Shown here piece after piece: positions 1-64,000 of a stretch of 64,000 bases of DNA. Where the stretch lies: the NCBI RefSeq assembly GCF_900112815.1, contig NZ_FOND01000005.1:1-64000 (forward strand), written 5' to 3'. This stretch comes from Blastococcus tunisiensis (GTDB lineage Bacteria > Actinomycetota > Actinomycetes > Mycobacteriales > Geodermatophilaceae). The position numbers and the translations under genes are program-made. Under the pieces are notes generated by a model. It had not been told where the DNA came from. It saw only the letters and a list, made by a program, of their open reading frames with translations, and did no database searches. Positions within the stretch are counted from its first letter, which is position 1, and every line of letters starts with the position of its first letter.

Positions 1-266
1 CGCCCCAGCCGCCGGGCTATTTCTCGCACGCCCAGGCCGGCCGCCCGATCCAGGGCGATCTCCTCCCGCTCGGCGAACGACAGATAGCGGCCACGGGGCT
101 CGACCAGACTCATCGGCGTCATGCCACCAGCCTCGGCGAACCACCTGCGACCGGTGGCACCAACCACGCCGACGGCAGCAGCGGCATTCTCGGTCGAGCT
201 TCCAGCGGCGACCAGCCGCCAGAACCGACGATGAACCTGCTTCGGCACATGCACGGTTCCAGCCAT
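1..266 (-). CDS. IS30-family transposase, N-terminal part (runs off the window)
   Basis: N-terminal 88 residues of a DDE transposase read leftwards; the gene continues beyond base 1, so the catalytic domain is not visible. The start is the ATG at 266-264 (MAGTVHVPKQV). Residues 11-50 form a first helix-turn-helix ending in GRRWFAEAGGM. Residues 60-88 contain RYLSFAEREEI and GVREIARRLG, the second helix-turn-helix that in IS30 proteins precedes the DDE core. The protein would cut and join the ends of its own insertion sequence. The facing end of the element lies just to the right, before base 306. Family assignment is firm; whether the gene is intact cannot be judged. Confidence 0.88.
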   Translation of the reverse strand, partial: MAGTVHVPKQVHRRFWRLVAAGSSTENAAAAVGVVGATGRRWFAEAGGMTPMSLVEPRGRYLSFAEREEIALDRAAGLGVREIARRLG

Positions 267-275
267 CGAGGCCAC

Positions 276-306
276 CTCGTCTCATCGAGGTGTTGCGACG
301 ACCCCT
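276..306. mobile_element. Probable terminal inverted repeat of the IS30-type element
   Basis: The bases immediately outside the transposase start, centred on GGTGTTGCGACGACCCC, look like the outer end of an IS30-type element, whose ends lie close to the transposase start codon. The other end is outside the window, so the inverted repeat and target duplication cannot be confirmed. Confidence 0.45.
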
Positions 307-376
307 AGAACCCAAGGTCCGGGAACTGCGCATCCGCGCACACCGTCGAGATCCGCAGTCCTCGCTGCCGGCGCTG

Positions 377-405
377 GTGTCCCTGAGCGGCCCATTCAGG
401 GACAC
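377..405 (-). terminator. Hairpin terminator after the dienelactone hydrolase gene
   Basis: A perfect 10-bp stem (GTGTCCCTGA at 377-386 with its complement at 396-405) around a 9-base loop lies 12 bases beyond the stop codon of the minus-strand hydrolase gene. There is no clear U-tract, as is common in high-GC actinobacteria. Confidence 0.6.
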
Positions 406-417
406 GTGGCCAGAGGC

Positions 418-1299
418 TCAGCCGACTGGAGGTTGTCCGCCCGCTGTGGGTGGGTTGGGAACGTGGTCGACGGCAGCGGGCGGCGCGCCGTCCGGCTCAG
501 GCTGCTGAAGCCGCTGGCGCAGGAAGTCCATCACCCGGTCCAGGGCGTCGCGGGTGGGATGCCCGGGCTCGTCGACGAGGTCGACGGTGAGCACCGCGTG
601 CGCCTGGGAGCGAATGCCGTAGGGGTTGCCGGGCGAGGAGTCGATCTCGATGCCCTCGAAGGCCTCGCCCAGTTCCTGGCGCAAGGTCGCGAACCGTTCG
701 GCGGGGCAGCCCTTGTCGGCGGTGAACCGTAGGCCGAGCACGCACAGGCCCTGTGCGGTTCTCTCCTGCACGCGGGCTAGGTCGTCGCCGTCGAGCCCGA
801 GGGCGGCCCGCTTGCCAGCGTTCACCGGTGCGGGCAGGACGGGCTGGCTCAACACCGGCGCCAGCACGGCCGGGTCAACGGCCATCGCCAGCGCGAATCC
901 GCCGGTCAGACACATGCCGACGGCCCCCACCCCTGGACCACCGCACTCGGCGTGCGCTCGAGCCGCCAGGGCGCGTAGCCACGATGCGACCGGGCTGGTG
1001 CGATCGGCCAGCACGGTGAACTCGCGAGAGACGCAGGTCCGCCCGATCGACCGCAGGATCGCTCCAGTGCTGGCCGGTGCGCCGGGGTGCCCGAACAACG
1101 ACGGCAGGTACACCCGGTAGCCAGCGGCGATCAGTCGGCGCGCGAAGTCCAGCACGCCCGGATGGATGCCTGGCACCTCGTGCATGACAACGACCGCAGG
1201 ACCGGCTCCGGCGGAGAAGACCTCATGCGATCGGCCGCCGTACTCGAACGTCGTCGCCTCGAACCCCTCGATGCCGTCCGTCTGATGTCCCCTGGGCAT
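418..1299 (-). CDS. Dienelactone hydrolase family protein
   Basis: A 293-residue alpha/beta hydrolase of the dienelactone hydrolase family, cytoplasmic, expected to hydrolyse small esters or lactones. Residues 35-46 (VVVMHEVPGIHP) match the first strand and oxyanion loop of the family. The nucleophile elbow is G-M-C-L-T-G-G with Cys130, the Cys that distinguishes this family from Ser hydrolases. A later Asp (in FTADKGCP) and a His near residue 245 complete the likely triad. The start is the ATG at 1299; only weak ribosome-binding sequence precedes it. The 284 bases upstream, to the next gene, hold nothing recognisable. The substrate is unknown and the neighbours do not suggest an aromatic pathway. 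Confidence 0.85.
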   Translation of the reverse strand: MPRGHQTDGIEGFEATTFEYGGRSHEVFSAGAGPAVVVMHEVPGIHPGVLDFARRLIAAGYRVYLPSLFGHPGAPASTGAILRSIGRTCVSREFTVLADRTSPVASWLRALAARAHAECGGPGVGAVGMCLTGGFALAMAVDPAVLAPVLSQPVLPAPVNAGKRAALGLDGDDLARVQERTAQGLCVLGLRFTADKGCPAERFATLRQELGEAFEGIEIDSSPGNPYGIRSQAHAVLTVDLVDEPGHPTRDALDRVMDFLRQRLQQPEPDGAPPAAVDHVPNPPTAGGQPPVG

Positions 1300-1583
1300 G
1301 ACCCAATCGTCGCGCCGCGTCTCGTGGTCGTCGCAGGGGCGAAGGGCACCCGTCCAAGACCGCACAAGACCCCGACCGATCGACGAACCGCGTCCGCGCG
1401 CCCGGGCATGACGGTGGTCGACGTCGTGCCTCGCGCCTGTCCCTGAGGCCGCCTTCAGAGGCCGCTCCCGGTGCCGTCCTGACGAGCGAGCCTGTCGGCG
1501 GATCGTGCCATCGCCATCGTGACCGGGAGAGCCCGACGGCCCAGCGCATGCCGTTCGGGCCACGGCGACCCAGGATGCACTCC

Positions 1584-2435
1584 TCAGCTCGAGGCGATGC
1601 GGTCCAGGATCGCGCGGACCAGCTGCTCCGGGGCCTGCTCGGGGATCCAGTGGGTGATCCCGGCCAGCTCCACGAACCGGTAGTCGCCGGTCACGAAGTT
1701 CGCGCACGCCTCGGCGGCGGTGCGCCCGATCGCCATGTCCTCGTCGCTCCACACGTACGTCGTCGGCACACCCACCGGGTCGACCCGGGTGTCGGAGCTC
1801 ATCGCCCGGTACCAGTTGAGCGCGGCGGTCAGCGCACCCGGCGCCGACAGCACGGCCACGTACTCGTCGATCGCTTCCGCCGGCACCCCGCTGGCCTGCT
1901 CGCCGCCGGACAGCATCCGGCGCAGCCGGCGCGCGTCGTCGGCCAGCAGCACCTCCTCGGCCTTGCCCGGCTGCCAGAACAGCCGGATGTAGGCGGACCG
2001 CTCCTTCTGCTCGGGATCGGCGCGGTAGGCCGCCGTGTAGGCGGCGGGGTGCGGCACCGAGACCGCCGTCAGCGAGCGGACCCGGTCGGCGTGCCAGGCG
2101 GCCAGGGTCCAGGCCACGTTCGCGCCCCAGTCGTGCGCGACCACGTCGGCCACCGGGATCTCCAGGGCCGTCATCAGATCGGCGGTCACCTGCGCCAGGT
2201 TCTGCATCGAGTAGGCCTCGACCTCGCCGGGCCGTGCGCCGGGGGAGTAGCCGAGCTGGTCGGGGGCGTAGGTCCGCAGTCCGGCCTGGGCCAGCAACGG
2301 GGACACGGCCCCCCACGACGCCGACGTCTCCGGGAAGCCGTGCAGCAGCAGCACCGGCCGCCCGTCCTCGGGGCCGTCGACGCGCACGTCGAAGGTCAGG
2401 TCGCCGACGTCGGTGCGCAGCAGCTCTCCGGACAT
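1584..2435 (-). CDS. Alpha/beta hydrolase, epoxide hydrolase-like
   Basis: A 283-residue alpha/beta hydrolase. HGFPE at residues 32-36 is the oxyanion-hole motif, and H-D-W-G-A at 101-105 gives an Asp nucleophile (Asp102) rather than Ser, as in epoxide hydrolases and haloalkane dehalogenases. A C-terminal GITHWIPEQAPE segment carries the catalytic His. The start is the ATG at 2435 (MSGELLRTDVG); longer in-frame extensions overlap the divergent neighbour and lack similarity. Substrate unknown; epoxide hydrolysis is the likeliest chemistry, dehalogenation is the alternative. Confidence 0.85.
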   Translation of the reverse strand: MSGELLRTDVGDLTFDVRVDGPEDGRPVLLLHGFPETSASWGAVSPLLAQAGLRTYAPDQLGYSPGARPGEVEAYSMQNLAQVTADLMTALEIPVADVVAHDWGANVAWTLAAWHADRVRSLTAVSVPHPAAYTAAYRADPEQKERSAYIRLFWQPGKAEEVLLADDARRLRRMLSGGEQASGVPAEAIDEYVAVLSAPGALTAALNWYRAMSSDTRVDPVGVPTTYVWSDEDMAIGRTAAEACANFVTGDYRFVELAGITHWIPEQAPEQLVRAILDRIASS

Positions 2436-2514
2436 GCCCAGGACGCTAACGCCTCGCCCGGGGGCGCCGCGCCGGCCGGGAACGGTGAGCCCACGTCGCC
2501 GCGTTGAACCACGC

Positions 2515-3480
2515 ATGTCGCTGACCCGACGACAGTTCCTCGCCGCGGCCGCCGGCGTGGGCGGGGCGGCCCTCACCGGCGGGGTCCTCGCCGACCAGGT
2601 GTGGCCGCTGCTGAGCCGGGAGGACCTGGTCCCCGGCCGGACGCCCGAGCTCGTCCTGTCCCGGCAGGCCTGGACGACCACGCCCGACCGGCTGACCTTC
2701 GCCGCGGTCGGGGACACCGGCACCGGTGGCCGGCAGGCGGTGGCCGTGGCCGCGCGGATGGCCCAGGGCTACGAGCAGAACCCGTACGGGCTGATCACCC
2801 ACCTCGGCGACATCTGCTACTACGGCAGGATCGAGGACCGTTTCGACGACGTCTTCCTCCGGCCCTACGGCCCGCTCGTCGAGGCGGGGGTCGACGTCGA
2901 GCTGGCGATCGGCAACCACGACGGCGAGGTGCACTTCAGCGACGCCCGGCTCGAGGAGATCGAGACCGAGCTCCGGCTGCTGGGGACACCGGCGCGCTAC
3001 TACCGGACCACCCACGGCCCGGTGGACTTCTTCTACCTCGACTCCAGCACGCCCGGCCTGTTCGGCGACGACGCCTCCGCGCAGCTCGACTGGCTCGACG
3101 ACGCGCTGAGCACCTCGGCGAGCCGGTGGAAGGTCGTCTGCCTGCACCACCCGCCGTACTCCTCGGGCCGGCACGGTGCGACGCCCGGCGCGGAGGAGAT
3201 GCTCGTCCCGGTGCTGGAGCGGCACGCGGTCGACCTCGTGCTGGCCGGGCACGACCACAACTACGAGCGCACGCTGCCGCTGAACGGGATCACGTACGTG
3301 GTCAGCGGAGGGGGCGCCAAGCTGACCCCCGTGAACCGGACGCGGATCACCGCCGCCGCCGCATCGGTGCTGCAGTACCTGCACGTCGAGGTGGTCGGGG
3401 ACCGGCTGACCGCCCGCTGCATCCGCCCCGACGGTGGCCTGGTCGACCGGTTCACCCTGCGGGCCCGCGAGGGCCGGTGA
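2515..3480 (+). CDS. Tat-exported metallophosphoesterase
   Basis: A 321-residue calcineurin-like (purple acid phosphatase-type) metallophosphoesterase. The N-terminus MSLTRRQFLAAAAG is a twin-arginine signal, so the folded enzyme should be exported with its metals loaded. Metal-binding motifs occur in order: GDTG (residues 67-70), HLGDICYYG (96-104), GNHDG (133-137), a central HHPPYSSG and a C-terminal GHDHNYERT. It probably releases phosphate from extracellular phosphoesters. The start ATG at 2515 puts the Tat motif at the very N-terminus. The stop overlaps the next gene by four bases (GTGA), so the two are probably translationally coupled. Confidence 0.9.
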   Translation: MSLTRRQFLAAAAGVGGAALTGGVLADQVWPLLSREDLVPGRTPELVLSRQAWTTTPDRLTFAAVGDTGTGGRQAVAVAARMAQGYEQNPYGLITHLGDICYYGRIEDRFDDVFLRPYGPLVEAGVDVELAIGNHDGEVHFSDARLEEIETELRLLGTPARYYRTTHGPVDFFYLDSSTPGLFGDDASAQLDWLDDALSTSASRWKVVCLHHPPYSSGRHGATPGAEEMLVPVLERHAVDLVLAGHDHNYERTLPLNGITYVVSGGGAKLTPVNRTRITAAAASVLQYLHVEVVGDRLTARCIRPDGGLVDRFTLRAREGR

Positions 3481-4004
3481 GCACGCGGCTGCGCGCGGTC
3501 CGTGCCGTTCGCGAGGGCGCGGCCGCGCTCTACGGGGCGGCGGCGGCCGCTGTCGTCGTCGCCCCCGCGCTCATCCTCGACTCGACGGCGACCGGGGGCG
3601 GGGTCGCCCCGTCGTGGCAGGCGCTGGACCTGCTGGCGGTCAGCGCGGTGGTCGGGCTCGGCTACGGGGTGGTCTGCTACCGGCGGCTGCGCCGGCAGTC
3701 GACGATGACCCGTTCCCGGCCGAACGTGTGGATCGCCGCCGTCCACGCCCTCGTGGCGCTGGCCCTGCTGTCCTCGGTGCTGCTGGCCGTGGTGCTGCAC
3801 GAGCTCGGTTCGATGCAGGCGCCGCTGGCCGGTCAGGAATGGACGTTGCTGGCCCTGTGGGGCGGGGTTCAGCTGGTCGCGGTCGCGGTCGCGGAGGGCG
3901 TGGAGCGCGGCGTGTTCCGGTGGCTCACCAGCCCCGAGCGGCGGGCGCTCGCCGGACACGGCGAACGGCCGGTCCCGGCCCGCCACTACCGTCGGGGCCC
4001 GTGA
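3477..4004 (+). CDS. Multi-spanning membrane protein of unknown function
   Basis: A 175-residue protein with about four hydrophobic helices: roughly residues 15-35, 45-60, 80-105 and 115-135. Between helices two and three is a basic loop (CYRRLRRQS), which suggests a cytoplasmic loop. I recognise no domain. GTG start at 3477 overlaps the stop of the phosphoesterase gene by four bases, and its own stop overlaps the start of the peptidase gene in the same way, so it is the middle gene of a tightly coupled three-gene operon. Confidence 0.75.
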   Translation: MSTRLRAVRAVREGAAALYGAAAAAVVVAPALILDSTATGGGVAPSWQALDLLAVSAVVGLGYGVVCYRRLRRQSTMTRSRPNVWIAAVHALVALALLSSVLLAVVLHELGSMQAPLAGQEWTLLALWGGVQLVAVAVAEGVERGVFRWLTSPERRALAGHGERPVPARHYRRGP

Positions 4005-5416
4005 CCAGCAGTCCCGAACGCGAGTTCGTCCTCGACCACCTCGACGACCTGCACGCCGACCTCGAGGCGTGGGTGCGCATCCCGTCGATCTCGGCCGACC
4101 CGGCGCACGCGGGCGACGTCGCCGACAGCGCCGCCTGGCTGGCCGAGGCGCTGCGCCGCACCGGCTTCCCGACGGTCGAGATCTGGCCGACACCCGGCGC
4201 CCCCGCCGTCTACGCGGAGTGGCCGTCGGCCGACGCCGACGCACCGGTCGCGCTCGTCTACGGGCACCACGACGTCCAGCCGGTCGATCCGCCGGAGCTG
4301 TGGGAGCACCCGCCGTTCGAGCCGACCCGGGTCGACGGTCCGGACGGTCCCGAGTTGCACGGCCGCGGGGCCAGCGACGACAAGGGCGTCCTGATCGTGC
4401 ACCTGCTGGGTCTGCGCGCCCACCTGGCCGCCACCGGCCGCGACACCCCCGCCGTCACGGTGAAGCTGCTGATCGAGGGCGAGGAGGAGTCCGGCTCGCC
4501 GCACTTCCCCGCGCTCCTGCAGCAGCGGCGGGACCGGCTCGGCTGCGACGTCGTCGTCGTCAGCGACACCGGCATGGCCGCACCGGACGTCCCGAGCGCG
4601 GTGACCGCCATGCGCGGGCTGGCCGACGCCGAGATCACGCTGCGCGGCCCGGCCGTCGACCTGCACTCCGGCTCCTTCGGCGGCGCCGTCCCCAATCCGC
4701 TGCACGCCATGGCCGAGCTGCTGGCGACGCTGCACGACGACCGGGGCCGGGTCACCCTGCCCGGGTTCTACGACAAGGTCCGACCGCTGTCCGACCGCGA
4801 GCGGGAGCTCATGAGCCGGGTGCCGTTCGACGAGCGGGCCTGGCTGGCCGGGCCCGCGGCCTCCCGCGCCACCTACGGCGAGGAGGGCTTCAGCACCCTG
4901 GAGCGCACCGGCGCCCGGCCGACCGCCGAGGTCAACGGCATGTGGGGCGGGTACACCGGCCCGGGCCACAAGACGATCATCCCGGCCGAGGCGCACGCCA
5001 AGGTCACCTTCCGGCTGGTCTCCGACCAGCGACCGGAGGACGTCGGACCGCAGCTCCGGGCGTGGGTGGCGGCGAACGTCCCGGCCGGCATCGAGGCCGA
5101 GGTGCACACCCCGCCCGGCGGGGTCTCGCCCTGCTCGAGCGACCTGGACTCCCCGGCGATGGAGGCCCTGCTGCGGGCCATCGGCCAGGCCTTCGACACC
5201 GCGCCCGAGGACGTGCTGCTCACCCGCGAGGGCGGCAGCGGACCGGAGGCCGATCTCGTCGAGGCGCTCGGTGCCCCGCTGCTGTTCCTCGGCGCCGGGC
5301 TGCCGACCGACCGCATCCACTCCCCGAACGAGCGCGTCCTGCTGCCGATGCTCTCCCGCGGGGCCGAGGCGGCGGCGCACCTGTGGCGCGAACTGGGCGC
5401 CATGCGGCTGCGCTGA
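4001..5416 (+). CDS. M20 family dipeptidase
   Basis: A 471-residue zinc peptidase of the M20/M25 family (carnosinase-like dipeptidases). Metal ligands are visible as G-H-H-D-V-Q-P (residues 88-94), G-A-S-D-D-K-G (123-129) and E-G-E-E-E-S-G (159-165), with a C-terminal HSPNE segment. A lid or dimerisation domain lies roughly between residues 200 and 330 and includes VDLHSGSFGGAVPNP. It should cleave dipeptides or related amides in the cytoplasm. GTG start at 4001 overlaps the preceding stop (GTGA). The convergent methyltransferase gene ends eight bases after this stop. Confidence 0.92.
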   Translation: MTSSPEREFVLDHLDDLHADLEAWVRIPSISADPAHAGDVADSAAWLAEALRRTGFPTVEIWPTPGAPAVYAEWPSADADAPVALVYGHHDVQPVDPPELWEHPPFEPTRVDGPDGPELHGRGASDDKGVLIVHLLGLRAHLAATGRDTPAVTVKLLIEGEEESGSPHFPALLQQRRDRLGCDVVVVSDTGMAAPDVPSAVTAMRGLADAEITLRGPAVDLHSGSFGGAVPNPLHAMAELLATLHDDRGRVTLPGFYDKVRPLSDRERELMSRVPFDERAWLAGPAASRATYGEEGFSTLERTGARPTAEVNGMWGGYTGPGHKTIIPAEAHAKVTFRLVSDQRPEDVGPQLRAWVAANVPAGIEAEVHTPPGGVSPCSSDLDSPAMEALLRAIGQAFDTAPEDVLLTREGGSGPEADLVEALGAPLLFLGAGLPTDRIHSPNERVLLPMLSRGAEAAAHLWRELGAMRLR

Positions 5417-5423
5417 GGAGCGG

Positions 5424-6197
5424 TCAGCGGGGGAGGGTCCCGACGACGACGGTGCCGCCGGTCCCGTCGTCGGTCGCCACCCGCGGGCGGAACCCCGCGT
5501 CGGCGAGCGCGCCCGTCGCGGTGCGGACCTGGGCCTCGCCGACCTCGAAGAGCAGCGAGCCACCGGGGGCCAGCCACACCCCGGCCTGGGCGACCACCCG
5601 GCGGGCGACGTCCAGCCCGTCGTCCCCGCCGTCGAGGGCGACGCGGGGCTCGTGCTCGCGGGCCTCCGGGGGCAGGAGCGCGATCGCCCGGCTCGGCACG
5701 TACGGCAGGTTCGCGACGAGGACGTCGACCCGGCCGCGCAGGTGGACGGGGAGGGCGTCGAACAGGTCGCCGGCGTGCACGTTTCCCCCGGGCAGGTTGC
5801 GCCGGGCGCACCGGACCGCGGCCGGATCGACGTCCGAGGCGTGCACCTCGGCGTCCCCCAGCACCGTCGTCAGCGCCGCGGCCACCGCCCCGGATCCGCA
5901 GCAGAGATCGACGACGACCGGGCGGCGGGGGGCGAGGGCCGCGGCCTCGGCGACGAGCAGCTCCGAACGGCGCCGAGGGACGAACACGCCCGGGGCGACC
6001 GCGATGCGCAGGCCGCAGAACTCCGCCCAGCCCAGCAGGTGCTCGAGGGGCTCGCCCAGGACGCGGCGACCGACCAGTTCCTCCAGGCGCCCCGTCGATC
6101 CCGCTCCCGCGAGGAGCAGGGCCGCCTCCTCCTCGGCGAAGACGCAGCCGGCGGCGCGCAGCCGGGCGACGACGGCGGTCGGTGGAGCAGCGGACAC
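5424..6197 (-). CDS. PrmC/HemK-related N5-glutamine methyltransferase
   Basis: A 257-residue SAM-dependent methyltransferase. Motif I is VVVDLCCGSGAV (about residues 94-105), an acidic SDVDP motif (121-125) binds the ribose, and the substrate-amide loop reads V-A-N-L-P-Y (161-166). True PrmC/HemK enzymes have NPPY; the NLPY form marks the actinobacterial PrmC-related subfamily whose protein substrate is not established. Start is the GTG at 6197. The gene is convergent with the M20 peptidase gene and divergent from the DUF2510 gene. Confidence 0.85.
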   Translation of the reverse strand: MSAAPPTAVVARLRAAGCVFAEEEAALLLAGAGSTGRLEELVGRRVLGEPLEHLLGWAEFCGLRIAVAPGVFVPRRRSELLVAEAAALAPRRPVVVDLCCGSGAVAAALTTVLGDAEVHASDVDPAAVRCARRNLPGGNVHAGDLFDALPVHLRGRVDVLVANLPYVPSRAIALLPPEAREHEPRVALDGGDDGLDVARRVVAQAGVWLAPGGSLLFEVGEAQVRTATGALADAGFRPRVATDDGTGGTVVVGTLPR

Positions 6198-6249
6198 GGC
6201 ACCTCCCGGCTGAGCGGGGAACGGTACCCGTCGTCCTAGGGTGGGCGGC

Positions 6250-7137
6250 GTGAGCGGACCTGGCCGGCAGGCCCCACCGCCCGGCTGGTACCCCGACCCG
6301 GACGGGACGCCGGGATTCGTGCGCTGGTGGGACGGCGGCACGTGGTCGGACGTCGCGACGCCGGCCGGTCCCGGGGTGGCGGTGCAGTCCTCACCGCTCC
6401 TGGCACCCCCCGAGCCGGAGCCCCCGTCGCTGCCGCCGGAGGAGGAGCCACGCACCGGCGGCGGGGCCCGCACCGCGTGGGTCATCGGCGTCTCGTTGCT
6501 GACGCTCGTGGCGGTGGTCGTCGCCGCGGTCCTGCTCGGCCGGCCCGGTACCGACCCGGTGGCCGGGACGCCGGCGCCCTCGGCCGCACCGCTGCCCCTG
6601 CCCGGCCCCGAGTTCCCGCCGGGCACCGTGCGGATCATCGACCAGGCCTCCGGCATCTCCTACCCCTACCTCGGCGAGAACTGGTACGAGTTCGACCTGG
6701 GCATGCAGGCCGAGGTCACCGCGATCGCCGGTCAGTACTTCATCACCCAGGACCTGACCCCCGAGGGCAGCACGTTCATCGCGCAGTGCACGTCGGGACC
6801 GCTGGCCGCGAACCTCGGGTGGGCCGGCCCCTCGACCCTGCAGAGCACCACCCGCACCGTGGCCGACAGCGTCCGCTTCAACTACTACCCCCGGCCCAAC
6901 GAGCGGACGGTGCTGCGCGAGGAGCCCCGGACCGTCGACGGCCGGGCGGCGTACCTGTACGAGTTCCAGCTGGCCTGGGACGCGCCGGGGTACGACGCCA
7001 GCGGTGAGCGCGCGGCGCTGCTGCTCGTCGACGTCGGCCGCCCGGCCCCCGCGCTGCTCTACATCTCGATCCCGAACACCCACGCCGAGCTCTACGGCGT
7101 CATCGACCGCGTCGTCGACGCCGTCGAGGTGCTGTGA
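6250..7137 (+). CDS. DUF2510 membrane-anchored protein
   Basis: A 295-residue protein. Residues 10-35 form a DUF2510 module (GWYPDPDGTPGFVRWWDGGTW), typical of actinobacterial cell-envelope proteins. A proline/glutamate-rich linker, one membrane helix (about residues 75-98) and a large extracellular domain without recognised family follow. The start is taken as GTG at 6250 because a -10 hexamer TAGGGT at 6237-6242 lies seven bases before it, a leaderless arrangement; GTG at 6241 is the alternative and would overlap that element. Function unknown, probably a surface protein. Confidence 0.8.
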   Translation: MSGPGRQAPPPGWYPDPDGTPGFVRWWDGGTWSDVATPAGPGVAVQSSPLLAPPEPEPPSLPPEEEPRTGGGARTAWVIGVSLLTLVAVVVAAVLLGRPGTDPVAGTPAPSAAPLPLPGPEFPPGTVRIIDQASGISYPYLGENWYEFDLGMQAEVTAIAGQYFITQDLTPEGSTFIAQCTSGPLAANLGWAGPSTLQSTTRTVADSVRFNYYPRPNERTVLREEPRTVDGRAAYLYEFQLAWDAPGYDASGERAALLLVDVGRPAPALLYISIPNTHAELYGVIDRVVDAVEVL

Positions 7138-7144
7138 GCCCCGG

Positions 7145-7169
7145 CCACGATCAGCTCACCTGATCGTGG
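7145..7169 (+). terminator. Hairpin after the DUF2510 gene
   Basis: A perfect 9-bp stem (CCACGATCA with its complement) and a 7-base loop, starting seven bases after the stop codon. No U-tract. Confidence 0.5.
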
Positions 7170-7191
7170 CGCGTCCTCCCGCACGGCAGAC

Positions 7192-7271
7192 GGTGGGGGA
7201 GGACGCCGCGGGGTGGGGGAGGACGCCGCGGGGTGGGGGAGGACGCCGCGAGGTGGGGGAGGACGGCCCCG
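7192..7271. repeat. Tandem 20-bp repeat upstream of the M16 peptidase operon
   Basis: Three near-identical 20-bp units (7192-7211, 7212-7231, 7232-7251) and a decayed fourth, each built as GGTGGGGGAGGACGCCGCGG. They lie between the preceding hairpin and the -10 element TACTGT at 7317-7322. Too regular and too short to be CRISPR; could be a multi-copy operator or simple slippage. Confidence 0.8.
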
Positions 7272-7329
7272 ACGCCCCGACTGCCCTCCGGACGGCGGGG
7301 CGGGTCCGCCCGCCGTTACTGTCGGACGG

Positions 7330-8640
7330 GTGACGACTGCTGGTGCCGAACTGACCCTGCGGCACCCGGTGGAGCGGTTCACGCTCGACAACGGGTTGCG
7401 CGTGGTCCTCGCCCCCGACCGGAGCGTCCCCGTGGTGGCGGTGAGCGTCTTCTACGACGTCGGGATGCGCAACGAGCCGGAAGGCCGCACCGGGTTCGCC
7501 CACCTCTTCGAGCACCTGATGTTCCAGGGCTCGGCCAACGTCCCGAAGATGGAGCACGCCCGCCTGGTGCAGGCCGCGGGCGGCACCTTCAACGGGTCCA
7601 CCCACCAGGACTACACCAACTACTTCGAGGCGCTGCCGGCCGAGGCGCTGGAGCGGGCGCTCTTCCTCGAGGCCGACCGCATGGCGGCGCCGGCGATCAC
7701 CGAGGAGAACCTCCGCAACCAGATCGACGTGGTGAAGGAGGAGATCCGGGTCAACGTGCTCAACCGGCCCTACGGCGCCTTCCCCTGGCTGCAGCTGCCG
7801 CAGATCGCCTTCGAGAGCTTCGCCAACACCCACGACGGCTACGGCTCCTTCGTCGACCTGGAGTCCTCCACCGTGGACGACGCGGCCGATTTCTTCGCCC
7901 GCTACTACGCCCCGGGCAACGCCGTCCTCTGCATCGGCGGCGACCTCGACGTGGCCGAGACCGAGCGGCTGGTGCAGCGCTGGTTCGGTCCCGTGGCCGC
8001 CCGCGAGGTCCTCCCGCTCCCGCCCACCGGGGAGCCCCGGCCCACCACCGTGCGGTCGGCCGTCGTCGAGGACGCGCTCGCCCCGGCCCCGGCCCTGGCC
8101 CTCGGCTGGCGGGTGCCGGACCCGGTCGGCGACTTCGACCGCTACCTGGGCACGGTCCTGCTGGCCGAGCTGCTCAGCGAGGGCGACGCCTCCCGGCTGG
8201 AGCGCCGCCTGGTGCACGACGACCGCATCGCCATCGCGCAGAGCAGCTACGTCGGGCTGTTCGGTGACCCCTTCGACGTCCGGGACGCCACCCTGCTGAC
8301 CACCCAGGTGCACCACCCCTCCGCCGTCCCGGCCGAGCGGGTGCAGGCCGCGGTGCACGAGGAGGTGCGGCGGATCGCCGAGGACGGCGTCCCGGCCGAC
8401 GAGCTGCGCCGCGTGCAGGCCCGCACCGAGGCCCAGCTCCTGCGCCAGGCCGACTCGGTCCTCGGCCGCACCCTGGGCTTCGCCTCCGCCGAGCTCGTGC
8501 ACGGCCGCGCCGAGCTGGCCGGTGAGCTGGCCGCGCGGCTCGCCGCGGTCACACCCGAACAGGTCCAGGCGGCCGCCGGCGATCTGGATCCCGGCACCGC
8601 CGCCGTCCTCGAGCTGCGCGCCACGGGAGGACGGCGATGA
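7330..8640 (+). CDS. M16 zinc peptidase, catalytic subunit
   Basis: A 436-residue peptidase of the insulinase/mitochondrial-processing-peptidase family. It carries the inverted zinc motif H-L-F-E-H (residues 58-62) and the downstream Glu ligand in V-V-K-E-E-I-R (about 136-142), so it is the active partner. It should degrade small peptides or process short proteins in the cytoplasm. GTG start at 7330 is preceded seven bases upstream by the -10 hexamer TACTGT, which suggests a leaderless message. Its stop overlaps the next start by four bases (ATGA), pairing it with the non-catalytic partner. Confidence 0.92.
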   Translation: MTTAGAELTLRHPVERFTLDNGLRVVLAPDRSVPVVAVSVFYDVGMRNEPEGRTGFAHLFEHLMFQGSANVPKMEHARLVQAAGGTFNGSTHQDYTNYFEALPAEALERALFLEADRMAAPAITEENLRNQIDVVKEEIRVNVLNRPYGAFPWLQLPQIAFESFANTHDGYGSFVDLESSTVDDAADFFARYYAPGNAVLCIGGDLDVAETERLVQRWFGPVAAREVLPLPPTGEPRPTTVRSAVVEDALAPAPALALGWRVPDPVGDFDRYLGTVLLAELLSEGDASRLERRLVHDDRIAIAQSSYVGLFGDPFDVRDATLLTTQVHHPSAVPAERVQAAVHEEVRRIAEDGVPADELRRVQARTEAQLLRQADSVLGRTLGFASAELVHGRAELAGELAARLAAVTPEQVQAAAGDLDPGTAAVLELRATGGRR

Positions 8641-9992
8641 CCCCCGACCTGTCGCTGATCCCGCCGCTGGGCGAGCCCCGGCCGCAGCCGGTGCCCACGG
8701 CGGTCGAGTCGACCCTGCCGAACGGGTTGCGTCTGGTCCTGGTGCCCCGGCCCGGCGTGCCGCTCGTCGAGCTGCGGCTCCGTGTGCCCTTCGCGGCGAC
8801 GACGGCGACCGACGCCGCCCTGCACACCGCCCGGGGCGCGGTTCTCTCCGGGGCAGTGCTCCTGGGGACGACGTCGCACGACAAGACGGCCGTCGCGCAG
8901 CTGCTGCAGGGCCACGGCGCCGAGATCTCGGTCGCCACCGGCCCGGACCGCCTGCTGCTCGCCACCACGCTCCTCCCCGCCGGCCTCGCTCCCGTCCTGG
9001 GCGTGCTCGCCGAGCTGCTGACCGGCGCGACCTACCCCGACGGCGAGGTCGAGGGCGAGCGCGACCGGGTGGCCGAGCAGATCGCCATCGCGCTCTCCCA
9101 GCCGGGCGTCATCGCACGGGAGGCGCTGGCCGCCCGCCGCTACGGCGACCACCCGTACGCCATCACGCTCCCGGCGCCGGACCTGGTGTCGGCCGTCGAC
9201 GGCGACGCCCTCCGCGACCTGCACCGCACCAGGGTGCTCCCGGCCGGCAGCACCCTGGTGCTGGTCGGGGACCTCGACCCCGACGCCGCGGCGGACGCCG
9301 TCGCGGCTGCGCTGGGGGAGTGGACCGGGGCCGGGCATGCCGTGGAGGCGCCGCCGGTCCCCGATCTGCGGCCGGCCGGCATCGAACTGGTGAACCGGCC
9401 GGGTGCCGTGCAGTCCAACATCCGGCTCGGCGGGCCCGCCCCCGGCCGCACCGATCCGGACCTCCCCGCGGTACGGCTGGCCAACATGATCTACGGCGGC
9501 TACTTCTCCTCCCGGCTGGTGGAGAACATCCGGGAGAACAAGGGCTACACCTACAGCCCCCGCAGCTCGGTGGACCACCAGGCGGCCGGCTCCTCGTTCC
9601 TGGTGGAGGCCGACGTCGCCACCGAGGTCACCGGGCCGGCGTTGCTGGAGACCTGGTACGAGCTGGGGCGCATGGCCCTGCTGCCGGTGACCGAGGCGGA
9701 GCTCGACGGAGCCCGCCGCTACGTCCTGGGCAGCATGGCGTTGTCGACCGCGACCCACGCCGGCCTGGCCAGCACCCTCTCGGCGCTGGTGGGTGCGGGC
9801 CTGCCGCCCGGCTGGCTGGCCGAGCACCAGCAGGCGCTCGCCGAGGTGACCGTCGAGCAGGTGCAGGAGGTGTCCCGCCGGTACCTGGCGTCGACCGCGC
9901 TCACCGCCGTCGTCGTCGGCGACGCCGACCGGGTCGCCGAGCCGCTGGGCGCCCTCGCGCCGGTCTCCGTGCGCCCCGGCGCCCCGCAGTGA
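8637..9992 (+). CDS. M16 peptidase-like non-catalytic partner
   Basis: A 451-residue M16 homologue. The HxxEH site of the active subunit is missing (LHTARGAV at the equivalent place), while the C-terminal half keeps R-E-N-K-G-Y-T-Y-S (about residues 300-308), the Arg/Tyr pair that the non-catalytic subunit supplies to bind substrate. Together with the preceding gene it should form a heterodimer like those known from Sphingomonas and from mitochondria. ATG at 8637 overlaps the previous stop by four bases, and its stop overlaps the NudC start. Confidence 0.9.
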   Translation: MTPDLSLIPPLGEPRPQPVPTAVESTLPNGLRLVLVPRPGVPLVELRLRVPFAATTATDAALHTARGAVLSGAVLLGTTSHDKTAVAQLLQGHGAEISVATGPDRLLLATTLLPAGLAPVLGVLAELLTGATYPDGEVEGERDRVAEQIAIALSQPGVIAREALAARRYGDHPYAITLPAPDLVSAVDGDALRDLHRTRVLPAGSTLVLVGDLDPDAAADAVAAALGEWTGAGHAVEAPPVPDLRPAGIELVNRPGAVQSNIRLGGPAPGRTDPDLPAVRLANMIYGGYFSSRLVENIRENKGYTYSPRSSVDHQAAGSSFLVEADVATEVTGPALLETWYELGRMALLPVTEAELDGARRYVLGSMALSTATHAGLASTLSALVGAGLPPGWLAEHQQALAEVTVEQVQEVSRRYLASTALTAVVVGDADRVAEPLGALAPVSVRPGAPQ

Positions 9993-10924
9993 CGGTGCCG
10001 GGGTCGGCCTGGCCGGAGCACTCCGCGCCGTCCCGCGGCGACGTCCCGGTGCTGTCCCGCGTGGCGCACGACCGCGCCCACCTGGCGCGCTCCCTGCCCG
10101 ACCCCGCCGGGGGCCGGCCGGTCCGCGTGCTGACCGTCGACCCGCGGCGCAGCGTGCCGGTGGTGGAGGGCGCGGACGGGCCGGAGCTGGTCTGGGACGA
10201 GCAGCCCGCGCTGCCGGTCGGGGCGGTCTACCTCGGGGAGGCGGACGGCGTCCCGTACGCCGCCGTCCGGGGTGAGCGCTCGCTGACCGTCAACGGCCGA
10301 CCGGTCGACTCCTGGTCGGGGTTGCGCGAGGTGGGGGCGGACCTGCGCGATCTCGACGCCGGCCTGCTGGTCGAGGCCGTCGGCATCCTCGAGTGGCACG
10401 AGCGCAACCGGTTCAGCCCGCTGACCGGGGCGGCGACGACGATCGAGCGGTCGGGCTGGAGCCAGCGCGATCCCACCACCGGCACCGAGATCTTCCCGCG
10501 CACCGACCCGGCGGTGATCATGCTGGTGCACGACGGTGCCGACCGGCTGGTGCTGGGCCGGCAGGCGGTGTGGCCGCCGGGCCGGTTCTCCATCCTGGCC
10601 GGGTTCGTCGAGCCGGGGGAGTCGGCCGAGGCGGCCGTCGCCCGGGAGGTGGCCGAGGAGGTCGGCCTCGCGGTGACCGACATCCGGTACGTCGGCAGCC
10701 AGCCGTGGCCGTTCCCGCAGTCGCTGATGCTCGGCTTCGTGGCCCGCGCGGACGGCGGCGACGAGCTGGTCCTCGACCCGACCGAGATCGAGGAGGCCCG
10801 GTGGTTCACCCGGCAGGAGCTCCTCGGCGGCGGCGGTCCCGCCGCGCTGCCGCCGCCGGTGTCGATCGCCCGGCACATCATCGACCGGTGGTTGAAGGAC
10901 GAGCTTCCCCCCACGCCTCGCTAG
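9989..10924 (+). CDS. nudC: NADH pyrophosphatase NudC, without zinc-ribbon cysteines
   Basis: A 311-residue NUDIX hydrolase expected to split NAD(H) into NMN(H) and AMP; in E. coli the enzyme also removes NAD caps from RNA. The NUDIX box is complete: G-F-V-E-P-G-E through R-E-V-A-E-E-V-G (about residues 208-230), and the NudC-specific S-Q-P-W-P-F-P-Q-S follows. The four Cys of the zinc ribbon are absent: the region reads FSPLTGA and RDPTTG where the family usually has two CxxC pairs. GTG at 9989 overlaps the M16 stop. In M. tuberculosis nudC (Rv3199c) lies in the same neighbourhood. Confidence 0.9.
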   Translation: MTVPGSAWPEHSAPSRGDVPVLSRVAHDRAHLARSLPDPAGGRPVRVLTVDPRRSVPVVEGADGPELVWDEQPALPVGAVYLGEADGVPYAAVRGERSLTVNGRPVDSWSGLREVGADLRDLDAGLLVEAVGILEWHERNRFSPLTGAATTIERSGWSQRDPTTGTEIFPRTDPAVIMLVHDGADRLVLGRQAVWPPGRFSILAGFVEPGESAEAAVAREVAEEVGLAVTDIRYVGSQPWPFPQSLMLGFVARADGGDELVLDPTEIEEARWFTRQELLGGGGPAALPPPVSIARHIIDRWLKDELPPTPR

Positions 10925-10990
10925 GAGAATGACCCGCCTGCCCCCCACCACTCGCACGCTCGCGGCGGGGCCCTGCAGGCGGGCCGTCAG
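10925..10990 (+). terminator. Stop-proximal repeat terminator after nudC
   Basis: Starts directly after the nudC stop. Outer arms CCCGCCTGC (10933-10941) and GCAGGCGGG (10975-10983) pair; the centre carries the family core CTCGCACGCTCG. It also meets the end of the convergent kinase gene, so it may serve both. Confidence 0.7.
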
Positions 10991-11637
10991 GCGAAACGTC
11001 CGCCCAGCAGCAACGCCGGCCGGTCGGGGTGGTCGGCCAGCACCACGGCGTCCGCGAGGGCCGACGGGTCGACCTCCTCGTCGTAGCGGTCGAAGGCCGG
11101 TAGCTGCCACGCCTGGTCGGGGTCGGTCAGCCGCCGCCGTGCCGCCGGGGACATCCGGAGGTGCACCACGACGTCGAAGGACAGCCCCAGGCCCTGCAGC
11201 AGCGCCCCGGGCACGAGCAGCACGCCCTGCTCCGGAGCCGGGCGGCGCGGCGCCCGGGCCGCCCGGTCGCGCGCGACGTCCCACAGGACGGGCAGGTACT
11301 CCCCGGTGCCACCGGGGCCCACCGGCGCCAGGACCTCGCGGGTGAGGGCGCCGGCGTCCAGCCAGTCGGTGTAGCGGGCGTCGGGGTCGGTCCGCCCGCG
11401 CTCGAGCCGCAGGGAGGCCGGCCGGTAGAAGCCGCCGGCCGGAACGACGGCGGACGGGCGGCCCAGGGCGGGCAGGAGCCCGGCCACCGCGTCGGCCAGC
11501 CGGTCCGGGGCGGCCGCGGCCGGCCCGTCGACGGCCACCCGCAGCGCGGCGGCACCGGGTTCGGGGGCCAGCGGCGCGAGGAGGCCGGCGAGACGCCCGG
11601 CCAGCGCCTCCGGCGTCAGCGGCTCCGGACGGGTCAG
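10987..11637 (-). CDS. Uridine kinase-like P-loop family protein
   Basis: A 216-residue protein resembling actinobacterial uridine/cytidine kinase-like proteins: RVAVDGPAAA near residue 35 stands where the P-loop should be but lacks the classical GxxxxGK, and downstream it has FYRPASLRLERGRTDPD, YTDWLDAGAL and LPAFDRYDEEVDP. Nucleoside phosphorylation is the family role but is doubtful here without a P-loop Lys. Start: no ATG or GTG fits in frame; CTG at 11637 overlaps the stop of the upstream gene by four bases (CTGA) and places the usual family N-terminus (LTRPEPLTPEALA) first. The next possible GTG is near residue 37. Confidence 0.7.
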   Translation of the reverse strand: MTRPEPLTPEALAGRLAGLLAPLAPEPGAAALRVAVDGPAAAAPDRLADAVAGLLPALGRPSAVVPAGGFYRPASLRLERGRTDPDARYTDWLDAGALTREVLAPVGPGGTGEYLPVLWDVARDRAARAPRRPAPEQGVLLVPGALLQGLGLSFDVVVHLRMSPAARRRLTDPDQAWQLPAFDRYDEEVDPSALADAVVLADHPDRPALLLGGRFA

Positions 11638-12311
11638 CAGCCGCCGTCCCCGGCGACTACGGCGGCTGCGTCGAAGGTCGGCCGCGGGGTCGGCGGGGTC
11701 ACGGGCACCACGAGCGTGTGCGGTCGGCGCAGGCCCGGGGCCGGTACCGCCCGGGGGGAGGAGCTGGTCGGCCCGGCGCCCGCCGGTTCGGGGGAGTCCG
11801 TCGGGAGCGCGTCGAGCACCTCGCGGGCGAGCTCGGCCACGGGGCGTCCCTGGGACCGGGCATCGCGGCGCAGCGTCTCGAACGCGGCCCGCGCGCTCGT
11901 GCCGCGCCGCTCGGCGAGCACGCCGATGGCCCGTTCGGTGGAGACCCGGGCGGCCAACGCGTGCTCGAGCTGGGCGACGGTCCGCTCCAGCTCCGCCATG
12001 CGCGCCTCCGCCGGGTCCAGGAGCACCTCGCCGGCACCTCCCGTCCCCCGCGCGGAGCGGCGGGCGGAGCGGCCGGGCTCGTTCAGCACACCCAGCTCCT
12101 CCGACACGAGGTCGGCGAGGGAGAGCCCCTCGACCAGGCCGCCGGCGACCTCCCTGCCGGCGGGGGACTGCACGCACCACCCGCGTTCGGTGCGGACGAG
12201 GGCCACCTGCACCGCACCGGGCGTGCCCGTGGCCGGGACGGGATCAGGCGTCGAACTCACCACAGCGGCCTCCACGAGCACGTCCGGTGCGGTGGGCCGG
12301 AGGACGTCCAT
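11634..12311 (-). CDS. ANTAR-domain protein
   Basis: A 225-residue protein whose residues about 125-175 (ERAIGVLAERRGTSARAAFETLRRDAR) match the ANTAR RNA-binding domain, which in other proteins blocks terminator formation in nascent RNA. Before it is a coiled-coil-like stretch (ARMAELERTVAQLEHALAA). The N-terminal 100 residues are not recognised and could be a sensory input. No phosphorylatable receiver Asp was identified. Start is ATG at 12311 (MDVLRPTAP); ATG at 12374 is the longer alternative. It overlaps the kinase-like gene by four bases. An ANTAR regulator is a possible partner for signals from PdtaS, whose gene lies at 53331. Confidence 0.8.
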   Translation of the reverse strand: MDVLRPTAPDVLVEAAVVSSTPDPVPATGTPGAVQVALVRTERGWCVQSPAGREVAGGLVEGLSLADLVSEELGVLNEPGRSARRSARGTGGAGEVLLDPAEARMAELERTVAQLEHALAARVSTERAIGVLAERRGTSARAAFETLRRDARSQGRPVAELAREVLDALPTDSPEPAGAGPTSSSPRAVPAPGLRRPHTLVVPVTPPTPRPTFDAAAVVAGDGGC

Positions 12312-12381
12312 GCCGCGGTCGCGGCCCGCTCCGGGGCGATTCTGCCCCTTCGGGGGCCGGGGACCGGGGATCACGGGCTGC

Positions 12382-12648
12382 TCATGCCTCCGGAACAGGG
12401 CCCAGCTGGGCCTTCACCTGGTCGATGGTCGGATTGGTGAGGGCGACACCGTCGGCGAACAGGAGGGTCGGCACGGTGCGGTTGCCACCGTTGGCCTTCA
12501 TCACCAGCTCCGCCGCCTCGGCGTCGTGCTCGATGTTGACCTCGGAGAACGGGATCCCCTCGCGCTGCATGAGCTTCTTCAGCCGCACGCAGTACCCACA
12601 CCAATCGGTGGTGTACATGGTCACGGCGGCCGTGGGGGTCGAGGTCAT
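12382..12648 (-). CDS. mrx1: Mycoredoxin (glutaredoxin-like)
   Basis: An 88-residue thioredoxin-fold protein with the active site W-C-G-Y-C (Cys17 and Cys20), then T-V-P-T-L (cis-Pro loop) near residue 60. Mycoredoxins remove mycothiol from oxidised protein thiols in the cytoplasm. It is next to uvrD2, as in M. tuberculosis (Rv3198A beside Rv3198c). The start is ATG at 12648 (MTSTPTAAVTMYTTDWCGYC); an upstream extension to 12783 has no family similarity. A sigma-R type promoter lies about 75-100 bases upstream on the minus strand, which links it to the sigR-rsrA pair at 49828. Confidence 0.93.
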   Translation of the reverse strand: MTSTPTAAVTMYTTDWCGYCVRLKKLMQREGIPFSEVNIEHDAEAAELVMKANGGNRTVPTLLFADGVALTNPTIDQVKAQLGPVPEA

Positions 12649-12719
12649 CGAGCGGGATCCTCCCTGGTAGTTCCGGACGGGTCCACCCCCCAGAGGGTGG
12701 CCCCGCGTGTCTCCACGGC

Positions 12720-12746
12720 AACGCAGCGTCGTTGGGGATGCTTCCC
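12720..12746 (-). promoter_or_regulatory. Sigma-R type promoter of the mycoredoxin gene
   Basis: On the minus strand GGGAAG (12746-12741), an 18-base spacer and GTT (12722-12720). The sigma-R/SigH consensus is GGAAT-N18/19-GTT; the one difference is G for the final T of the -35. The transcript would start near 12713 and have a leader of about 65 bases. Confidence 0.65.
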
Positions 12747-12812
12747 GGCGCCGTCCCCCCCGGCTGAGAGGATCAGGACACACGGCGGTGGTGATCCGGG
12801 GAGGGGGCGCAG

Positions 12813-14840
12813 ATGTCGCAGTCGGAAGCGGTACGTGACGGTACCGGGTCGGGCTCCCGCGCGGACGCCGTCCTGGCCGCCCTGGACGAGGAGCAGCGCG
12901 AGGCCGCGCAGTCCGTCGTCGGGCCGGTGTGCATCCTCGCCGGTGCCGGGACGGGCAAGACCCGCACCATCACCCATCGGATCGCCTACGGCGTCCACAC
13001 CGGGGTCTACGTGCCCGAGCAGGTCCTCGCGGTCACCTTCACCGCGCGCGCCGCAGGTGAGCTCCGTGGCCGGCTGGCCGCCCTGGACGTCGGCGGCGTG
13101 CAGGCCCGGACCTTCCACGCCGCGGCGATGCGCCAGCTGCGCTACTTCGCGCCGCGTGTCCTCGGCGGTCCCATGCCCTCGCTGGTCGAGAACAAGCTCC
13201 GCCTGGTGGCCACCGCCGCCTCGCGCGCCCGGCTGTCGACCGACCGCACCAGTCTGCGCGACCTGGCCAGCGAGATCGAGTGGGCGAAGACCACCCTCGC
13301 CACGCCGGACGACTACCCCGCACGAGCGCAGGCCGCCGGCCGGGAGCCACCGTTCGAGGCCGCCGCGGTGGCCTCGGTCTACGCCGGCTACGAGTCGGCG
13401 AAGCAGCGTGACGGCGTGCTCGACTTCGAGGACCTCCTGCTCGTCACCGCGTACGCGATCGAGGAGCACCAGCAGGTGGCACGCGAGGTGCGCGGGCAGT
13501 ACCGCCACTTCGTCGTCGACGAGTACCAGGACGTCAACCCGCTGCAGCAGCGGCTGCTCGACGCCTGGCTCGGGGGGCGCGCCGAGGTGTGCGTCGTGGG
13601 CGACCCCAACCAGACGATCTACTCCTTCACCGGGGCCGATCCGGACTACCTGCTCGGTTTCGCCGACCGCTATCCCGACGCCGCGGTGGTGAAGCTGGAA
13701 CGGGACTACCGCTCGACCCCGCAGGTGGTGGGCCTGGCGAACCGGCTGATCGGCCAGGCTCCCGTGCGCAAGGGGTTGCCGGGCCTGCGGCTGCTCGGCC
13801 AGCGTCCCGACGCGGGGGAGCCCACGTTCGTCGAGTACCCGGACGAACCCGCCGAGGCGGCCGCGGTCGCGGCGAGGTGCAAGGCGCTGATCGACTCGGG
13901 GCTGCCGGCGGCCGAGATCGCGGTGCTGTTCCGCATCAACGCGCAGTCCCAGGTCTACGAGGCCGCCCTGACCGAGGTCGGGGTGCCGTACGTGCTCAAG
14001 GGCGGCGAGCGGTTCTTCGAGCGGCCGGAGGTCCGCGAGGCGGTGCTGCTGCTGCACGGCGCGGCCGCCGGAGGCAGCGAGCCCGGTGCGCTGGTGCCGA
14101 CCGTCCGCGACGTGCTCGCCTCCGTGGGGTGGGCCGAGCACCGGCCGCCGCCCGGTGGCGCGGCGCGCGACCGGTGGCAGTCCCTGGCCGCTCTGGTCGA
14201 CCTGGCCGTCGACCTGGTGGCGGAGAACCCGGCCCTGGACCTCGCCGGATTCGTGGGGCACCTGGCCGAACGGGCCAACGCGCAGCACGCCCCCACCGTG
14301 CAAGGGGTGACCCTCGCGTCGATGCACGCCGCGAAGGGCCTGGAGTGGGACGCCGTCTTCGTCGTCGGCCTGGTCGACGGCGTGGTCCCGATCGCACAGT
14401 CGCTCAGCCGGCCCGTCGCGGTGGAGGAGGAGCGGCGGCTGCTCTACGTCGCGATCACCCGGGCCCGCGAGCACCTGTCGCTGTCGTGGTCGCTCGGCCG
14501 CAACCCGGGGGCCAAGCGTGCCCGTCCCCGCAGCCGCTTCCTGGACGGGCTCGCGCCCGGGTCGGGTCCGACGGCCCCGGCGGCGCGCCGATCCGTCAAG
14601 CGGCCCAAGGTGGTCCTCGAGGGGGAGGCGGGCGCGCTGTTCGAGCGGCTGCGCGCCTGGCGCAGCGAGACGGCGCAGTCCGCCTCGGTGCCGGCCTACG
14701 TCGTCTTCACCGATGCCACGCTCCAGGCGATCGCCGAGACCCGGCCCGCCACGCTGCGCGAGCTGGCCGCGCTCCCCGGGATCGGGTCGCGCAAGCTCGA
14801 GCTCTACGGCGCGGACGTGCTGGCCGCCGTCAGCGGGTGA
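12813..14840 (+). CDS. uvrD2: ATP-dependent DNA helicase UvrD2
   Basis: A 675-residue superfamily 1A helicase. Walker A is A-G-A-G-T-G-K-T (residues 43-50), motif II is V-V-D-E-Y-Q-D, motif III GDPNQTIYSF, motif V/VI SMHAAKGLEWD and RRLLYVAITRARE. A C-terminal HRDC domain (about the last 65 residues, ATLRELAALPGIGSRK) marks the UvrD2 type. It unwinds DNA 3'-5' in repair and is essential in mycobacteria by reports I recall. The four-Cys segment that mycobacterial UvrD2 has between the motor and HRDC was not seen here. Start ATG 12813 follows a purine-rich binding site (GGGGAGGGGG). Confidence 0.95.
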   Translation: MSQSEAVRDGTGSGSRADAVLAALDEEQREAAQSVVGPVCILAGAGTGKTRTITHRIAYGVHTGVYVPEQVLAVTFTARAAGELRGRLAALDVGGVQARTFHAAAMRQLRYFAPRVLGGPMPSLVENKLRLVATAASRARLSTDRTSLRDLASEIEWAKTTLATPDDYPARAQAAGREPPFEAAAVASVYAGYESAKQRDGVLDFEDLLLVTAYAIEEHQQVAREVRGQYRHFVVDEYQDVNPLQQRLLDAWLGGRAEVCVVGDPNQTIYSFTGADPDYLLGFADRYPDAAVVKLERDYRSTPQVVGLANRLIGQAPVRKGLPGLRLLGQRPDAGEPTFVEYPDEPAEAAAVAARCKALIDSGLPAAEIAVLFRINAQSQVYEAALTEVGVPYVLKGGERFFERPEVREAVLLLHGAAAGGSEPGALVPTVRDVLASVGWAEHRPPPGGAARDRWQSLAALVDLAVDLVAENPALDLAGFVGHLAERANAQHAPTVQGVTLASMHAAKGLEWDAVFVVGLVDGVVPIAQSLSRPVAVEEERRLLYVAITRAREHLSLSWSLGRNPGAKRARPRSRFLDGLAPGSGPTAPAARRSVKRPKVVLEGEAGALFERLRAWRSETAQSASVPAYVVFTDATLQAIAETRPATLRELAALPGIGSRKLELYGADVLAAVSG

Positions 14841-14928
14841 GCGTGTGCGCCGGCGGGCCGGGTCGGTACCGAACGCGACGGCGGGCGGGAAGGAACGGCC
14901 GGCCGACCACCTCCGGAGGACGTCGGAG

Positions 14929-14967
14929 TTAATTCGATTGACCCGGTTCTCGCCCGGGTCCTAGTGT
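14929..14967 (+). promoter_or_regulatory. Promoter of the whiB7 leader, with AT-rich WhiB7-type box
   Basis: TTGACC (14938-14943), an 18-base spacer and TAGTGT (14962-14967) form a good sigma-A promoter. Directly upstream of the -35 is TTAATTCGA (14929-14937), a conspicuous AT-rich patch in this GC-rich DNA. WhiB7 is known to act with sigma-A at promoters having an AT-rich element just upstream of -35, so autoregulation is likely. Confidence 0.7.
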
Positions 14968-15042
14968 TCCGGCACACACGAACTGCGCCCCGTGCTGCTG
15001 GCCGTCCCGGCCCGCGCCGACCCCGAGGAAGGAGGGGCACTG

Positions 15043-15336
15043 ATGATCAGCACGACCACGACCTGGGCCCCCGCCGATCTCCTCGGCCAGGGCGGCCTCG
15101 ACGTGCGCCCGGTGTACGCCACCGGCCCGTGCGCGGGCCTCGCCGAGCGTGCGGTCGCGCCCATGACTGCGCCCACCGCCCCGTCGCGGGGGACCGGTCT
15201 GCCCACCGGCAGCGCCTCCGTCCGCCTCCGTCCCGACGCCCGCCAGGCCATCGGCCACGACGTCGTGACCACGAACGCCTTCGACAACAACGGCACCACC
15301 CTCGGGTACCACTCCTCGGGGAGACCGCAGAGCTAA
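15043..15336 (+). CDS. Upstream reading frame in the whiB7 leader
   Basis: A 97-codon frame beginning at ATG 15043 behind a strong binding site (GGAAGGAGGGG). I recognise no domain; the product is Ala/Thr/Pro-rich with one Cys (YATGPCAGLAERA near residue 25) and ends NNGTTLGYHSSGRPQS. The stop at 15334-15336 lies 20 bases before the leader terminator. whiB7 genes of mycobacteria and wblC of Streptomyces are preceded by reading frames whose stalled translation lets RNA polymerase pass a terminator; this frame is in the right position for that role, though long. An in-frame GTG at 14992 is a possible earlier start. It may have no function as a protein. Confidence 0.65.
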   Translation: MISTTTTWAPADLLGQGGLDVRPVYATGPCAGLAERAVAPMTAPTAPSRGTGLPTGSASVRLRPDARQAIGHDVVTTNAFDNNGTTLGYHSSGRPQS

Positions 15337-15360
15337 CCGCTCGACCGGTCCTCCTCGAGG
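15314..15360 (+). promoter_or_regulatory. Candidate anti-terminator hairpin in the whiB7 leader
   Basis: Bases 15314-15326 can pair with 15347-15360 to give 13 bp with one G-U pair and one bulged C. The left arm is inside the last codons of the upstream frame and the right arm includes the first four bases (15357-15360) of the terminator stem, so the two structures exclude each other. A ribosome finishing the frame would cover the left arm. Confidence 0.55.
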
Positions 15361-15400
15361 CCGCGGAACCCGAACCCCGGGATCCGCGGCCTCTCTCTTT
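15357..15400 (+). terminator. Intrinsic terminator (attenuator) upstream of whiB7
   Basis: Perfect 11-bp stem (GAGGCCGCGGA at 15357-15367 with 15383-15393), a 15-base loop and a T-rich tail TCTCTTT (15394-15400). It is 81 bases before the whiB7 start and in the same transcript as the upstream frame, the expected attenuator position. Confidence 0.8.
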
Positions 15401-15480
15401 GTCCGCGGCGCCCCGGCACCGACTTCCGGTCGGCGGGCCTCCGCCGGCCGTCGCAGACGAGAGAACGAGGAGGAGCGGCA

Positions 15481-15819
15481 GTGCAGCAGACGATCGACCG
15501 CCCGACGTCCCACCGCCGACCCGGGCCCTGGACCGGGGGATTTCCACCGAGGCGCCCCACACCCCTGCCCCCCGCACCGGTGCGGCGGCCGCTGCCGTGC
15601 CGGGTGGAGGACCCGGAGCTGTGGTTCGCCGAGAGCCCGGGGCAGCTCGAGCAGGCCAAGAGCCTGTGCAGCCCCTGCCCCATCCGGGACGCCTGCCTCG
15701 CGGGCGCCCTCGACCGGGGCGAGCCGTGGGGGGTGTGGGGCGGCGAGATCTTCGAACGCGGCGCCGTCATCGCACGCAAGCGGCCGCGGGGACGCCCCCG
15801 CAAGGTCGTGGCCGCATGA
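15481..15819 (+). CDS. whiB7: WhiB7-type redox-sensitive transcription factor
   Basis: A 112-residue iron-sulfur transcription factor. The four cluster ligands are Cys40, Cys63, Cys66 and Cys72 (C-x22-C-x2-C-x5-C). The turn G-V-W-G-G-E (84-89) binds sigma-A, and the C-terminal R-G-R-P-R-K (103-108) is the AT-hook that distinguishes WhiB7 from other Wbl proteins. WhiB7 turns on intrinsic antibiotic-resistance genes. GTG start at 15481 has a strong binding site (GAGGAGGAGCGGCA). Its place between uvrD2 and the ABC1 kinase gene matches M. tuberculosis Rv3197A. Expression is probably controlled by the leader upstream. Confidence 0.95.
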   Translation: MQQTIDRPTSHRRPGPWTGGFPPRRPTPLPPAPVRRPLPCRVEDPELWFAESPGQLEQAKSLCSPCPIRDACLAGALDRGEPWGVWGGEIFERGAVIARKRPRGRPRKVVAA

Positions 15820-15884
15820 GCGGCACCGAGAACGTCCCCCTGTCCGTCGGCAGGGGTCCGACCACCCATCGAGAAGGAACCGTC

Positions 15885-16049
15885 ATGTACATGCTCGAAC
15901 AGGAGCTGTCCCGCAGCCGGATGGGCGAGATGCAGGCCGAGGCCGCCGCGGCCTCCCGTGCCCGCCGCCTGTACCTGGCCCGCCGCACGGCCCGCCGGGC
16001 CGAGCGCGCGGTCCGCCGTGCCGCGCGGGCCAGCGCCGCCGTCTACTGA
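15885..16049 (+). CDS. Small arginine-rich protein
   Basis: A 54-residue basic protein beginning MYMLEQELSRSRMGEMQAEA, then an Arg/Ala-rich helix (RARRLYLARRTARRAERAVRR). I recall similar short proteins in other actinobacteria without a known role. The ATG at 15885 has a clear binding site (GAGAAGGAACC); an ATG at 15816 overlapping the whiB7 stop is in frame but gives an unlikely N-terminal extension. Being 65 bases after whiB7 and before the shared terminator, it is probably co-transcribed with it. Confidence 0.65.
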   Translation: MYMLEQELSRSRMGEMQAEAAAASRARRLYLARRTARRAERAVRRAARASAAVY

Positions 16050-16050
16050 G

Positions 16051-16112
16051 GAAGGACCCCGTCCTCCTCACCCCTCGCTCCGCTCGGGGTGAGCCTCTGG
16101 ACGGGGCCGCCG
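16051..16112 (+). terminator. Stop-proximal repeat terminator after the whiB7 operon
   Basis: Begins directly after the stop codon. GGACCCCGTCC pairs with the later GGACGGGGCC, and an inner CCCCTCGC/GCTCGGGGTG hairpin forms the core. The remaining 155 bases to the next gene contain nothing recognisable apart from a repeated CCCTCCGGG motif. Confidence 0.75.
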
Positions 16113-16267
16113 GAGCACACCGCGGCCAGGAGCTGTCCCCCGATGGCGCGGAGCCCACCGTCGCGCCATCGTGGGACCCTCCGGGCCGCACTCGACACGA
16201 CACACCACGACGCCGTTCAGTCAGTCGCGGCTGCGCGGAACCCTCCGGGTCCCACTCGCCGCGATGC

Positions 16268-17590
16268 TCATTCCGCGAAGCCGGGCAGCCACTCCTCCAG
16301 GACGCTGCGGAAGTCACCGGCCGCGTCGAGCTGGCAGAGCACCCCGATCGAACCGATGGTCACCCGGTGGATCAGCAGGTAGGCCGGCGGCAGGTTCAGC
16401 TGCCGGCCGAGCCGGCTGGCCTCCGACCGGGGGTCGGCGATCCGGCCGGCCTGTTCCTGCATCCACGCGCGGGTGAAGTGGAAGTGCCGCTCGGCCACGG
16501 GGTCGAGCATCGGTCGCAGGAAGTCGTGCACCCCCTGGGCGTCGACCTCCATCGAGGGGCGCACGAAGCCCTCGGCCCGGAGGTCGGCGAGCACCTCCTC
16601 CGCCTTGCCGGCCAGCGCCCACCGCAGCAACCGCCCGATCGGCTCCGGATGGCCGTCCGGCAGCCGGGCGGTGGCCCCGAAGTCGATGACCCCGAGCCGG
16701 CCGTCGGGCAGCAGCCGGAAGTTGCCCGGGTGCGGGTCGGCGTGCAGCATCCCGGCCCGCTGCGGACCGGAGAAGTGCAGCACCGCGAGCAGGTGCCCGG
16801 CGCGGTCGCGCTGCTCGCGGCTGCCGTCGGCGATGATCCGGGAGAGGGGGGTGCCCTCCAGCCACTCGGAGACGATCACCTTCGGCGCGCTCGCGACGAC
16901 GCGGGGGACGCGGATCTGGTGGTCCCCGGCGTAGGCGGTGGCGAATGCCCGCTGGGCGTCGGCCTCCAGCCCGTAGTCCAGTTCCTCCGCGACGCGCGCC
17001 TTGAGCTCGGCGATCAGCGGCTTGATGTCCATGCCCGGGAAGAGGGCGGCGAACAGCCGGGCGAACCGCGCCAGCTGGTTGAGGTCAGCCATGAGCGCGG
17101 TTGCGGCGCCGGGGTACTGGATCTTCACTGCCACGTCGCGGCCGTCCCGCCAGGTGGCGCGGTGGACCTGGCCGATGCTGGCGGCGGCCGCCGGCTGGTC
17201 GTCGAACTCGGCGAACCGGGTGCGCCAGGTGCCGCCGAGCTGCTGGGCGAGCACCGCGTGCACGGTGCGCACCGGCATGGGTGGCGCTTCCTCCTGAAGC
17301 TTGGTCAGGGCCTCGCGGTAGGGGGCCGCGACCTCGTCGGGGACCGCCGCCTCGAACACCGACAGGGTCTGGCCCAGCTTCATCGCCCCGCCCTTGAGCT
17401 GGCCCAGCACGGCGAACAGCTGCTCCGCCGTGCGCTGCTGCAGTTCGGCGGCGACGTCGTCGGCGTCCCGGCCGGAGAGCCGCTTGCCCAGACCCAGGGT
17501 GGCGCGGCCGGCGGCTCCGAGAGGGAGGGAGGCCAACCGGGCGCTCCGGGCGAGCGAGCCTCCCGGCATCACCGGTCCGTCGTCGCTCAC
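16268..17590 (-). CDS. ABC1/UbiB family atypical kinase
   Basis: A 440-residue member of the ABC1/AarF/UbiB kinase-like family. The family's K-x-G-Q motif is KLGQ (71-74), preceded by the QLKGGAM segment; the Ala-rich loop [12 protein letters not shown] (about 134-145) replaces the Gly-rich loop of ordinary kinases; VAVKIQYPG carries the ATP Lys (156); the catalytic and metal segments are HADPHPGNF and VIDFGAT. Relatives support isoprenoid quinone synthesis or lipid homeostasis, probably as ATPases. GTG start at 17590 follows AGGAGG at good spacing. It matches M. tuberculosis Rv3197 in position. Confidence 0.92.
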
Positions 17591-17658
17591 GCATCCTCCT
17601 CGTCGCCGGGCGCCCCCGCGGGGCCCGTCGTCTCGTGCCGGTGAGCCCGCGAGCCCGG

Positions 17659-18804
17659 TCAGCCGCCCATTGTTCCCTCTCGGGGACGGTCCGCGCCCGC
17701 AGGTGCCGTCACCGCGTCCCCTGAACGGGCGGTGGGTCCACCGGCGGGGGTGGCCGTGGCTTCCTCCCGGGCCGCTCCGCACGAGCAGCCCGGGTGCACC
17801 GGCCAGCGTCGCAGCCGCGGTGCGAGATGAGGCGGGCGCAGCTCCACGGTGGCCTCGAGCACCCCGGGGGCGGCCGAGCCGTCGAGATAGGCGAGCGCCT
17901 GCAGCGCCGCGGTCGCCGCCGTGAGCAGGCAGGTGACCGTGGACCCGCTCGGCGGTGGCTCGCGGGCCGTCAGCTGCGCCGCGAGACGGGGCCAGCGTGG
18001 GTCGGCGTCCCGCCGGTGCAGGTCGGCGCAGTGCAGGCAGCTGGTCATCCCGGGGACGACCAGCGGCCCGACGACCCCGGTCTCGCCCCGGACGGTCGCC
18101 ACCAGGTGCGGGACGCCGGAACGGTGGAAGCCGGCGACGAGCGGATCGCAGGCGGCCCACGGCCGGGCCAGCACGACCAGGTCGGCGTCGATGCCCGGCT
18201 CCAGCGGCCGCAGATCGGTGAGCGGGCTGGCGCGGCGCACCGCGTCCGCGGCGGCCAGGGCCCGGGGGCGCCCCTCGTCGGCGGCGGTGAGGCCACCGAC
18301 GACGGCGTCCCCGGCCGTCGTGAGGCCGCTGTCGCGCACCGTCACCCGCCCGACGCCGCTCGCCGCCAGCATGGCGGCGAGCGGGGCGCCCACCCGCGTG
18401 GCGCCCTCCACGACCACCACCGACCTGCGTCGTGCGCGCCACCCGCCCGGGCGGCCCAGGGCGGCGGGCAGCTCCGGAGCGGTGCGGGCGGACGCTGCGG
18501 GCCCCGCCGTCGCCGACAGCAGGTCACCGGCGTCCAGATCGACGAGCAGTCCGCTGTCGCGCAGACCGTCCAGGACCTCGGCCACGTGCCGGGGATCGAG
18601 CCCCAGCCGGGCCGCGTCGCGGATCACCGCGCGCTGGCCCCGTCGCCCGTCCAGCCCGCGCAGGAGCGCGACCATGGCGGCGTCGTCCGCCTCGAGGAGC
18701 AGACCGGAGCCGCCGTCGACACCTCCCGCCTGCACGCCGGCGGCGGCGCCGGCCTGGAGCAGCGGGGTGGCGGCCGGCAGCAGGGGGTGGGCGGAGTCAC
18801 TCAC
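17659..18804 (-). CDS. ThiF/E1-like protein with a degenerate nucleotide site
   Basis: A 381-residue protein with an N-terminal winged-helix-like part (residues 1-110) and a Rossmann domain related to ThiF/MoeB/E1 adenylating enzymes. The nucleotide motif reads [12 protein letters not shown] instead of the usual GxGGxG, so ATP binding is doubtful. Zinc-site Cys pairs typical of the family remain: SCLHC near residue 245 and HPGCSCG near residue 345. It occupies the place of M. tuberculosis Rv3196, between the ABC1 kinase and the metallopeptidase genes. Function unknown; a structural or scaffolding role is possible. GTG start at 18804. Confidence 0.75.
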
Positions 18805-18867
18805 CCGGCCAGCGTCGCAGCGCGGCGAGGCGGCGGAGGCCTGCGTCCACAGGCCCGGGACGACGAA

Positions 18868-18956
18868 CGGCGGCGCCCCTCATCAGGAGCGCCGCCGCAT
18901 GGCCCCCTTCCGGGGCCCGCCCCGAGCGTGCGAGGGGTGGGGAGAAGGGGGTCCTT
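18868..18956 (-). terminator. Hairpin and stop-proximal repeat after the zinc-ribbon gene
   Basis: Reading leftwards from the small zinc-ribbon gene: a copy of the stop-proximal repeat (18956-18901, AAGGACCCCCTTC arm and CGAGCGTGCGAG core seen on the plus strand), then a second hairpin at 18868-18897 with a 9-bp perfect stem CGGCGGCGC. Together they separate this gene from the ThiF-like gene. Confidence 0.7.
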
Positions 18957-18958
18957 GT

Positions 18959-19111
18959 TCAGGCCTTGCCGAGGATCCGGTTCATCTTGGTGCCGCACAC
19001 CGGGCAGGTGCCCTGGGCCATGCGGCGGCCGGACTCGCTGACCTTGACCTCGCCGTCGAAGTCGCGCTTCTCCTTGCACTTCACGCAGTAGCCGTTGTAG
19101 CTCTCCGCCAC
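18959..19111 (-). CDS. Small zinc-ribbon protein (DUF5679)
   Basis: A 50-residue protein with two CxxC knuckles, Y-C-V-K-C-K (Cys9 and Cys12) and T-C-P-V-C-G (about Cys38 and Cys41), which form one zinc ribbon. This is the DUF5679 family of high-GC actinobacteria; the role is unknown. The GTG at 19111 is chosen because GAGGAG lies at proper spacing and the family begins with A/S-E-S-Y-N-G-Y-C. A longer start at 19147 has no similarity. Confidence 0.85.
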   Translation of the reverse strand: MAESYNGYCVKCKEKRDFDGEVKVSESGRRMAQGTCPVCGTKMNRILGKA

Positions 19112-19513
19112 GGGATCTCCTCGGGATCGGGGTGCCTCGGCATGCATGCCGGACGCCGTTGCGCAGGCACGCTACCCGTGCCGACGAGCCGACGGGTCCG
19201 CGCGGGGACGACCTGGTGGCGCTGCTCCCCGGCCCGTGCTCCACAGCCTGTGGACAACCCTGTGGAGCGTGTGGGGACGGTTCGGCGTGTCCCTGTGCGC
19301 GGAGCGGGGACGGTCCCGGGACAACCCCGCCGGCGCGATCCCCGGCACGTTCCTCACCTGCGCGAACGCGGTCGTCGCGGCTGTGGAGCGGCCACCGGGC
19401 GCAACCCTTGTCACCGGGTGGAGCGGTGGGCCTGTCCACCGTCCGTGCGACCTGCACCCGAGTGGGTGCCTTCGCGGAGGCGCCGCGTGCACCGTGTGCC
19501 TTACGGTGCCTCC
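19112..19513. other. Divergent intergenic region with DnaA-box-like sequences
   Basis: A 402-base gene-free stretch between the zinc-ribbon gene and the YgjP-type peptidase gene. TGTGGACAA at 19249-19257 is an exact reverse complement of TTGTCCACA, the actinobacterial DnaA box. It sits inside an inverted repeat CTCCACAG (19239-19246) / CTGTGGAG (19260-19267), with further TGTGGA at 19381. Its right end holds the -10 element TACGGT (19502-19507) of the peptidase gene. No small gene was seen. Confidence 0.5.
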
Positions 19514-20227
19514 GTGCCCGGATGGACCCCAGACGCCCCCGCGTGCCCCGACGCGAGGGGCCCGTCGCTCGCTGCCCGCCCGGGTGAGCGCGCGGTGCCG
19601 GCTGCCCGCGCCCGCCGGGGTGCCGAGGACGCCGCCCCGGCGGACGGGGGCCTCCCGGACCTCGCCGGTGGTCCCGCGGCCCTGGGCGCGGTGGAGGTCC
19701 GCCGCAGCGCCCGCCGGCGCCGCACGGTGACCGCCTACCGGGAGAAGGGGCGGACCGTGGTGCTGATCCCGGCCGCCTTCAGCCCTGCCGAGGAGCGGCG
19801 CTGGGTGGCGCAGATGGTGGCGAAGCTGCAGACGCGCGAGGAGCGGCGCCGCCGCTCGCTCGGTGGGGACGACGAGCTGATGGCCCGCGCGCGAGCGCTG
19901 TCGGCGGCGCACCTCGACGGGCTGGCCGAACCCACGAGCGTGCGCTGGGTGGACAACCAGAACCGCCGGTGGGGCTCGTGCACCCCGGCCGACGGCAGCA
20001 TCCGCCTGTCCAGCCGGCTGCGGGCAATGCCGGAGTACGTCGTGGACTACGTGCTCGTCCACGAGCTCGTGCACCTGCTCGAGCCGGGCCACGACGAGCG
20101 CTTCTGGGCGCACGTCGCCCGCTATCCCCGGGCGGAGCGGGCCCGCGGCTTCCTGGAGGGGGTCGAGCAGGCCGCCTCGGGCGCCGACGGGGCCGAGCCG
20201 GACCCCGCCGCCGACCTGGTCGACTGA
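19514..20227 (+). CDS. YgjP-type (M48/DUF45) metallopeptidase
   Basis: A 237-residue predicted zinc metallopeptidase. The zinc motif is H-E-L-V-H (183-187) with a third ligand in P-G-H-D-E-R-F-W (His193). The family signature NRRWGSCTP precedes it (about 150-158). The first 60 residues are a low-complexity Ala/Pro/Arg-rich extension. GTG at 19514 is favoured because a -10 element TACGGT ends six bases before it; a start near residue 62 (VEVRRSARRR) would also give a complete domain. Substrate unknown. Confidence 0.85.
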   Translation: MPGWTPDAPACPDARGPSLAARPGERAVPAARARRGAEDAAPADGGLPDLAGGPAALGAVEVRRSARRRRTVTAYREKGRTVVLIPAAFSPAEERRWVAQMVAKLQTREERRRRSLGGDDELMARARALSAAHLDGLAEPTSVRWVDNQNRRWGSCTPADGSIRLSSRLRAMPEYVVDYVLVHELVHLLEPGHDERFWAHVARYPRAERARGFLEGVEQAASGADGAEPDPAADLVD

Positions 20228-20228
20228 C

Positions 20229-20288
20229 GGAAGGACCCCGTCCTCCTCGCCGCTCGCGGGCTCGCGGCGGGGCCCTGCACCGGGGCCG
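20229..20288 (+). terminator. Stop-proximal repeat terminator after the YgjP-type peptidase gene
   Basis: Starts within two bases of the stop codon with GGAAGGACCCCGTCC; core CTCGCGGGCTCG; the right arm is CCGGGGCC. It lies between convergent genes. Confidence 0.7.
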
Positions 20289-20350
20289 CTCCAGCGCGTC
20301 ACCGTGCTCGCACCGAGCCTCAGGGCGGGGCCGGGGAGCGGCCGCGGCGG

Positions 20351-21793
20351 CTAGTCCTTCCCGGGCTCCCGGTCCTCGTCGTCCCCGGAGTCGTCCCCTG
20401 AGCCGTCCCCTGAGCCGTCCCCTGAGCCGTCCCCTGAGCGGTCGCCGCTGGCGCCGGTCTCCTCGCGATCGGCGGCATCGTCGGCGGTGAGCGCCGCCAG
20501 CTCGTCGTCCAGACCCTGGCGCGCGACGAAGTCCAGCGGCTCGTCGAGGTCGTCCGACGTGGGCAGCAGGTCGGGGTGCGACCAGAGCCGGTCCCGGGCG
20601 TCCGCCCCGTGCTGCTGGGTCATGGCGCCCCACACCGTCGCAGCGTCGCGCAGCTGGCGCGGGCGGAGCTCCAGACCCACGAGCGTGGCGAACGTCTGCT
20701 CGGCCGGCCCGCCGGAGGCGCGCCGGCGGCGCATCGTCTCGGCCAGCGCGGAGTGGCCGGGCAGCCGGTCCTTCGCCGCCTCCGCGACGACGGTGTCCAC
20801 CCACCCCTCGACCAGCGCGAGCAGGGTCTCCAGCCGGCGCAGCGCCATGTGCTGCTCGGGCGTCTCCTCCGGCTCGAGGACGCCGCTGCCCAGCAGCTGC
20901 TGGATGCTCTCCGGGTTGCTGGGGTCGATGCCCCCCTCCATCCCGGACATGGCCTCGGTGATGCCGCGCTCGATGGCCTCGCGGTCGATGGTGATGCCGC
21001 GGGCGTAGGCGTGCACCGCGTCCTGGAGCTGCTGGCGCAGCCACGGGACGTGCGCGAACAGCCGCTGGGAGGCCGCCTCGCGCAGCGCCAGGAACAGCCG
21101 CACCTCGTCGGCGGGCCGGTCGAGGCCGGCGGCGAACGCGGCCACGTTCTGCGGGACGAGCACGCCGGTGCCTGACGGAGCCAGCGGCAGCCCGACGTCG
21201 GTGCTGGTGACGACCTCGTCAGCGAGCTTGCCGAGGGCCTGGCCGACCTGGGCGCCGAACATGAGCCCGCCCATCCGGCCCATGATCCCGGCCACCGGCC
21301 CGAACGCCATGGCGGCCTCCTGCGGCAGGGCGCTGGTCATGGCCGCGACGACCTTCTCCGCCAGGGGGTCGATGAGGGCACCCCAGGCCGGCAGGGTCTG
21401 CTCGACCCACTCGACCCGCGACCAGGCGGCGGTCCGCTCGATGCCCGAGGGCAGCTCGGTCACCGGGTCCAGCCACAGGTCGGCCAGGCGCAGCGCCTCG
21501 GCGACCGCGGTGCGCTCGGCGTCGGAGGAGGGCTGGTGACCCGCCGCGAGCTGGCTGATGGCGCCCTGGCGGGCGAGGTCCCAGTTGACCGGGCCCCCGG
21601 ACCAGTTCATCAGCTTCTGCAGCTCGGCGAACAGCGGCATCTTGCCCATCAGGTCCTCCGGCGAGCCGCCGCCGGCGATGCCGCCGAACAGGGCGCCGAG
21701 CCCGAACGGGTCGCCGGGGTTGCCTCCCTGGCCGGGCTCGCGGCGCTCGGGGTCGCGGTCGGACGGTCCGAAGCCGAAGGGGACGTCACTCAT
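20351..21793 (-). CDS. DUF2342 (zincin-like) protein with acidic tail
   Basis: A 480-residue protein of the actinobacterial DUF2342 family annotated as zinc-dependent metalloprotease (M. tuberculosis Rv3195). The usual parts are present: Gly-rich N-terminus, LMFGAQVGQALGKLA (about 177-191), VRLFLALREAASQRLFAHVPWL (231-252), and EGWVDTVV near residue 345. In relatives I recall a His follows REAA; here it is Ser242, so zinc binding and activity are uncertain. The C-terminus is a Gly/Ser/Asp repeat encoded by a 12-bp tandem repeat. ATG start at 21793. The stop is close to the repeat terminator of the convergent peptidase gene. Confidence 0.85.
   Translation of the reverse strand: MSDVPFGFGPSDRDPERREPGQGGNPGDPFGLGALFGGIAGGGSPEDLMGKMPLFAELQKLMNWSGGPVNWDLARQGAISQLAAGHQPSSDAERTAVAEALRLADLWLDPVTELPSGIERTAAWSRVEWVEQTLPAWGALIDPLAEKVVAAMTSALPQEAAMAFGPVAGIMGRMGGLMFGAQVGQALGKLADEVVTSTDVGLPLAPSGTGVLVPQNVAAFAAGLDRPADEVRLFLALREAASQRLFAHVPWLRQQLQDAVHAYARGITIDREAIERGITEAMSGMEGGIDPSNPESIQQLLGSGVLEPEETPEQHMALRRLETLLALVEGWVDTVVAEAAKDRLPGHSALAETMRRRRASGGPAEQTFATLVGLELRPRQLRDAATVWGAMTQQHGADARDRLWSHPDLLPTSDDLDEPLDFVARQGLDDELAALTADDAADREETGASGDRSGDGSGDGSGDGSGDDSGDDEDREPGKD
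20387..20446. repeat. 12-bp tandem repeat encoding a G-D-G-S tail
   Basis: Five units of TGAGCCGTCCCC or close variants inside the 3' end of the DUF2342 gene. Each unit encodes G-D-G-S, giving a flexible acidic tail that could vary in length between strains by slippage. Confidence 0.85.
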
Positions 21794-21900
21794 GCATCCA
21801 CGGTAGACGTGTGATCTTCGTGGCGACGGCGGCGAGTTGCGCCATGGGCGGACGGGACGTCGTCGGCGCCGTCCGGTTCCGCCGCATAGGCTCGCCCGTC

Positions 21901-22923
21901 GTGACCCGCCGGATCGCCGTCCTGACCGCCGGTGTCGTGCTCCTGGTCCTCTTCGGGGTCCTGGGGACGACGCTGCCGGTGCCGTACGTCGCCCAGGTGC
22001 CGGGGCCCACCTACAACACCCTCGGGGACATCGACGGCGACCCGATCATCAGCATCGAGGGGCGGGACCGCAACGAGGTCGAGGGCAACCTGAACCTGAC
22101 CACGGTCGGCGTGAGCCGGGGTGGTCTCAGCCTGGTGCAGGCGGTCCGCGGCTGGTTCGACGACGAGGTCAGCGTCGTCCCCGAGGAATCGGTGTACCCG
22201 CCGGACCGGTCACCGGAGGAGACCCGCGAGGCGAACCGGGCGGCCTTCCTGACCTCGGAGCAGGCGGCGGAGACCGTCGCGCTGGGCCGGCTGGGCTACC
22301 CGGTGAAGGTCGTCGTCCAGGGCGTCTCCGAGGACTCGCCGTCGGAGGGCGCCCTCGAGGAGGGGGACGCGCTCGAGGCGGTCGACGGCGTCCCCACGCC
22401 GGACACCGAGGCGCTCGACGAGGTCCTCGGCTCCATCCCCGGCGGTTCGACGGTCACCGTGTCCTACACCCGCCAGGGGGAGCCCGGTACGGCGACGATC
22501 ACCACCGGGTCCGCCGAGGACCGCGGGGGATCGTTGCTCGGCATCACGATCCTGGAGCAGCCGTCGGCGCCCTTCGACGTGGACATCCAGGTCGAGGACG
22601 TCGGTGGTCCCTCGGCCGGCCTCATGCTGACCCTCGGGATCCTGGACCTGGTGGGGGAGGACGACCTGACCGGGGGAGCGGTGATCGCGGGCACCGGCAC
22701 CATCAACGCCGACGGCGACGTCGGGGCGATCGGCGGGATCCCGCTGAAGATGGTCGCCGCCCGGGAGATCGGCGCGGAGCTGTTCCTGGTCCCGGCCGGC
22801 AACTGCGCCGAGGCCGCGGCGGCGCCCGACCCGGGATTCCCGCTCGCCCGGGTCGCCACCCTGGACGACGCGCTCGAGGCACTGGCCGACTTCGAGGCGG
22901 GGCGGACACCGGAGACCTGCTGA
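21901..22923 (+). CDS. PDZ/Lon-like membrane-anchored serine protease
   Basis: A 340-residue protease with an N-terminal membrane helix (residues 5-24), a central PDZ domain (about 130-215, GYPVKVVVQGVSEDSPSEG) and a C-terminal Lon-type S16 domain. The Ser-Lys dyad is Ser238 in G-G-P-S-A-G-L and Lys283 in G-I-P-L-K-M-V. It probably cleaves envelope proteins on the outer face of the membrane. It corresponds to M. tuberculosis Rv3194c. GTG at 21901 follows the -10 element TAGGCT (21887-21892) by eight bases, a leaderless arrangement. Confidence 0.92.
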   Translation: MTRRIAVLTAGVVLLVLFGVLGTTLPVPYVAQVPGPTYNTLGDIDGDPIISIEGRDRNEVEGNLNLTTVGVSRGGLSLVQAVRGWFDDEVSVVPEESVYPPDRSPEETREANRAAFLTSEQAAETVALGRLGYPVKVVVQGVSEDSPSEGALEEGDALEAVDGVPTPDTEALDEVLGSIPGGSTVTVSYTRQGEPGTATITTGSAEDRGGSLLGITILEQPSAPFDVDIQVEDVGGPSAGLMLTLGILDLVGEDDLTGGAVIAGTGTINADGDVGAIGGIPLKMVAAREIGAELFLVPAGNCAEAAAAPDPGFPLARVATLDDALEALADFEAGRTPETC

Positions 22924-23080
22924 CCGTCCGGACACGCAGGGAACCCCGTCGGCCCCCGTGCGTTGTGCTGGGATGACCGGGGTTTCCCACCCGGGGCCGG
23001 ATCGAACCATCGACCGCCCCCGGACCCGGACCCGGCCGATCGCACATCTGCAACCGTTCGCAAACTGAAGGAGAGCGCTC

Positions 23081-26020
23081 GTGGCCATGCGGCCCCCCGT
23101 GCCGGTGCCGACCCTGTCGCGCCGCGCGAAGCTGGTCCTCGGCGCCGTCGCCGTCCTGCTGGTGCTGTTCACCGCCATCGGCACGCTGACCAACGTCTAC
23201 GTCGACTACCTCTGGTTCGACGCGACCAACTACACCGAGGTCTTCTGGACCGAGCTCCAGACCCGGGTGCTGCTGTTCGCGGTCGCCGGGGTGGCCACCG
23301 GTGGTGCGGTCGCCGCGTCGATCCACTTCGCCTACCGCTTCCGGCCCACCTTCCGGCCGATGTCGCTCGAGCAGCAGAACCTCGAGCGCTACCGCCAGTC
23401 GCTGGAGCCCCGCCGCGGCCTGGTGCTCACCGCCGTCGCCGTCGTGCTCGGCCTGTTCGCCGGGTTCACCGCGCAGAGCAGCTGGCAGACCTGGCTGCAG
23501 TTCCGCAACAGCACCGACTTCGGGCGCACCGACCCGCAGTTCAACATGGACCTGTCGTTCTTCGTCTTCGACTACCCGTTCTACCGGCTGGCGCTCGGCT
23601 TCGGCTTCGCGATCGTGCTGCTCGCGCTGATCGGGGCGGTGCTGACGCACTACGTCTTCGGCGGGCTGCGGCTGCAGACGCCGGGGCAGAAGCTGACGGC
23701 GGCGGCCCGCGTGCACCTGTCGGTGCTCCTCGGCCTCTTCGTCGCGCTCAAGGCGGTGGCCTACTGGCTGGACCGCTACGGCCTCGTCTACTCCGACCGC
23801 GGTGACGTCTTCACCGGCGCGAGCTACACCGACGTCAACGCGTTGCTGGTGCCCAAGACGATCCTGGTCTTCGTCGCGATCATCTGCGCCGTCGCGTTCT
23901 TCGCGAACATCGTCGTGCGCAACTTCCTGCTGCCGGCGGCCGCTCTGGTCCTGCTGCTGCTCTCCAGCCTGGTGATCGGGGTGGCCTACCCGGCGATCGT
24001 CCAGCAGTTCGTGGTGAAGCCCAGCGCCAACGAGCGGGAGGCCCCCTACATCGAGCGGGCGATCGAGATGACCCGCGACGCCTACGGCCTGTCCGGCATC
24101 GAGTACATCGACTACGCGCAGGACACCACGGGCAACGAGGTGGACCCCGAGGTCGTGCTCGCCGAGCTGCGCAACGACACGGAGACCATCCCCAACGCCC
24201 GGTTGCTGGACCCCAACGTCCTGTCGGACACGTTCACCGCACGCCAGCAGATCCGCAACGTCTACGGGTTCCCGGAGAAGCTCGACATCGACCGGTACAC
24301 GGTCGACGGCGAGACGGGCGACTACGTCGTGGCCGTGCGCGAGCTCGACAGCGCGGGCCTGTCGGAGAACCAGAGCACGTGGATCAACCGGCACACCGTC
24401 TACACGCACGGACACGGCTTCGTCGCGGCGCCGGCGAACGAGGTGGTGGCCGGCTCGGAGGGCGGGGAGCCGAACTTCACCACCCGCGACCTGCCCACCC
24501 GGGGCAACATCCCGGTCGAGGAGAGCCGCATCTACTACGGCGAGCTGATGCAGGACTACTCCGTCGTCGGGGCGCCGGAGGGGGCCGAGCCGCGGGAGTT
24601 CGACCTGCCCGAGGGCGGCTCGGACGAGCGGCAGATCAACAACACCTACCAGGGTGACGGCGGCGTCGAGATCGGCAGCTTCTTCCGGCGCCTGACCTAC
24701 GCCATCTACTACCGGGAGCGGAACTTCCTGCTCTCCAGCGCGGTCAACGAGGAGTCGAAGGTGCTCTACGTCCGCGACCCGCGCGAGCGCGTGGAGAAGG
24801 CGGCGCCCTTCCTCGAGGTGGACGGCGACCCGTACCCGGCCGTGATCGACGGCCGCGTCACATGGATCCTGGACGGCTACACGACGTCGGACTCCTACCC
24901 CTACGCCGAGCAGATGCAGCTCGGCGAGGCGGCGGCCGACGCGCTCACCGGGACCGGCACCACGGCGCTGCCGAACGAGACCTTCAACTACATCCGCAAC
25001 TCGGTGAAAGCCACGGTGGACGCCTACGACGGCACGGTGACGCTGTACGAGTGGGACCAGGAGGACCCGGTCCTCCAGACGTACATGAAGGCGTTCCCGG
25101 ACGTCGTGGAGCCGCGGGAGTCGATGGACGACGAGCTGGTCGGCCACGTGCGGTACCCGGAGGACCTCTTCAAGGTGCAGCGGGACATCCTGACCCGCTA
25201 CCACGTCGACGAGCCGATCGCCTTCTACGAGGGCAGCGACCGGTGGCAGATCCCGGACGACCCGACCCGGAACACCGACCAGGACCAGCCGCCGTACTAC
25301 ATCCTGGCCCAGCGGCCGGGGGACGACGAGGCCAGCTTCCAGCTGACCAGCGCGCTGAACGCCTTCCAGCGGGACAACCTCTCGGCGTTCATCTCCGCGT
25401 CGAGCGCCCCGGACACCTACGGCGAGATCCAGGTGCTGCAGCTCCCCGGGAACACGCCGTTCCGTGGCCCGGGGCAGGTGCAGAACGCGTTCACGACCAA
25501 CAACCAGGTGCGACCGGACCTGACGTTGTTCGAGAGCGAGAGCTCCAACGCGGTGTTCGGCAACCTGCTGACCCTGCCGATCGGTGACGCGGGGCTGCTG
25601 TACGTCGAGCCGCTGTACGTGGAGGGGGCCGACGAGAGCGGCTTCCCGCTGCTGCAGCGGGTGCTGGTGAACTTCGGTGACCGGATCGGGTACGCCAACA
25701 CCCTCTCCGAGGCCCTGGACCAGGTGTTCGGTGCCGGGGCGGGGGAGTCGGCGACCGACAGCGACGACATTGCCGACACCGTCGACGAGGACGCGACCCC
25801 GGAGGTCGTACCAGGGGGCGGAGACGGCGTCGATGCGCCCGGTGGCGGGGAGGCGCCGGTCACGCCGGACATGGAGCAGGCGGTGGTGGACATCAACGCC
25901 GCCCTCGCGGCGCTCGCGGCGGCCCAGCGCGCGGGCGACTTCGCCGGACAGGGGCAGGCGCTGGAGGACCTGCAGGCGGCGGTGGACGCCTACCAGGCCG
26001 CTCAGCAGGCCGGCGAGTGA
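23081..26020 (+). CDS. UPF0182 family large membrane protein
   Basis: A 979-residue protein with about seven membrane helices in the first 310 residues and a large soluble, presumably extracytoplasmic, domain after that; this is the UPF0182 (COG1615) architecture. The C-terminal 100 residues are Gly/Ala-rich and acidic, then a helix of Ala/Gln (NAALAALAAAQRAG). Function is unknown; it accompanies the PDZ protease gene as in M. tuberculosis (Rv3193c beside Rv3194c). GTG start at 23081 has a clear binding site (AAGGAGAGCGCTC). Confidence 0.93.
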   Translation: MAMRPPVPVPTLSRRAKLVLGAVAVLLVLFTAIGTLTNVYVDYLWFDATNYTEVFWTELQTRVLLFAVAGVATGGAVAASIHFAYRFRPTFRPMSLEQQNLERYRQSLEPRRGLVLTAVAVVLGLFAGFTAQSSWQTWLQFRNSTDFGRTDPQFNMDLSFFVFDYPFYRLALGFGFAIVLLALIGAVLTHYVFGGLRLQTPGQKLTAAARVHLSVLLGLFVALKAVAYWLDRYGLVYSDRGDVFTGASYTDVNALLVPKTILVFVAIICAVAFFANIVVRNFLLPAAALVLLLLSSLVIGVAYPAIVQQFVVKPSANEREAPYIERAIEMTRDAYGLSGIEYIDYAQDTTGNEVDPEVVLAELRNDTETIPNARLLDPNVLSDTFTARQQIRNVYGFPEKLDIDRYTVDGETGDYVVAVRELDSAGLSENQSTWINRHTVYTHGHGFVAAPANEVVAGSEGGEPNFTTRDLPTRGNIPVEESRIYYGELMQDYSVVGAPEGAEPREFDLPEGGSDERQINNTYQGDGGVEIGSFFRRLTYAIYYRERNFLLSSAVNEESKVLYVRDPRERVEKAAPFLEVDGDPYPAVIDGRVTWILDGYTTSDSYPYAEQMQLGEAAADALTGTGTTALPNETFNYIRNSVKATVDAYDGTVTLYEWDQEDPVLQTYMKAFPDVVEPRESMDDELVGHVRYPEDLFKVQRDILTRYHVDEPIAFYEGSDRWQIPDDPTRNTDQDQPPYYILAQRPGDDEASFQLTSALNAFQRDNLSAFISASSAPDTYGEIQVLQLPGNTPFRGPGQVQNAFTTNNQVRPDLTLFESESSNAVFGNLLTLPIGDAGLLYVEPLYVEGADESGFPLLQRVLVNFGDRIGYANTLSEALDQVFGAGAGESATDSDDIADTVDEDATPEVVPGGGDGVDAPGGGEAPVTPDMEQAVVDINAALAALAAAQRAGDFAGQGQALEDLQAAVDAYQAAQQAGE

Positions 26021-26073
26021 GCACGGGGGAGGCCGCGGGAGCACCCCGCGGCCTCCCCGCCCGCCACGGCTGG

Positions 26074-26079
26074 TACTGT
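26074..26079 (+). promoter_or_regulatory. -10 element of the first initiator tRNA gene
   Basis: TACTGT ends twelve bases before the tRNA; the second copy has TACCGT at exactly the same distance (30687-30692). No good -35 was recognised. Confidence 0.5.
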
Positions 26080-26091
26080 GGATCCTGCCGA

Positions 26092-26165
26092 CGCGGGGTG
26101 GAGCAGCTCGGTAGCTCGCTGGGCTCATAACCCAGAGGTCGCAGGTTCGAATCCTGCCCCCGCTA
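26092..26165 (+). tRNA. Initiator tRNA-fMet (CAT), copy 1
   Basis: A complete 74-base cloverleaf without encoded CCA. The anticodon stem-loop reads TGGGCTCATAACCCA: anticodon CAT and three consecutive G-C pairs, the hallmark of initiator tRNA. The first base of the acceptor stem is unpaired (C1 opposite T72), also an initiator feature. T arm GCAGG-TTCGAAT-CCTGC. Confidence 0.97.
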
Positions 26166-26175
26166 CAACGATGAG

Positions 26176-26210
26176 ACGGCCCTCGCAGCCATTGCGGGGG
26201 CCGTTTCCGT
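26176..26210 (+). terminator. Intrinsic terminator after the first initiator tRNA
   Basis: A 12-bp stem with one G-T pair (ACGGCCCTCGCA with TGCGGGGGCCGT), 5-base loop and a short T-run (TTTCCGT). The following 250 bases up to the helicase gene hold no recognised feature. Confidence 0.75.
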
Positions 26211-26462
26211 CGGTGCAGGAGCTCGAGGCACGCGCGGCCGTCCGGTGAACGCTCTCGCCGAGCGGTCGGTGTCCCGGCCGTCGACGGCGGGACGGCGGGT
26301 CGCACCGATGTCGGGTCGTCGGGCGTGCAGGTGCCGGCCCTCGCCGGACGGAGTGCCGGCCGGCGCTCCGGACCGGCAGCCGGTGCCCGGCATCCGTCGC
26401 CTCGGCCCCGGGTCGTGTGCCGATGCGTGACAACGATGCGCGCCGTCGTGAAGGAGGAGTTC

Positions 26463-28583
26463 GTGGCTCGACGAGGGCAGTCCCCGACGGGCACCCGCCG
26501 CACCGCCCCGCGGAACCAGCGACGGACCCGTGACCGCGACGACGTGGTGTCGGTGCTGGCGCGGACCGTGCGCGAGGTCGAGACCGCCGCCCGGCGCGGT
26601 CCCGTGTCTCCCTCGGTGCGCACGAAGTTCCAGGTCGTCGCGCTGGTCCTGCGCGAGGAGCACGCGCGCGTCCGCGCCGACGAGTCCCTCACGGACGCAC
26701 GTCGGGCCGACCGGCTCAAGCGGCTGGACGGCATCGCGACGATCCTCGCGAAGACGGCCGTGCGCGATCCCGCCCTGCTCGGCCTGCTGGCCGAGGACGC
26801 CGTCGTCTCCGACGAGGTCCGGTCCCGTTCCCGGGAGCTGCTGCGTTCCGTCGGCATCGAGGCGCCGGTCGAGGAGGCGCCGGCGCCGGAGCCCGAGGCC
26901 GCCCCGGCCGCTCCGGAGCGCCGGATCGTGCCGCAGTCGGTCGTCTCGCGGCAGCTGGCCAACCCCTTTCTCGCCCCCGACTTCTCCGCCGCCCCCGTGC
27001 GCGCGTCCCGCCCCCGCCGGCTGGCCGGCTGGGAGCTGCTGGGCCCGCTGCTGCGGTCCTTCGAACGCGCCGGCGACGGGGAGATCGCCTGCATGCCGCT
27101 ACCCGCGCCGTCGTCGCTGCGCGCGCCCGGGGACCGGGAGCTCATGCCCCACCAGGCGCAGCTGGTCGCCGCCGCGGCGGCCGGGCACCGGACCTTCCTC
27201 CTGGCCGACGAGCCGGGGCTCGGCAAGACCGCGCAGGCGCTGCTCGCCGCCGAGGCGGCCGACGCCTATCCGCTGCTCGTGGTCGTGCCGAACGTCGTCA
27301 AGACCAACTGGGCCCGCGAGGCCGGGATCTGGACGCCGCACCGCACCGCGACGGTGGTGCAGGGCAACGGCGAGACCGTCGACGGCTTCGCCGACATCGT
27401 CGTCGTCAACTACGAGGTGCTGGACCGGCACGTCGGCTGGCTGGGGAACTTCGGCTTCCGCGGCATGGTGGTCGACGAGGCGCACTTCATCAAGAACAAG
27501 ACGTCGCAGCGGTCCCAGCACGTCCTCGAGCTGTCCGAGCGGGTCCGCGCCCGGACGGTGCGGCCGCTGCTGATGGCCCTGACCGGCACCCCGCTGATCA
27601 ACGACATCGAGGACTTCCTCGCCATCTGGCAGTTCCTCGGCTGGATCGACGACACCAAGCCGCTGGGCGAGCTGATCGACGCGCTGGAGGAGACCGGCCT
27701 GACGCCGGCCGACTTCGGCTTCTACGCGGCCGCGCGCAGGTGTGTCATCGAGCAGGGGGTCGTCCGCCGCCGGAAGGTCGACGTGGCCGCCGACATCCCG
27801 GCCCGCCGGATCGCCGACATCCCCGTCGAGCTGGACGGGGCGGCCGGCCGCTCGATCCGGGCGGCCGAACGGGATCTCGCCCGCCGGCTGGTCGCGCGCT
27901 ACGAGACGGCGATGGCGAACCGCACCTCGCAGCCGGTCGACGGCATCGACGCCGAGCTGGTGCGCCGGGTCGCCCGGTCGGAGCTCAAGGAGGCCGCGGC
28001 CGGGGAGTCCGGCGAGAACGTCTTCAGCATGATGCGGCGCATCGGTCAGGCGAAGGCCGGGCTCGCCGCGGACTATGCGGCGCAGTTGGCGCGCAGTGCG
28101 GGCAAGGTCGTCTTCTTCGCCAAGCACGTCGACGTCATGGATGCGGCGCAGGAGTCGCTGACCCGGCAGGGTGTCCGGTTCTCCTCGATCCGGGGTGACC
28201 AGACGCCGTCGTCCCGGCAGAAGAACATCGACGCGTTCGTCAACGACCCCGAGGTCGCCGTCGCGGTGTGTTCCCTGACGGCGGCCGGCGTGGGCCTGAA
28301 CCTGCAGGTCGCCTCGAACCTCGTGCTCGCCGAGCTGTCCTGGACCGACGCCGAGCAGACGCAGGCGATCGACCGCAGCCACCGGATCGGGCAGTCCGAG
28401 CCGGTCACCGCCTGGCGGATCATCGCCGCGCAGACGCTCGACGCCCGGATCGCCGAGCTGATCGACAGCAAGGCGGGACTGGCCGCCCGGGCCCTCGACG
28501 GATCGGACGAGGAGCTCCCCTCCTCGGCGGACGTGCAGCTCGAGGCGCTCGTCGCGCTGCTGACCGACGCCCTGACGGCCTAG
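26463..28583 (+). CDS. SNF2-family DNA-dependent ATPase (SMARCAL1-like)
   Basis: A 706-residue superfamily 2 ATPase. An unrecognised, partly Ala/Pro-rich N-terminal region of about 220 residues precedes the motor. Walker A is D-E-P-G-L-G-K-T-A (249-257), motif II D-E-A-H near residue 341, motif III MALTGTP, and the C-terminal lobe has S-H-R-I-G-Q. The layout resembles SMARCAL1/HepA-like remodellers that anneal or restart damaged DNA structures. GTG start at 26463 follows AAGGAGGAG at ideal spacing; an in-frame ATG at 26436 would include that site in the protein and is rejected. Confidence 0.92.
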   Translation: MARRGQSPTGTRRTAPRNQRRTRDRDDVVSVLARTVREVETAARRGPVSPSVRTKFQVVALVLREEHARVRADESLTDARRADRLKRLDGIATILAKTAVRDPALLGLLAEDAVVSDEVRSRSRELLRSVGIEAPVEEAPAPEPEAAPAAPERRIVPQSVVSRQLANPFLAPDFSAAPVRASRPRRLAGWELLGPLLRSFERAGDGEIACMPLPAPSSLRAPGDRELMPHQAQLVAAAAAGHRTFLLADEPGLGKTAQALLAAEAADAYPLLVVVPNVVKTNWAREAGIWTPHRTATVVQGNGETVDGFADIVVVNYEVLDRHVGWLGNFGFRGMVVDEAHFIKNKTSQRSQHVLELSERVRARTVRPLLMALTGTPLINDIEDFLAIWQFLGWIDDTKPLGELIDALEETGLTPADFGFYAAARRCVIEQGVVRRRKVDVAADIPARRIADIPVELDGAAGRSIRAAERDLARRLVARYETAMANRTSQPVDGIDAELVRRVARSELKEAAAGESGENVFSMMRRIGQAKAGLAADYAAQLARSAGKVVFFAKHVDVMDAAQESLTRQGVRFSSIRGDQTPSSRQKNIDAFVNDPEVAVAVCSLTAAGVGLNLQVASNLVLAELSWTDAEQTQAIDRSHRIGQSEPVTAWRIIAAQTLDARIAELIDSKAGLAARALDGSDEELPSSADVQLEALVALLTDALTA

Positions 28584-28619
28584 CCCGGGCCGCCGCTGCC
28601 GCCACCGGGACGGCGGCGG

Positions 28620-29483
28620 TCAGGCGACGGCGAGGGAACGCTTCGACAGGCCCATCCAGAAGCCGTCGATCGTCGGCTCCCGCGGGGCCTCGGCGACGGT
28701 GGCCGCCCCGAGGGTGACGAAGAGCGGCACGAAGTGCTCCACCGTCGGGTGGGCGTACGGCATCCCCGGAGCCCGGTGCCGGTAGTCGGCCAGCGCGTCG
28801 ACGTCACCGCGGGCGAGGGCCTCGGCGGCCCAGGCGTCGAACTCCGTCGACCAGCCCGGCACGGTCTGCCCGAGGACGTCCGACCGGCCGAGGAACGGCA
28901 GGCCGTGCGTCGTGAACCCCGAGCCGACCACCAGCACGCCCTCGTCGCGCAGGGCGCGCAGCCGGGCCCCCAGCCGCAGCAGCCGGTCGGGGTCCGACGT
29001 CGGCAGGCTGAGCTGCAGCACCGGGATGTCGGCCTCGGGGTACATCACCTTCAGCGGCACCCAGGCGCCGTGGTCGAGCCCGCGGCTCTGCTGCTGGTGC
29101 ACCGGATCCCCGCCTCCGAGGGCGCCGAGCACCCGGGCGCCGAGCTCCGTGGCGTCCGGGGTGTCGTAGCGCATGCGGTAGTACATCGGGTCGAAGCCGC
29201 CGAAGTCGTAGACCGGCGTGACGTGGGGGTCGGTGCTGGACAGGCTCAGCGGTGCCGCCTCCCAGTGCGCGGAGACGATGAGGACCGCCGTCGGCCGCGG
29301 CATGGAGCGCGCCCACGTGAACAGCTGGGTCATCCAGTCGGTGTCCTCGAACAGCGGCGGCGCGCCGTGGCTCAGGTAGAGCGCGGGGAGGGCGCCGTCC
29401 TCGGGGCGCCAGGCGGCGTGCGGCGGCGCGGCGGCGGCGCGGGCAAGGTGGCCGGTGAACGGGTGGGTCGGGGGCTGGGTCAT
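28620..29483 (-). CDS. LigB-type (DODA) extradiol dioxygenase
   Basis: A 287-residue class III extradiol ring-cleavage dioxygenase related to YgiD/4,5-DOPA dioxygenase. Metal ligands and catalytic His are visible in L-S-H-G-A-P-P (about 38-44), V-S-A-H-W-E (70-75), G-L-D-H-G-A-W-V-P-L (about 134-143) and H-P-T-V-E-H-F-V-P-L (near 247-256). It opens catechol-type rings; the natural substrate is unknown. ATG at 29483 is preceded by GGAG. The -10 element TAGGGT (29542-29537, minus strand) overlaps a MarR-type palindrome, so the divergent MarR gene almost certainly controls it. Confidence 0.9.
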   Translation of the reverse strand: MTQPPTHPFTGHLARAAAAPPHAAWRPEDGALPALYLSHGAPPLFEDTDWMTQLFTWARSMPRPTAVLIVSAHWEAAPLSLSSTDPHVTPVYDFGGFDPMYYRMRYDTPDATELGARVLGALGGGDPVHQQQSRGLDHGAWVPLKVMYPEADIPVLQLSLPTSDPDRLLRLGARLRALRDEGVLVVGSGFTTHGLPFLGRSDVLGQTVPGWSTEFDAWAAEALARGDVDALADYRHRAPGMPYAHPTVEHFVPLFVTLGAATVAEAPREPTIDGFWMGLSKRSLAVA

Positions 29484-29520
29484 GCCGGGATCTCCAGACG
29501 GGGGCGGGCCACCCCATTGG

Positions 29521-29581
29521 TTGAAGCTTCAAGCGAACCCTAGGCCTACTTTGTTGAAGCGTCAATGAAATGGCCTAGGGT
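29521..29581. promoter_or_regulatory. Divergent promoter with two MarR-type operators
   Basis: TTGAAGCTTCAA (29521-29532) is a perfect palindrome and TTGAAGCGTCAA (29554-29565) a one-step variant, 33 bases centre to centre. Minus-strand -10 TAGGGT (29542-29537) serves the dioxygenase gene; plus-strand -10 TAGGGT (29576-29581) lies six bases before the MarR start. Occupation of both sites would block both genes. Confidence 0.8.
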
Positions 29582-29587
29582 GGCGGC

Positions 29588-30088
29588 ATGAGCACCCGGT
29601 GGCTGACCGACGAGGAGCGCGTGGCCTGGGTGCGGCTCGCCGCCGTCGTGGAGCTGCTGCCCGGCGTCCTGGACGCCCAGCTGCGGCGCGACTCCCGGCT
29701 GAGTCACTTCGAGTACTTCGTCCTCGCCATGCTCTCCGAGGCGCCTGAGCGCACCCTGCGGATGACGGCCCTGGCGGCACGGACCAACGCGACCCTGCCC
29801 CGGCTCTCCCACGTGGTGAGCCGGCTGGAGGACCGCGGGCTCGTCGCGCGGTCCCCGTGCCCGGAGGACGGGCGCGCCACGAACGCCCGGCTCACCGCCG
29901 GGGGCTGGGCGACGGTCGTCGACGCCGCGCCGGGTCACGTCGCCACCGTGCGGTCCCAGGTCCTCGACGCCCTCGATGACGCGCAGGTCCGGCAGCTGGC
30001 GCAGATCGCCGAGTCGATCCTCGGCCGGATCGATCCCGACGGCGTGGTCATGGCGCCGCAGCGTGACGCGGGTGCACCGACGGGCTGA
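29588..30088 (+). CDS. MarR-family transcriptional repressor
   Basis: A 166-residue MarR protein. The winged helix-turn-helix spans about residues 35-105 (RMTALAARTNATLPRLSHVVSRLEDRGLV then the wing PEDGRATNARLT). It should dimerise and bind the two TTGAAGC palindromes upstream, releasing on binding a phenolic ligand, which would induce the divergent dioxygenase. ATG at 29588 is six bases after the -10 TAGGGT, so the transcript is probably leaderless. Repressor function is inferred from the operator layout. Confidence 0.9.
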   Translation: MSTRWLTDEERVAWVRLAAVVELLPGVLDAQLRRDSRLSHFEYFVLAMLSEAPERTLRMTALAARTNATLPRLSHVVSRLEDRGLVARSPCPEDGRATNARLTAGGWATVVDAAPGHVATVRSQVLDALDDAQVRQLAQIAESILGRIDPDGVVMAPQRDAGAPTG

Positions 30089-30107
30089 CCGTCCCGCCGA
30101 CCCTGCG

Positions 30108-30593
30108 TCAGACGACGCTGAGGTAGGCCTCGTACTTGCGCAGGTACTGGTTGCGGCGCAGCGGGCGGGCCGGTTCCTGCTGCGACTCGGACGGCGGGAC
30201 GGGCGCGGGCGGCTGCACGGCGTGCGCCGGCTTGGCCGCTCGGGTGTGCACGCCGGCCAGCAGGGGGTTGGGGCGTGTCGCGTCGTCCGCGTCCCAGCTC
30301 CCCGCGGGCACCGGGCGGTGCACCACGGCCGGGAACGGCTCCTTGTGCGGAGGGCGCGCGGGGTCCGGCAGGCGCAGGTCGGCGAGGTCCATCCACGCCG
30401 AGTGCCGCAGGCCGTCCACCCGGCACCGAACCCGGGCGGCGACCCGGCCGTTGCTCTCGTGCCGCCAGCCGATCAGCTCGCCGGAGTACCAGATGCCCCG
30501 GTGGTGGATCTCCACCGGCTGTGGCTGCCCGGCGAACATGCTCGCCGTCTCCTCGCCCGCCACGTAGCGGACTGTAAGCGGCTGCAGACGCAC
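30108..30593 (-). CDS. Hypothetical protein with a small beta-rich N-terminal domain
   Basis: A 161-residue protein I cannot assign. Residues 25-75 (VEIHHRGIWYSGELIGWRHESNGR then RVRCRVDG) look like a small beta-barrel, the middle is Pro-rich, and the basic C-terminus ends RNQYLRKYEAYLSVV. Start is ATG at 30593; ATG at 30539 (MFAGQPQPVEI) is a plausible shorter start that keeps the conserved-looking part. It lies between the MarR gene and the second initiator tRNA. Confidence 0.65.
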   Translation of the reverse strand: MRLQPLTVRYVAGEETASMFAGQPQPVEIHHRGIWYSGELIGWRHESNGRVAARVRCRVDGLRHSAWMDLADLRLPDPARPPHKEPFPAVVHRPVPAGSWDADDATRPNPLLAGVHTRAAKPAHAVQPPAPVPPSESQQEPARPLRRNQYLRKYEAYLSVV

Positions 30594-30686
30594 GGCATGG
30601 AAGGCGCGCGCGTGCCTGGGACCGGTGTGACGGAGTGGTACGGCGCCCCTCGGGGGGGGGCCGTGCGAGCGACCGCGGCCGGCGTG

Positions 30687-30692
30687 TACCGT
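30687..30692 (+). promoter_or_regulatory. -10 element of the second initiator tRNA gene
   Basis: TACCGT twelve bases before the tRNA, the same spacing as in copy 1. A run of nine G at about 30652-30660 lies upstream. Confidence 0.5.
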
Positions 30693-30704
30693 GGTAGCTA
30701 CCGA

Positions 30705-30778
30705 CGCGGGGTGGAGCAGCTCGGTAGCTCGCTGGGCTCATAACCCAGAGGTCACAGGTTCGAATCCTGTCCCCGCTA
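30705..30778 (+). tRNA. Initiator tRNA-fMet (CAT), copy 2
   Basis: Identical to copy 1 except in the T stem, where ACAGG/CCTGT replaces GCAGG/CCTGC: a compensatory pair change that keeps the stem. It has the same GGG/CCC anticodon stem and C1-T72 mismatch. CCA is not encoded. Confidence 0.97.
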
Positions 30779-30785
30779 CGACGAT

Positions 30786-30813
30786 GGGCCCGGTCACCTC
30801 GGTGACCGGGCCC
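30786..30813 (+). terminator. Intrinsic terminator after the second initiator tRNA
   Basis: Perfect 12-bp stem GGGCCCGGTCAC with its complement around CTCG, followed by TTGTCGT. Confidence 0.75.
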
Positions 30814-30906
30814 TTGTCGTGTCCGTCCTGCCGCGTGTTGTGCATTCCCCGGTCCACTCTCTAGCGTCGCGGTCACCGTTGACCGTCACTGCCCGGAGGT
30901 CGCCCG

Positions 30907-32205
30907 ATGGTCGTGGACGCCGCACCCGGATCCGTCGCGCGGATCCCCGACCTGGATGGCATCGACCTCTCCGACCGGGACTTCTGGCTGGAGCCGCCGG
31001 AGGTGCGGCACGCGGTCTTCGACCGGCTGCGGGCCGAGCGCCCGTTCGCGTTCTTCGCCGAGCCGGAGATCCCGGGGCTGCCGGCCGGCCCCGGCTACTA
31101 CGCCGTGACCCGGCACGCCGACCTGGACGCGATCAGCTCGCGGCCGCAGGTCTTCTGCTCCGGCAAGGGGGCGGTGTCCATCCAGGACATCCCGGCCGAC
31201 CTGCACGAGTTCTACGGCTCGATGATCAGCATGGACGACCCCCGGCACGCGCGGATCCGGCGGATCGTCTCGAAGACCTTCACCCCGCGGATGCTGGAGC
31301 GGGTGGTGGACTCGGTGCGCGGCATCGTCGAGGAGGTGCTGACCGAGGCCCGCCGCACCGCGGAGGCCGACGACGGGCGCCTGGACGTGGTCGCCGACAT
31401 CGCCGCACCGATCCCGCTGCGGGTCATCTGCGACATGATGGGCGTGCCCGCCGAGGACCGGGAACAGGTGCTCGCGGCCTCCAACGTGATCCTCTCCGGC
31501 GGCGACCCGGAGCTCATCGAGGACCAGGACGAGCCGCTGACGGCGCTGTTCGAGGCGGGCATCGCCCTGGCCGGGATCATGGAGCGGCTGGCCGCCGAGC
31601 GGCTGGAGCGCCCGGCCGACGACCTGACGACGGCGCTGGTGACCACCGAGGTGGACGGCGAGAGACTGACCCACCAGGAGATCGCCTCCTTCTTCATCCT
31701 GCTGCTGGTGGCAGGGAACGAGACCACCCGCAACGCCATCTCCCAGGGCATCCTCGCGCTGTCCGAGCACCCCGGGCAGCGGGCCCGGTGGATGGCCGAC
31801 CCGTCGATCGACAAGACGGCGGTGGAGGAGCTCGTGCGCTGGACCAGCCCGATCACCTGGATGCGCCGGACGGCGACGCAGGACGGCGAGGTGAACGGCC
31901 ACCGGTTCGCCGCCGGTGACAAGTTCCTGCTGTTCTACGCAGCGGCCAACCGCGACCCGGAGCTGTTCTCCGACCCGCAGGTCTTCGACCTGACGCGGGA
32001 CCCCAACCCGCACGTCGGCTTCGGCGGCCACGGCCCGCACTTCTGCCTCGGGGCGCACCTGGCCCGCCGGGAGATCGCGGTGACCTTCCGGCAGCTGTTC
32101 GACCAGCTGCCCGACCTGGAGGTGGCGGGCGAGCCGGCCCGCCTGCGGTCCTCCTTCGTCAACGGGCTCAAGCGGCTGCCCGGCCGGCTGACGGGCGCGG
32201 TGTGA
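30907..32205 (+). CDS. Cytochrome P450 (CYP125/142-like)
   Basis: A 432-residue soluble P450 monooxygenase. The I-helix oxygen motif is A-G-N-E-T-T-R (269-275), the K-helix motif E-E-L-V-R (307-311), and the haem loop F-G-G-H-G-P-H-F-C-L-G gives Cys380 as the iron ligand. Sequence style (SMDDPRHARIRRIVSKTFTPR, SPITWMRRTA) resembles the CYP125/CYP142/CYP124 group that oxidises steroid or branched-lipid side chains; the substrate here is not known. The ATG at 30907 has a GGAGG site. The stop overlaps a ferredoxin gene, its likely electron donor. Confidence 0.93.
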   Translation: MVVDAAPGSVARIPDLDGIDLSDRDFWLEPPEVRHAVFDRLRAERPFAFFAEPEIPGLPAGPGYYAVTRHADLDAISSRPQVFCSGKGAVSIQDIPADLHEFYGSMISMDDPRHARIRRIVSKTFTPRMLERVVDSVRGIVEEVLTEARRTAEADDGRLDVVADIAAPIPLRVICDMMGVPAEDREQVLAASNVILSGGDPELIEDQDEPLTALFEAGIALAGIMERLAAERLERPADDLTTALVTTEVDGERLTHQEIASFFILLLVAGNETTRNAISQGILALSEHPGQRARWMADPSIDKTAVEELVRWTSPITWMRRTATQDGEVNGHRFAAGDKFLLFYAAANRDPELFSDPQVFDLTRDPNPHVGFGGHGPHFCLGAHLARREIAVTFRQLFDQLPDLEVAGEPARLRSSFVNGLKRLPGRLTGAV

Positions 32206-32396
32206 GCCGGATCGAGGTCGACCGGGAGCGCTGCGTGGGGTCGGGCGCCTGCGAGGCCCTGGCGCCGGACGTCTTCGAGGTCGACGACGAGGGGTTGCTC
32301 GTCGTGCACCGGCCCGAGCCGGACACCGACGAGCTCGGGAACGTGCAGGACGCCGTCCAGGCCTGCCCCACCGGGGCCCTCTCGCTGGCGGAGTGA
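32202..32396 (+). CDS. Single-cluster (3Fe-4S type) ferredoxin
   Basis: A 64-residue ferredoxin with Cys11, Cys17 and Cys55. The motif is C-V-G-S-G-A-C (C-x5-C) with C-P-T-G later; the usual middle Cys of 4Fe-4S proteins is Gly, which marks a 3Fe-4S cluster, common for P450 partners in actinobacteria. GTG at 32202 overlaps the P450 stop by four bases, so it is coupled to it. Confidence 0.93.
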   Translation: MSRIEVDRERCVGSGACEALAPDVFEVDDEGLLVVHRPEPDTDELGNVQDAVQACPTGALSLAE

Positions 32397-32428
32397 TCGA
32401 AACGGCGGGGCCGGGGTAGGGGACCGGC

Positions 32429-32713
32429 ATGGAGCCCACAGTTCAGGACGCCCCCGAGGCCAACCGCTACGAGATCCGCGACGGTGACCAGCTGCTCGGC
32501 CACGCCGACTACGAGCGCCGCGGCGACACCGTCGTGTTCACCCACACCGAGGTCGACCAGGACACCGGGCGCAAGGGCCTGGGCAGCACGCTGGTCCAGG
32601 CGGCACTGGACGACGTCCGGGCGAGGGGCGGCTCCGTCGTCCCGCAGTGCTCGTTCGTGCGCGGCTGGATCGACAAGCACGAGGAGTACCAGGACCTCGT
32701 CCAGCAGCGCTGA
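32429..32713 (+). CDS. Small GNAT-like N-acetyltransferase (COG2388/YidJ type)
   Basis: A 94-residue minimal GNAT fold: YEIRDGDQLLGHADYERRGD (start), VFTHTEVDQDTGRKGLGSTLV with the acetyl-CoA loop R-K-G-L-G-S, and a C-terminal VPQCSFVRGWIDKHEEY. Relatives acetylate unknown small targets. ATG at 32429 is six bases after TAGGGG, a likely leaderless start. It follows the ferredoxin gene by 32 bases but probably has its own promoter. Confidence 0.85.
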   Translation: MEPTVQDAPEANRYEIRDGDQLLGHADYERRGDTVVFTHTEVDQDTGRKGLGSTLVQAALDDVRARGGSVVPQCSFVRGWIDKHEEYQDLVQQR

Positions 32714-32717
32714 GCAC

Positions 32718-32752
32718 GGCCCCTCTGCACGACGGGACCGTGCAGAGGGGCC
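32718..32752. terminator. Bidirectional hairpin between convergent genes
   Basis: Perfect 14-bp stem (GGCCCCTCTGCACG at 32718-32731 with 32739-32752) and a 7-base loop between the GNAT-like gene and the convergent VOC gene. Confidence 0.85.
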
Positions 32753-32757
32753 CTCCT

Positions 32758-33267
32758 TCAGAGGACCTGGTGGCCGTACATCTCCCCGAGCGGATCGGCG
32801 ATGAGCTCGATGCGGGCGCCGTCGGGGTCGCGGAAGTACACCGAGACGCCGCTGTGCACCTCGTGCTCGACGCCCGCCTCGGTGAGCCGCTCGACCAGCT
32901 TCTCCCAGCGCTCGGGGTCGACGCTGATGGCCATGTGGTGCAGGCCGCCGAGCACCTCGGCGTACGGGCCGACGTCCAGGCCCGGGAAGTCGAAGAAGGC
33001 CAGCAGGTTGCCGTTGCCGATGTCGAAGAAGAAGTGCGAGGAGCCCGGGTAGTCGCGGTTCTCGATCAGCTCGGTCAGCGGGAAGCCGAGGACGTCCTGG
33101 TAGAAGCGGACGGTCCGCTCGACGTCGGAGCTGATCAGCGCCGTGTGGTGCAGTCCGCGCGCGGTCGAGGCGGGGCGCTCCCCGGAGGGCCTGAGGTGGA
33201 CGTCGCGGATGCGGGCGCGCTCCTGCTCGAGCGCGGTCACGTCGCGGGTGTTCTCGGTGGTGCTCAC
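32758..33267 (-). CDS. VOC family (glyoxalase/extradiol dioxygenase-like) protein
   Basis: A 169-residue vicinal oxygen chelate protein with two beta-alpha-beta modules: LHHTALISSDVERTVRFYQDVLG (from about residue 39) and LHHMAISVDPERWEKLVERL (about 107-126), and an end RDPDGARIELIAD that supplies a Glu ligand. It could be a metal-dependent isomerase, lyase or dioxygenase; the chemistry cannot be told. GTG at 33267 is chosen for the GGAGGA site eight bases upstream; a start at 33333 would give an unrelated N-terminal tail. Confidence 0.85.
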   Translation of the reverse strand: MSTTENTRDVTALEQERARIRDVHLRPSGERPASTARGLHHTALISSDVERTVRFYQDVLGFPLTELIENRDYPGSSHFFFDIGNGNLLAFFDFPGLDVGPYAEVLGGLHHMAISVDPERWEKLVERLTEAGVEHEVHSGVSVYFRDPDGARIELIADPLGEMYGHQVL

Positions 33268-33421
33268 GCGCTGATCCTCCAGGGTCGGGCCGTCTGCCGG
33301 ACGCAACCGCGACGCGGGGCATCTGCTTCCCACCCCTCACCGATGCCCGCCCCGAGCGGGCGGGGGGTCACGATCGGGGGGCCCTGGTGATGCGCGGACC
33401 GTCATGCCGGAAAGTGGAGGC

Positions 33422-34192
33422 GTGATCGAACTGCGCACACCTGGCGAGCTGGACGCGATGCGGGCGGCCGGGGCGGTGGTCGCGGACATGCACGCGGCCG
33501 TGCGCGCGGCGGCGGCGCCGGGAGTCCGGCTCACCGCACTGGACGCCATCGCCCGGGACGTCCTGGCCGACGCGGGAGCCACCTCGCCCTTCCTCGGCTA
33601 CGCCCCGCTGGCCACCACGCCGCCGTTCCCGGGCGTGCTGTGCCTGTCGGTCAACGACGTCGCGCTGCACGGCATCCCGACCCCCTACGAGTTGGAGGAC
33701 GGCGACCTGCTCAGCGTCGACGCGGGAGCCACGCTCGACGGGTGGGTCGGGGACGCGGCGATGACCTACCCCGTCGGCACGCCGCGCGCCGCGGACCTCC
33801 GGCTGGTCGAGACCACCGAGCAGGCGCTCGCCGCCGGCATCGCCGCGGCCGTCGTCGGCAACCGGGTGGGTGACATCTCCGCGGCCGTCGGCGCGGTCGG
33901 CCGGGCCGGCGGCTGCGGGATCAACACCGACCAGGGTGGCCACGGCGTGGGCCGGACCATGCACGAGGCGCCGTCCGTGCCCAACGAGGGCCGTCCGGGG
34001 CGGGGTCTGCCGCTGCGGCCGGGGCTGGTGATCGCCATCGAGCCGTGGTTCCTGGCCGGCGGGAGCGACGACTACCGGGTCGACGCCGACGGCTGGACCC
34101 TGCGCTCCGCCGACGGCAGCCGCGCCGCCCACGTCGAGCACACCGTCGCCGTCACCGCGGACGGCCCCAGGATCCTGACCGCGCCACGCTGA
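33422..34192 (+). CDS. map: Methionine aminopeptidase, type I
   Basis: A 256-residue dimetal aminopeptidase that removes the initiator Met from nascent proteins. The five metal ligands lie in S-V-D-A-G-A (Asp near residue 102), W-V-G-D-A-A (about 112), G-H-G-V-G-R (His near 178), I-A-I-E-P-W (Glu near 210) and V-E-H-T-V-A-V (near 241). GTG at 33422 (VIELRTPGELDAM) gives the normal family start although GGAGG is too close to it; ATG at 33404 adds six residues. Proximity to other genes does not suggest an operon. Confidence 0.92.
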   Translation: MIELRTPGELDAMRAAGAVVADMHAAVRAAAAPGVRLTALDAIARDVLADAGATSPFLGYAPLATTPPFPGVLCLSVNDVALHGIPTPYELEDGDLLSVDAGATLDGWVGDAAMTYPVGTPRAADLRLVETTEQALAAGIAAAVVGNRVGDISAAVGAVGRAGGCGINTDQGGHGVGRTMHEAPSVPNEGRPGRGLPLRPGLVIAIEPWFLAGGSDDYRVDADGWTLRSADGSRAAHVEHTVAVTADGPRILTAPR

Positions 34193-34211
34193 CCGGCCTC
34201 GCCGGAGGGTC

Positions 34212-34241
34212 GCCGTCCTCGCGCTGCAGCACGAGGACGGC
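34212..34241. terminator. Hairpin between convergent genes
   Basis: Perfect 10-bp stem GCCGTCCTCG / CGAGGACGGC with a 10-base loop, between the methionine aminopeptidase gene and the small convergent gene. Confidence 0.6.
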
Positions 34242-34287
34242 GGTCGCGCAGTGGGGATGGCGCTCGCCGGTCACCGCACTGCGCTGA

Positions 34288-34557
34288 TCAGCCGACCTCG
34301 AGCCGAGCCCACAGCTCCTCTGCGATCGTCTGATACCGACCGGCCGGACCGGCGGTGTCGTCGTCGAACCAGTGGACGAACTCCTCGTGCACGATCCGCC
34401 GGACGTCCTCGACCGTCTCGACGTCCCGCAGCCGCGGCACGATCGAGCCGGCTTCGGGTGAGTACTCGTCGCGGTTGCCGCCGACCGCGATGCCGATCGG
34501 GTCGTGCCGGTACAACAGGGCCTCGAGGTCGGCCACCAGCCGCAGGTGGTCGGCCAT
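34288..34557 (-). CDS. Small protein coupled to cystathionine gamma-synthase
   Basis: An 89-residue acidic protein, no family recognised (MADHLRLVADLEALLYRHDPIG at the start, then TVEDVRRIVHEEFVHWFDDDTAG). It looks like a compact helical protein. Its ATG at 34557 overlaps the stop of the metB gene by four bases (ATGA), so it is the last gene of the cbs-metB operon and is translationally coupled to it. A role in regulating sulfur amino acid synthesis is possible but not shown. Confidence 0.7.
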   Translation of the reverse strand: MADHLRLVADLEALLYRHDPIGIAVGGNRDEYSPEAGSIVPRLRDVETVEDVRRIVHEEFVHWFDDDTAGPAGRYQTIAEELWARLEVG

Positions 34558-35726
34558 CAGCCGCGAGCTCGGGGCGAGCCTCCGACCGTGGCCAGAGCCT
34601 GCTCGAGATCGGAGATCAGATCTTCTATGTCCTCGATGCCGACCGAGAGGCGCACCAGGTCGCTCGGCACCTCCAGCGGGGAGCCGGCGGCGCTGGCGTG
34701 GGTCATCCGGTGCGGGTGCTCGATGAGCGACTCCACGCCGCCGAGCGACTCTGCGAGGGTGAACAGCCGCGTGCGCTCGCAGACCGCCAGCGCCGCGTCC
34801 TCGCCGTCCCGGAGGCGGAAGGAGATCATCCCGCCGAAGCCGGACATCTGCCGCGCCGCGGTCTCGTGCCCGGGGTGGTCCGGCAGGCCCGGGTAGAGCA
34901 CGGCGGTGACGTCGGACCGGCCGGCGAGGAACTCCGCCACCCGCGCCGCGTTGGCGCAGTGCCGGTCCATCCGGACGCCGAGCGTCTTGAGGCTGCGCAG
35001 CACCAGCCACGAGTCGAACGGGCTCGCGACCGCCCCCATCGCGTTGTGGTTGTAGGCCAGCCGCTCGCCGAGACCGGCGTCCCGCGTGACCAGGGCGCCC
35101 CCGACGACGTCGGAGTGCCCGCCCAGGTACTTCGTCGTCGAGTGCACGACGACGTCCGCGCCCAGGGTGAGCGGCCGCTGCAGGTAGGGCGAGGCGAAGG
35201 TGTTGTCGACGACGAGCAGCGCACCGGCCTCGTGCGCGACGGCCGCGGTGCGCTCGATGTCGGTGATGTTGAGCAGCGGGTTGCTGGGCGTCTCGCACCA
35301 GACCACCCGCGTCGTCGGGCGGATGGCGGCGCGCAGCGCGTCGGCGTCGTCGAGGTCGACGGGGGTGTGCTCCAGGCCCCACTCCGACAGCACGCGCGAG
35401 ATCAGCCGGAACGTCCCGCCGTAGGCGTCCCCGCCCAGGACGACGTGGTCGCCGGACCGGCAGACGGTGCGCAGCAGGGTGTCCTCCGCGGCGAGCCCGG
35501 ACGCGAAGGCCAGCGCCGTGGTGCCCTCCTCCAGCGCGGCCAGCGCCTCGTGCAGCGCGTTCCTCGTCGGGTTGCCGCTGCGGCTGTACTCGTAGCCGCC
35601 GCGCAGCCCCCCGACGCCGTCCTGCTTGTAGGTGGTCGTGAGGTGCATCGGCGGGATCACCGCGCCGGTGGCCGGGTCGGGTTCCTGCCCGGCGTGGATC
35701 GCCCGCGTGCTGAAGCCCTGTTCCAT
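34557..35726 (-). CDS. metB: Cystathionine gamma-synthase/lyase
   Basis: A 389-residue PLP enzyme of the Cys/Met metabolism family. The PLP Lys is Lys199 in V-H-S-T-T-K-Y-L-G-G; YEYSRSGNPTR (46-56) and WCETPSNP (143-150) are family signatures. With an adjacent cystathionine beta-synthase it most likely acts as gamma-lyase/gamma-synthase interconverting homocysteine and cysteine via cystathionine. ATG at 35726 follows GGAG; the frame extends upstream but only through the intergenic repeat. It is downstream of cbs, separated by a 155-base repeat-filled gap. Confidence 0.92.
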   Translation of the reverse strand: MEQGFSTRAIHAGQEPDPATGAVIPPMHLTTTYKQDGVGGLRGGYEYSRSGNPTRNALHEALAALEEGTTALAFASGLAAEDTLLRTVCRSGDHVVLGGDAYGGTFRLISRVLSEWGLEHTPVDLDDADALRAAIRPTTRVVWCETPSNPLLNITDIERTAAVAHEAGALLVVDNTFASPYLQRPLTLGADVVVHSTTKYLGGHSDVVGGALVTRDAGLGERLAYNHNAMGAVASPFDSWLVLRSLKTLGVRMDRHCANAARVAEFLAGRSDVTAVLYPGLPDHPGHETAARQMSGFGGMISFRLRDGEDAALAVCERTRLFTLAESLGGVESLIEHPHRMTHASAAGSPLEVPSDLVRLSVGIEDIEDLISDLEQALATVGGSPRARG

Positions 35727-35734
35727 GGCTCGAC

Positions 35735-35881
35735 TCCGCCCTCGTTCCGCTCCTCGCTCGCTCTGTGACAGGTCGCCTCCGCGGTCGTTCCGCTCCTCGC
35801 TCGCTGGCGCTCGCTGCGATGCTCGCTCCCTGTCGGCTCCGTCGCTCGCTGCGATGCTCGCTCGGGCGTCGTGCTCGCGGC
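35735..35881 (-). repeat. GC-rich interspersed repeat (type 2) between cbs and metB
   Basis: Fills the gap after the cbs stop. Read on the minus strand it contains GAGCGAGCATCGCAGCGAG twice and GAGCGAGGAGCGGAACGACC with CGCGGAGGCG. The same blocks recur at 51000-51124 after the bL37 gene. Confidence 0.8.
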
Positions 35882-37276
35882 TCATGCCCCGACCGTATGC
35901 GGCAGACCGGCGAGGTGCCCCAGCACGTCCTGGCGGGTGACCACGCCGGCCGGCTTGCCGTCGACGTGGACGAGCAGCGCGTCGGCCGAGCCGAGCGCCG
36001 CGACCGCCTCGGTGACCGGCTCCCCGGAGCCGATGATCGGCAGGGGCGGGCTCATGTGCTTCTCCACCCGGTCGGCGAGGGTGGCCCGCCCGGCGAACAG
36101 GGCGTCGAGCAGGGTCTTCTCGTCCACCGACCCGATCACCTCACCGGCGGTCACCGGCGGCTCGGCCCGGACCACGGGCAGCTGGCTGACGCCGTACTCG
36201 CGGAGGATGTCGATCGCGTCGCGCACCGTCTCGTTGGGGTGGGTGTGCACCAGCGTCGGGGTCTCGCCGCCCTTGGTGTGCAGCAGCTCGCCGACGGTCT
36301 CGCCCACCCCGGACTCGACGAAGCCGTAGTCGGCCATCCAGGTGTCGCTGAAGATCTTGCCCAGGTAGCCGCGGCCGCCGTCGGGCAGCAGCACCACCAT
36401 GACGTCGTCCTTGGTGAGCGTCTCGGCGGCCCGCACCGCGGCGGCCACGGCCATGCCGCAGGAGCCGCCGACCAGCAGCCCCTCCTCGCGGGCCAGGCGG
36501 CGGGTCATGGCGAAGGAGTCGCCGTCGGAGACGGCGATGACCTCGTCGGCGATCTGCGGGTCGTAGGTGGACGGCCAGAAGTCCTCGCCCACGCCCTCGA
36601 CGAGGTAGGGACGCCCCGTGCCACCCGAGTAGACCGAGCCCTCCGGGTCGGCGCCGATGATCCGGACCGTCCCGCCGGAGGCCTCCTTGAGGTAGCGGCC
36701 GGTGCCGCTGATCGTGCCGCCGGTGCCCATCCCGGTGACGAAGTGGGTGATCCGGCCCTCGGTCTGCGCCCAGATCTCCGGGCCGGTGGTCTCGTAGTGG
36801 CTCTGCGGGTTGGCCGGGTTGGAGTACTGGTCGGGCTTCCAGCCGCCGGGCGTCTCCCGGGCCAGCCGGTCGGACACCGAGTAGTAGCTGCGCGGATCCG
36901 CCGGGTCGACGGCGGTGGGGCAGACGACGACGTCGGCGCCGTAGGCCTTCAGCACGTTGATCTTGTCCTGGCTGACCTTGTCCGGGCAGATGAAGATGCA
37001 CCGGTAGCCGCGCTGCTGGGCCACCAGGGCCAGGCCCACGCCCGTGTTGCCGCTGGTGGGTTCCACGATGGTCCCGCCGGGCTGCAGCGCGCCGCTGGCC
37101 TCCGCGGCGTCCACCATGCGCACGGCGATGCGGTCCTTCACCGACCCGCCCGGGTTGAAGTACTCGACCTTGGCCAGCACCAGCGGTGCGTCCGGCCCGA
37201 GGTGCCGGGTCACCGAGGTCAGCCGCACCAGCGGGGTGTTGCCGACCAGATCGATGACGTTCTCGGCGTACTGCAC
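35882..37276 (-). CDS. cbs: Cystathionine beta-synthase with CBS-domain pair
   Basis: A 464-residue PLP enzyme that condenses serine and homocysteine to cystathionine. The PLP Lys is Lys47 in N-P-G-G-S-V-K-D-R, the Asn-loop is EPTSGNTG, and the phosphate loop GTGGT. From about residue 340 two CBS modules follow ([27 protein letters not shown] and [21 protein letters not shown]), the regulatory part that may bind adenosyl ligands. GTG at 37276 has GAGGAGG at good spacing. First gene of the cbs-metB-small protein group. Confidence 0.93.
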
Positions 37277-37389
37277 AGCGGCCTCCTCGCCAGGGCGCCG
37301 ACCACCGGCGCCCTGCGGCGACCATTCCACCAGAGCGCTCCGTGGCCGGGCGGTGGCCGCCGTCCCGCCCCAGGGGCGAGGATGCGGGC

Positions 37390-38427
37390 ATGACCTCTCC
37401 GGTGGGCACCCGCACGCTCGGCTCGACCGGGCCGGCCGTCTCCGCTCTCGGTCTCGGCTGCATGGGCATGAGCCAGATGTACGGCGCGGCCGACCGGCAG
37501 GAGTCGATCGCCACCATCCACCGCGCCCTGGACCTCGGCGTCACCTTCCTCGACACGTCCGACGTCTACGGGGAGGGGCACAACGAGGAACTGGTCGGCG
37601 AGGCGATCGCCGGCCGGCGGGACGAGGTGCAGCTGGCCACCAAGTTCTCCCTGCGGCACCGCCCCGGCGGCGGCATGACCATCGACGGCCGCCCGGAGAA
37701 CGTCCGCGCCTGCGCCGAGGCGAGCCTGCGCCGGCTGGGCGTCGACGTCGTCGACCTCTACTACCAGCACCGGGTCGACCCGACAGTCCCGATCGAGGAC
37801 ACCGTGGGGGCGATGGCCGAGCTCGTGCAGCAGGGGAAGGTGCGCCACCTCGGCCTGTCCGAGGCCAGCGCCACCTCGATCCGGCGGGCGGTCGCGGTGC
37901 ACCCGATCGCCGCCCTGCAGAGCGAGTGGTCGCTGTGGACCCGGGACCTGGAAGTGGCCGGGGGCGGTGGGGCGGGTGGAGACACCGTGCTGGGGGTGGC
38001 CCGCGAGCACGGCATCGGCATCGTGCCGTTCAGCCCGCTCGGCCGCGGCTTCCTCACCGGCGCCCTCACCAGCCCGGCCGACTTCGCCGAGGGCGACTGG
38101 CGGCGCACCCACCCGCGGTTCACCGGCGAGGCGTTCGCGGCCAACCTCCGGCTCGTGGACGCGGTCCGCGACCTGGCGGCGGAGAAGGGCGCGACGCCCG
38201 GCCAGCTCGCCCTGGCCTGGGTGCTCGCCCAGGGCCAGGACGTCGTCCCGATCCCCGGCACCAAGCGCCGGGCGTACCTGGAGGAGAACGTCGCCGCCCT
38301 GGACGTGGAGCTGACCGCCGACGACCTCGCCCGGCTCGACGCGCTCGCACCACCCGGCGTGGCGGTCGGCGGCCGGTACGCCGACAGCGGCTACGCCTAC
38401 GGCGACAGCCCGGAGAAGGGCGCATGA
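37390..38427 (+). CDS. Aldo-keto reductase
   Basis: A 345-residue NADP(H)-dependent aldo-keto reductase (YakC/AKR13-like). The catalytic tetrad is Asp55, Tyr60 ([10 protein letters not shown]), Lys85 (LATKFS) and His near 122 (YYQHRVD). The cofactor tail is [18 protein letters not shown] at 37390 ([14 protein letters not shown]). A gene-tip overlap (ATGA) couples it to the XdhC-like gene, then xylulokinase, suggesting a sugar or polyol pathway in which this enzyme makes or consumes the ketose. Confidence 0.92.
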
Positions 38428-38903
38428 CCGCCGACCGCCTGCTGGTCGCGGTGTTCGCCTCGCCGGTGTCGGAGGTGCTGCTGCGGTGGGGCGCCGAACT
38501 GGGCTTCCGGACCGCGCTGGTCGAGCCGGACCCCGAGCGCGTTCCCGCGGGAACGCCCGACCTGCGCGTGCTCGCCTTCGCGGAGCTGGACGACGAGCTG
38601 GCCGCGGGCACGGCCGACGTCGTCGTCACCGACCACCACCGGGACGAGCTGGGCGAGCTGCTCCGCGACGCCCTGGCCCGGCCGGCCCGCTGGATCGGTG
38701 TCATGGGCAACCCGCGGCACGAGGGGCCGCACGTCGCCGCGCTCACGAGGCTCGGCGTGCCGCCGGAGGACATCGCACGGGTGCACCGGCCGATCGGGCT
38801 CGACATCGGCTCCCGGCAGCCCGCGGAGATCGCCCTCTCCACGCTGGCCGGGCTGCTCGCCGACCGCAACGGCCGGGCCGGCGGCGTCGCCCACGGGAGC
38901 TGA
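38424..38903 (+). CDS. XdhC-family Rossmann protein (C-terminal domain only)
   Basis: A 159-residue protein equal to the Rossmann half of XdhC/CoxI proteins, which help insert sulfurated molybdenum cofactor into xanthine dehydrogenase. The signature [18 protein letters not shown] is intact near residues 128-145, and [13 protein letters not shown] matches the preceding block. The N-terminal Cys-bearing XdhC domain is absent. No molybdenum hydroxylase is in the window, and it is coupled to the reductase gene (ATGA), so its job here is unclear. Confidence 0.85.
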
Positions 38904-38913
38904 CGGTCTCGTC

Positions 38914-40293
38914 GTGGACGTCCTGCTCGGCGCCGACCTCGGCACCTCCGGCCTCAAACTGGTGGCCCTGGACCCGGCGGGCACGGTGGTGGCCGAGGCC
39001 GAGAGCGGCTACGCGTACGACAAGCCGTCGCCGGGGTGGGCGCAGATCGACGTCCTGGCCTGGCGGACGGCCCTGGACTCGGCGCTCACCGCGATCGCTC
39101 CGCGGCTCGGCGCCGCACGGGTGCGCGGCCTCGGGTTCTCCGGGCAGATGCACGGCGCCGTCCTCGTGGGGGACGACGGCGCTCCGCTGCGGCCCGCCCT
39201 GCTGTGGCCCGACCGGCGGGCCACTGCGGAACTGGACAACTGGCGGATGCTGGGGCCCTGGGAGCGGGCCGCGCTCGCCAACCCGCTGGCGCCGGGCATG
39301 ACCGGGCCGCTGCTCGCGTGGCTGGCCGTGCACGAGCCGGAGGTGCTCGGCCGCGCCGCAGCGGTGCTGCTGCCCAAGGATGCGCTGCGCGCGTCGCTGC
39401 TCCCGGGCGCGGCACCGGTCACCGACCGCAGCGACGCCTCGGCGACCCTGCTCTGGGACGTGGTCGCCGACGACTGGAGTGTCGCGGCGGTGCGGGCTGC
39501 CGGCATCGACGCGGGACTGCTGCCGGAGATCCGGCCCTCCGCCGAGGTGGTGGGCACCGCGCGGGTGCCGGTCGGGGAGGTGCCCGTGGTCGTCGGGGGA
39601 GCCGACACCCCGCTGGCGATGCTGACCGCGGGTGCGGTGGCCGGTGCGCAGGTCAACCTCGGCACCGGGGCCCAGTTGCTGCGCCCCCGGCGGGCACCGG
39701 TCCCGGACGCCGATCCGGTCGTGCACACCTATGCCGACACCGCGGACGGCTGGTACGCGATGGCGGCCCTGCAGAACGGCGGCTCCGCCTGGGAGTGGAC
39801 CTGCGACGTCCTCGGGCTGTCCTTGGCGGAGTTCGTCGCCGCGGCGGCGTCGGTGCCGGCCGGCGCCGGGGGAGTGGCGTTCCGGCCCTTCCTCACCGGC
39901 GAGCGCGGCGGGGTGACCGGTCCCGACGACCGCGGTGGGTGGACGGGGCTGCAGGCCGGCACCACCCGCGCCGACCTGGCGCGGGCGGCGGCCGAGGGGG
40001 TCGTGTTCGCGATCCGGGCCGCGTTCGACCTGCTCGACCTCACCGACCGGGCGCCCGTCCTGCTCACCGGAGGGGCGACGCGGTCGGGTGTCCTCACGCA
40101 GCTGCTGGCCGACGCCCTCGGACGGCCGGTCCGGCCGCTCGGCCTTCGCAGCGCCTCGGCCGTCGGCGCAGCGCTCCTGGCGGGACGGGGCGTCGGCCTG
40201 GACGTCGACCCGGAACGCGACGCCGGACCGCTCGTGGAGCCCTGCGGCGACACCGCCCTCGAGGCGGCGTTCGCCCGCTGGTCGGCCGCCTGA
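38914..40293 (+). CDS. xylB: Xylulokinase (FGGY family)
   Basis: A 459-residue FGGY sugar kinase. The N-terminal phosphate loop G-A-D-L-G-T-S-G-L-K and the xylulokinase motif S-G-Q-M-H-G are present, with LLTGGATRSGVLTQLLAD as the second ATP-side motif. It should phosphorylate D-xylulose to D-xylulose 5-phosphate. GTG at 38914, eleven bases after the XdhC-like stop. No xylose isomerase or transporter is nearby; the reductase could supply the ketose from an aldose or polyol. Confidence 0.9.
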   Translation: MDVLLGADLGTSGLKLVALDPAGTVVAEAESGYAYDKPSPGWAQIDVLAWRTALDSALTAIAPRLGAARVRGLGFSGQMHGAVLVGDDGAPLRPALLWPDRRATAELDNWRMLGPWERAALANPLAPGMTGPLLAWLAVHEPEVLGRAAAVLLPKDALRASLLPGAAPVTDRSDASATLLWDVVADDWSVAAVRAAGIDAGLLPEIRPSAEVVGTARVPVGEVPVVVGGADTPLAMLTAGAVAGAQVNLGTGAQLLRPRRAPVPDADPVVHTYADTADGWYAMAALQNGGSAWEWTCDVLGLSLAEFVAAAASVPAGAGGVAFRPFLTGERGGVTGPDDRGGWTGLQAGTTRADLARAAAEGVVFAIRAAFDLLDLTDRAPVLLTGGATRSGVLTQLLADALGRPVRPLGLRSASAVGAALLAGRGVGLDVDPERDAGPLVEPCGDTALEAAFARWSAA

Positions 40294-40330
40294 CGGGCCG
40301 GTTGCGTGCGCAGGCCGTCGGCGCCGCTGA

Positions 40331-41170
40331 TCAGCCGGGCGGGACCGGCGGCACGGACTGCAGCGGGTTGACCGACTCGGGCAGCCGCACGTGCGCGAGA
40401 GCCGCGTCGTGCAGCGCGCCGTTCGTGGCGATGGCGTGCCCACCGGCCGGGCCCGGGGCGCCGGTGAGGTCGGTGAACCGGCCCCCGGCCTCCCGCACGA
40501 TGATGTCCAGCGCCGCGAGGTCCCAGACCGACACCTCGGGTTCGCAGGCGATGTCGACGGCGCCCTCGGCCAGCAGGCAGTAGCTCCAGAAGTCGCCGTA
40601 GGCCCGCGTCCGCCAGACCGAGCGGGTCAGGTCGAGGAAGCCGTCGAGGATGCCCCGCTCCTCCCAGCCGGACAGGCTCGAGTAGGACAGGCTCGCGTCG
40701 CCGAGCTCGGTGACCTCGGAGACGGAGCAGCGCGTCGCGGTCTCCAGCCGGCGGCCGGTCCACGCGCCGACGTCCTTCGCCGCCCACCAGCGGCGGTTCA
40801 GCGCCGGAGCGGACACCAGGCCCACCACCGGCTCCTCGCCGTCGAACAGTGCGATGAGCGTGGCCCACACCGGCACGCCCCGGACGAAGTTCTTCGTCCC
40901 GTCGATGGGGTCGAGCACCCAGCGCCGGGGTCCGTGGCCGGTCGTGCCGAACTCCTCGCCCATCACCGCGTCCCGGGTGCGGGCGCGGCTGAGGGTGATC
41001 CGGAGCATCTCCTCGACCGCGCGGTCGGCGTCGGTCACCGGGGTCAGGTCCGGCTTGGTGTCGACGACCAGGTCCTGGGCCCTGAACCGGTCCAGGCTGA
41101 TCGAGTCGGCCTGGTCGGCCAGCACGTGTGCCAGCCGCATGTCCTCCGCAAAGCCCCGAACCGACGTCAT
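40331..41170 (-). CDS. hisN: Histidinol-phosphatase (inositol monophosphatase family)
   Basis: A 279-residue IMPase-fold phosphatase. Metal motifs are G-E-E-F-G (about 73-77), L-D-P-I-D-G-T-K-N (87-95) and [15 protein letters not shown] (about 218-232). The HisN type removes phosphate from histidinol phosphate in actinobacteria; inositol phosphatase is the alternative. ATG at 41170 is eight bases after the -10 TAGGTT on the minus strand, favouring it over the GTG two codons upstream. It is convergent with xylB. Confidence 0.88.
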
Positions 41171-41192
41171 GGGCACCGAACCTAGCCGGGGA

Positions 41193-41375
41193 TCAGTCGA
41201 AGACCGCTGAACTGACCCCGCTCGGCCCCTCGTACTCCCGGTCCTCGATCTTCTGGAGGGCCTGGACCACCTCGTCGTTCCCGCCCTGCTGCTGGGCGTG
41301 CCGGACGATGTCGTCCTTGCTCGCCGGGTAGTCCATGCCGGAGAGGGCCTTCTGGATGTCGATCGGGCTCACCAT
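41193..41375 (-). CDS. DUF2795 protein
   Basis: A 60-residue protein of the DUF2795 family ([30 protein letters not shown], then [17 protein letters not shown]). The family is widespread in actinobacteria and of unknown role; it looks like a small helical, perhaps nucleic-acid-binding, module. ATG at 41375 is seven bases after TAGGCC on the minus strand, a likely leaderless start, and is divergent from the DUF2087 gene. Confidence 0.88.
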
Positions 41376-41427
41376 GCTGCTGGGCCTACCCAGGACCCGC
41401 GCAGCGATGCGTCGATACCGTCGGGGA

Positions 41428-41964
41428 GTGGACGCCGCGACGATCGCCGGGCTGCTCGCCGACCCGGCCCGGCTGAAGGTCGTGGCCGCCCTCGCGCTCG
41501 GTGCCGGGACGATCGAGGAGGTGGCCGCCGCGTCCGGGCTCCCGCTCAGGGACGTCGCCCTGGCCGCCCGCCGGCTGGCCCGTGGCGGCCTCGTCCACCG
41601 GGACGGGCACGCCCTCGCCCTGCGCACCGAGCGGTTCGGCGCCGCCGCGCGGGCGGCGGCGGAGTCCGCGCCGCCCCCGGAGCGCCTGTCGTCGGACCCG
41701 GCCGAGAACGCGGTGCTCAGCACCTTCGTCCGCGACAGCCGGCTGGTCTCGATCCCCGCCCAGCGCAGCAAGCGCCTGGTCGTGCTGGAGCACCTCGCGC
41801 GGGTGTTCGAGCCCGGGGTCCGCTATCCCGAGCGGGAGGTGAACGCGCTGCTCGCCGCCTGGCACCCCGACGTGGCCGCGCTGCGCCGCTACCTGGTGGA
41901 CGAGGGGCTGCTGACGCGGGAGGCGGGCGTCTACTGGCGCAGCGGCGGCTACGTGGACGTCTGA
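41428..41964 (+). CDS. Helix-turn-helix regulator with DUF2087 domain
   Basis: A 178-residue protein: an ArsR-like winged helix over residues 5-65 (LLADPARLKVVAALALGAGTIEEVAAASGL), then DUF2087 (about 105-178, RLVSIPAQRSKRLVVLEHLARVFEPG, YPEREVNALLAAWHPD). DUF2087 is a small alpha/beta domain often following such helices. Target unknown. GTG at 41428 is six bases after the -10 TACCGT (41416-41421), a leaderless arrangement. A long palindrome follows its stop. Confidence 0.88.
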   Translation: MDAATIAGLLADPARLKVVAALALGAGTIEEVAAASGLPLRDVALAARRLARGGLVHRDGHALALRTERFGAAARAAAESAPPPERLSSDPAENAVLSTFVRDSRLVSIPAQRSKRLVVLEHLARVFEPGVRYPEREVNALLAAWHPDVAALRRYLVDEGLLTREAGVYWRSGGYVDV

Positions 41965-41970
41965 GTCGGC

Positions 41971-41996
41971 TCGTCGACGTGTCGACACGTCGACGA
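41971..41996. promoter_or_regulatory. Perfect 26-bp palindrome after the DUF2087 gene
   Basis: Bases 41971-41983 are exactly complementary to 41984-41996, with three nested GTCGAC sites. As RNA it would give an 11-bp stem and a TCGA tetraloop six bases after the stop codon (terminator without U-tract); as DNA it is a strong operator candidate for the gene starting at 42039. Confidence 0.7.
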
Positions 41997-42038
41997 ATCG
42001 GTTCGACGACCGGGCGCGGAGGTCCGCACACTGCCGGG

Positions 42039-42737
42039 ATGGCCCTGACCCCGTCCGCCGACTCCTTCGCCGCCCTGGCCCGCTCGTCGCCCTGGCGCTG
42101 GTCGACGCTGCGGTTCACCGTGCGCTGGACCGGCCCGCACCCGCCCTCCCGAGGGCCGGTGCGCGCCTGGCTGCGCCGCCCGGACGTGCTCCGCGTCGAG
42201 TCCGCCGAGGGCGGCCTCCTGCAGGTCGTCCGCGAGCGGGGTGCGGTGTGGCCGCGACCCCGGCCCCGGCTGCGCCCCGACGGACTGGTGGAGGACAGGC
42301 GCGAGTCCTGGGACCACTCGCTCGACGACCCGATGTTCCAGAACTACCACTGGGTCGCGATGCTCGATCCGGCCGAGCTGGCCGACGGGCGCGACCAGGA
42401 CACCGGCGCGCTGGTCCCCGCGCTGGACGTCGACGACGTCGGCGAGGTCGGGCACGGCGGCCGCCCGGCGTGGGAGGCGGTCGTCCGGGCCCGGCCCGGC
42501 TACGAGCCGCGGTGCGGCTGCTGTTCGCTGCTGCGGACGCCGGAGGTGGATGCGGCGGAGTCGCTGCCGCAGGGGCTGCTCGATGCGTATCCCGAGGCCT
42601 ACCGCGTGCGGCTGGACCGGCAGACCGGCGTCTGCGTGCTCCTCGAGGCGATCGGGGCGCCGGTGCCGGTGGCCGGGCACGACCTGCGGATCGAGGCGGT
42701 CGACGAGCCGATGCCCGACGAGCTGTTCACCGGGTGA
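42039..42737 (+). CDS. Hypothetical protein (cysteine-bearing, unknown)
   Basis: A 232-residue protein I cannot assign to a family. Trp and Arg are frequent in the first 70 residues, the middle holds WDHSLDDPMFQNYHWVAMLDPAELADG, and a cluster R-C-G-C-C-S-L-L (about 163-170) may bind metal or be redox-active. ATG at 42039; only a weak -10-like element precedes it. The 26-bp palindrome 43 bases upstream is placed as an operator could be. Followed by a stop-proximal repeat terminator facing rsgA. Confidence 0.65.
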   Translation: MALTPSADSFAALARSSPWRWSTLRFTVRWTGPHPPSRGPVRAWLRRPDVLRVESAEGGLLQVVRERGAVWPRPRPRLRPDGLVEDRRESWDHSLDDPMFQNYHWVAMLDPAELADGRDQDTGALVPALDVDDVGEVGHGGRPAWEAVVRARPGYEPRCGCCSLLRTPEVDAAESLPQGLLDAYPEAYRVRLDRQTGVCVLLEAIGAPVPVAGHDLRIEAVDEPMPDELFTG

Positions 42738-42747
42738 CGTACTGGAG

Positions 42748-42808
42748 CGGCCCCCTTGCAGCGGCCCGGCGCGAGCTTGCGAGTGCCGGGGGGTAAGGGG
42801 GTCCTTCT
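42748..42808 (-). terminator. Stop-proximal repeat terminator between hypothetical gene and rsgA
   Basis: Family copy in minus orientation: its AAGGACCCCC arm touches the rsgA stop, core CGAGCTTGCGAG on the plus strand, and the far arm GGCCCCCTTGC ends near the convergent gene's stop. Confidence 0.7.
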
Positions 42809-43823
42809 AATAGCCCGGGCCGACCTGGCCGACGGCGCCCAGCAGGACCCGCAGGGCGGCCAGCTGCTCCTGCCGGGCCGGGGGGCCGGCCGCCGCCCAG
42901 GCGTCGAGGGCGCAGCCGGGGTCCTCGGCCGTGTGCCCGCAGGCGGGCGGGCAGTCCACCGCCGCCTCGGCGATCTCGTCGAAGGCGGCCAGGACGTCGT
43001 CGGCGGTGACGTGCGCCAGGCCGAACGACCGGATGCCCGGGGTGTCGATGACGGTGCCGCCGCCCGGCAGGTCGAACAGCACCGCCGAGGACGACGTGTG
43101 CCGGCCCTTGCCGATCTTGCTGACGTCCCCGGTGGCGCGCAGGGCATCGGGCACGAGGCGGTTCACCAGGGTCGACTTGCCCACACCGGACTGCCCGACG
43201 AACACGCTCATCCGGTCGCGGATGCGGTCCACCAGCGGGTCGAGCGTGGTCTCCCGGCTCATGTGCACCGCGGCCAGCCCGAGGCCGGCGTACCGGTCGA
43301 GCAGCGGCTGCGGGCTGCCCAGGTCGGTCTTCGTCAGGCAGAGCAGCGGCTCGAGGCCACCGGCGTAGGCCGCGACCAGGCACCGGTCGAGGAAGCCGAG
43401 CGCCGGCTCGGGGTCGACGACGGCGGTCACGATCACCAGCAGGTCGGCGTTGGCCACCACGATCCGTTCCGTGGGATCGGTGTCGTCGGCCGTGCGGCGC
43501 AGCGAGGTGGCCCGTTCCTCGATGGCCACGATGCGGGCCAGGCTGTCGGTGCGGCCGCTGGTGTCGCCGACCACCCGGACGCGGTCCCCGACGACGACGC
43601 CGTGCTTGCCCAGCTCGCGGGCGCGCATCGTGGTCACGTCGACGGAGCCGTCGGGCCCGTCCACCCGCACGGTCATCCGGCCGCGGTCGACGGCGACGAC
43701 CAGCCCGGGGACGGCGTCGGCGTGCACCGGCCGCGTGCGGGTCCGGGGGCGCGAGCCACGCCGGCTGGGCCGGACCCGGATGTCGTCCTCGTCCGAGCGG
43801 CTGTCGTGCCGCCGCCCGCTCAG
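42807..43823 (-). CDS. rsgA: Ribosome small-subunit GTPase RsgA
   Basis: A 338-residue circularly permuted GTPase that helps mature the 30S subunit. Order of parts: N-terminal OB fold (MTVRVDGPDGSVDV), G4 L-T-K-T-D, G1 G-Q-S-G-V-G-K-S-T, G3 D-T-P-G, then the C-terminal zinc knuckle CPPACGH...GC. Start: homologues I recall begin with a conserved basic segment (RRxDExDxRVRP...GSRPRT), which is present here upstream of the first GTG (43727). No ATG, GTG or TTG precedes it; CTG at 43823 overlaps the aroA stop by four bases (CTGA) and is the likely start. Confidence 0.88.
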   Translation of the reverse strand: MSGRRHDSRSDEDDIRVRPSRRGSRPRTRTRPVHADAVPGLVVAVDRGRMTVRVDGPDGSVDVTTMRARELGKHGVVVGDRVRVVGDTSGRTDSLARIVAIEERATSLRRTADDTDPTERIVVANADLLVIVTAVVDPEPALGFLDRCLVAAYAGGLEPLLCLTKTDLGSPQPLLDRYAGLGLAAVHMSRETTLDPLVDRIRDRMSVFVGQSGVGKSTLVNRLVPDALRATGDVSKIGKGRHTSSSAVLFDLPGGGTVIDTPGIRSFGLAHVTADDVLAAFDEIAEAAVDCPPACGHTAEDPGCALDAWAAAGPPARQEQLAALRVLLGAVGQVGPGY

Positions 43824-45100
43824 CGGACGACTCCGGCAGGAGCACCCAGCAGCGCCGACCAGCGGTCGATGAAGTCGGGCAGCGTCTTGGTGACGGCGTC
43901 GGCACCGGTCACCCGGATGCCGTCGGCGGCCAGCCCGAGGACGGCGGCGGCGTGCACCATCCGGTGGTCGGCGTAGGAGTCCACCGTGGCGGCGCGCAGC
44001 GGGCCGGGCTCGATCACCAGGCCGTCGGGCAGCTGCTCGACCCGGGCGCCGACGGCGGTCAGCACCTCGTCGAGGGCCTGCAGCCGGTCGGTCTCGTGAC
44101 CGCGCAGGTGCCCGATGCCGGTGAGCCGCGACGGGCCGTCGGCGAGCGCGCAGAGGGCGGCGAGCACTGGCGTCAGCTCGCCCACCTCGCCGAGGTCGGC
44201 CACCAGGGGGCGGATGCCGCCGGCGCCGGTGACCTGGAGTCCGTCGGGCGTGCGGGTGACCGCGGCGCCCATCTGCGTGAGCAGCCGGTCGAGCTGGGCG
44301 CCGGGTTGGGTGGTCAGCTCCGGCCAGTCGCGCACCGTCACCTGCCCCCCGGTGACCAGGGCGGCGGCGAGGAAGGGGGCGGCGTTGGAGAGGTCGGGTT
44401 CGACGACGACGTCGCGGGCGGCGATCGGTCCCGGGGAGACCCGCCAGCCCCGTTCCGTCGCCGTCACGTCCACGCCGTGCGCGCGCAACGTGGTGACGGT
44501 CATGTCCACGTGCGGCATCGACGGGACCTTGCCGGCCAGCGACAGGTCCAGACCGTCGTCGAAGCGGGCCGCGGCGAGCAGGAGCCCGGACACCACCTGG
44601 CTGGACTCGCTGGCGTCGACGGTGACCGCCCCGCCGCGCACCCGCCCGGTCCCGTGCACGGTGAAGGGGGCCCGCCCGCGGCCGCCGTCGTCGATCCGCA
44701 CACCCGCGCCGCGCAGCCCGGCGATCAGCCCGGCGTTGGGGCGGTCGCGCAGCCGCGCGTCGCCGTCCAGGCGCACGTCGCCGTCGGCGAGCGCGGCCAC
44801 CGGCGGCAGGAAACGCAGCACCGTGCCGGCGAGGCCGGCGTCGACCTCCGCCGGCCCGCGGAGCGGGCCGGGGACGACCAGCTGGTCGTCCCCGGCGTCG
44901 GCGATCTGCACCCCCAGCGCCCGGAGTCCCGCCGCCATCAGGTCGGTGTCGCGGGCGCGCAGCGGCCGGACCAGCCGGCTCGGCCCGTCGGCGATCGCCG
45001 CCAGCACCAGCGCCCGCGCGGTGATCGACTTCGAACCGGGGAGGCTGACGACGGCGTCCACGGGCGCCGGGCGGTGCGGCGTCGTCCAGACCGGTGGCAT
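43820..45100 (-). CDS. aroA: 3-phosphoshikimate 1-carboxyvinyltransferase (EPSP synthase)
   Basis: A 426-residue EPSP synthase that joins shikimate 3-phosphate and phosphoenolpyruvate in aromatic amino acid synthesis. The N-terminal S-L-P-G-S-K-S-I-T-A-R-A-L carries the active-site Lys but has Ala where most members have Asn (SxTNR). DSYADHRMVHAAAV near the C-terminus is the second signature. ATG at 45100, preceded by CAGGAT six bases before it. Downstream gene rsgA overlaps by four bases. Order aroA-rsgA is as in M. tuberculosis (Rv3227-Rv3228). Confidence 0.93.
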   Translation of the reverse strand: MPPVWTTPHRPAPVDAVVSLPGSKSITARALVLAAIADGPSRLVRPLRARDTDLMAAGLRALGVQIADAGDDQLVVPGPLRGPAEVDAGLAGTVLRFLPPVAALADGDVRLDGDARLRDRPNAGLIAGLRGAGVRIDDGGRGRAPFTVHGTGRVRGGAVTVDASESSQVVSGLLLAAARFDDGLDLSLAGKVPSMPHVDMTVTTLRAHGVDVTATERGWRVSPGPIAARDVVVEPDLSNAAPFLAAALVTGGQVTVRDWPELTTQPGAQLDRLLTQMGAAVTRTPDGLQVTGAGGIRPLVADLGEVGELTPVLAALCALADGPSRLTGIGHLRGHETDRLQALDEVLTAVGARVEQLPDGLVIEPGPLRAATVDSYADHRMVHAAAVLGLAADGIRVTGADAVTKTLPDFIDRWSALLGAPAGVVR

Positions 45101-45134
45101 GGCTACATCCTGCCGGTTCGGAACGGTGCTGGAA

Positions 45135-45195
45135 CGGCCCCCTCGCAGGGGCCCGCCGCGAGCGTGCGAGCGGTGGGGGGCGAGGGGGTCCTTTT

Positions 45196-45196
<1 letters not shown>
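45135..45196 (-). terminator. Stop-proximal repeat terminator after the aldehyde dehydrogenase gene
   Basis: AAAAAGGACCCCC arm directly follows the stop on the minus strand; core CGAGCGTGCGAG and far arm GGCCCCCTCGC on the plus strand. The T-run beside it is one of the best in the family. Confidence 0.75.
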
Positions 45197-46653
<1,457 letters not shown>

Positions 46654-46784
46654 GCGGGATCCTCGTCTCTGGGGAACGTTCGTCCGACACGAGGTCTACC
46701 CCCGTCGTGGACACGCACGCACGGCGGGTCGTCACCGGCCGCCCCTACAGTCGGGGGCCGGAGCCCGAGCAGGAGGAATCGCCG

Positions 46785-47531
46785 ATGTGCGGTCGTTACG
46801 CGGCCAGCCGCAACCCCGACGACCTCGTCGTCGAGTTCGAGGCCGTCCGTGCCGAGGGGCAGCCACCGCTGCCCGCCGACTACAACGTCGCCCCCACCAA
46901 GGACGTCTACGTCGTCCGGCACAAGAAGGAGCGCGACGCCGAGGGGGCGCCCACCGGTGGTGGCCACCGGGAGCTCCGCGCCGTGCGCTGGGGACTGGTC
47001 CCGTCGTGGGCGAAGGACGTGTCGGTCGGCAACCGGTTGCTCAACGCCCGCGTCGAGTCGCTGACCGAGAAGCCGGCCTTCCGCAAGGCGGCCGCCTCCC
47101 GCCGGTGCCTGGTGCCGGCCGACGGCTGGTACGAGTGGGCGAAGCGGCTGGACTCGCCGGCCAAGCAGCCCTACTTCGTCACCCCGCGCGACGGCTCGGT
47201 GCTCGCCTTCGCCGGGCTGTGGGAGGTCTGGGGCCGCGGTGAGGACCGGCTCTACACCTGCACGGTCGTCACCGCCCCCGCCGTCGGCGAGCTGACCGAG
47301 ATCCACGAGCGCATGCCGCTGGTCCTGCCGCGCGACCGCTGGGCCGACTGGCTCGACCCGGCGCGGCAGGACGTCGGCGAGCTCGTGGCGCCGACGCCGC
47401 CCGAGCTGGTCGAGGCCCTGGAGCTTCGCCCGGTGAGCACCGCGGTCAACAACGTCGCCAACAACGGCCGCGAGCTGGTGGCCCGCGAGGAGTCGGTCAG
47501 CGCCCCCGCCGACCAGGCGGCCCTGTTCTGA
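46785..47531 (+). CDS. SOS response-associated peptidase (SRAP, YedK/HMCES)
   Basis: A 248-residue SRAP domain protein that forms a DNA-protein crosslink with abasic sites in single-stranded DNA. Cys2 (M-C-G-R-Y) is the nucleophile after Met removal; other active-site residues lie in ADYNVAPTKD, DGWYEW and EIHERMP. Start ATG 46785 (AGGAGG site) is fixed by the need for Cys at position 2. M. tuberculosis Rv3226c is the homologue in the same neighbourhood. Not in an operon with the convergent neighbour; the next gene starts two bases after the stop. Confidence 0.93.
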   Translation: MCGRYAASRNPDDLVVEFEAVRAEGQPPLPADYNVAPTKDVYVVRHKKERDAEGAPTGGGHRELRAVRWGLVPSWAKDVSVGNRLLNARVESLTEKPAFRKAAASRRCLVPADGWYEWAKRLDSPAKQPYFVTPRDGSVLAFAGLWEVWGRGEDRLYTCTVVTAPAVGELTEIHERMPLVLPRDRWADWLDPARQDVGELVAPTPPELVEALELRPVSTAVNNVANNGRELVAREESVSAPADQAALF

Positions 47532-47533
47532 CG

Positions 47534-49048
47534 GTGAGCAGCCCTGCACCCCTCCCGCCCTCGGAACCGCTGCCCCGGTGGGTGGCCGCCGCCGTCACCT
47601 TCCTCTCCTCCGGCGCGGTGCTGGTTCTGGAGATCGTCGGGCTCCGGTTGATCGCGCCCTACGTCGGGGTCACGCTGCAGACCAGCACCGCGATCATCGG
47701 CTTCGCCCTCGCCGCGATCGCGATCGGCGCCTGGACCGGGGGCGCCACGGCCGACCGGACCGACCCGCGCCGGCTGCTGGCGCCGCTGATGGTCGCCGGT
47801 GGCGCCCTGGTGGCCGCCGTCCTGCCGCTCGTGCGGTTCACCGGTGAGGCGCTCAGCGGCGCCGACGCCGGCGGGGTGCTGCTGCTGGCCGCGGTCGCCG
47901 TCGTGGTGCCCGCGGCGCTGCTGTCGGCCGTCCCCCCGATGGTGGTGAAGCTGCAGCTGGCCAGTCTCGCCGAGACCGGGTCGGTCGTGGGCCGGCTCTC
48001 GGGCATCGGCACCCTGGGCGCGATCGCGGCGACCTTCGCCACCGGCTTCCTGCTCATCGCCGTCCTGCCCAGCAGCGTCATCCTGGTCGGCACCGGGGCG
48101 GTGACCGTCGCGGTGGGGCTCGCCCTCGGCGTCCTGCTCCGCCGCCGCACGCCCTCGGCCGGCCGGGTGCCGCCGGCGCTGCTGCTGCTCGCCGTGGCCG
48201 GCCTCGGCCTGGCCGCGGTCGCGCCGACGCCCTGCGAGGAGGAGACGGCCTACCACTGCGCCCGCGTCGTCGCCGATCCCGAGCGGGAGACGGGGCGGGC
48301 GCTGCTGCTGGACACCCTCCGCCACTCCTACGTCGACCTCGCCGACCCCACCTACCTGGAGTTCGAGTACGTCCGGGCGATCGCCGCGGTCACCGACGCG
48401 CTGGCGCCGGACGGCGAGCCGCTGTCGGCCCTGCACATCGGCGGCGGTGGCCTGACCCTGCCGCGCTACCTGGCCGCCGAGCGGCCCGGGACCGAGAGCC
48501 TGGTCGTGGAGGTCGATCCCGGGGTCGTGGCCATCGACCGGGAGCAGCTCGCGCTGGAGACGACCGAGGACCTGCGGGTGCGGGTGGCCGACGGGCGGGT
48601 GGCGCTGGCCGCGGAGGCGCCGGGGGAGCGGGACCTCGTCGTCGGCGACGCGTTCGGCGGTCTGTCGGTGCCGTGGCAGCTCACCACGCGGGAGGCGGTC
48701 GAGCTGGTCGACCGGGCGCTGGCCGACGACGGCGTCTACGCGATCAACCTGATCGACCACCCGCCGCTGGGCTTCGTCCGGGCGGAGCTGGCCACCCTGC
48801 GGGCGGTGTTCCCGCACGTGGCGCTGCTGGCGCGCATCCCGGTGCTGGCCGGCGAGGACGGCGGGAACGTCGTCGCCGTCGCCTCGCGCTCACCGATCCC
48901 CACCGACGAGATCGCCGCCGCGCTGAGCGACCGCGACCTGGTGTGGCAGGTGGCGCAGGGCGCCGAGCTGGACCGCTTCGTCGGGGACGCCGACGTGCTC
49001 ACCGACGACTTCGCGCCGGTCGACCAGCTGCTCACCCCGTACGGCTGA
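47534..49048 (+). CDS. Membrane-fused spermidine synthase-like protein
   Basis: A 504-residue protein with an N-terminal membrane half of about six helices (residues 12-230) and a C-terminal spermidine-synthase-like Rossmann domain. The latter contains LHIGGGGLTLPRYLA (motif I, near 300), VVEVDPGVV and a following VGDAFGG. Fusions like this are common in actinobacteria; whether aminopropyl transfer happens is unknown. GTG at 47534 lies two bases after the SRAP stop, so the two genes are likely co-transcribed. Confidence 0.85.
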   Translation: MSSPAPLPPSEPLPRWVAAAVTFLSSGAVLVLEIVGLRLIAPYVGVTLQTSTAIIGFALAAIAIGAWTGGATADRTDPRRLLAPLMVAGGALVAAVLPLVRFTGEALSGADAGGVLLLAAVAVVVPAALLSAVPPMVVKLQLASLAETGSVVGRLSGIGTLGAIAATFATGFLLIAVLPSSVILVGTGAVTVAVGLALGVLLRRRTPSAGRVPPALLLLAVAGLGLAAVAPTPCEEETAYHCARVVADPERETGRALLLDTLRHSYVDLADPTYLEFEYVRAIAAVTDALAPDGEPLSALHIGGGGLTLPRYLAAERPGTESLVVEVDPGVVAIDREQLALETTEDLRVRVADGRVALAAEAPGERDLVVGDAFGGLSVPWQLTTREAVELVDRALADDGVYAINLIDHPPLGFVRAELATLRAVFPHVALLARIPVLAGEDGGNVVAVASRSPIPTDEIAAALSDRDLVWQVAQGAELDRFVGDADVLTDDFAPVDQLLTPYG

Positions 49049-49145
49049 GCCACCTCCCCGGCGGGCTCCCCACGATCATGGGGCCGTGGCCACGATCCGG
49101 GCGCGCCGGGTGGTCACGGCCGGCGTGATCGTCCCGTCGGGAGGA

Positions 49146-49619
49146 TCAGCGGGCGATGGGGGCGGTCCGGGCCTTCGTCAGCCGCACCAGGTCGGCGGGG
49201 GGCAGCTCGACCTGCAGTCCGCGCCGGCCCGCGCTGACCATGACGGTCGGGAAGCCGAGCGCCGATTCGTCGACCACCGTCGGGAGCGACTTCTTCTGGC
49301 CCAGCGGGCTGATCCCGCCCAGCACGTACCCGGTGGCCCGTTCGGCGTCGGCGGGCTCGGCCATCGCGGCCTTCCGGCCACCGGCGGCCGCGGCCAGCGC
49401 CTTGAGGTCCAGGCTGCCCGCCACCGGGACGACGGCGACGGTCAGCGTGCCGTCCACGCGGGCGACGAGGGTCTTGAAGACCTGGTGCGGATCGGCTCCG
49501 AGCGCGGCGACCGCGGCCTCGCCGTGCCCCTGGTCGGAGGGGTGCTCCGGGTCGTAGGGGTGCAGCGTGTGCGCAGCCCCGTCCCGCTCGAGGACGCGCA
49601 CCGCCGGAGTCGCCGCCAC
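49146..49619 (-). CDS. YbaK/EbsC-type aminoacyl-tRNA deacylase
   Basis: A 157-residue YbaK-fold protein that should hydrolyse misacylated Cys-tRNA(Pro) or similar. Family segments: [21 protein letters not shown] (near 55-75), [34 protein letters not shown] and [10 protein letters not shown]-like [17 protein letters not shown] at 49619 is eight bases after TACGCT on the minus strand, favouring a leaderless start; upstream in-frame codons run across the sigR promoter region and are rejected. Confidence 0.88.
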
Positions 49620-49662
49620 GGCGCAGGAGCGTAGCGAGCGTCTCGGCGATCCGGCCGGGACG

Positions 49663-49689
49663 GGGAATCGGCGCCCGTCCCGCTCGGTT
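49663..49689 (+). promoter_or_regulatory. Sigma-R-dependent promoter (p2) of sigR
   Basis: GGGAAT (49663-49668), exactly 18 bases, then GTT (49687-49689): a perfect match to the sigma-R/SigH consensus GGGAAT-N18-GTT. Transcription would begin near 49696-49699. This supports positive autoregulation. Confidence 0.85.
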
Positions 49690-49774
49690 GCACCGGCCGT
49701 GAGCAGCACCGTGTCCAGCACCCGCCCGAGGGTCGTGCGCCGGCGGCCCCCGGGCCGTCCCGACGTCGCGCGGC

Positions 49775-49864
49775 TAGGATCGACCGATGCGGCGCCCCGC
49801 ATCCGGGGGCCCCAGAGAGGACGGTCGGTGCCTGAGCAGACCGCAGATCAGACCCCCGAGGTGA
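49775..49864 (+). promoter_or_regulatory. Second promoter (p1) and short leaderless frame before sigR
   Basis: TAGGAT (49775-49780) is a sigma-A type -10. Six bases later ATG 49787 opens a 25-codon frame ([20 protein letters not shown] then five more) that runs through the sigR start codon and ends at 49864 in another frame. This may be a leaderless upstream frame that tunes sigR translation, or chance. Confidence 0.45.
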
Positions 49865-50514
49865 CCGGCCCGGTGGAGACGCCCGAGGCCCGGGCGGACG
49901 GCAGCCGGGCGGAGGTGGCCGAGACGCGTGCCGAGCGGGACGCCCGCTTCGAGCGCGACGCGCTGCCCTACCTCGACCAGCTGTACCCGGCGGCCCTGCG
50001 CATGACGCGCAACCCCGCCGACGCCGAGGACCTGGTCCAGGAGACCTTCGTGAAGGCCTACTCGGCCTTCCACCAGTTCGCCGAGGGCACCAACCTCAAG
50101 GCGTGGCTGTACCGGATCCTGACCAACACCTACATCAACAGCTACCGCAAGAAGCAGCGGCAGCCGCAGCAGTACCCCACCGAGCAGGTGCAGGACTGGC
50201 AGCTCTACGCCGCCGAGGAGCACACCTCCAGCGGGCTGCGCTCGGCCGAGATCGAGGCACTGGACCACCTGCCCGACAACGACATCAAGGAAGCGCTGCA
50301 GCAGCTCCCGGAGGACTTCCGGCTGGCGGTGTACCTCGCCGACGTCGAGGGCTTCGCCTACAAGGAGATCGCCGAGATCATGGGCACGCCGATCGGCACC
50401 GTGATGTCGCGGCTGCACCGTGGCCGCCGGGGGCTGCAGAAGCTGCTGGCCGACTACGCCCGCGAGCGCGGCTTCGTCCGCGCCGGAGCCGGTGAGGAGG
50501 CGAGCCGGTCATGA
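49828..50514 (+). CDS. sigR: ECF sigma factor SigR/SigH (thiol-oxidative stress)
   Basis: A 228-residue ECF sigma factor. Region 2 is [23 protein letters not shown]...[24 protein letters not shown], the latter characteristic of the SigR/SigH/SigE12 group; region 4 is [42 protein letters not shown]. It drives thioredoxin, mycothiol and mycoredoxin genes when RsrA is oxidised. GTG at 49828 has a purine-rich site (AGAGAGGACGG). An in-frame GTG at 49699, nine bases after the p2 GTT, would add 43 residues, as in the unstable sigma-R' isoform of Streptomyces. Stop overlaps the rsrA start (ATGA). Confidence 0.95.
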
Positions 50515-50858
50515 CCGACGACGTCCATGGCCCCGCCGGGCAGGGACACGGCGAGCCGATCCGGATCCACTCCTGCGACGACGTCCTCTCCCACGTGTTC
50601 GAGTTCCTCGACCACGAGACCGGGGACGAGCGCCGCGCGGTGATCGCCGAGCACCTCGAGGACTGCTCCTCGTGCCTGCGCGAGTTCGGCATCGAGCAGG
50701 AGTTCAAGGCCCTCGTGCGGCGCCGCTGCGGCGGGGACGCCCCGCCCGCCGGCCTCCGCGAGCGGATCAAGGTCCAGCTGACGTCCGTCTCGTTCGAGGA
50801 GGACGGCACGCAGGTCACCGTCCAGCAGATCACCACCGAGCGGTCGGGCCCGGCCTAG
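50511..50858 (+). CDS. rsrA: Redox-sensing anti-sigma factor RsrA/RshA
   Basis: A 115-residue zinc-containing anti-sigma factor. The ZAS motif H-x3-C-x2-C is complete (His48, Cys52, Cys55 in HLEDCSSC), with a further Cys22 that can complete the trigger disulfide. It sequesters SigR when reduced and lets go on thiol oxidation. ATG at 50511 overlaps the sigR stop. Same order as M. tuberculosis sigH-rshA. Confidence 0.95.
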
Positions 50859-50860
50859 AC

Positions 50861-50970
50861 GAAGGACCCCGTCCACCTCTCACTCGCACGCTCGTGGCGG
50901 TGCCCTGGACGAGGCCGAACGACGAAGCGCCCCCACACTCGCAGTTGCGAGGTAGGGGCGCTTCGTCGTT
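50861..50970 (+). terminator. Repeat terminator plus strong hairpin after sigR-rsrA
   Basis: A stop-proximal repeat copy (50861-50917, GAAGGACCCCGTCC and core CTCGCACGCTCG) is followed by a second hairpin, 16-bp perfect stem AACGACGAAGCGCCCC (50918-50933) with 50955-50970, inner stem CTCGCA/TGCGAG. Confidence 0.85.
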
Positions 50971-50999
50971 CTCAGGCGTCCTGCACGGCCTGATTCCGC

Positions 51000-51124
51000 G
51001 GCCCGGTCCGCTCCTCGCTCGAAGCCGTACGCCGCCTCCGCGGTCGCTCCGCTCCTCGCTCGTTCCTCGCTGCGATGCTCGCTCCCTGTCGGCGGCGGCC
51101 TCGCTGCGATGCTCCCGGGCCTGT
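51000..51124 (-). repeat. GC-rich interspersed repeat (type 2) after the bL37 gene
   Basis: Read on the minus strand it starts beside the bL37 stop and contains GGAGCATCGCAGCGAG, GACAGGGAGCGAGCATCGC and GAGCGAGGAGCGGAGCGACC with CGCGGAGGCG: the same block set as at 35735-35881. Confidence 0.8.
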
Positions 51125-51126
51125 CA

Positions 51127-51201
51127 TCAGGCGTTGGGGCGCTTGCCGTGGTTGGCCTTGCTCCCCTTGCGGGAGCGACGCTTGCGTCCGCGCTTGGACA
51201 T
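51127..51201 (-). CDS. Ribosomal protein bL37 (24 residues)
   Basis: A very short, strongly basic protein: MSKRGRKRRSRKGSKANH then GKRPNA. This corresponds to bL37, the 24-residue large-subunit protein seen in mycobacterial ribosome structures, and is easily missed because of its length. ATG at 51201 has a strong site (GAGAGGAGGG). Its neighbourhood, beside sigR-rsrA, seems common in actinobacteria. It precedes a type 2 repeat on the minus strand. Confidence 0.9.
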   Translation of the reverse strand: MSKRGRKRRSRKGSKANHGKRPNA

Positions 51202-51369
51202 CGCTGCCCTCCTCTCGCTACCGGTGTGGTCCGCAGACCCGTGTTCTCGCGGACCGGGGGTGATCGGGCACGTATCGTGCGCGGCGCCGCCTGAACCGCC
51301 AAGCTGACGAGGCAAGCCTCTCACGGGGCGCTCCGGCGGCACGCCGGACGGGGGATTGCCGAGGGGGCA

Positions 51370-52422
51370 GTGGTGGCGCAGTTGGAGATCGACAGCGTCC
51401 TCGTGGCGGGCCGGGGCCCGGCCGCCTGCGCGGTCGTGTCCGCCTGCACCCGGCTGGGGGTGAAGGCCGTCGCCGTGCACTCGGAGTCCGAGCGCTCCGC
51501 GCGGCACGTCCGGCTGGCTGACGACGCCGTGCTCCTCGGGCCCGCTCCCGCGAGCGAGTCCTACCTGGCGGTGGACCGCATCGTGGAGGCCGCGCGGCGC
51601 AGCGGCGTACGGGCCGTCCTGCCCGTGCCCCCGGCGCTCGCCGGCAACGCCCGGCTGGCCGCCGCGGTGGCCGCGGCCGGGCTGCTCTGGGTCGGCCCCG
51701 ACCCGGACGTGCTCGAGCGCCTCGGTGGCGACGGGGTGGAACCGGCCAGCGAGCGCGGGCTGCTGGCGTGGGTCACCGCCGACGGGCTGCGGTTCGCCAC
51801 CCCGGTGGCCCGGGACCGTGCGGCGGGCATCGCCCGGGTGTCGTGGACCCCGCAGGACTGGACCGCCGAGGGCGTGCTGGCGCTGGCGCCGACCGCGCGG
51901 CGGCTGGCCGAGGTGGGCTGGCGCGGCCTGGTGACGGTCGGGATCGCACCGCACGGCGAGCTCGCGGAGGTCGCGGCCGGGTTCTCCCTCGACATCGCCG
52001 TCCTGGAGCGTGCGCACGGCGTCGATGCCGTGGAACTCGCCCTGTCCAGCGCCGGTGGCGGGGAACGGGAGCCGGCGGGCAGGGACCCGCGGGCGGCGGT
52101 GGCCGCCCAGCTGCGGTCGACGCTGCCGCCCGGGACGGCCGGCCGCGTCACCGGCCGGCTGCCGGGCAGCGACGGCGGCCCCGACGCGGACGGGGTCGAA
52201 CTGGTGGCGGTCAGCGGCTACGCGCCGGGGGACCGGCTGGACGGCTGGTACGACGCGTTGCTGGCCACGGTGAGCGCCGCCGGCCCGGACCCGCAGGCGG
52301 TCGCGGGCGCCCTGTCCGGCGTGCTGTCGGGGCTGCCGGACATGGGGCTGCCGCACGACGGTGCGGAGGTCTCGGCCGTCCTGGAGCGGCTCGCCGCCGG
52401 GAGCAGCGTCCCCGCTCCCTGA
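51370..52422 (+). CDS. Biotin carboxylase-like pseudoenzyme
   Basis: A 350-residue protein that begins like a biotin carboxylase: IDSVLVAGRGPAACAVVSACTRLGVKAVAVHSESE and HVRLADDAVLLGPAPASESYL match the preATP domain, and NARLAAAVAAAGLLWVGP follows. The ATP-grasp Gly-rich loop (GGGGKG) and the catalytic Lys/Glu cluster are missing. The end (GYAPGDRLDGWYDALLATVSAAGPDPQAVAGAL) matches the biotin-carboxylase C domain. So it is a shortened, probably ATP-inactive, relative of about 450-residue enzymes. The next gene encodes a biotinyl protein, hinting at a non-carboxylating partnership. GTG 51370, or 51373. Confidence 0.75.
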   Translation: MVAQLEIDSVLVAGRGPAACAVVSACTRLGVKAVAVHSESERSARHVRLADDAVLLGPAPASESYLAVDRIVEAARRSGVRAVLPVPPALAGNARLAAAVAAAGLLWVGPDPDVLERLGGDGVEPASERGLLAWVTADGLRFATPVARDRAAGIARVSWTPQDWTAEGVLALAPTARRLAEVGWRGLVTVGIAPHGELAEVAAGFSLDIAVLERAHGVDAVELALSSAGGGEREPAGRDPRAAVAAQLRSTLPPGTAGRVTGRLPGSDGGPDADGVELVAVSGYAPGDRLDGWYDALLATVSAAGPDPQAVAGALSGVLSGLPDMGLPHDGAEVSAVLERLAAGSSVPAP

Positions 52423-52476
52423 CCGCCGTGCTTGGATGACTGCGCCGGGAGCGGCGCACGCTGACGAGGAGGCACG

Positions 52477-52701
52477 GTGGCGGTCGAGGAGATCCACGCG
52501 GAGATGGTCTCCAGCGTCTGGAAGGTCCTCGTGCAGCCGGGTGCGCCGGTCGCCGCGGGCGACACGCTGGTCATCCTGGAGTCCATGAAGATGGAGATCC
52601 CCGTCCTCACCGAACGCTCCGGCGTCGTGCAGGAGCTGCACGTCGTCGAGGGCGAGGTGCTGCAGGAGGGCGACCTCATCGCCACCGTCGCGGACGGCTG
52701 A
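52477..52701 (+). CDS. Biotinyl/lipoyl-domain protein (TB7.3-like)
   Basis: A 74-residue free-standing biotinyl domain. The attachment motif is E-S-M-K-M-E-I-P with the biotinylated Lys near residue 38. The homologue in M. tuberculosis is Rv3221c (TB7.3), close to sigH-rshA in the same order. It could feed an acyl-CoA carboxylase elsewhere in the genome; the gene before it encodes a defective carboxylase. GTG at 52477 follows GAGGAGG. Confidence 0.92.
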   Translation: MAVEEIHAEMVSSVWKVLVQPGAPVAAGDTLVILESMKMEIPVLTERSGVVQELHVVEGEVLQEGDLIATVADG

Positions 52702-52719
52702 GGAGACCCTCGGGCCGCG

Positions 52720-53220
52720 CTACAGGTCCAGCGCGTAGACCATGAGCTCGATGCCGGGCACCGGGCTCCAGTCCCGTTCCGGCAACCGCCGGAAGCCCAG
52801 CCGTTCGTAGAGGCGGTGGGCCGCGGTCATCTCCGGCCCGGTCGAGAGCACCATGCGGCGCTTGCCGGCCGCCCGGGCGAGGTCCGTGCAGGTCGTGACC
52901 AGCAGCTCGCCGAGGCCCCGGCCACGCTGCGACGGGTCGACGACGAGCATCCGGAAGGCGGCCTCGTCCTCGGACCGGGTCACCTCCCCGAAGTCACCGC
53001 TGAGGACCAGCGCGACGCTGCCGACCACGTGGTCGTCCCCGTCGCGCACCACCAGCAGGTCGGCGCGTGCCGCGCGGCCGGCCACGTCGGCGAGCTCGGC
53101 GGCGTAGTCGGGCGGGGCGAGGCCGCCGTCGGCGTAGACGCGCACGGTCAGCTCGGCGATGTCGCCGAACTCCTCCGGTCGGGCGGGCTGCACGGACAGG
53201 GAGGAGGCGCGCTGGACCAC
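52720..53220 (-). CDS. GNAT acetyltransferase
   Basis: A 166-residue GNAT protein; acetyl-CoA loop MLVVDPSQRGRGLGELLV near residues 100-117, then TGPEMTAAHRLYERLGFRRLPER. The target is unknown. GTG at 53220 is six bases after TACGCT on the minus strand, a leaderless layout. M. tuberculosis Rv3225c is a GNAT protein in the matching group, though at another position. Confidence 0.85.
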   Translation of the reverse strand: MVQRASSLSVQPARPEEFGDIAELTVRVYADGGLAPPDYAAELADVAGRAARADLLVVRDGDDHVVGSVALVLSGDFGEVTRSEDEAAFRMLVVDPSQRGRGLGELLVTTCTDLARAAGKRRMVLSTGPEMTAAHRLYERLGFRRLPERDWSPVPGIELMVYALDL

Positions 53221-53236
53221 CCGGTCAGCGTAGTGA

Positions 53237-53294
53237 AAGGACCCTGTCCCTCTCCTCCCTCGCACGCTCGGCTGAGCGCCTCCGGACAGGGCCT
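53237..53294. repeat. Copy of the stop-proximal repeat in a divergent promoter region
   Basis: AAAGGACCCTGTCC arm, core CTCGCACGCTCG and right arm GGACAGGG. Unlike the other copies, it is not next to a stop codon: it lies between the divergent starts of the GNAT gene and the pdtaS gene. Confidence 0.75.
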
Positions 53295-53310
53295 CTAGGC
53301 TCGGAGCACC

Positions 53311-53334
53311 ATGGACACCACCGGCCGGGCATGA
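53311..53334 (+). CDS. Seven-codon upstream frame coupled to pdtaS
   Basis: ATG GAC ACC ACC GGC CGG GCA TGA encodes MDTTGRA. Its stop overlaps the pdtaS start by four bases (ATGA). A -10 TAGGCT (53296-53301) lies nine bases before its ATG, so it would be at or near the 5' end of the transcript. Translation coupling from a very short frame is plausible; coding function is not. Confidence 0.5.
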   Translation: MDTTGRA

Positions 53335-54809
53335 GCAGCCTCTCCGAGCGACTGACCCGCGGCTCGGCGTCGAGCCCCTCGCAGGTCGACCACGCGCGCC
53401 GGCTGGTGGCCGACTGGCAGCTGCTCGCGGATCTCGCCTTCGCCGACCTGACCCTCTGGGTGCCCCTGCCGTCCGGCGCCTGGTGGTGCGTGGCGCAGGT
53501 CCGCCCGCTGACCGCGCCCACGAGCCGGCCCGAGGACCTGGTCGGCAGCGAGGTCTCCGGGGAGCCCGCCGAGCCCTTCCTGACGGCCCACCGCGAGGGG
53601 CGACCGGTCACCGAGGGCGAGCCCGACTGGTCCGGCCCGGCCCCGCGCCGCCGCGAGGTGATCCCGGTCCGACACGACGGCGTGCCGGTCGCGGTGCTGG
53701 CGAAGGACACCAACCTGGCGGTGACCCGCTCCCCGTCCACGCTGGAGCTGACCTACCTCGACATCGCCGCGGAACTCTGCCTCATGGTGTCGGCGGGGAC
53801 CTTCCCGCCGCAGAAGCCGCAGGACGCCGAGATGAGCCCTCGCGTGGGCGACGGCCTCGTGCGCCTCGACGGGAGCGGACGGGCCACCTACGCCAGCCCC
53901 AACGCGCTGTCGGCCTACCGCCGGATCGGGGTGCCGGGCGACGTCGTGGGCGCCGACCTCGCCGAGCTCACGCGGGGTGCCTCCGCCGACCGGGTGGCCG
54001 GCGAGGCGCTGGCCGCGGGGATCGCCGCCGCCGTCGCCGGCCGGTTCCCCGACCCCATGGACGTCGAGGGCCCGACCGCCACGATGCTGGTCCGCGCGCT
54101 GCCGCTGCAGGCGCCGGGTGGCGAGGCCGGTGCGCTGGTGCTGGTACGGGACGTCACCGACGTGCGGCGGCGGGACCGCGCGCTGCTCACCAAGGACGCC
54201 ACCATCCGGGAGATCCACCACCGGGTGAAGAACAACCTGCAGACCGTCGCCGCGCTGCTGCGGCTCCAGGCGCGCCGGATGACGGAGCCGGCGGCGCGGG
54301 CGGCGCTGGAGGAGTCGGTGCGGCGGGTGTCCTCCATCGCGGTGGTCCACGAGACGCTGGCCGGCAGCCGGGAGGACGTCGTCGACGTGGACGACGTCCT
54401 CGACCAGGTCCTGCCCATGCTCGGGGACCTCACCTCGGTCGGGCCGGCCGCCCGGACGCGCCGCACCGGCTCGTTCGGCGAGCTGCCGGCGGCCGCGGCG
54501 ACCCCGCTGGTCCTCGCGGTGACCGAGCTGCTGCACAACGCCGCCGAGCACGCGTTCCCCGAGGGGCCGGGCACCATCGAGCTGGTCGTCGAGCGCAACG
54601 GGAACGACCTGGTGGTCCGGGTCCGGGACGACGGCCAGGGACTCCCGGAGGGGTTCGATCCCGCGGGCAGCGACAGGCTCGGGCTGCAGATCGTCCGCAC
54701 GCTGGTCACCAGCGAGCTCGGGGGCACGCTCTCGATGGGCGCACCCGACGGCCGGCCCGGCACGGAGGCCGTCCTGGACCTCCCGGGCGCCGGGCTTCCC
54801 CGCCGCTGA
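53331..54809 (+). CDS. pdtaS: Sensor histidine kinase PdtaS
   Basis: A 492-residue cytoplasmic histidine kinase. Residues 1-150 form a GAF-like domain, 170-280 a PAS-like domain, and the HisKA_2-type H box is R-E-I-H-H-R-V-K-N-N-L-Q-T (His296 or His297). The ATPase domain has TELLHNAAEHAF, DDGQGLP and the G boxes LGLQIVRTL. There is no membrane helix. Together with the ANTAR response regulator PdtaR (elsewhere in the genome) it controls transcription antitermination in M. tuberculosis (Rv3220c). ATG 53331 overlaps a 7-codon upstream frame. Confidence 0.93.
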   Translation: MSSLSERLTRGSASSPSQVDHARRLVADWQLLADLAFADLTLWVPLPSGAWWCVAQVRPLTAPTSRPEDLVGSEVSGEPAEPFLTAHREGRPVTEGEPDWSGPAPRRREVIPVRHDGVPVAVLAKDTNLAVTRSPSTLELTYLDIAAELCLMVSAGTFPPQKPQDAEMSPRVGDGLVRLDGSGRATYASPNALSAYRRIGVPGDVVGADLAELTRGASADRVAGEALAAGIAAAVAGRFPDPMDVEGPTATMLVRALPLQAPGGEAGALVLVRDVTDVRRRDRALLTKDATIREIHHRVKNNLQTVAALLRLQARRMTEPAARAALEESVRRVSSIAVVHETLAGSREDVVDVDDVLDQVLPMLGDLTSVGPAARTRRTGSFGELPAAAATPLVLAVTELLHNAAEHAFPEGPGTIELVVERNGNDLVVRVRDDGQGLPEGFDPAGSDRLGLQIVRTLVTSELGGTLSMGAPDGRPGTEAVLDLPGAGLPRR

Positions 54810-54817
54810 GACGCGCC

Positions 54818-54850
54818 GAGGCCGGTCCGGGGAGATCCCGGACCGGCCTC
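54818..54850. terminator. Hairpin after pdtaS
   Basis: Perfect 14-bp stem GAGGCCGGTCCGGG (54818-54831) with 54837-54850 and a GAGAT loop, between convergent pdtaS and whiB1. Confidence 0.85.
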
Positions 54851-54910
54851 GAGGCGATCAATGGTCGTGCACGCGCCGCGGACGGGTCCGCGGGCGGGTG
54901 GTGCTCCGGC

Positions 54911-55162
54911 TCAGGCGGTGTGCACCCGGGTGCGAGCCTGACGGCGCTTGAGGGCGCGTCGCTCGTCCTCGGACAGCCCACCCCAGACGCCGGAGTCCTG
55001 ACCGGACCGCAGGGCCCAGTCCAGGCACGACTGCGTCACGGGGCAGCGGCGGCACACGGCCTTGGCCTGCTCGATCTGCACGACTGCCGGGCCGGTCGTC
55101 CCGATCGGGAAGAACAGCTCCGGATCCTCGTCCCGGCAGAGCGCGCGGTGGCGCCAGTCCAT
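54911..55162 (-). CDS. whiB1: WhiB1-type iron-sulfur transcription factor
   Basis: An 83-residue WhiB protein. Ligands Cys9, Cys37, Cys40 and Cys46; G-V-W-G-G (58-62); basic C-terminus RRALKRRQARTR for DNA binding. WhiB1 in mycobacteria is an essential, NO-responsive sigma-A partner. ATG at 55162 (MDWRHRALC) has GAGGAG upstream; the longer frame to 55237 adds a region lacking similarity. Promoter and a CRP-type site lie in the 346-base region upstream. M. tuberculosis Rv3219 is in the same place. Confidence 0.95.
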   Translation of the reverse strand: MDWRHRALCRDEDPELFFPIGTTGPAVVQIEQAKAVCRRCPVTQSCLDWALRSGQDSGVWGGLSEDERRALKRRQARTRVHTA

Positions 55163-55453
55163 GGCGGTGTTCTCCTCGGTGTCGTCTACGGTTGGTCCAT
55201 CAGTCGCCGGCCTCGGACCGCGGTGCAGGGCCGACACCGGTTGCCCAGCGCTTTGGCTCAGCGACTACTTGCTTTGTTACCGGCAAGTTGCGTTCTCACG
55301 CGATGTTTTCACGAGAAAGACGCCTGTCAAGCAGATCGAGGCCGTCGTTCGACCCCTCGTGAGCAAGCTCACCACGGGCGTGGTAGGCCCGCCACTCGAC
55401 GGAACCACTCGCCGGTGCCGATCGTTGACAACACCTGCCCGCCGTGCGTGAGT
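55163..55453 (-). promoter_or_regulatory. whiB1 promoter region with CRP-type palindrome
   Basis: Relatively AT-rich gene-free region. On the minus strand TTGACA (55330-55325) is an ideal -35; the -10 is less clear (AAACAT, 16 bases on). GTGA-N6-TCAC at 55359-55372 matches the CRP core and would be about 71 bases upstream of the start of transcription. The leader to whiB1 would be about 130 bases. Confidence 0.6.
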
Positions 55454-55503
55454 GGGCCACCCCTCGGAGGCCCGCGCCGAGCATGCGAGGCGAGGGGGTG
55501 CTC
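55454..55503 (-). terminator. Stop-proximal repeat terminator after the lipid kinase gene
   Basis: A shorter copy in minus orientation: CACCCCCTCGCC arm touching the stop, core CGAGCATGCGAG, far arm GGCCACCCCTC. Confidence 0.6.
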
Positions 55504-55508
55504 CTCCG

Positions 55509-56531
55509 TCAGGAGACGACGCGCAGCGCCCCGGGCACGTGCCGGAGCCGCAGCCCGATCGCCGTCCCGAGGTGGTCGCCGTCGACCTGCCAGCCCTGCG
55601 GGCGGACGGCGGTCAGCGAGAGCTCCTCGAGGTCGTGCCACCGGTGCACGCCGCGGCCGCGGGCATCGGGCTCGCGGGAGAGGGCCTGGCGCAGGGTGTG
55701 CAGCATCCGCAGCGGACCCATGCGGCCCAGCGCGAAGACGTCCAGCCCGGTGTCGAACGACGCCTCCGGCGACGGGTTCACCGGGCGGGCGCCGAGGTAG
55801 GTCCACGGGCTCACGTTCGACACCAGGCAGAGGAAGAGCTCCTCGAGGTCCGGGTGCCCGGGCAGCTGCAGGGTCACGGCCGGACGACGCCGCTCCCGGC
55901 CGACCAGGAAGGCGGTGGTCGCCTCCTTCACGTACAGCGCGCCGGTGGAGCGGCGACCGGCCGCCCGCCGGGCCTCCACCCGGGCGAGCACCTCGGCGTC
56001 GAAGCCCAGGCCGGCGGTGAAGACGAACCAGCGCGGATCGGTCCAGTCCTGGTGTGCGCCGGCGTCGGCCGTGGCCACCGCAGCGGCGTGCTCCGGCCGG
56101 ACGCCGCTGACCGGGGCGGTGCTGGTGCCGGTGGCGCTGGCGGTGCCCAGGGAGACCAGGCGGGTCCGCCCGGCCCGCAGTGACGCCAGGATCTCCGCCG
56201 TCGCCTCCACCGGGTCGCGGGAACGGCCGAGGGCGCGGGAGAAGACGTTGGTCGAGCCGCCGGGGACGACGGCGAGCACCGGCAGGTGCGGCGCCGGACC
56301 GTCCGTGAGCAGGCCGTTGACCACCTCGTTCACCGTGCCGTCCCCGCCCACGGAGACGACCACGTCCATGCCGTCGGCCACCGCCTCGCGGCCGAGCTCG
56401 CGGGCGTGCCCGCGGTGGGCGGTCTCCACGATGTCGAGCTTGAGCTCGCTGGCGAGGGCGCCGACCAGGACGTCGCGCATCTTGGCGCTGGTGGTCGTCG
56501 CCGCCGGGTTGACCACCACGAGCGCACGCAT
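55509..56531 (-). CDS. Diacylglycerol kinase-family lipid kinase
   Basis: A 340-residue DAGK/YegS-type kinase. The nucleotide motif is S-V-G-G-D-G-T-V-N-E (60-69), preceded by the NPAATT start loop (8-13) and followed by VVPGGSTNVFSRALG (near 100-114). The substrate is presumably a lipid such as diacylglycerol or a sphingoid base. ATG at 56531 follows TAGCCT on the minus strand by seven bases. The gene sits between whiB1 and a small membrane protein gene. Confidence 0.9.
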   Translation of the reverse strand: MRALVVVNPAATTTSAKMRDVLVGALASELKLDIVETAHRGHARELGREAVADGMDVVVSVGGDGTVNEVVNGLLTDGPAPHLPVLAVVPGGSTNVFSRALGRSRDPVEATAEILASLRAGRTRLVSLGTASATGTSTAPVSGVRPEHAAAVATADAGAHQDWTDPRWFVFTAGLGFDAEVLARVEARRAAGRRSTGALYVKEATTAFLVGRERRRPAVTLQLPGHPDLEELFLCLVSNVSPWTYLGARPVNPSPEASFDTGLDVFALGRMGPLRMLHTLRQALSREPDARGRGVHRWHDLEELSLTAVRPQGWQVDGDHLGTAIGLRLRHVPGALRVVS

Positions 56532-56624
56532 GCCCGCCAGGCTAGCCACGGGCGGCGCGGACCCGAGGGAGGACCGGTTCCCGGCGGCCGTGGACGGGCG
56601 GGGCGGGCGCGTAATCTCGCGGCC

Positions 56625-57107
56625 GTGACCGAGCCGAGCGGTGTGCCGCCCCAGCCCTCCCGCCGCGGGCTCGACCGGCTCTTCGGCGCCGCCGCCGAGC
56701 CGTCGGCCCCGAGGCCGCCACGCCCCGTGGTCGAGGCGCCGCAGGCCCTCCGCTGGGCCGCGCTGGTGGTCGGTGTCCAGGCGGCCGCCGTCGGGATCGG
56801 TGCCGTGGCCTGGCTGTGGCTGACCCTGACCAGTTCCCCGGACAGCGTGCCCCGCGCGCTCGCCGAGGTGGTTCTCCTCGCCCTCGTGGCCGTCGGGCTG
56901 GGCGCCGCGGCGCGCGGGCTGTCGCGGGTCGCGGGCTGGGCGCGCGGCCCGGTGATCGCGGCCCAGATCTTCTTCGGCCTCTCGGGGTTCGTGGCGGCGT
57001 TCGAGGCGGAGCGCCCGCTGATCGGCGTCCCGGTCCTGCTGCTGGTCGCGACCGAGCTCTACCTGCTCGCCACCCCCGAGGCCCGGCTGGCCTACCTCGA
57101 GCGCTGA
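56625..57107 (+). CDS. Small four-helix membrane protein
   Basis: A 160-residue protein with a basic/proline-rich cytoplasmic N-terminus (PPQPSRRGLDRLFGAAAEPS) and about four hydrophobic helices (about 45-68, 78-98, 105-125, 128-150). No function recognised; M. tuberculosis Rv3217c is a membrane protein in the same location. GTG at 56625 is seven bases after the -10 TAATCT (56612-56617), a good leaderless example. Confidence 0.75.
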   Translation: MTEPSGVPPQPSRRGLDRLFGAAAEPSAPRPPRPVVEAPQALRWAALVVGVQAAAVGIGAVAWLWLTLTSSPDSVPRALAEVVLLALVAVGLGAAARGLSRVAGWARGPVIAAQIFFGLSGFVAAFEAERPLIGVPVLLLVATELYLLATPEARLAYLER

Positions 57108-57229
57108 GGAGGAGGACCCCGTCAGGCCCCGCCCCCTGCAGGCCTCCGGCCCCCTTCAGGGTCCCGCCCGGCCCCCTGCAGGGGGCCGCCACGAGCGTGC
57201 GGGTGGTGGGGGGCAGGGGGTTTTTCTCA
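57108..57229. terminator. Double-ended repeat terminator between convergent genes
   Basis: A composite of two copies of the stop-proximal repeat: GGAGGACCCCGTC begins at the stop of the plus-strand gene, and GGGGGTTTTTCTCA at the stop of the minus-strand gene. At its centre is an 18-bp palindrome GGCCCCCTGCAGGGGGCC (57170-57187). The T-run is the best in the family. Confidence 0.8.
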
Positions 57230-58009
57230 GATCAGGTCGATGACGTCGGCGATCGAGTCGAGGATCCGGCCGGGGCGGAACGGGAAGCGCGCGACGTCGG
57301 ACGCCGCGGTGGAGCCCGACAGCACCAGCACGGTCTCGAGCCCCGCCTCGATGCCGGCCACGACGTCGGTGTCCATCCGGTCACCGATCATGATCGTGGA
57401 CTCCGAGTGCGCGTCGATCCGGTTCATCGCGCTGCGGAACATCATCGGGTTCGGCTTGCCGACGAAGTAGGGCTCCGCACCGGTCGCCCGGGTGATCATG
57501 GCCGCGACCGACCCGGTCGCCGGGAGGGGACCCTCGGGCGAGGGGCCGGTGACGTCGGGGTTGGTGGCGATGAAGCGCGCGCCCCGGCCGACCAGCCGGA
57601 TCGCCCGGGTGATGGCCTCGAAGGAGTAGGTGCGCGTCTCGCCGAGGACCACGTAGTCGGGGTCGGTGTCGGTCATGACGTAGCCGACCTCGTGCAGCGC
57701 GGTGGTCAGGCCCGCCTCGCCGATGACGAAGGCGGAGCCGCCCGGGAGCTGCGTCCGCAGGAAGTCCGCCGTCGCCAGCGCGGAGGTCCAGATCGCCTCC
57801 TCCGGCACGTGCAGGCCGGTGCGGGCCAGCCGGGCGGCGAGGTCGCGCGGGGTGAAGATGGAGTTGTTCGTGAGCACCAGGAAGCGCCGCTGCTTGGCGA
57901 CCAGCCGCTCCAGGAACTCCGCGGCGCCGGGCAGCGCCTTCTCCTCGTGGACGAGCACGCCGTCCATGTCGGTGAGCCAGCACTCGGCGGGGGCGCGTTC
58001 GATCGTCAC
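57227..58009 (-). CDS. HAD-IIA family phosphatase
   Basis: A 260-residue HAD-superfamily hydrolase of subfamily IIA (NagD/p-nitrophenylphosphatase type). Nucleophile motif T-D-M-D-G-V-L (Asp14, Asp16), motif II T-N-N-S (near 48), C2 cap, motif III in PYFVGKPNPMMF, and IV G-D-R-M-D-T-D-V. Substrate unknown. GTG at 58009 is seven bases after TAGCGT on the minus strand; GTG at 58018 is a possible alternative. Confidence 0.9.
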   Translation of the reverse strand: MTIERAPAECWLTDMDGVLVHEEKALPGAAEFLERLVAKQRRFLVLTNNSIFTPRDLAARLARTGLHVPEEAIWTSALATADFLRTQLPGGSAFVIGEAGLTTALHEVGYVMTDTDPDYVVLGETRTYSFEAITRAIRLVGRGARFIATNPDVTGPSPEGPLPATGSVAAMITRATGAEPYFVGKPNPMMFRSAMNRIDAHSESTIMIGDRMDTDVVAGIEAGLETVLVLSGSTAASDVARFPFRPGRILDSIADVIDLI

Positions 58010-58074
58010 GGCGATCACGCTAGTGGTCGCGGGCGGCTTCCCACGGCGGGACGGGGGGAGGACCGGCGATTCCG

Positions 58075-58548
58075 CTACCGGGCGGCGAAGGAGGTCAGGG
58101 CGTCGTCGGTGAGCCGGAAGACGCTCCACCCGTCCATGGGGACGGCGCCGGCCGCCCGGTAGAACTCGATCGACGGGGTGTTCCAGTCGAGCACCGACCA
58201 CTCCAGCCGCGAGTAGCCGCGCTCGACGCAGACCGCGGCCAGGGTCTGCAGCAGCTCCTTGCCGAGCCCGTGCCCGCGGTGCTGCGGCCGGACGTAGAGG
58301 TCCTCGAGGTAGATGCCGTGGGTGCCCCGCCAGGTGGAGAAGTTCAGGAACCACAGGGCGATCCCGACCACCTGCCCCTCGCGCTCGGCCACGTGCCCGA
58401 ACAGGGCGGGGGAGTCGCCGAACAGGCATGCGGTGAGCTGGTCCTCGGTCAGCCGGACCTCGTTCAGCGCCTTCTCGTACTCGGCGAGCTCCCGGACGAG
58501 CCCGACCGCGGCGGGGACGTCGTCGGGCCGGGCGGGGCGCACGCTCAC
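58075..58548 (-). CDS. GNAT acetyltransferase coupled to pssA
   Basis: A 157-residue GNAT protein resembling diamine N-acetyltransferases. Acetyl-CoA loop YVRPQHRGHGLGKELL (near 88-103), then WSVLDWNTPSIEFYRAAGAVPMDGW. The GTG at 58548 overlaps the pssA stop by four bases, so it is the third gene of the psd-pssA operon. Target unknown; a polyamine is the best guess. Confidence 0.88.
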   Translation of the reverse strand: MSVRPARPDDVPAAVGLVRELAEYEKALNEVRLTEDQLTACLFGDSPALFGHVAEREGQVVGIALWFLNFSTWRGTHGIYLEDLYVRPQHRGHGLGKELLQTLAAVCVERGYSRLEWSVLDWNTPSIEFYRAAGAVPMDGWSVFRLTDDALTSFAAR

Positions 58549-59345
58549 GAGAGGGTCTCCTTCAGCCGGTCGGGCAGGAGCCTGCCCAGCGGGGCCACGA
58601 TCGGGACGAGGATCGGGGCGAACAGGTACCCGTAGGCCAGGAACATGCCGGTGAGGACCGGCCACAGCGCGAACCCGACCACGAGCAGCAGCGCCGTGGC
58701 GACGAGCCCGTAGGGCCGGCCGCTCTTCGGGCTGACCAGGGACCGGAACGAGCGGAACCGGATGTTGGTGACCATGAGCACGGCGGGCACCAGCACGATG
58801 AGCAGCACCCACAGCCGGTCCCGGCCCTGCATGGAGTCGCCGAAGGCGAAGACCGATGCCAGCACGACGCCGGCCGCCCCGGGGCTGGGCAGGCCGATGA
58901 AGTACCGCTTGTCGGCGGTCGGGTCGATGGTGGTGTTGAACCTGGCCAGGCGGATCGCCGCGCAGGCCACCCAGACGAAGCAGACCACCCAGCCCAGCGG
59001 GTCCCACTGGTCCTGCCCCTGGGAGAAGAGGGTGAACGCCAGCAGTGCCGGCGCCAGGCCGAAGGACACCAGGTCGGCGAGGGAGTCGAACTGCAGGCCG
59101 AAGGGGGTGACGGCGCCCACCAGCCGGGCCACGGCGCCGTCGGTGATGTCGAAGACCACCGACAGCCCGAGCAGCACGGCGGCGAGCTCGTACTGCCCGC
59201 GGATCGACACCAGGATGGCGAAGAAGCCGCAGAACATGTTGCCGAGCGTGAAGAGGCTGGGCAGCGTCGCGAGGGCCCGTCGGCGGGTGCCGCGGACCGA
59301 GCCGCGGACGAACTCCACGGTCACGGTGCGCCGTGTCGGTGGCAT
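58545..59345 (-). CDS. pssA: CDP-diacylglycerol-serine O-phosphatidyltransferase
   Basis: A 266-residue membrane enzyme of the CDP-alcohol phosphatidyltransferase family. The signature D-x2-D-G-x2-A-R-x8-G-x3-D-x3-D is complete: DITDGAVARLVGAVTPFGLQ then FDSLAD. About six membrane helices. It makes phosphatidylserine from CDP-diacylglycerol and serine. ATG at 59345, twelve bases after psd, so the pair forms the phosphatidylethanolamine pathway. Confidence 0.93.
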   Translation of the reverse strand: MPPTRRTVTVEFVRGSVRGTRRRALATLPSLFTLGNMFCGFFAILVSIRGQYELAAVLLGLSVVFDITDGAVARLVGAVTPFGLQFDSLADLVSFGLAPALLAFTLFSQGQDQWDPLGWVVCFVWVACAAIRLARFNTTIDPTADKRYFIGLPSPGAAGVVLASVFAFGDSMQGRDRLWVLLIVLVPAVLMVTNIRFRSFRSLVSPKSGRPYGLVATALLLVVGFALWPVLTGMFLAYGYLFAPILVPIVAPLGRLLPDRLKETLS

Positions 59346-59357
59346 GGCGTGGCCCGC

Positions 59358-60014
59358 TCAGCCGGCCGCGGGCCAGCGCGCGATGACGGTCTCGCCGCCC
59401 CGCACCCGCTGTCCCTTCGACACCGTCACCGTGCACTCCGGTGGTACGAACACGTCCATCCGCGAGCCGAACTTCATCAGACCCATGCGCTCACCGGTGG
59501 CCAGGCGCTGCCCGGGGCCGGTGCGCGTCACGATGCGCCGGGCGAGCACGCCCACGATCTGCCGGAAGACCACGGTGCGGGGCTCGGGACCGTCGGTGTC
59601 GCGCAGCCAGAGCTCGCTGCGCTCGTTCCGGTGCGCGGACTCCTTGCGGTAGGCGGCCAGGAAGCTGCCCTTGCGGTAGGAGCTCTCCACGACCTCCCCA
59701 CGGTACGGCGAGCGGTTCACGTGCACGTCCACGACGGAGAGGAAGACGCTCACCTGCTGCCACTCGCCCCCAGGCGCGACCCCCTCCTGCGGCGCCCCGG
59801 CGACCATCACCACGCCGTCGGCGGGGGAGAGGACGTCGTCCGGATCGGGCGGCACGACGTCGCACCGCCGGTCGGGGTCGCGGAAGAAGAGGGCCATGTA
59901 GGCGGAGAGGGCCAGGAACGGCCAGACCGCCCACCGGCGTCGGGCCGCGCCCAGAGCGGCCGCGGGGAGCAGGGGTCCGGTGATGAAAGGCCACCCGGCC
60001 CGGTCGATGCGCAT
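59358..60014 (-). CDS. psd: Phosphatidylserine decarboxylase (archaeal-type/short)
   Basis: A 218-residue decarboxylase precursor. Self-cleavage occurs at the Gly-Ser in K-F-G-S-R-M-D-V, giving the pyruvoyl group; DVHVNRSPYRG and the two short N-terminal hydrophobic segments (about 10-25, 30-45) fit the short PSD-A type. It converts phosphatidylserine to phosphatidylethanolamine. ATG at 60014 with TACCGT nine bases upstream on the minus strand. First gene of psd-pssA-GNAT. Confidence 0.93.
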   Translation of the reverse strand: MRIDRAGWPFITGPLLPAAALGAARRRWAVWPFLALSAYMALFFRDPDRRCDVVPPDPDDVLSPADGVVMVAGAPQEGVAPGGEWQQVSVFLSVVDVHVNRSPYRGEVVESSYRKGSFLAAYRKESAHRNERSELWLRDTDGPEPRTVVFRQIVGVLARRIVTRTGPGQRLATGERMGLMKFGSRMDVFVPPECTVTVSKGQRVRGGETVIARWPAAG

Positions 60015-60064
60015 GGTGTCCGAACGGTACCGGCCCGCGTGCGGAGGCCTCCGCACGTCCGGGG

Positions 60065-61348
60065 TCAGGCGGGTGCCGAGGCGCGGTCGGGGTCGGCACC
60101 GAACTCGGTGCTGCGCCCACGCGGCGGGCCGCCGTACCAGTCGAGGCAGACCATCGTGGCGTCGTCCTTCAGGTCGCCCCCGGTGGCCCTGAGGACCGCC
60201 GCACCCAGCTCGTGGACGACCTCCCGGGGGTGCAGGTCGGCGCTGGCGGCCAGGGCGGCGGCGACGTCCAGGGCGGCGGCATTGCGCTCGAGCATGCCGT
60301 CGGTGAGGAACACGATCCGGTCCCCGGGTTCGAGTGGGAACGGCTGCACCTGGAAGTCCTTGCCCGGGAGGACGCCGAACGGCGCCTCGACCGCCAGTTC
60401 GATCTCCTCGACCTTTCCGTTGCGCAGCCGCAGGGGAAGGGTGTGGCCGGCGTTGACGATCTGCGCGACGCCGGTGCTCAGTTCGAGCCGGAGGAGCTGC
60501 CCGGTCACGAACTGACCGATGGTGCTGCTCTCGGCGAGCGAGTCGTTGGCGTACTGGGCCTGAGCGGCCAGGTCGAGCCCCTTCCGGCGCCCGTTCCGGA
60601 GCGCGCCGACCAGGAGGGTGGCCAGGAGCGCCGCCTCGACCTGGTGCCCCACGGCATCGGTGATCGACACCTGCAGGCAGTCGCGGTCCAGCGTGTAGTC
60701 GAAGGTGTCGCCGCCGACCGAGCTGGCCGGCTCCAGCCAGCCGGCCAGGGTGAACTGCCCCGCCTCGCAGGTGTAGGAGGCGGGTAGGAGACGCCGCTGG
60801 ATCTCGGCCGCGAGCTCGAAGGGTGCCGAGCGCTGTCCCCATTCGAAGACGTCGGTGTGCCGGCGGGCGGCGATGACGACGTACGCGAGCGCGTGCGCGG
60901 CGCTGCTGATGTCGATGACCTCGTCGGCGGAGGGATAGCGCGGCAGCACCAGTTCGAGCAGGCCGATCGCGTCGCCGCGGTCGGTCACCGGCACGATCAT
61001 CCGGGCGCCGTCGCCGACGGCCTCGACGTCCGCCTGCTGGGTGCGGAGGACCTGCTCGTAGGAGGTCCCGGGCAGTGGCACCGTCTCCGCCTGCTCCACG
61101 CCGTGGCCGCGTGCTCCCTCGACCTGACCGGCCGAGGTCAGGCGGACCACGGCCCGCCCGCTGAAATCCGCGATGAGGAGCGTCACCGCCGACGCGTCCA
61201 CCATGTCGCCCAGCTCGGCCGCGACGGCCTCCACGGCGTCGATCGGGGCCGCCGCCTCCACCGTGTGGAGCAGCGCGCCGACGTCGATCACGGGGACTCC
61301 TGCCTGCCGCGTCGGGACGACCTCGTTCGTCCTCGGTGCGTGCTCCAT
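60065..61348 (-). CDS. PP2C-type SpoIIE phosphatase with GAF-like sensor domain
   Basis: A 427-residue protein: a GAF-like domain (residues 35-160, PIDAVEAVAAELGDMVDASAVTLLIADFSG) and a PP2C/SpoIIE serine phosphatase domain (about 175-410). Metal-binding residues lie in SVGGDTFDYTLD, and SITDAVGHQVEAALLATLLVGALR and FLTDGMLERN follow. Such proteins act in partner-switching control of sigma factors, dephosphorylating anti-anti-sigma factors, but no such partner gene is nearby. ATG at 61348 has GGAGGGGC. Confidence 0.92.
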   Translation of the reverse strand: MEHAPRTNEVVPTRQAGVPVIDVGALLHTVEAAAPIDAVEAVAAELGDMVDASAVTLLIADFSGRAVVRLTSAGQVEGARGHGVEQAETVPLPGTSYEQVLRTQQADVEAVGDGARMIVPVTDRGDAIGLLELVLPRYPSADEVIDISSAAHALAYVVIAARRHTDVFEWGQRSAPFELAAEIQRRLLPASYTCEAGQFTLAGWLEPASSVGGDTFDYTLDRDCLQVSITDAVGHQVEAALLATLLVGALRNGRRKGLDLAAQAQYANDSLAESSTIGQFVTGQLLRLELSTGVAQIVNAGHTLPLRLRNGKVEEIELAVEAPFGVLPGKDFQVQPFPLEPGDRIVFLTDGMLERNAAALDVAAALAASADLHPREVVHELGAAVLRATGGDLKDDATMVCLDWYGGPPRGRSTEFGADPDRASAPA

Positions 61349-61433
61349 GCCCTGCCCCTCCCGGTAAAGAACGTGCCGTTCACCACGGGGCTCCGCCGGT
61401 CCGGCAGCTGCCACGGGGCAGCCGCCGGACGGG

Positions 61434-61474
61434 CGGACGGCGCCGGCCGACGAGGTGTCGACCGGCGCCGTCCG
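61434..61474 (-). terminator. Hairpin after sodN
   Basis: Perfect 13-bp stem CGGACGGCGCCGG (61434-61446) with 61462-61474, 15-base loop, beginning 16 bases after the sodN stop. Confidence 0.8.
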
Positions 61475-61489
61475 AGGGCGTGCAGGGGA

Positions 61490-61894
61490 TCAGGCGGCGG
61501 CCTTGGTCTCCCAGAAGATCTTGTCGATCTCCGCGATGAGGTCCAGCAGCTTCTGGCCCTCGGCCGGGTCCATGCTGCCCTTGCCACCGGCCGCGCCGGC
61601 CTGCTTGGTGGCCTTGTTGAACAGCTCGTGCAGCTGCGGGTACTTCTCGAAGTGCGGCGGCTTGAAGTAGTCGGTCCACAGCACCCACAGGTGGTGCTTG
61701 ACCAGCTCCGCCCGCTGCTCCTTGATCAGGATCGCGCGGGTCCGGAAGACCGGGTCCTCGTTGCCCTGGTACTTCTCCTGGATGGCCTTGACCGACTCCG
61801 CTTCGATGCGGGCCTGGGCCGGGTCGTACACGCCGCAGGGGAGGTCGCAGTGCGCGGTGGCCTCCACGGCGGAGAACATGCGGGTGAGACGCAT
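61490..61894 (-). CDS. sodN: Nickel superoxide dismutase precursor
   Basis: A 134-residue NiSOD precursor. A 14-residue propeptide (MRLTRMFSAVEATA) precedes the nickel hook H-C-D-L-P-C-G-V-Y-D: His15 becomes His1, with Cys16 and Cys20 as thiolate ligands. The remainder forms the four-helix bundle of the homohexamer. It dismutates superoxide in the cytoplasm. ATG at 61894 has GGAGG. The divergent sodX gene encodes the maturation protease, with only 51 bases between. Confidence 0.97.
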   Translation of the reverse strand: MRLTRMFSAVEATAHCDLPCGVYDPAQARIEAESVKAIQEKYQGNEDPVFRTRAILIKEQRAELVKHHLWVLWTDYFKPPHFEKYPQLHELFNKATKQAGAAGGKGSMDPAEGQKLLDLIAEIDKIFWETKAAA

Positions 61895-61933
61895 GGATGT
61901 GCCTCCGGATCTCGTGGGGTTGTGTCCTCTGCG

Positions 61934-61939
61934 ACCCTA
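61934..61939 (-). promoter_or_regulatory. Overlapping -10 elements of sodN and sodX
   Basis: On the minus strand TAGGGT (61939-61934) is a good -10 for sodN, leaving a 33-base leader. On the plus strand the same bases give GACCCT (61933-61938), seven bases before the sodX start. The two promoters cannot both be open at once. Confidence 0.6.
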
Positions 61940-61945
61940 CTCGCG

Positions 61946-62317
61946 GTGATCGACGACGACAGTGCGAGCGGCGGGCCGCCCGTGGCCGCCCTCCCCAGCC
62001 GCTGGGCGATGGCCCGGGTGAGCGGTCCGTCGATGTCGCCCACCGTGCGGCACGGGGACCGGCTGCTCGTCCGCCGCGTCCGGCACGGGGCCGGGGTCGC
62101 CCCCGGGACCGTCGTCCTCGCCCGGTTCCCGTCCCGGCCGGAGCTGCTCGTGGTCAAGCGGGTGCGCCGGGCGGTCCCCGGCGGGCACTGGGTGGAGGGC
62201 GACAACGCGTTCGTGGCGGACGACAGCCGGGCCTTCGGGCCGGCGACCGTGGTGGGCCGCGTCGTCGCACGGATGTGGCCTCGTCCGGGGCGCCTGCCGG
62301 GTCCGCCGCCCGGCTGA
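61946..62317 (+). CDS. sodX: NiSOD maturation protease SodX
   Basis: A 123-residue S24/S26-type (signal-peptidase-like) serine protease. Catalytic Ser29 is in S-G-P-S-M-S-P and Lys71 in V-V-K-R-V. Such proteins remove the NiSOD propeptide to free the N-terminal His. GTG at 61946, with GACCCT as a leaderless-type -10 seven bases upstream. Divergent from sodN, as usual in actinobacteria. Confidence 0.92.
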   Translation: MIDDDSASGGPPVAALPSRWAMARVSGPSMSPTVRHGDRLLVRRVRHGAGVAPGTVVLARFPSRPELLVVKRVRRAVPGGHWVEGDNAFVADDSRAFGPATVVGRVVARMWPRPGRLPGPPPG

Positions 62318-62371
62318 GCGGAACGCCCTGACCGAGGAGCCGGCCGAGGCCGCCGTTTACCCTCGGCGCCC

Positions 62372-63562
62372 ATGGGTGGCAACTCCACGGGTGCGCACAC
62401 GGCCGACCGCTTCGCCGACGACCCGGCCTTCGCCGTCCACGAGGGCGGCAAGCTCTCGGTGACGCCGACCCGGTCGATCGACTCCATCGCCGACCTGGCC
62501 CTCACCTACACGCCCGGGGTGGCCCGCGTCTCCAGCGCCATCGCCGCGGAGCCCGAGCTCGCCCGGCGGTTCACCTGGGCGCCCCGTGTGGTCGCGGTGG
62601 TCTCCGACGGCACGGCGGTGCTCGGTCTGGGGAACATCGGCCCGGTCGCCTCCCTGCCGGTCATGGAGGGGAAGGCCTGCCTGTTCAAGGACTTCGGCGG
62701 GCTGGACGCCGTCCCGATCGTGCTGGGCACCACCGACGTCGACGCGATCGTCGAGACCGTGGTCGCCATGGCGCCGTCCTTCGGCGGCATCAACCTCGAG
62801 GACATCAGCGCGCCGCGGTGCTTCGAGGTCGAGGCCCGGCTGCGCGAGCGGCTGACCATCCCGGTCATGCACGACGACCAGCACGGGACGGCGATCGTCG
62901 TCCTGGCCGCGCTGCGCAACGCGGCCCGGGTGGTCGGCCGCCCGCTCGCGGACCTGCGGGTGGTCGTCGCCGGGGCCGGCGCGGCGGGCGTGGCGTGCAC
63001 GAAGATCCTGCTCGAGGCGGGGGTCGGTGACATCGCCGTCGCCGACTCGCAGGCCGTCCTGCACGGCGGCCGCACCGGCCTGACGCCGACCAAGCAGTGG
63101 CTGGTCGAGCAGACGAACAGCGCCGGGTACGCGGGCACGATGATCGGGGCCCTGGAGGGCGCCGACGTCTACATCGGACTGTCGGGCGGGTCGGTGCCGG
63201 AGTCTGCGATCGCCTCGATGGCACCCGGCTGCATCGTCTTCTCCCTGGCCAACCCCACGCCGGAGGTCGACCCGGAGATGGCCGCGCGGTACGCCGCCGT
63301 GGTGGCCACCGGCCGCAGCGACCTGGCCAACCAGATCAACAACGTGCTCGCCTTCCCGGGCATCTTCCGGGGCGCCATCGACGCCGGCGCCACGGCCATC
63401 ACCGAGGGGATGAAGCTGGCCGCGGCCGCGGCGATCGCCGGTGTGGTCGGCGACGAGGTCCGGGCCGACTACATCGTCCCCAGCCCGCTCGACCGCCGGG
63501 TGGCCACCGCCGTCGCCGAGGCCGTCGCGGCCCGCGCCCGGGACGAGGGCATCACCCGCTGA
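62372..63562 (+). CDS. NAD(P)-dependent malic enzyme
   Basis: A 396-residue short bacterial-type malic enzyme, converting malate to pyruvate and CO2. Substrate-side segments YTPGVARV (near 47) and GNIGPVASLPVMEGKACLFK (near 88-107); metal site MHDDQHGTA; Rossmann motif VVAGAGAAGVAC. ATG at 62372 is eight bases after TACCCT (62358-62363), a leaderless arrangement. The cofactor choice cannot be told with certainty. Confidence 0.93.
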   Translation: MGGNSTGAHTADRFADDPAFAVHEGGKLSVTPTRSIDSIADLALTYTPGVARVSSAIAAEPELARRFTWAPRVVAVVSDGTAVLGLGNIGPVASLPVMEGKACLFKDFGGLDAVPIVLGTTDVDAIVETVVAMAPSFGGINLEDISAPRCFEVEARLRERLTIPVMHDDQHGTAIVVLAALRNAARVVGRPLADLRVVVAGAGAAGVACTKILLEAGVGDIAVADSQAVLHGGRTGLTPTKQWLVEQTNSAGYAGTMIGALEGADVYIGLSGGSVPESAIASMAPGCIVFSLANPTPEVDPEMAARYAAVVATGRSDLANQINNVLAFPGIFRGAIDAGATAITEGMKLAAAAAIAGVVGDEVRADYIVPSPLDRRVATAVAEAVAARARDEGITR

Positions 63563-63622
63563 GGAAGGACCCCCTCCTTCCCACCCCTCGCTGGCTCGGG
63601 GCGGTGCCCTGGAGGGGCCCCG
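63562..63622 (+). terminator. Stop-proximal repeat terminator after the malic enzyme gene
   Basis: GAGGAAGGACCCCCTCC arm directly after the stop, core CTCGCTGGCTCG, right arm GGAGGGGCCCC. The convergent gene ends nine bases on. Confidence 0.75.
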
Positions 63623-63630
63623 GGAACGGA

Positions 63631-64000
63631 TCAGGGCCGGTAGACGAGGTCCAGGACCCCGGCGAGCAGGCGTTCGGCGACCGGCCGGGGCAGCGCGGCC
63701 ACCAGGGCGTGCACCGGCGCCATCCGCCCGGGCAGCCGCCCGCCGCCCACCCCGGCCAGCTCCAGCAGCCCGTCCACCTCGGCGACCGTGAGCGCCCGGG
63801 GGTCGATCGCCGCCGCGGCCGCCACCAGCCCGGGGTCGGCGACCGGCCGGGGGAGCGCCTCGGCGGCGCGGGCCGCGTCGGCGAGGTCGGCCAGCAGCGC
63901 GTCCACGCGCCCCGCGGTCGCGCCGGTGACCGTCAGGTGCAGCGTGGCGGGCAGGTCGCCCCCGTCCTGGGCGAACGGCGGCTGGGGCTGCAGCAGCCAG
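63631..64000 (-). CDS. PLP-dependent decarboxylase/lyase, C-terminal part (runs off the window)
   Basis: The last 122 residues of a protein whose start is beyond base 64000. The visible N-terminal piece (WLLQPQPPFAQDGGDLPATLHL) matches the end of group II PLP decarboxylases and sphingosine-1-phosphate lyase-like enzymes, where an LHLTVT strand precedes the C-terminal helices (VDALLADLADAARAAEALPRP). A GTG at 63906 is in frame but internal. The PLP site is outside the window, so specificity cannot be judged. Confidence 0.6.
   Translation of the reverse strand, partial: WLLQPQPPFAQDGGDLPATLHLTVTGATAGRVDALLADLADAARAAEALPRPVADPGLVAAAAAIDPRALTVAEVDGLLELAGVGGGRLPGRMAPVHALVAALPRPVAERLLAGVLDLVYRP

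Follow-up and report, generated by a model that had tools for sequence, protein, structure and literature searches.

The leader of whiB7 in Blastococcus tunisiensis very probably functions as a translation-sensing transcription attenuator of the whiB7/wblC type. It carries an upstream open reading frame (uORF) whose last codons can pair with two regions, the stretch behind its stop codon and the 5' half of an intrinsic terminator (Table 1; all positions refer to the window, the 64,000 nt stretch of contig NZ_FOND01000005.1 analyzed here). The anatomy, conservation, covariation and predicted folding of this leader come from the present analysis. In the mechanism that we propose, the last uORF codons, the post-stop stretch and the terminator 5' half would fold into a long antiterminator during transcription. 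As long as translation keeps pace, the leading ribosome on the last codons would block this structure, the terminator would form and RNA polymerase would stop before whiB7. When the ribosome is stalled or slowed further upstream, or when no ribosome initiates, the tail of the uORF would be free, so that the antiterminator forms first and transcription reads through into whiB7. The WhiB7 protein would then raise the activity of its own promoter. By analogy with relatives of this system we infer the role of the ribosome, the response to drugs and the autoactivation by WhiB7. In actinomycetes, whiB7 controls the intrinsic resistance to many drugs that target the ribosome.

Table 1. Features of the whiB7 leader and its neighborhood in the window.
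Feature	Position	Strand	Evidence
UvrD-like helicase gene with HRDC domain (upstream neighbor)	12813–14840	+	Pfam PF00580, PF13361, PF00570
Likely whiB7 promoter: AT-rich block TTAATT, TTGACC (-35), 18-base spacer, TAGTGT (-10)	14929–14967	+	Sequence
uORF Shine-Dalgarno (SD) AAGGAGG	15029–15035	+	Sequence; SD-led uORF common in relatives
uORF, 97 codons	15043–15336	+	Open frame, ATG 15043 to TAA 15334–15336
Mid-uORF element, conserved; differs at one base from a consensus close to CAGGGGAYCNGTNTGYCC	15187–15204	+	Motif searches
Antiterminator helix 3, left strand	15302–15310	+	Fold, family consensus, pair counts
Antiterminator helix 2, left strand, in last uORF codons	15314–15327	+	Fold, pair counts
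Apical stem GAGC/GCTC, stop codon TAA in loop	15330–15342	+	Fold, family leaders
Antiterminator helix 2, right strand	15346–15360	+	Fold, pair counts
Antiterminator helix 3, right strand, within terminator 5' arm and inner stem	15365–15373	+	Fold, pair counts
Intrinsic terminator hairpin (15357–15393) and T-rich tail	15357–15402	+	Fold, class-wide covariation
whiB7, GTG start, 112 aa, GVWGGE and RGRPRK AT-hook-like end	15481–15819	+	Pfam Whib

Leader anatomy and its recurrence among relatives

The product of whiB7 was assigned to the Pfam family Whib (E = 1.2e-15), and a search of the protein against NCBIfam gave no match. The GVWGGE motif and the AT-hook-like end are presumably marks of WhiB7, and the closest named whiB7 records were mostly from Blastococcus and Geodermatophilus. 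An Rfam search of positions 14000–16500 returned only two microRNA matches at chance level, far below the thresholds. Immediately 3' of whiB7 there is a 54-codon frame (15885–16049) that is rich in Arg and Ala and has no Pfam match.

Direct reading of the sequence places a putative -35 box at 14938–14943 and a putative -10 box at 14962–14967. Between the TTAATT block and the -35 box there are 3 nt, the spacing that a passage of PMC7157823 gives for the WblC site GAAAWY; the block is AT-rich and does not read GAAAWY. An AT-rich block (at least 6 of 10 bases) stands ahead of a TTGAC in 35 of 46 leaders of the same family, a count that takes the best TTGAC of each leader and has no chance control. 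A consensus promoter and terminator scan listed neither the likely whiB7 promoter nor the leader terminator, the probable cause being how many hexamer matches it demands and which loop lengths it allows. Directly ahead of the TTAATT block there is also an inverted repeat (CCGAC..CCTCC/GGAGG..GTCGG, 14903–14926), of which one related locus, L012, has an 11-bp version. This repeat may serve to terminate the upstream helicase gene, with a T-rich end that is at the same time part of the whiB7 promoter.

All positions given in the earlier note proved correct, among them the start and stop of the 97-codon frame, and the Shine-Dalgarno sequence of this frame lies 7 bases ahead of the ATG. For comparison, 199 loci (L006–L204) were extracted. 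After removal of ten duplicates or near-duplicates (L036, L040, L043, L057, L086, L091, L104, L153, L158, and L162), two loci at contig ends (L007 and L056) and two in which the whiB7 pattern was not matched (L145 and L146), 185 were usable. The class sample gave a close match in 136 of 158 genomes, and its leaders stem from 69 genomes chosen from the listed matches for high score or family diversity.

The layout of a uORF followed by a terminator was found in 179 of the 185 usable leaders, the other six (L060, L076, L077, L084, L124, and L147) having no accepted terminator. All 179 have a frame with an SD word of at least four bases and a stop codon within the search bound of -45 to +5, and within this bound the stop codon lies 0–41 bases (median 21) ahead of the terminator. 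Under a stricter rule (at least 37 codons and a 5-base SD word) 174 of the 179 leaders still had such a frame, compared with 6, 9, 7, 11, and 6 in five controls in which two-base blocks were shuffled. The median length of the uORFs is 88 codons with wide variation among relatives, although the starts were picked automatically by SD score and some lengths are artefacts, e.g., the 230 codons of L011. As the lengths vary this widely, 97 codons is no special property of the present frame, contrary to what had been proposed. The overlap of the helix with the last codons, also put forward as specific, is shared as well, given the median of 21 bases between stop and terminator in the 179 leaders, and such an overlap is already in print in a passage of PMC10727445.

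A close whiB7 is missing from four genomes of the same family (G020, G023, G030, and G032), whose WhiB matches are all distant (best E-values 1.4e-9 to 3.9e-11). Two of them, G023 and G032, are small (3.1 and 3.0 Mb) and 95 and 98% complete, and whiB7 may have been lost in these two; G020 and G030 are less than 80% complete. The Nocardia uORFs (within L081–L115) have 104–136 codons and keep the further internal blocks LALQGxGLS, QDKPxxxWH, and RLRxAHPATVIRxRHR. Several of these Nocardia loci have an inverted repeat in the last uORF codons.

Terminator, antiterminator and predicted folding order

The terminator stem has the 11 perfect pairs described earlier (15357–15367 with 15383–15393), followed by four inner pairs across one mismatch, and its tail TCTCTTTGT (15394–15402) is T-rich but interrupted. 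Folding of 15340–15404 gave -34.1 kcal/mol compared with -21.3 ± 2.9 for shuffles (z = -4.47), and folding of 15290–15376 gave -44.6 kcal/mol compared with -28.9 ± 3.0 (z = -5.26); none of 200 shuffles was as good in either case. RNA folded up to 15376, where the terminator 3' arm is absent, forms one long interrupted hairpin.

This hairpin contains the 13-bp helix of the earlier note (15314–15326 with 15347–15360), extended by one pair and here called helix 2 (15314–15327 with 15346–15360), with one G-U pair (15319–15355) and one bulged C (15350). The four bases that it was said to share with the terminator are indeed 15357–15360. A further part, helix 3, had been missed, as had the stop-codon stem and the mid-frame element. 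Helix 3 connects uORF codons to the terminator 5' arm and inner stem (15302–15307 with 15368–15373, and 15309–15310 with 15365–15366). The family consensus of its uORF strand, CTCGGGATCC, resembles the terminator 3' side, CCGGGATCC; in the window this strand reads CTCGGGTACC and keeps eight pairs. Around the stop codon, a stem of at least 4 bp is present in 45 of the 46 family leaders (absent in L035, a different stem in L041; counted without a chance control), with the variants TGAGC/GCTCA, CGAGC/GCTCG, TCGAGC/GCTCGA, and CTGGGC/GCCCAG.

It had been suggested that the 13-bp helix excludes the terminator. In the minimum-energy fold of 15270–15400, however, the complete terminator stands next to 10 of the 14 helix 2 pairs, a number that a separate fold also gave, and 4 of 14 are left when the fold begins at 15000, so helix 2 alone does not exclude termination. 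Of helix 3, none of the eight pairs remains in the full-length folds from either start. According to these models, it is helix 3 together with the four lowest helix 2 pairs that would make the two states exclusive, and the predicted antiterminator is larger than previously described, with the 13-bp helix as one part of it.

Minimum-energy folds of the growing RNA showed the full antiterminator with the 3' end at 15376–15384 (14/14 helix 2 and 8/8 helix 3 pairs counted), and by 15388 helix 3 was replaced by the terminator. At full length the terminator fold (-59.4 kcal/mol) is favored over the enforced antiterminator (-51.1 kcal/mol) by about 8 kcal/mol. The choice must therefore fall during transcription, with read-through as a kinetic outcome; the series itself consists of equilibrium folds, in which kinetics are not represented. 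The position of a ribosome was modeled as a blocked footprint. A ribosome with the stop codon in its A site still permitted part of the antiterminator (helix 2 5/14, helix 3 8/8) until the terminator arm emerges, whereas a footprint 3 or 6 codons before the stop left no pair of helix 2 or helix 3. At 10 codons before the stop 4/14 helix 2 and 0/8 helix 3 pairs formed, at 14 codons 14/14 and 4/8, and at 20 or 30 codons both helices were whole. From these folds we infer that the uORF would signal when a ribosome stalls anywhere in about its first three quarters.

Covariation was examined in an alignment of the 46 family leaders. For the 27 antiterminator pairs, 82.9% of the cells are paired, compared with 27.5–51.0% when the partner is slid by 1–3 columns and with 81.9% in shuffles, which it exceeds only just (0 of 500 as high). 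Double-change cells number 12 against 4.0 ± 1.5 in shuffles (0 of 500). The covariation score exceeds that of the shuffles modestly (0.087 vs. 0.081, 18 of 500 as high), and neither the number of pairs with a double change (81 of 500 as high) nor that of further pair types (441 of 500) is significant. Individual pairs are not uniformly kept: 29 of the 46 leaders lack the pair 15316–15358, which falls within the four shared bases, and 15307–15368 is formed in only 4 and unpaired in 42. RNAalifold predicted the terminator from the same alignment and did not recover the antiterminator. For the terminator there are no compensatory changes among the 46 leaders, 9 of its 15 pairs being invariant, and class-wide (54 sequences) there are 39 double-change cells compared with 11.4 ± 2.7 (0 of 500). 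The covariation of both helices that the earlier note had looked to in relatives thus appears in part. It supports the antiterminator partly, within the family, and the terminator clearly, across the class. As a whole, the ribosome-controlled attenuation proposed earlier agrees with the anatomy, the folding series, the covariation and the literature; what falls away is the 13-bp helix as sole excluder, along with the specificity of frame length and helix overlap.

Constraint on the uORF and a conserved element inside it

The tail of the uORF appears to be constrained as RNA. In 39 of the 46 family leaders one left-arm codon specifies Arg, written AGA in 36 of them and AGG in 3, while AGA makes up only 6 of 1498 Arg codons in the UvrD-like reading frames of 20 neighboring loci. 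Because this rare codon is kept at the left arm, the RNA sequence seems to be the thing conserved. Among 163 non-redundant leaders, the duplex between uORF tail and downstream stretch had a median z of -2.34 against codon shuffles, with 101 below -2 (-2.54 for the leader studied here), and the tail was the best-pairing segment of the uORF in 80 of 163, compared with about 23 expected. In the B. tunisiensis frame itself, the tail is equalled or surpassed in its pairing with the downstream stretch by two of eight interior segments. Against the terminator 5' arm by itself the tail shows a weak signal (median z = -0.42, with 63 of 163 above 0 and +0.47 for B. tunisiensis).

The mid-uORF element is the sole match to its consensus in the window at up to two mismatches (0.30 expected). 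At the same tolerance 27 of the 46 family leaders carry it, as do 15 of the 16 named Nocardia loci listed, and it was not found in the Mycobacterium and Rhodococcus loci examined. In a search for enriched gapped words in the 163 non-redundant frames, pieces of the element ranked first, the top word reaching 44 against 0.5 expected. The exact pattern gave eight matches in 37 related genomes and none for the reversed control, and by their coordinates all eight lie upstream of whiB7; the window, with its one mismatch, is not among them. A weight matrix derived from 21 Geodermatophilaceae and Nocardia sites was run on 106 other leaders, which were held out from the matrix yet had already been viewed earlier in the analysis. 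At a score of at least 10 it found 24 of the 106 leaders in frame 0 (1.3 expected) and 5 in frames 1 and 2 together (1.4 expected), and 77 leaders lacked the element at score 10. A pattern chosen after viewing gave 11 matches in frames 1 and 2 compared with 0.4 expected. From these counts, the frame independence of the element appears weaker than at first sight.

The same evidence bears on drug-specific arrest by the nascent peptide, in which conserved residues of the uORF product would stall the drug-bound ribosome as in erm leaders. Three peptide segments recur in many uORFs of the family, namely the start (near M-I-S-T-T-W), an internal motif resembling QGTGLP, and TTLGIHS..RPQS at the C-terminus, and the internal motif is mostly in frame 0 in the held-out leaders, as counted above. 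The C-terminal conservation, however, is accounted for by the RNA pairing and the rare codon choice, and uORF length varies widely. Codon 4 of the internal motif does not specify a fixed amino acid (G 39, R 8, A 4, T 2, S 2, and D 1) while its third base is T in 50 of 56 in-frame sites, found with codon 4 left unfixed in the matching, compared with 12.5% T at third positions overall. We therefore consider peptide arrest very unlikely, and the element is probably a nucleic-acid element in which the peptide may have a share.

What such an element does is a guess, a polymerase pause or a ribosome-slowing site being the candidates. It may be a nucleotide-level cis element, confined to whiB7 leaders (37 genomes, exact pattern), that acts before the attenuation decision, for example as a polymerase pause that gives the first ribosome time to catch up, or by slowing the ribosome; we put this forward tentatively, as an appreciable possibility. 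Two more specific ideas were rejected. Pairing of the element with the antiterminator right arm seemed possible by eye in the window, but of the 40 leaders listed only L019 and L020 had this arm as the best partner. Base-pair probabilities in 55 leaders revealed no consistent partner (34 local, including B. tunisiensis, 19 elsewhere, and 2 in the tail). A hairpin just ahead of the element, as in a hairpin-stabilized pause, was not favored in the same number of leaders either, where z averaged +0.11 and was below -1.5 in 4 and above 1 in 9. By eye only, a compensatory pattern confined to Nocardia was seen ahead of the element. A literature search on pausing and leader-peptide conservation, judged by titles and the start of abstracts, found no description of a mid-frame element, and we do not claim that it is absent from print.

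Amino-acid-specific attenuation, in which certain codons would sense one charged tRNA and the drug response would be secondary, could draw on published passages according to which uORF regulation of whiB7/wblC acts also in amino acid starvation (PMC11550727), with alanine starvation cited (PMC10727445). By inspection, the 97 codons contain no visible long run of a single codon, and this explanation is in our opinion highly improbable. That the frame is an ordinary small protein gene, with the hairpin merely its terminator, is scarcely credible: the frame has a good ribosome site and its product has no Pfam or NCBIfam match, which is neutral, but the tail looks constrained as RNA pairing with the downstream stretch, a frame ending just ahead of a whiB7 terminator recurs in 179 leaders, and whiB7 would be left promoterless if every transcript terminated.

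Comparison with known attenuators

Amino-acid attenuators of the trp type consist of mutually exclusive hairpins that are read by the position of the ribosome. The attenuator proposed here shares both properties with trp and with mycobacterial ilvB1, an amino-acid attenuator according to a passage of PMC13236596, and differs in that no dedicated run of regulatory codons was seen in its uORF. The attenuators of ARE-ABCF genes are also similar, as in the published passages a drug-stalled ribosome on the uORF decides between terminator and antiterminator, but their uORFs are very short (MLV; MVGDDDISG) with the stall at the start codon. The 97-codon frame would instead sense slowing over most of its length.

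The closest counterpart is the whiB7/wblC uORF attenuator of mycobacteria and Streptomyces, reportedly the subject of work by Lee, Lee and Roe in 2022 and by Burian and Thompson in 2018. A literature search for whiB7 together with Blastococcus found no paper. Attenuation of whiB7 by a uORF is described or proposed in passages of PMC11550727, PMC13236596, PMC4128351, PMC13393426, PMC9618640, and PMC10727445, in agreement with the earlier note, which had called the principle known. The last of these passages adds that actinobacterial WhiB7 genes typically have such leaders and that the antiterminator draws on overlapping uORF and terminator sequences. Since the switch is already in print, the Geodermatophilaceae locus is a further case of it. 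As far as the passages of PMC11550727, PMC9618640, and PMC10727445 go, it has in common with the published systems an SD-led uORF, an intrinsic terminator, an overlapping antiterminator and WhiB7 downstream, while its arm sequences are family-specific.

The mycobacterial leaders differ in two further respects. Their uORFs have 49–56 codons in 11 of the 12 terminator-bearing Mycobacterium loci and 67 in the twelfth, compared with 97 here, and the mid-frame element is absent from these 12 loci at up to two mismatches. The comparison sharpens which leader bases may decide between stop and go, and it leaves a conserved mid-frame element for which terminator and antiterminator offer no explanation. 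If our tentative reading is true, the whiB7 switch would have in this element a second component, undescribed so far and missing in the short mycobacterial frames.
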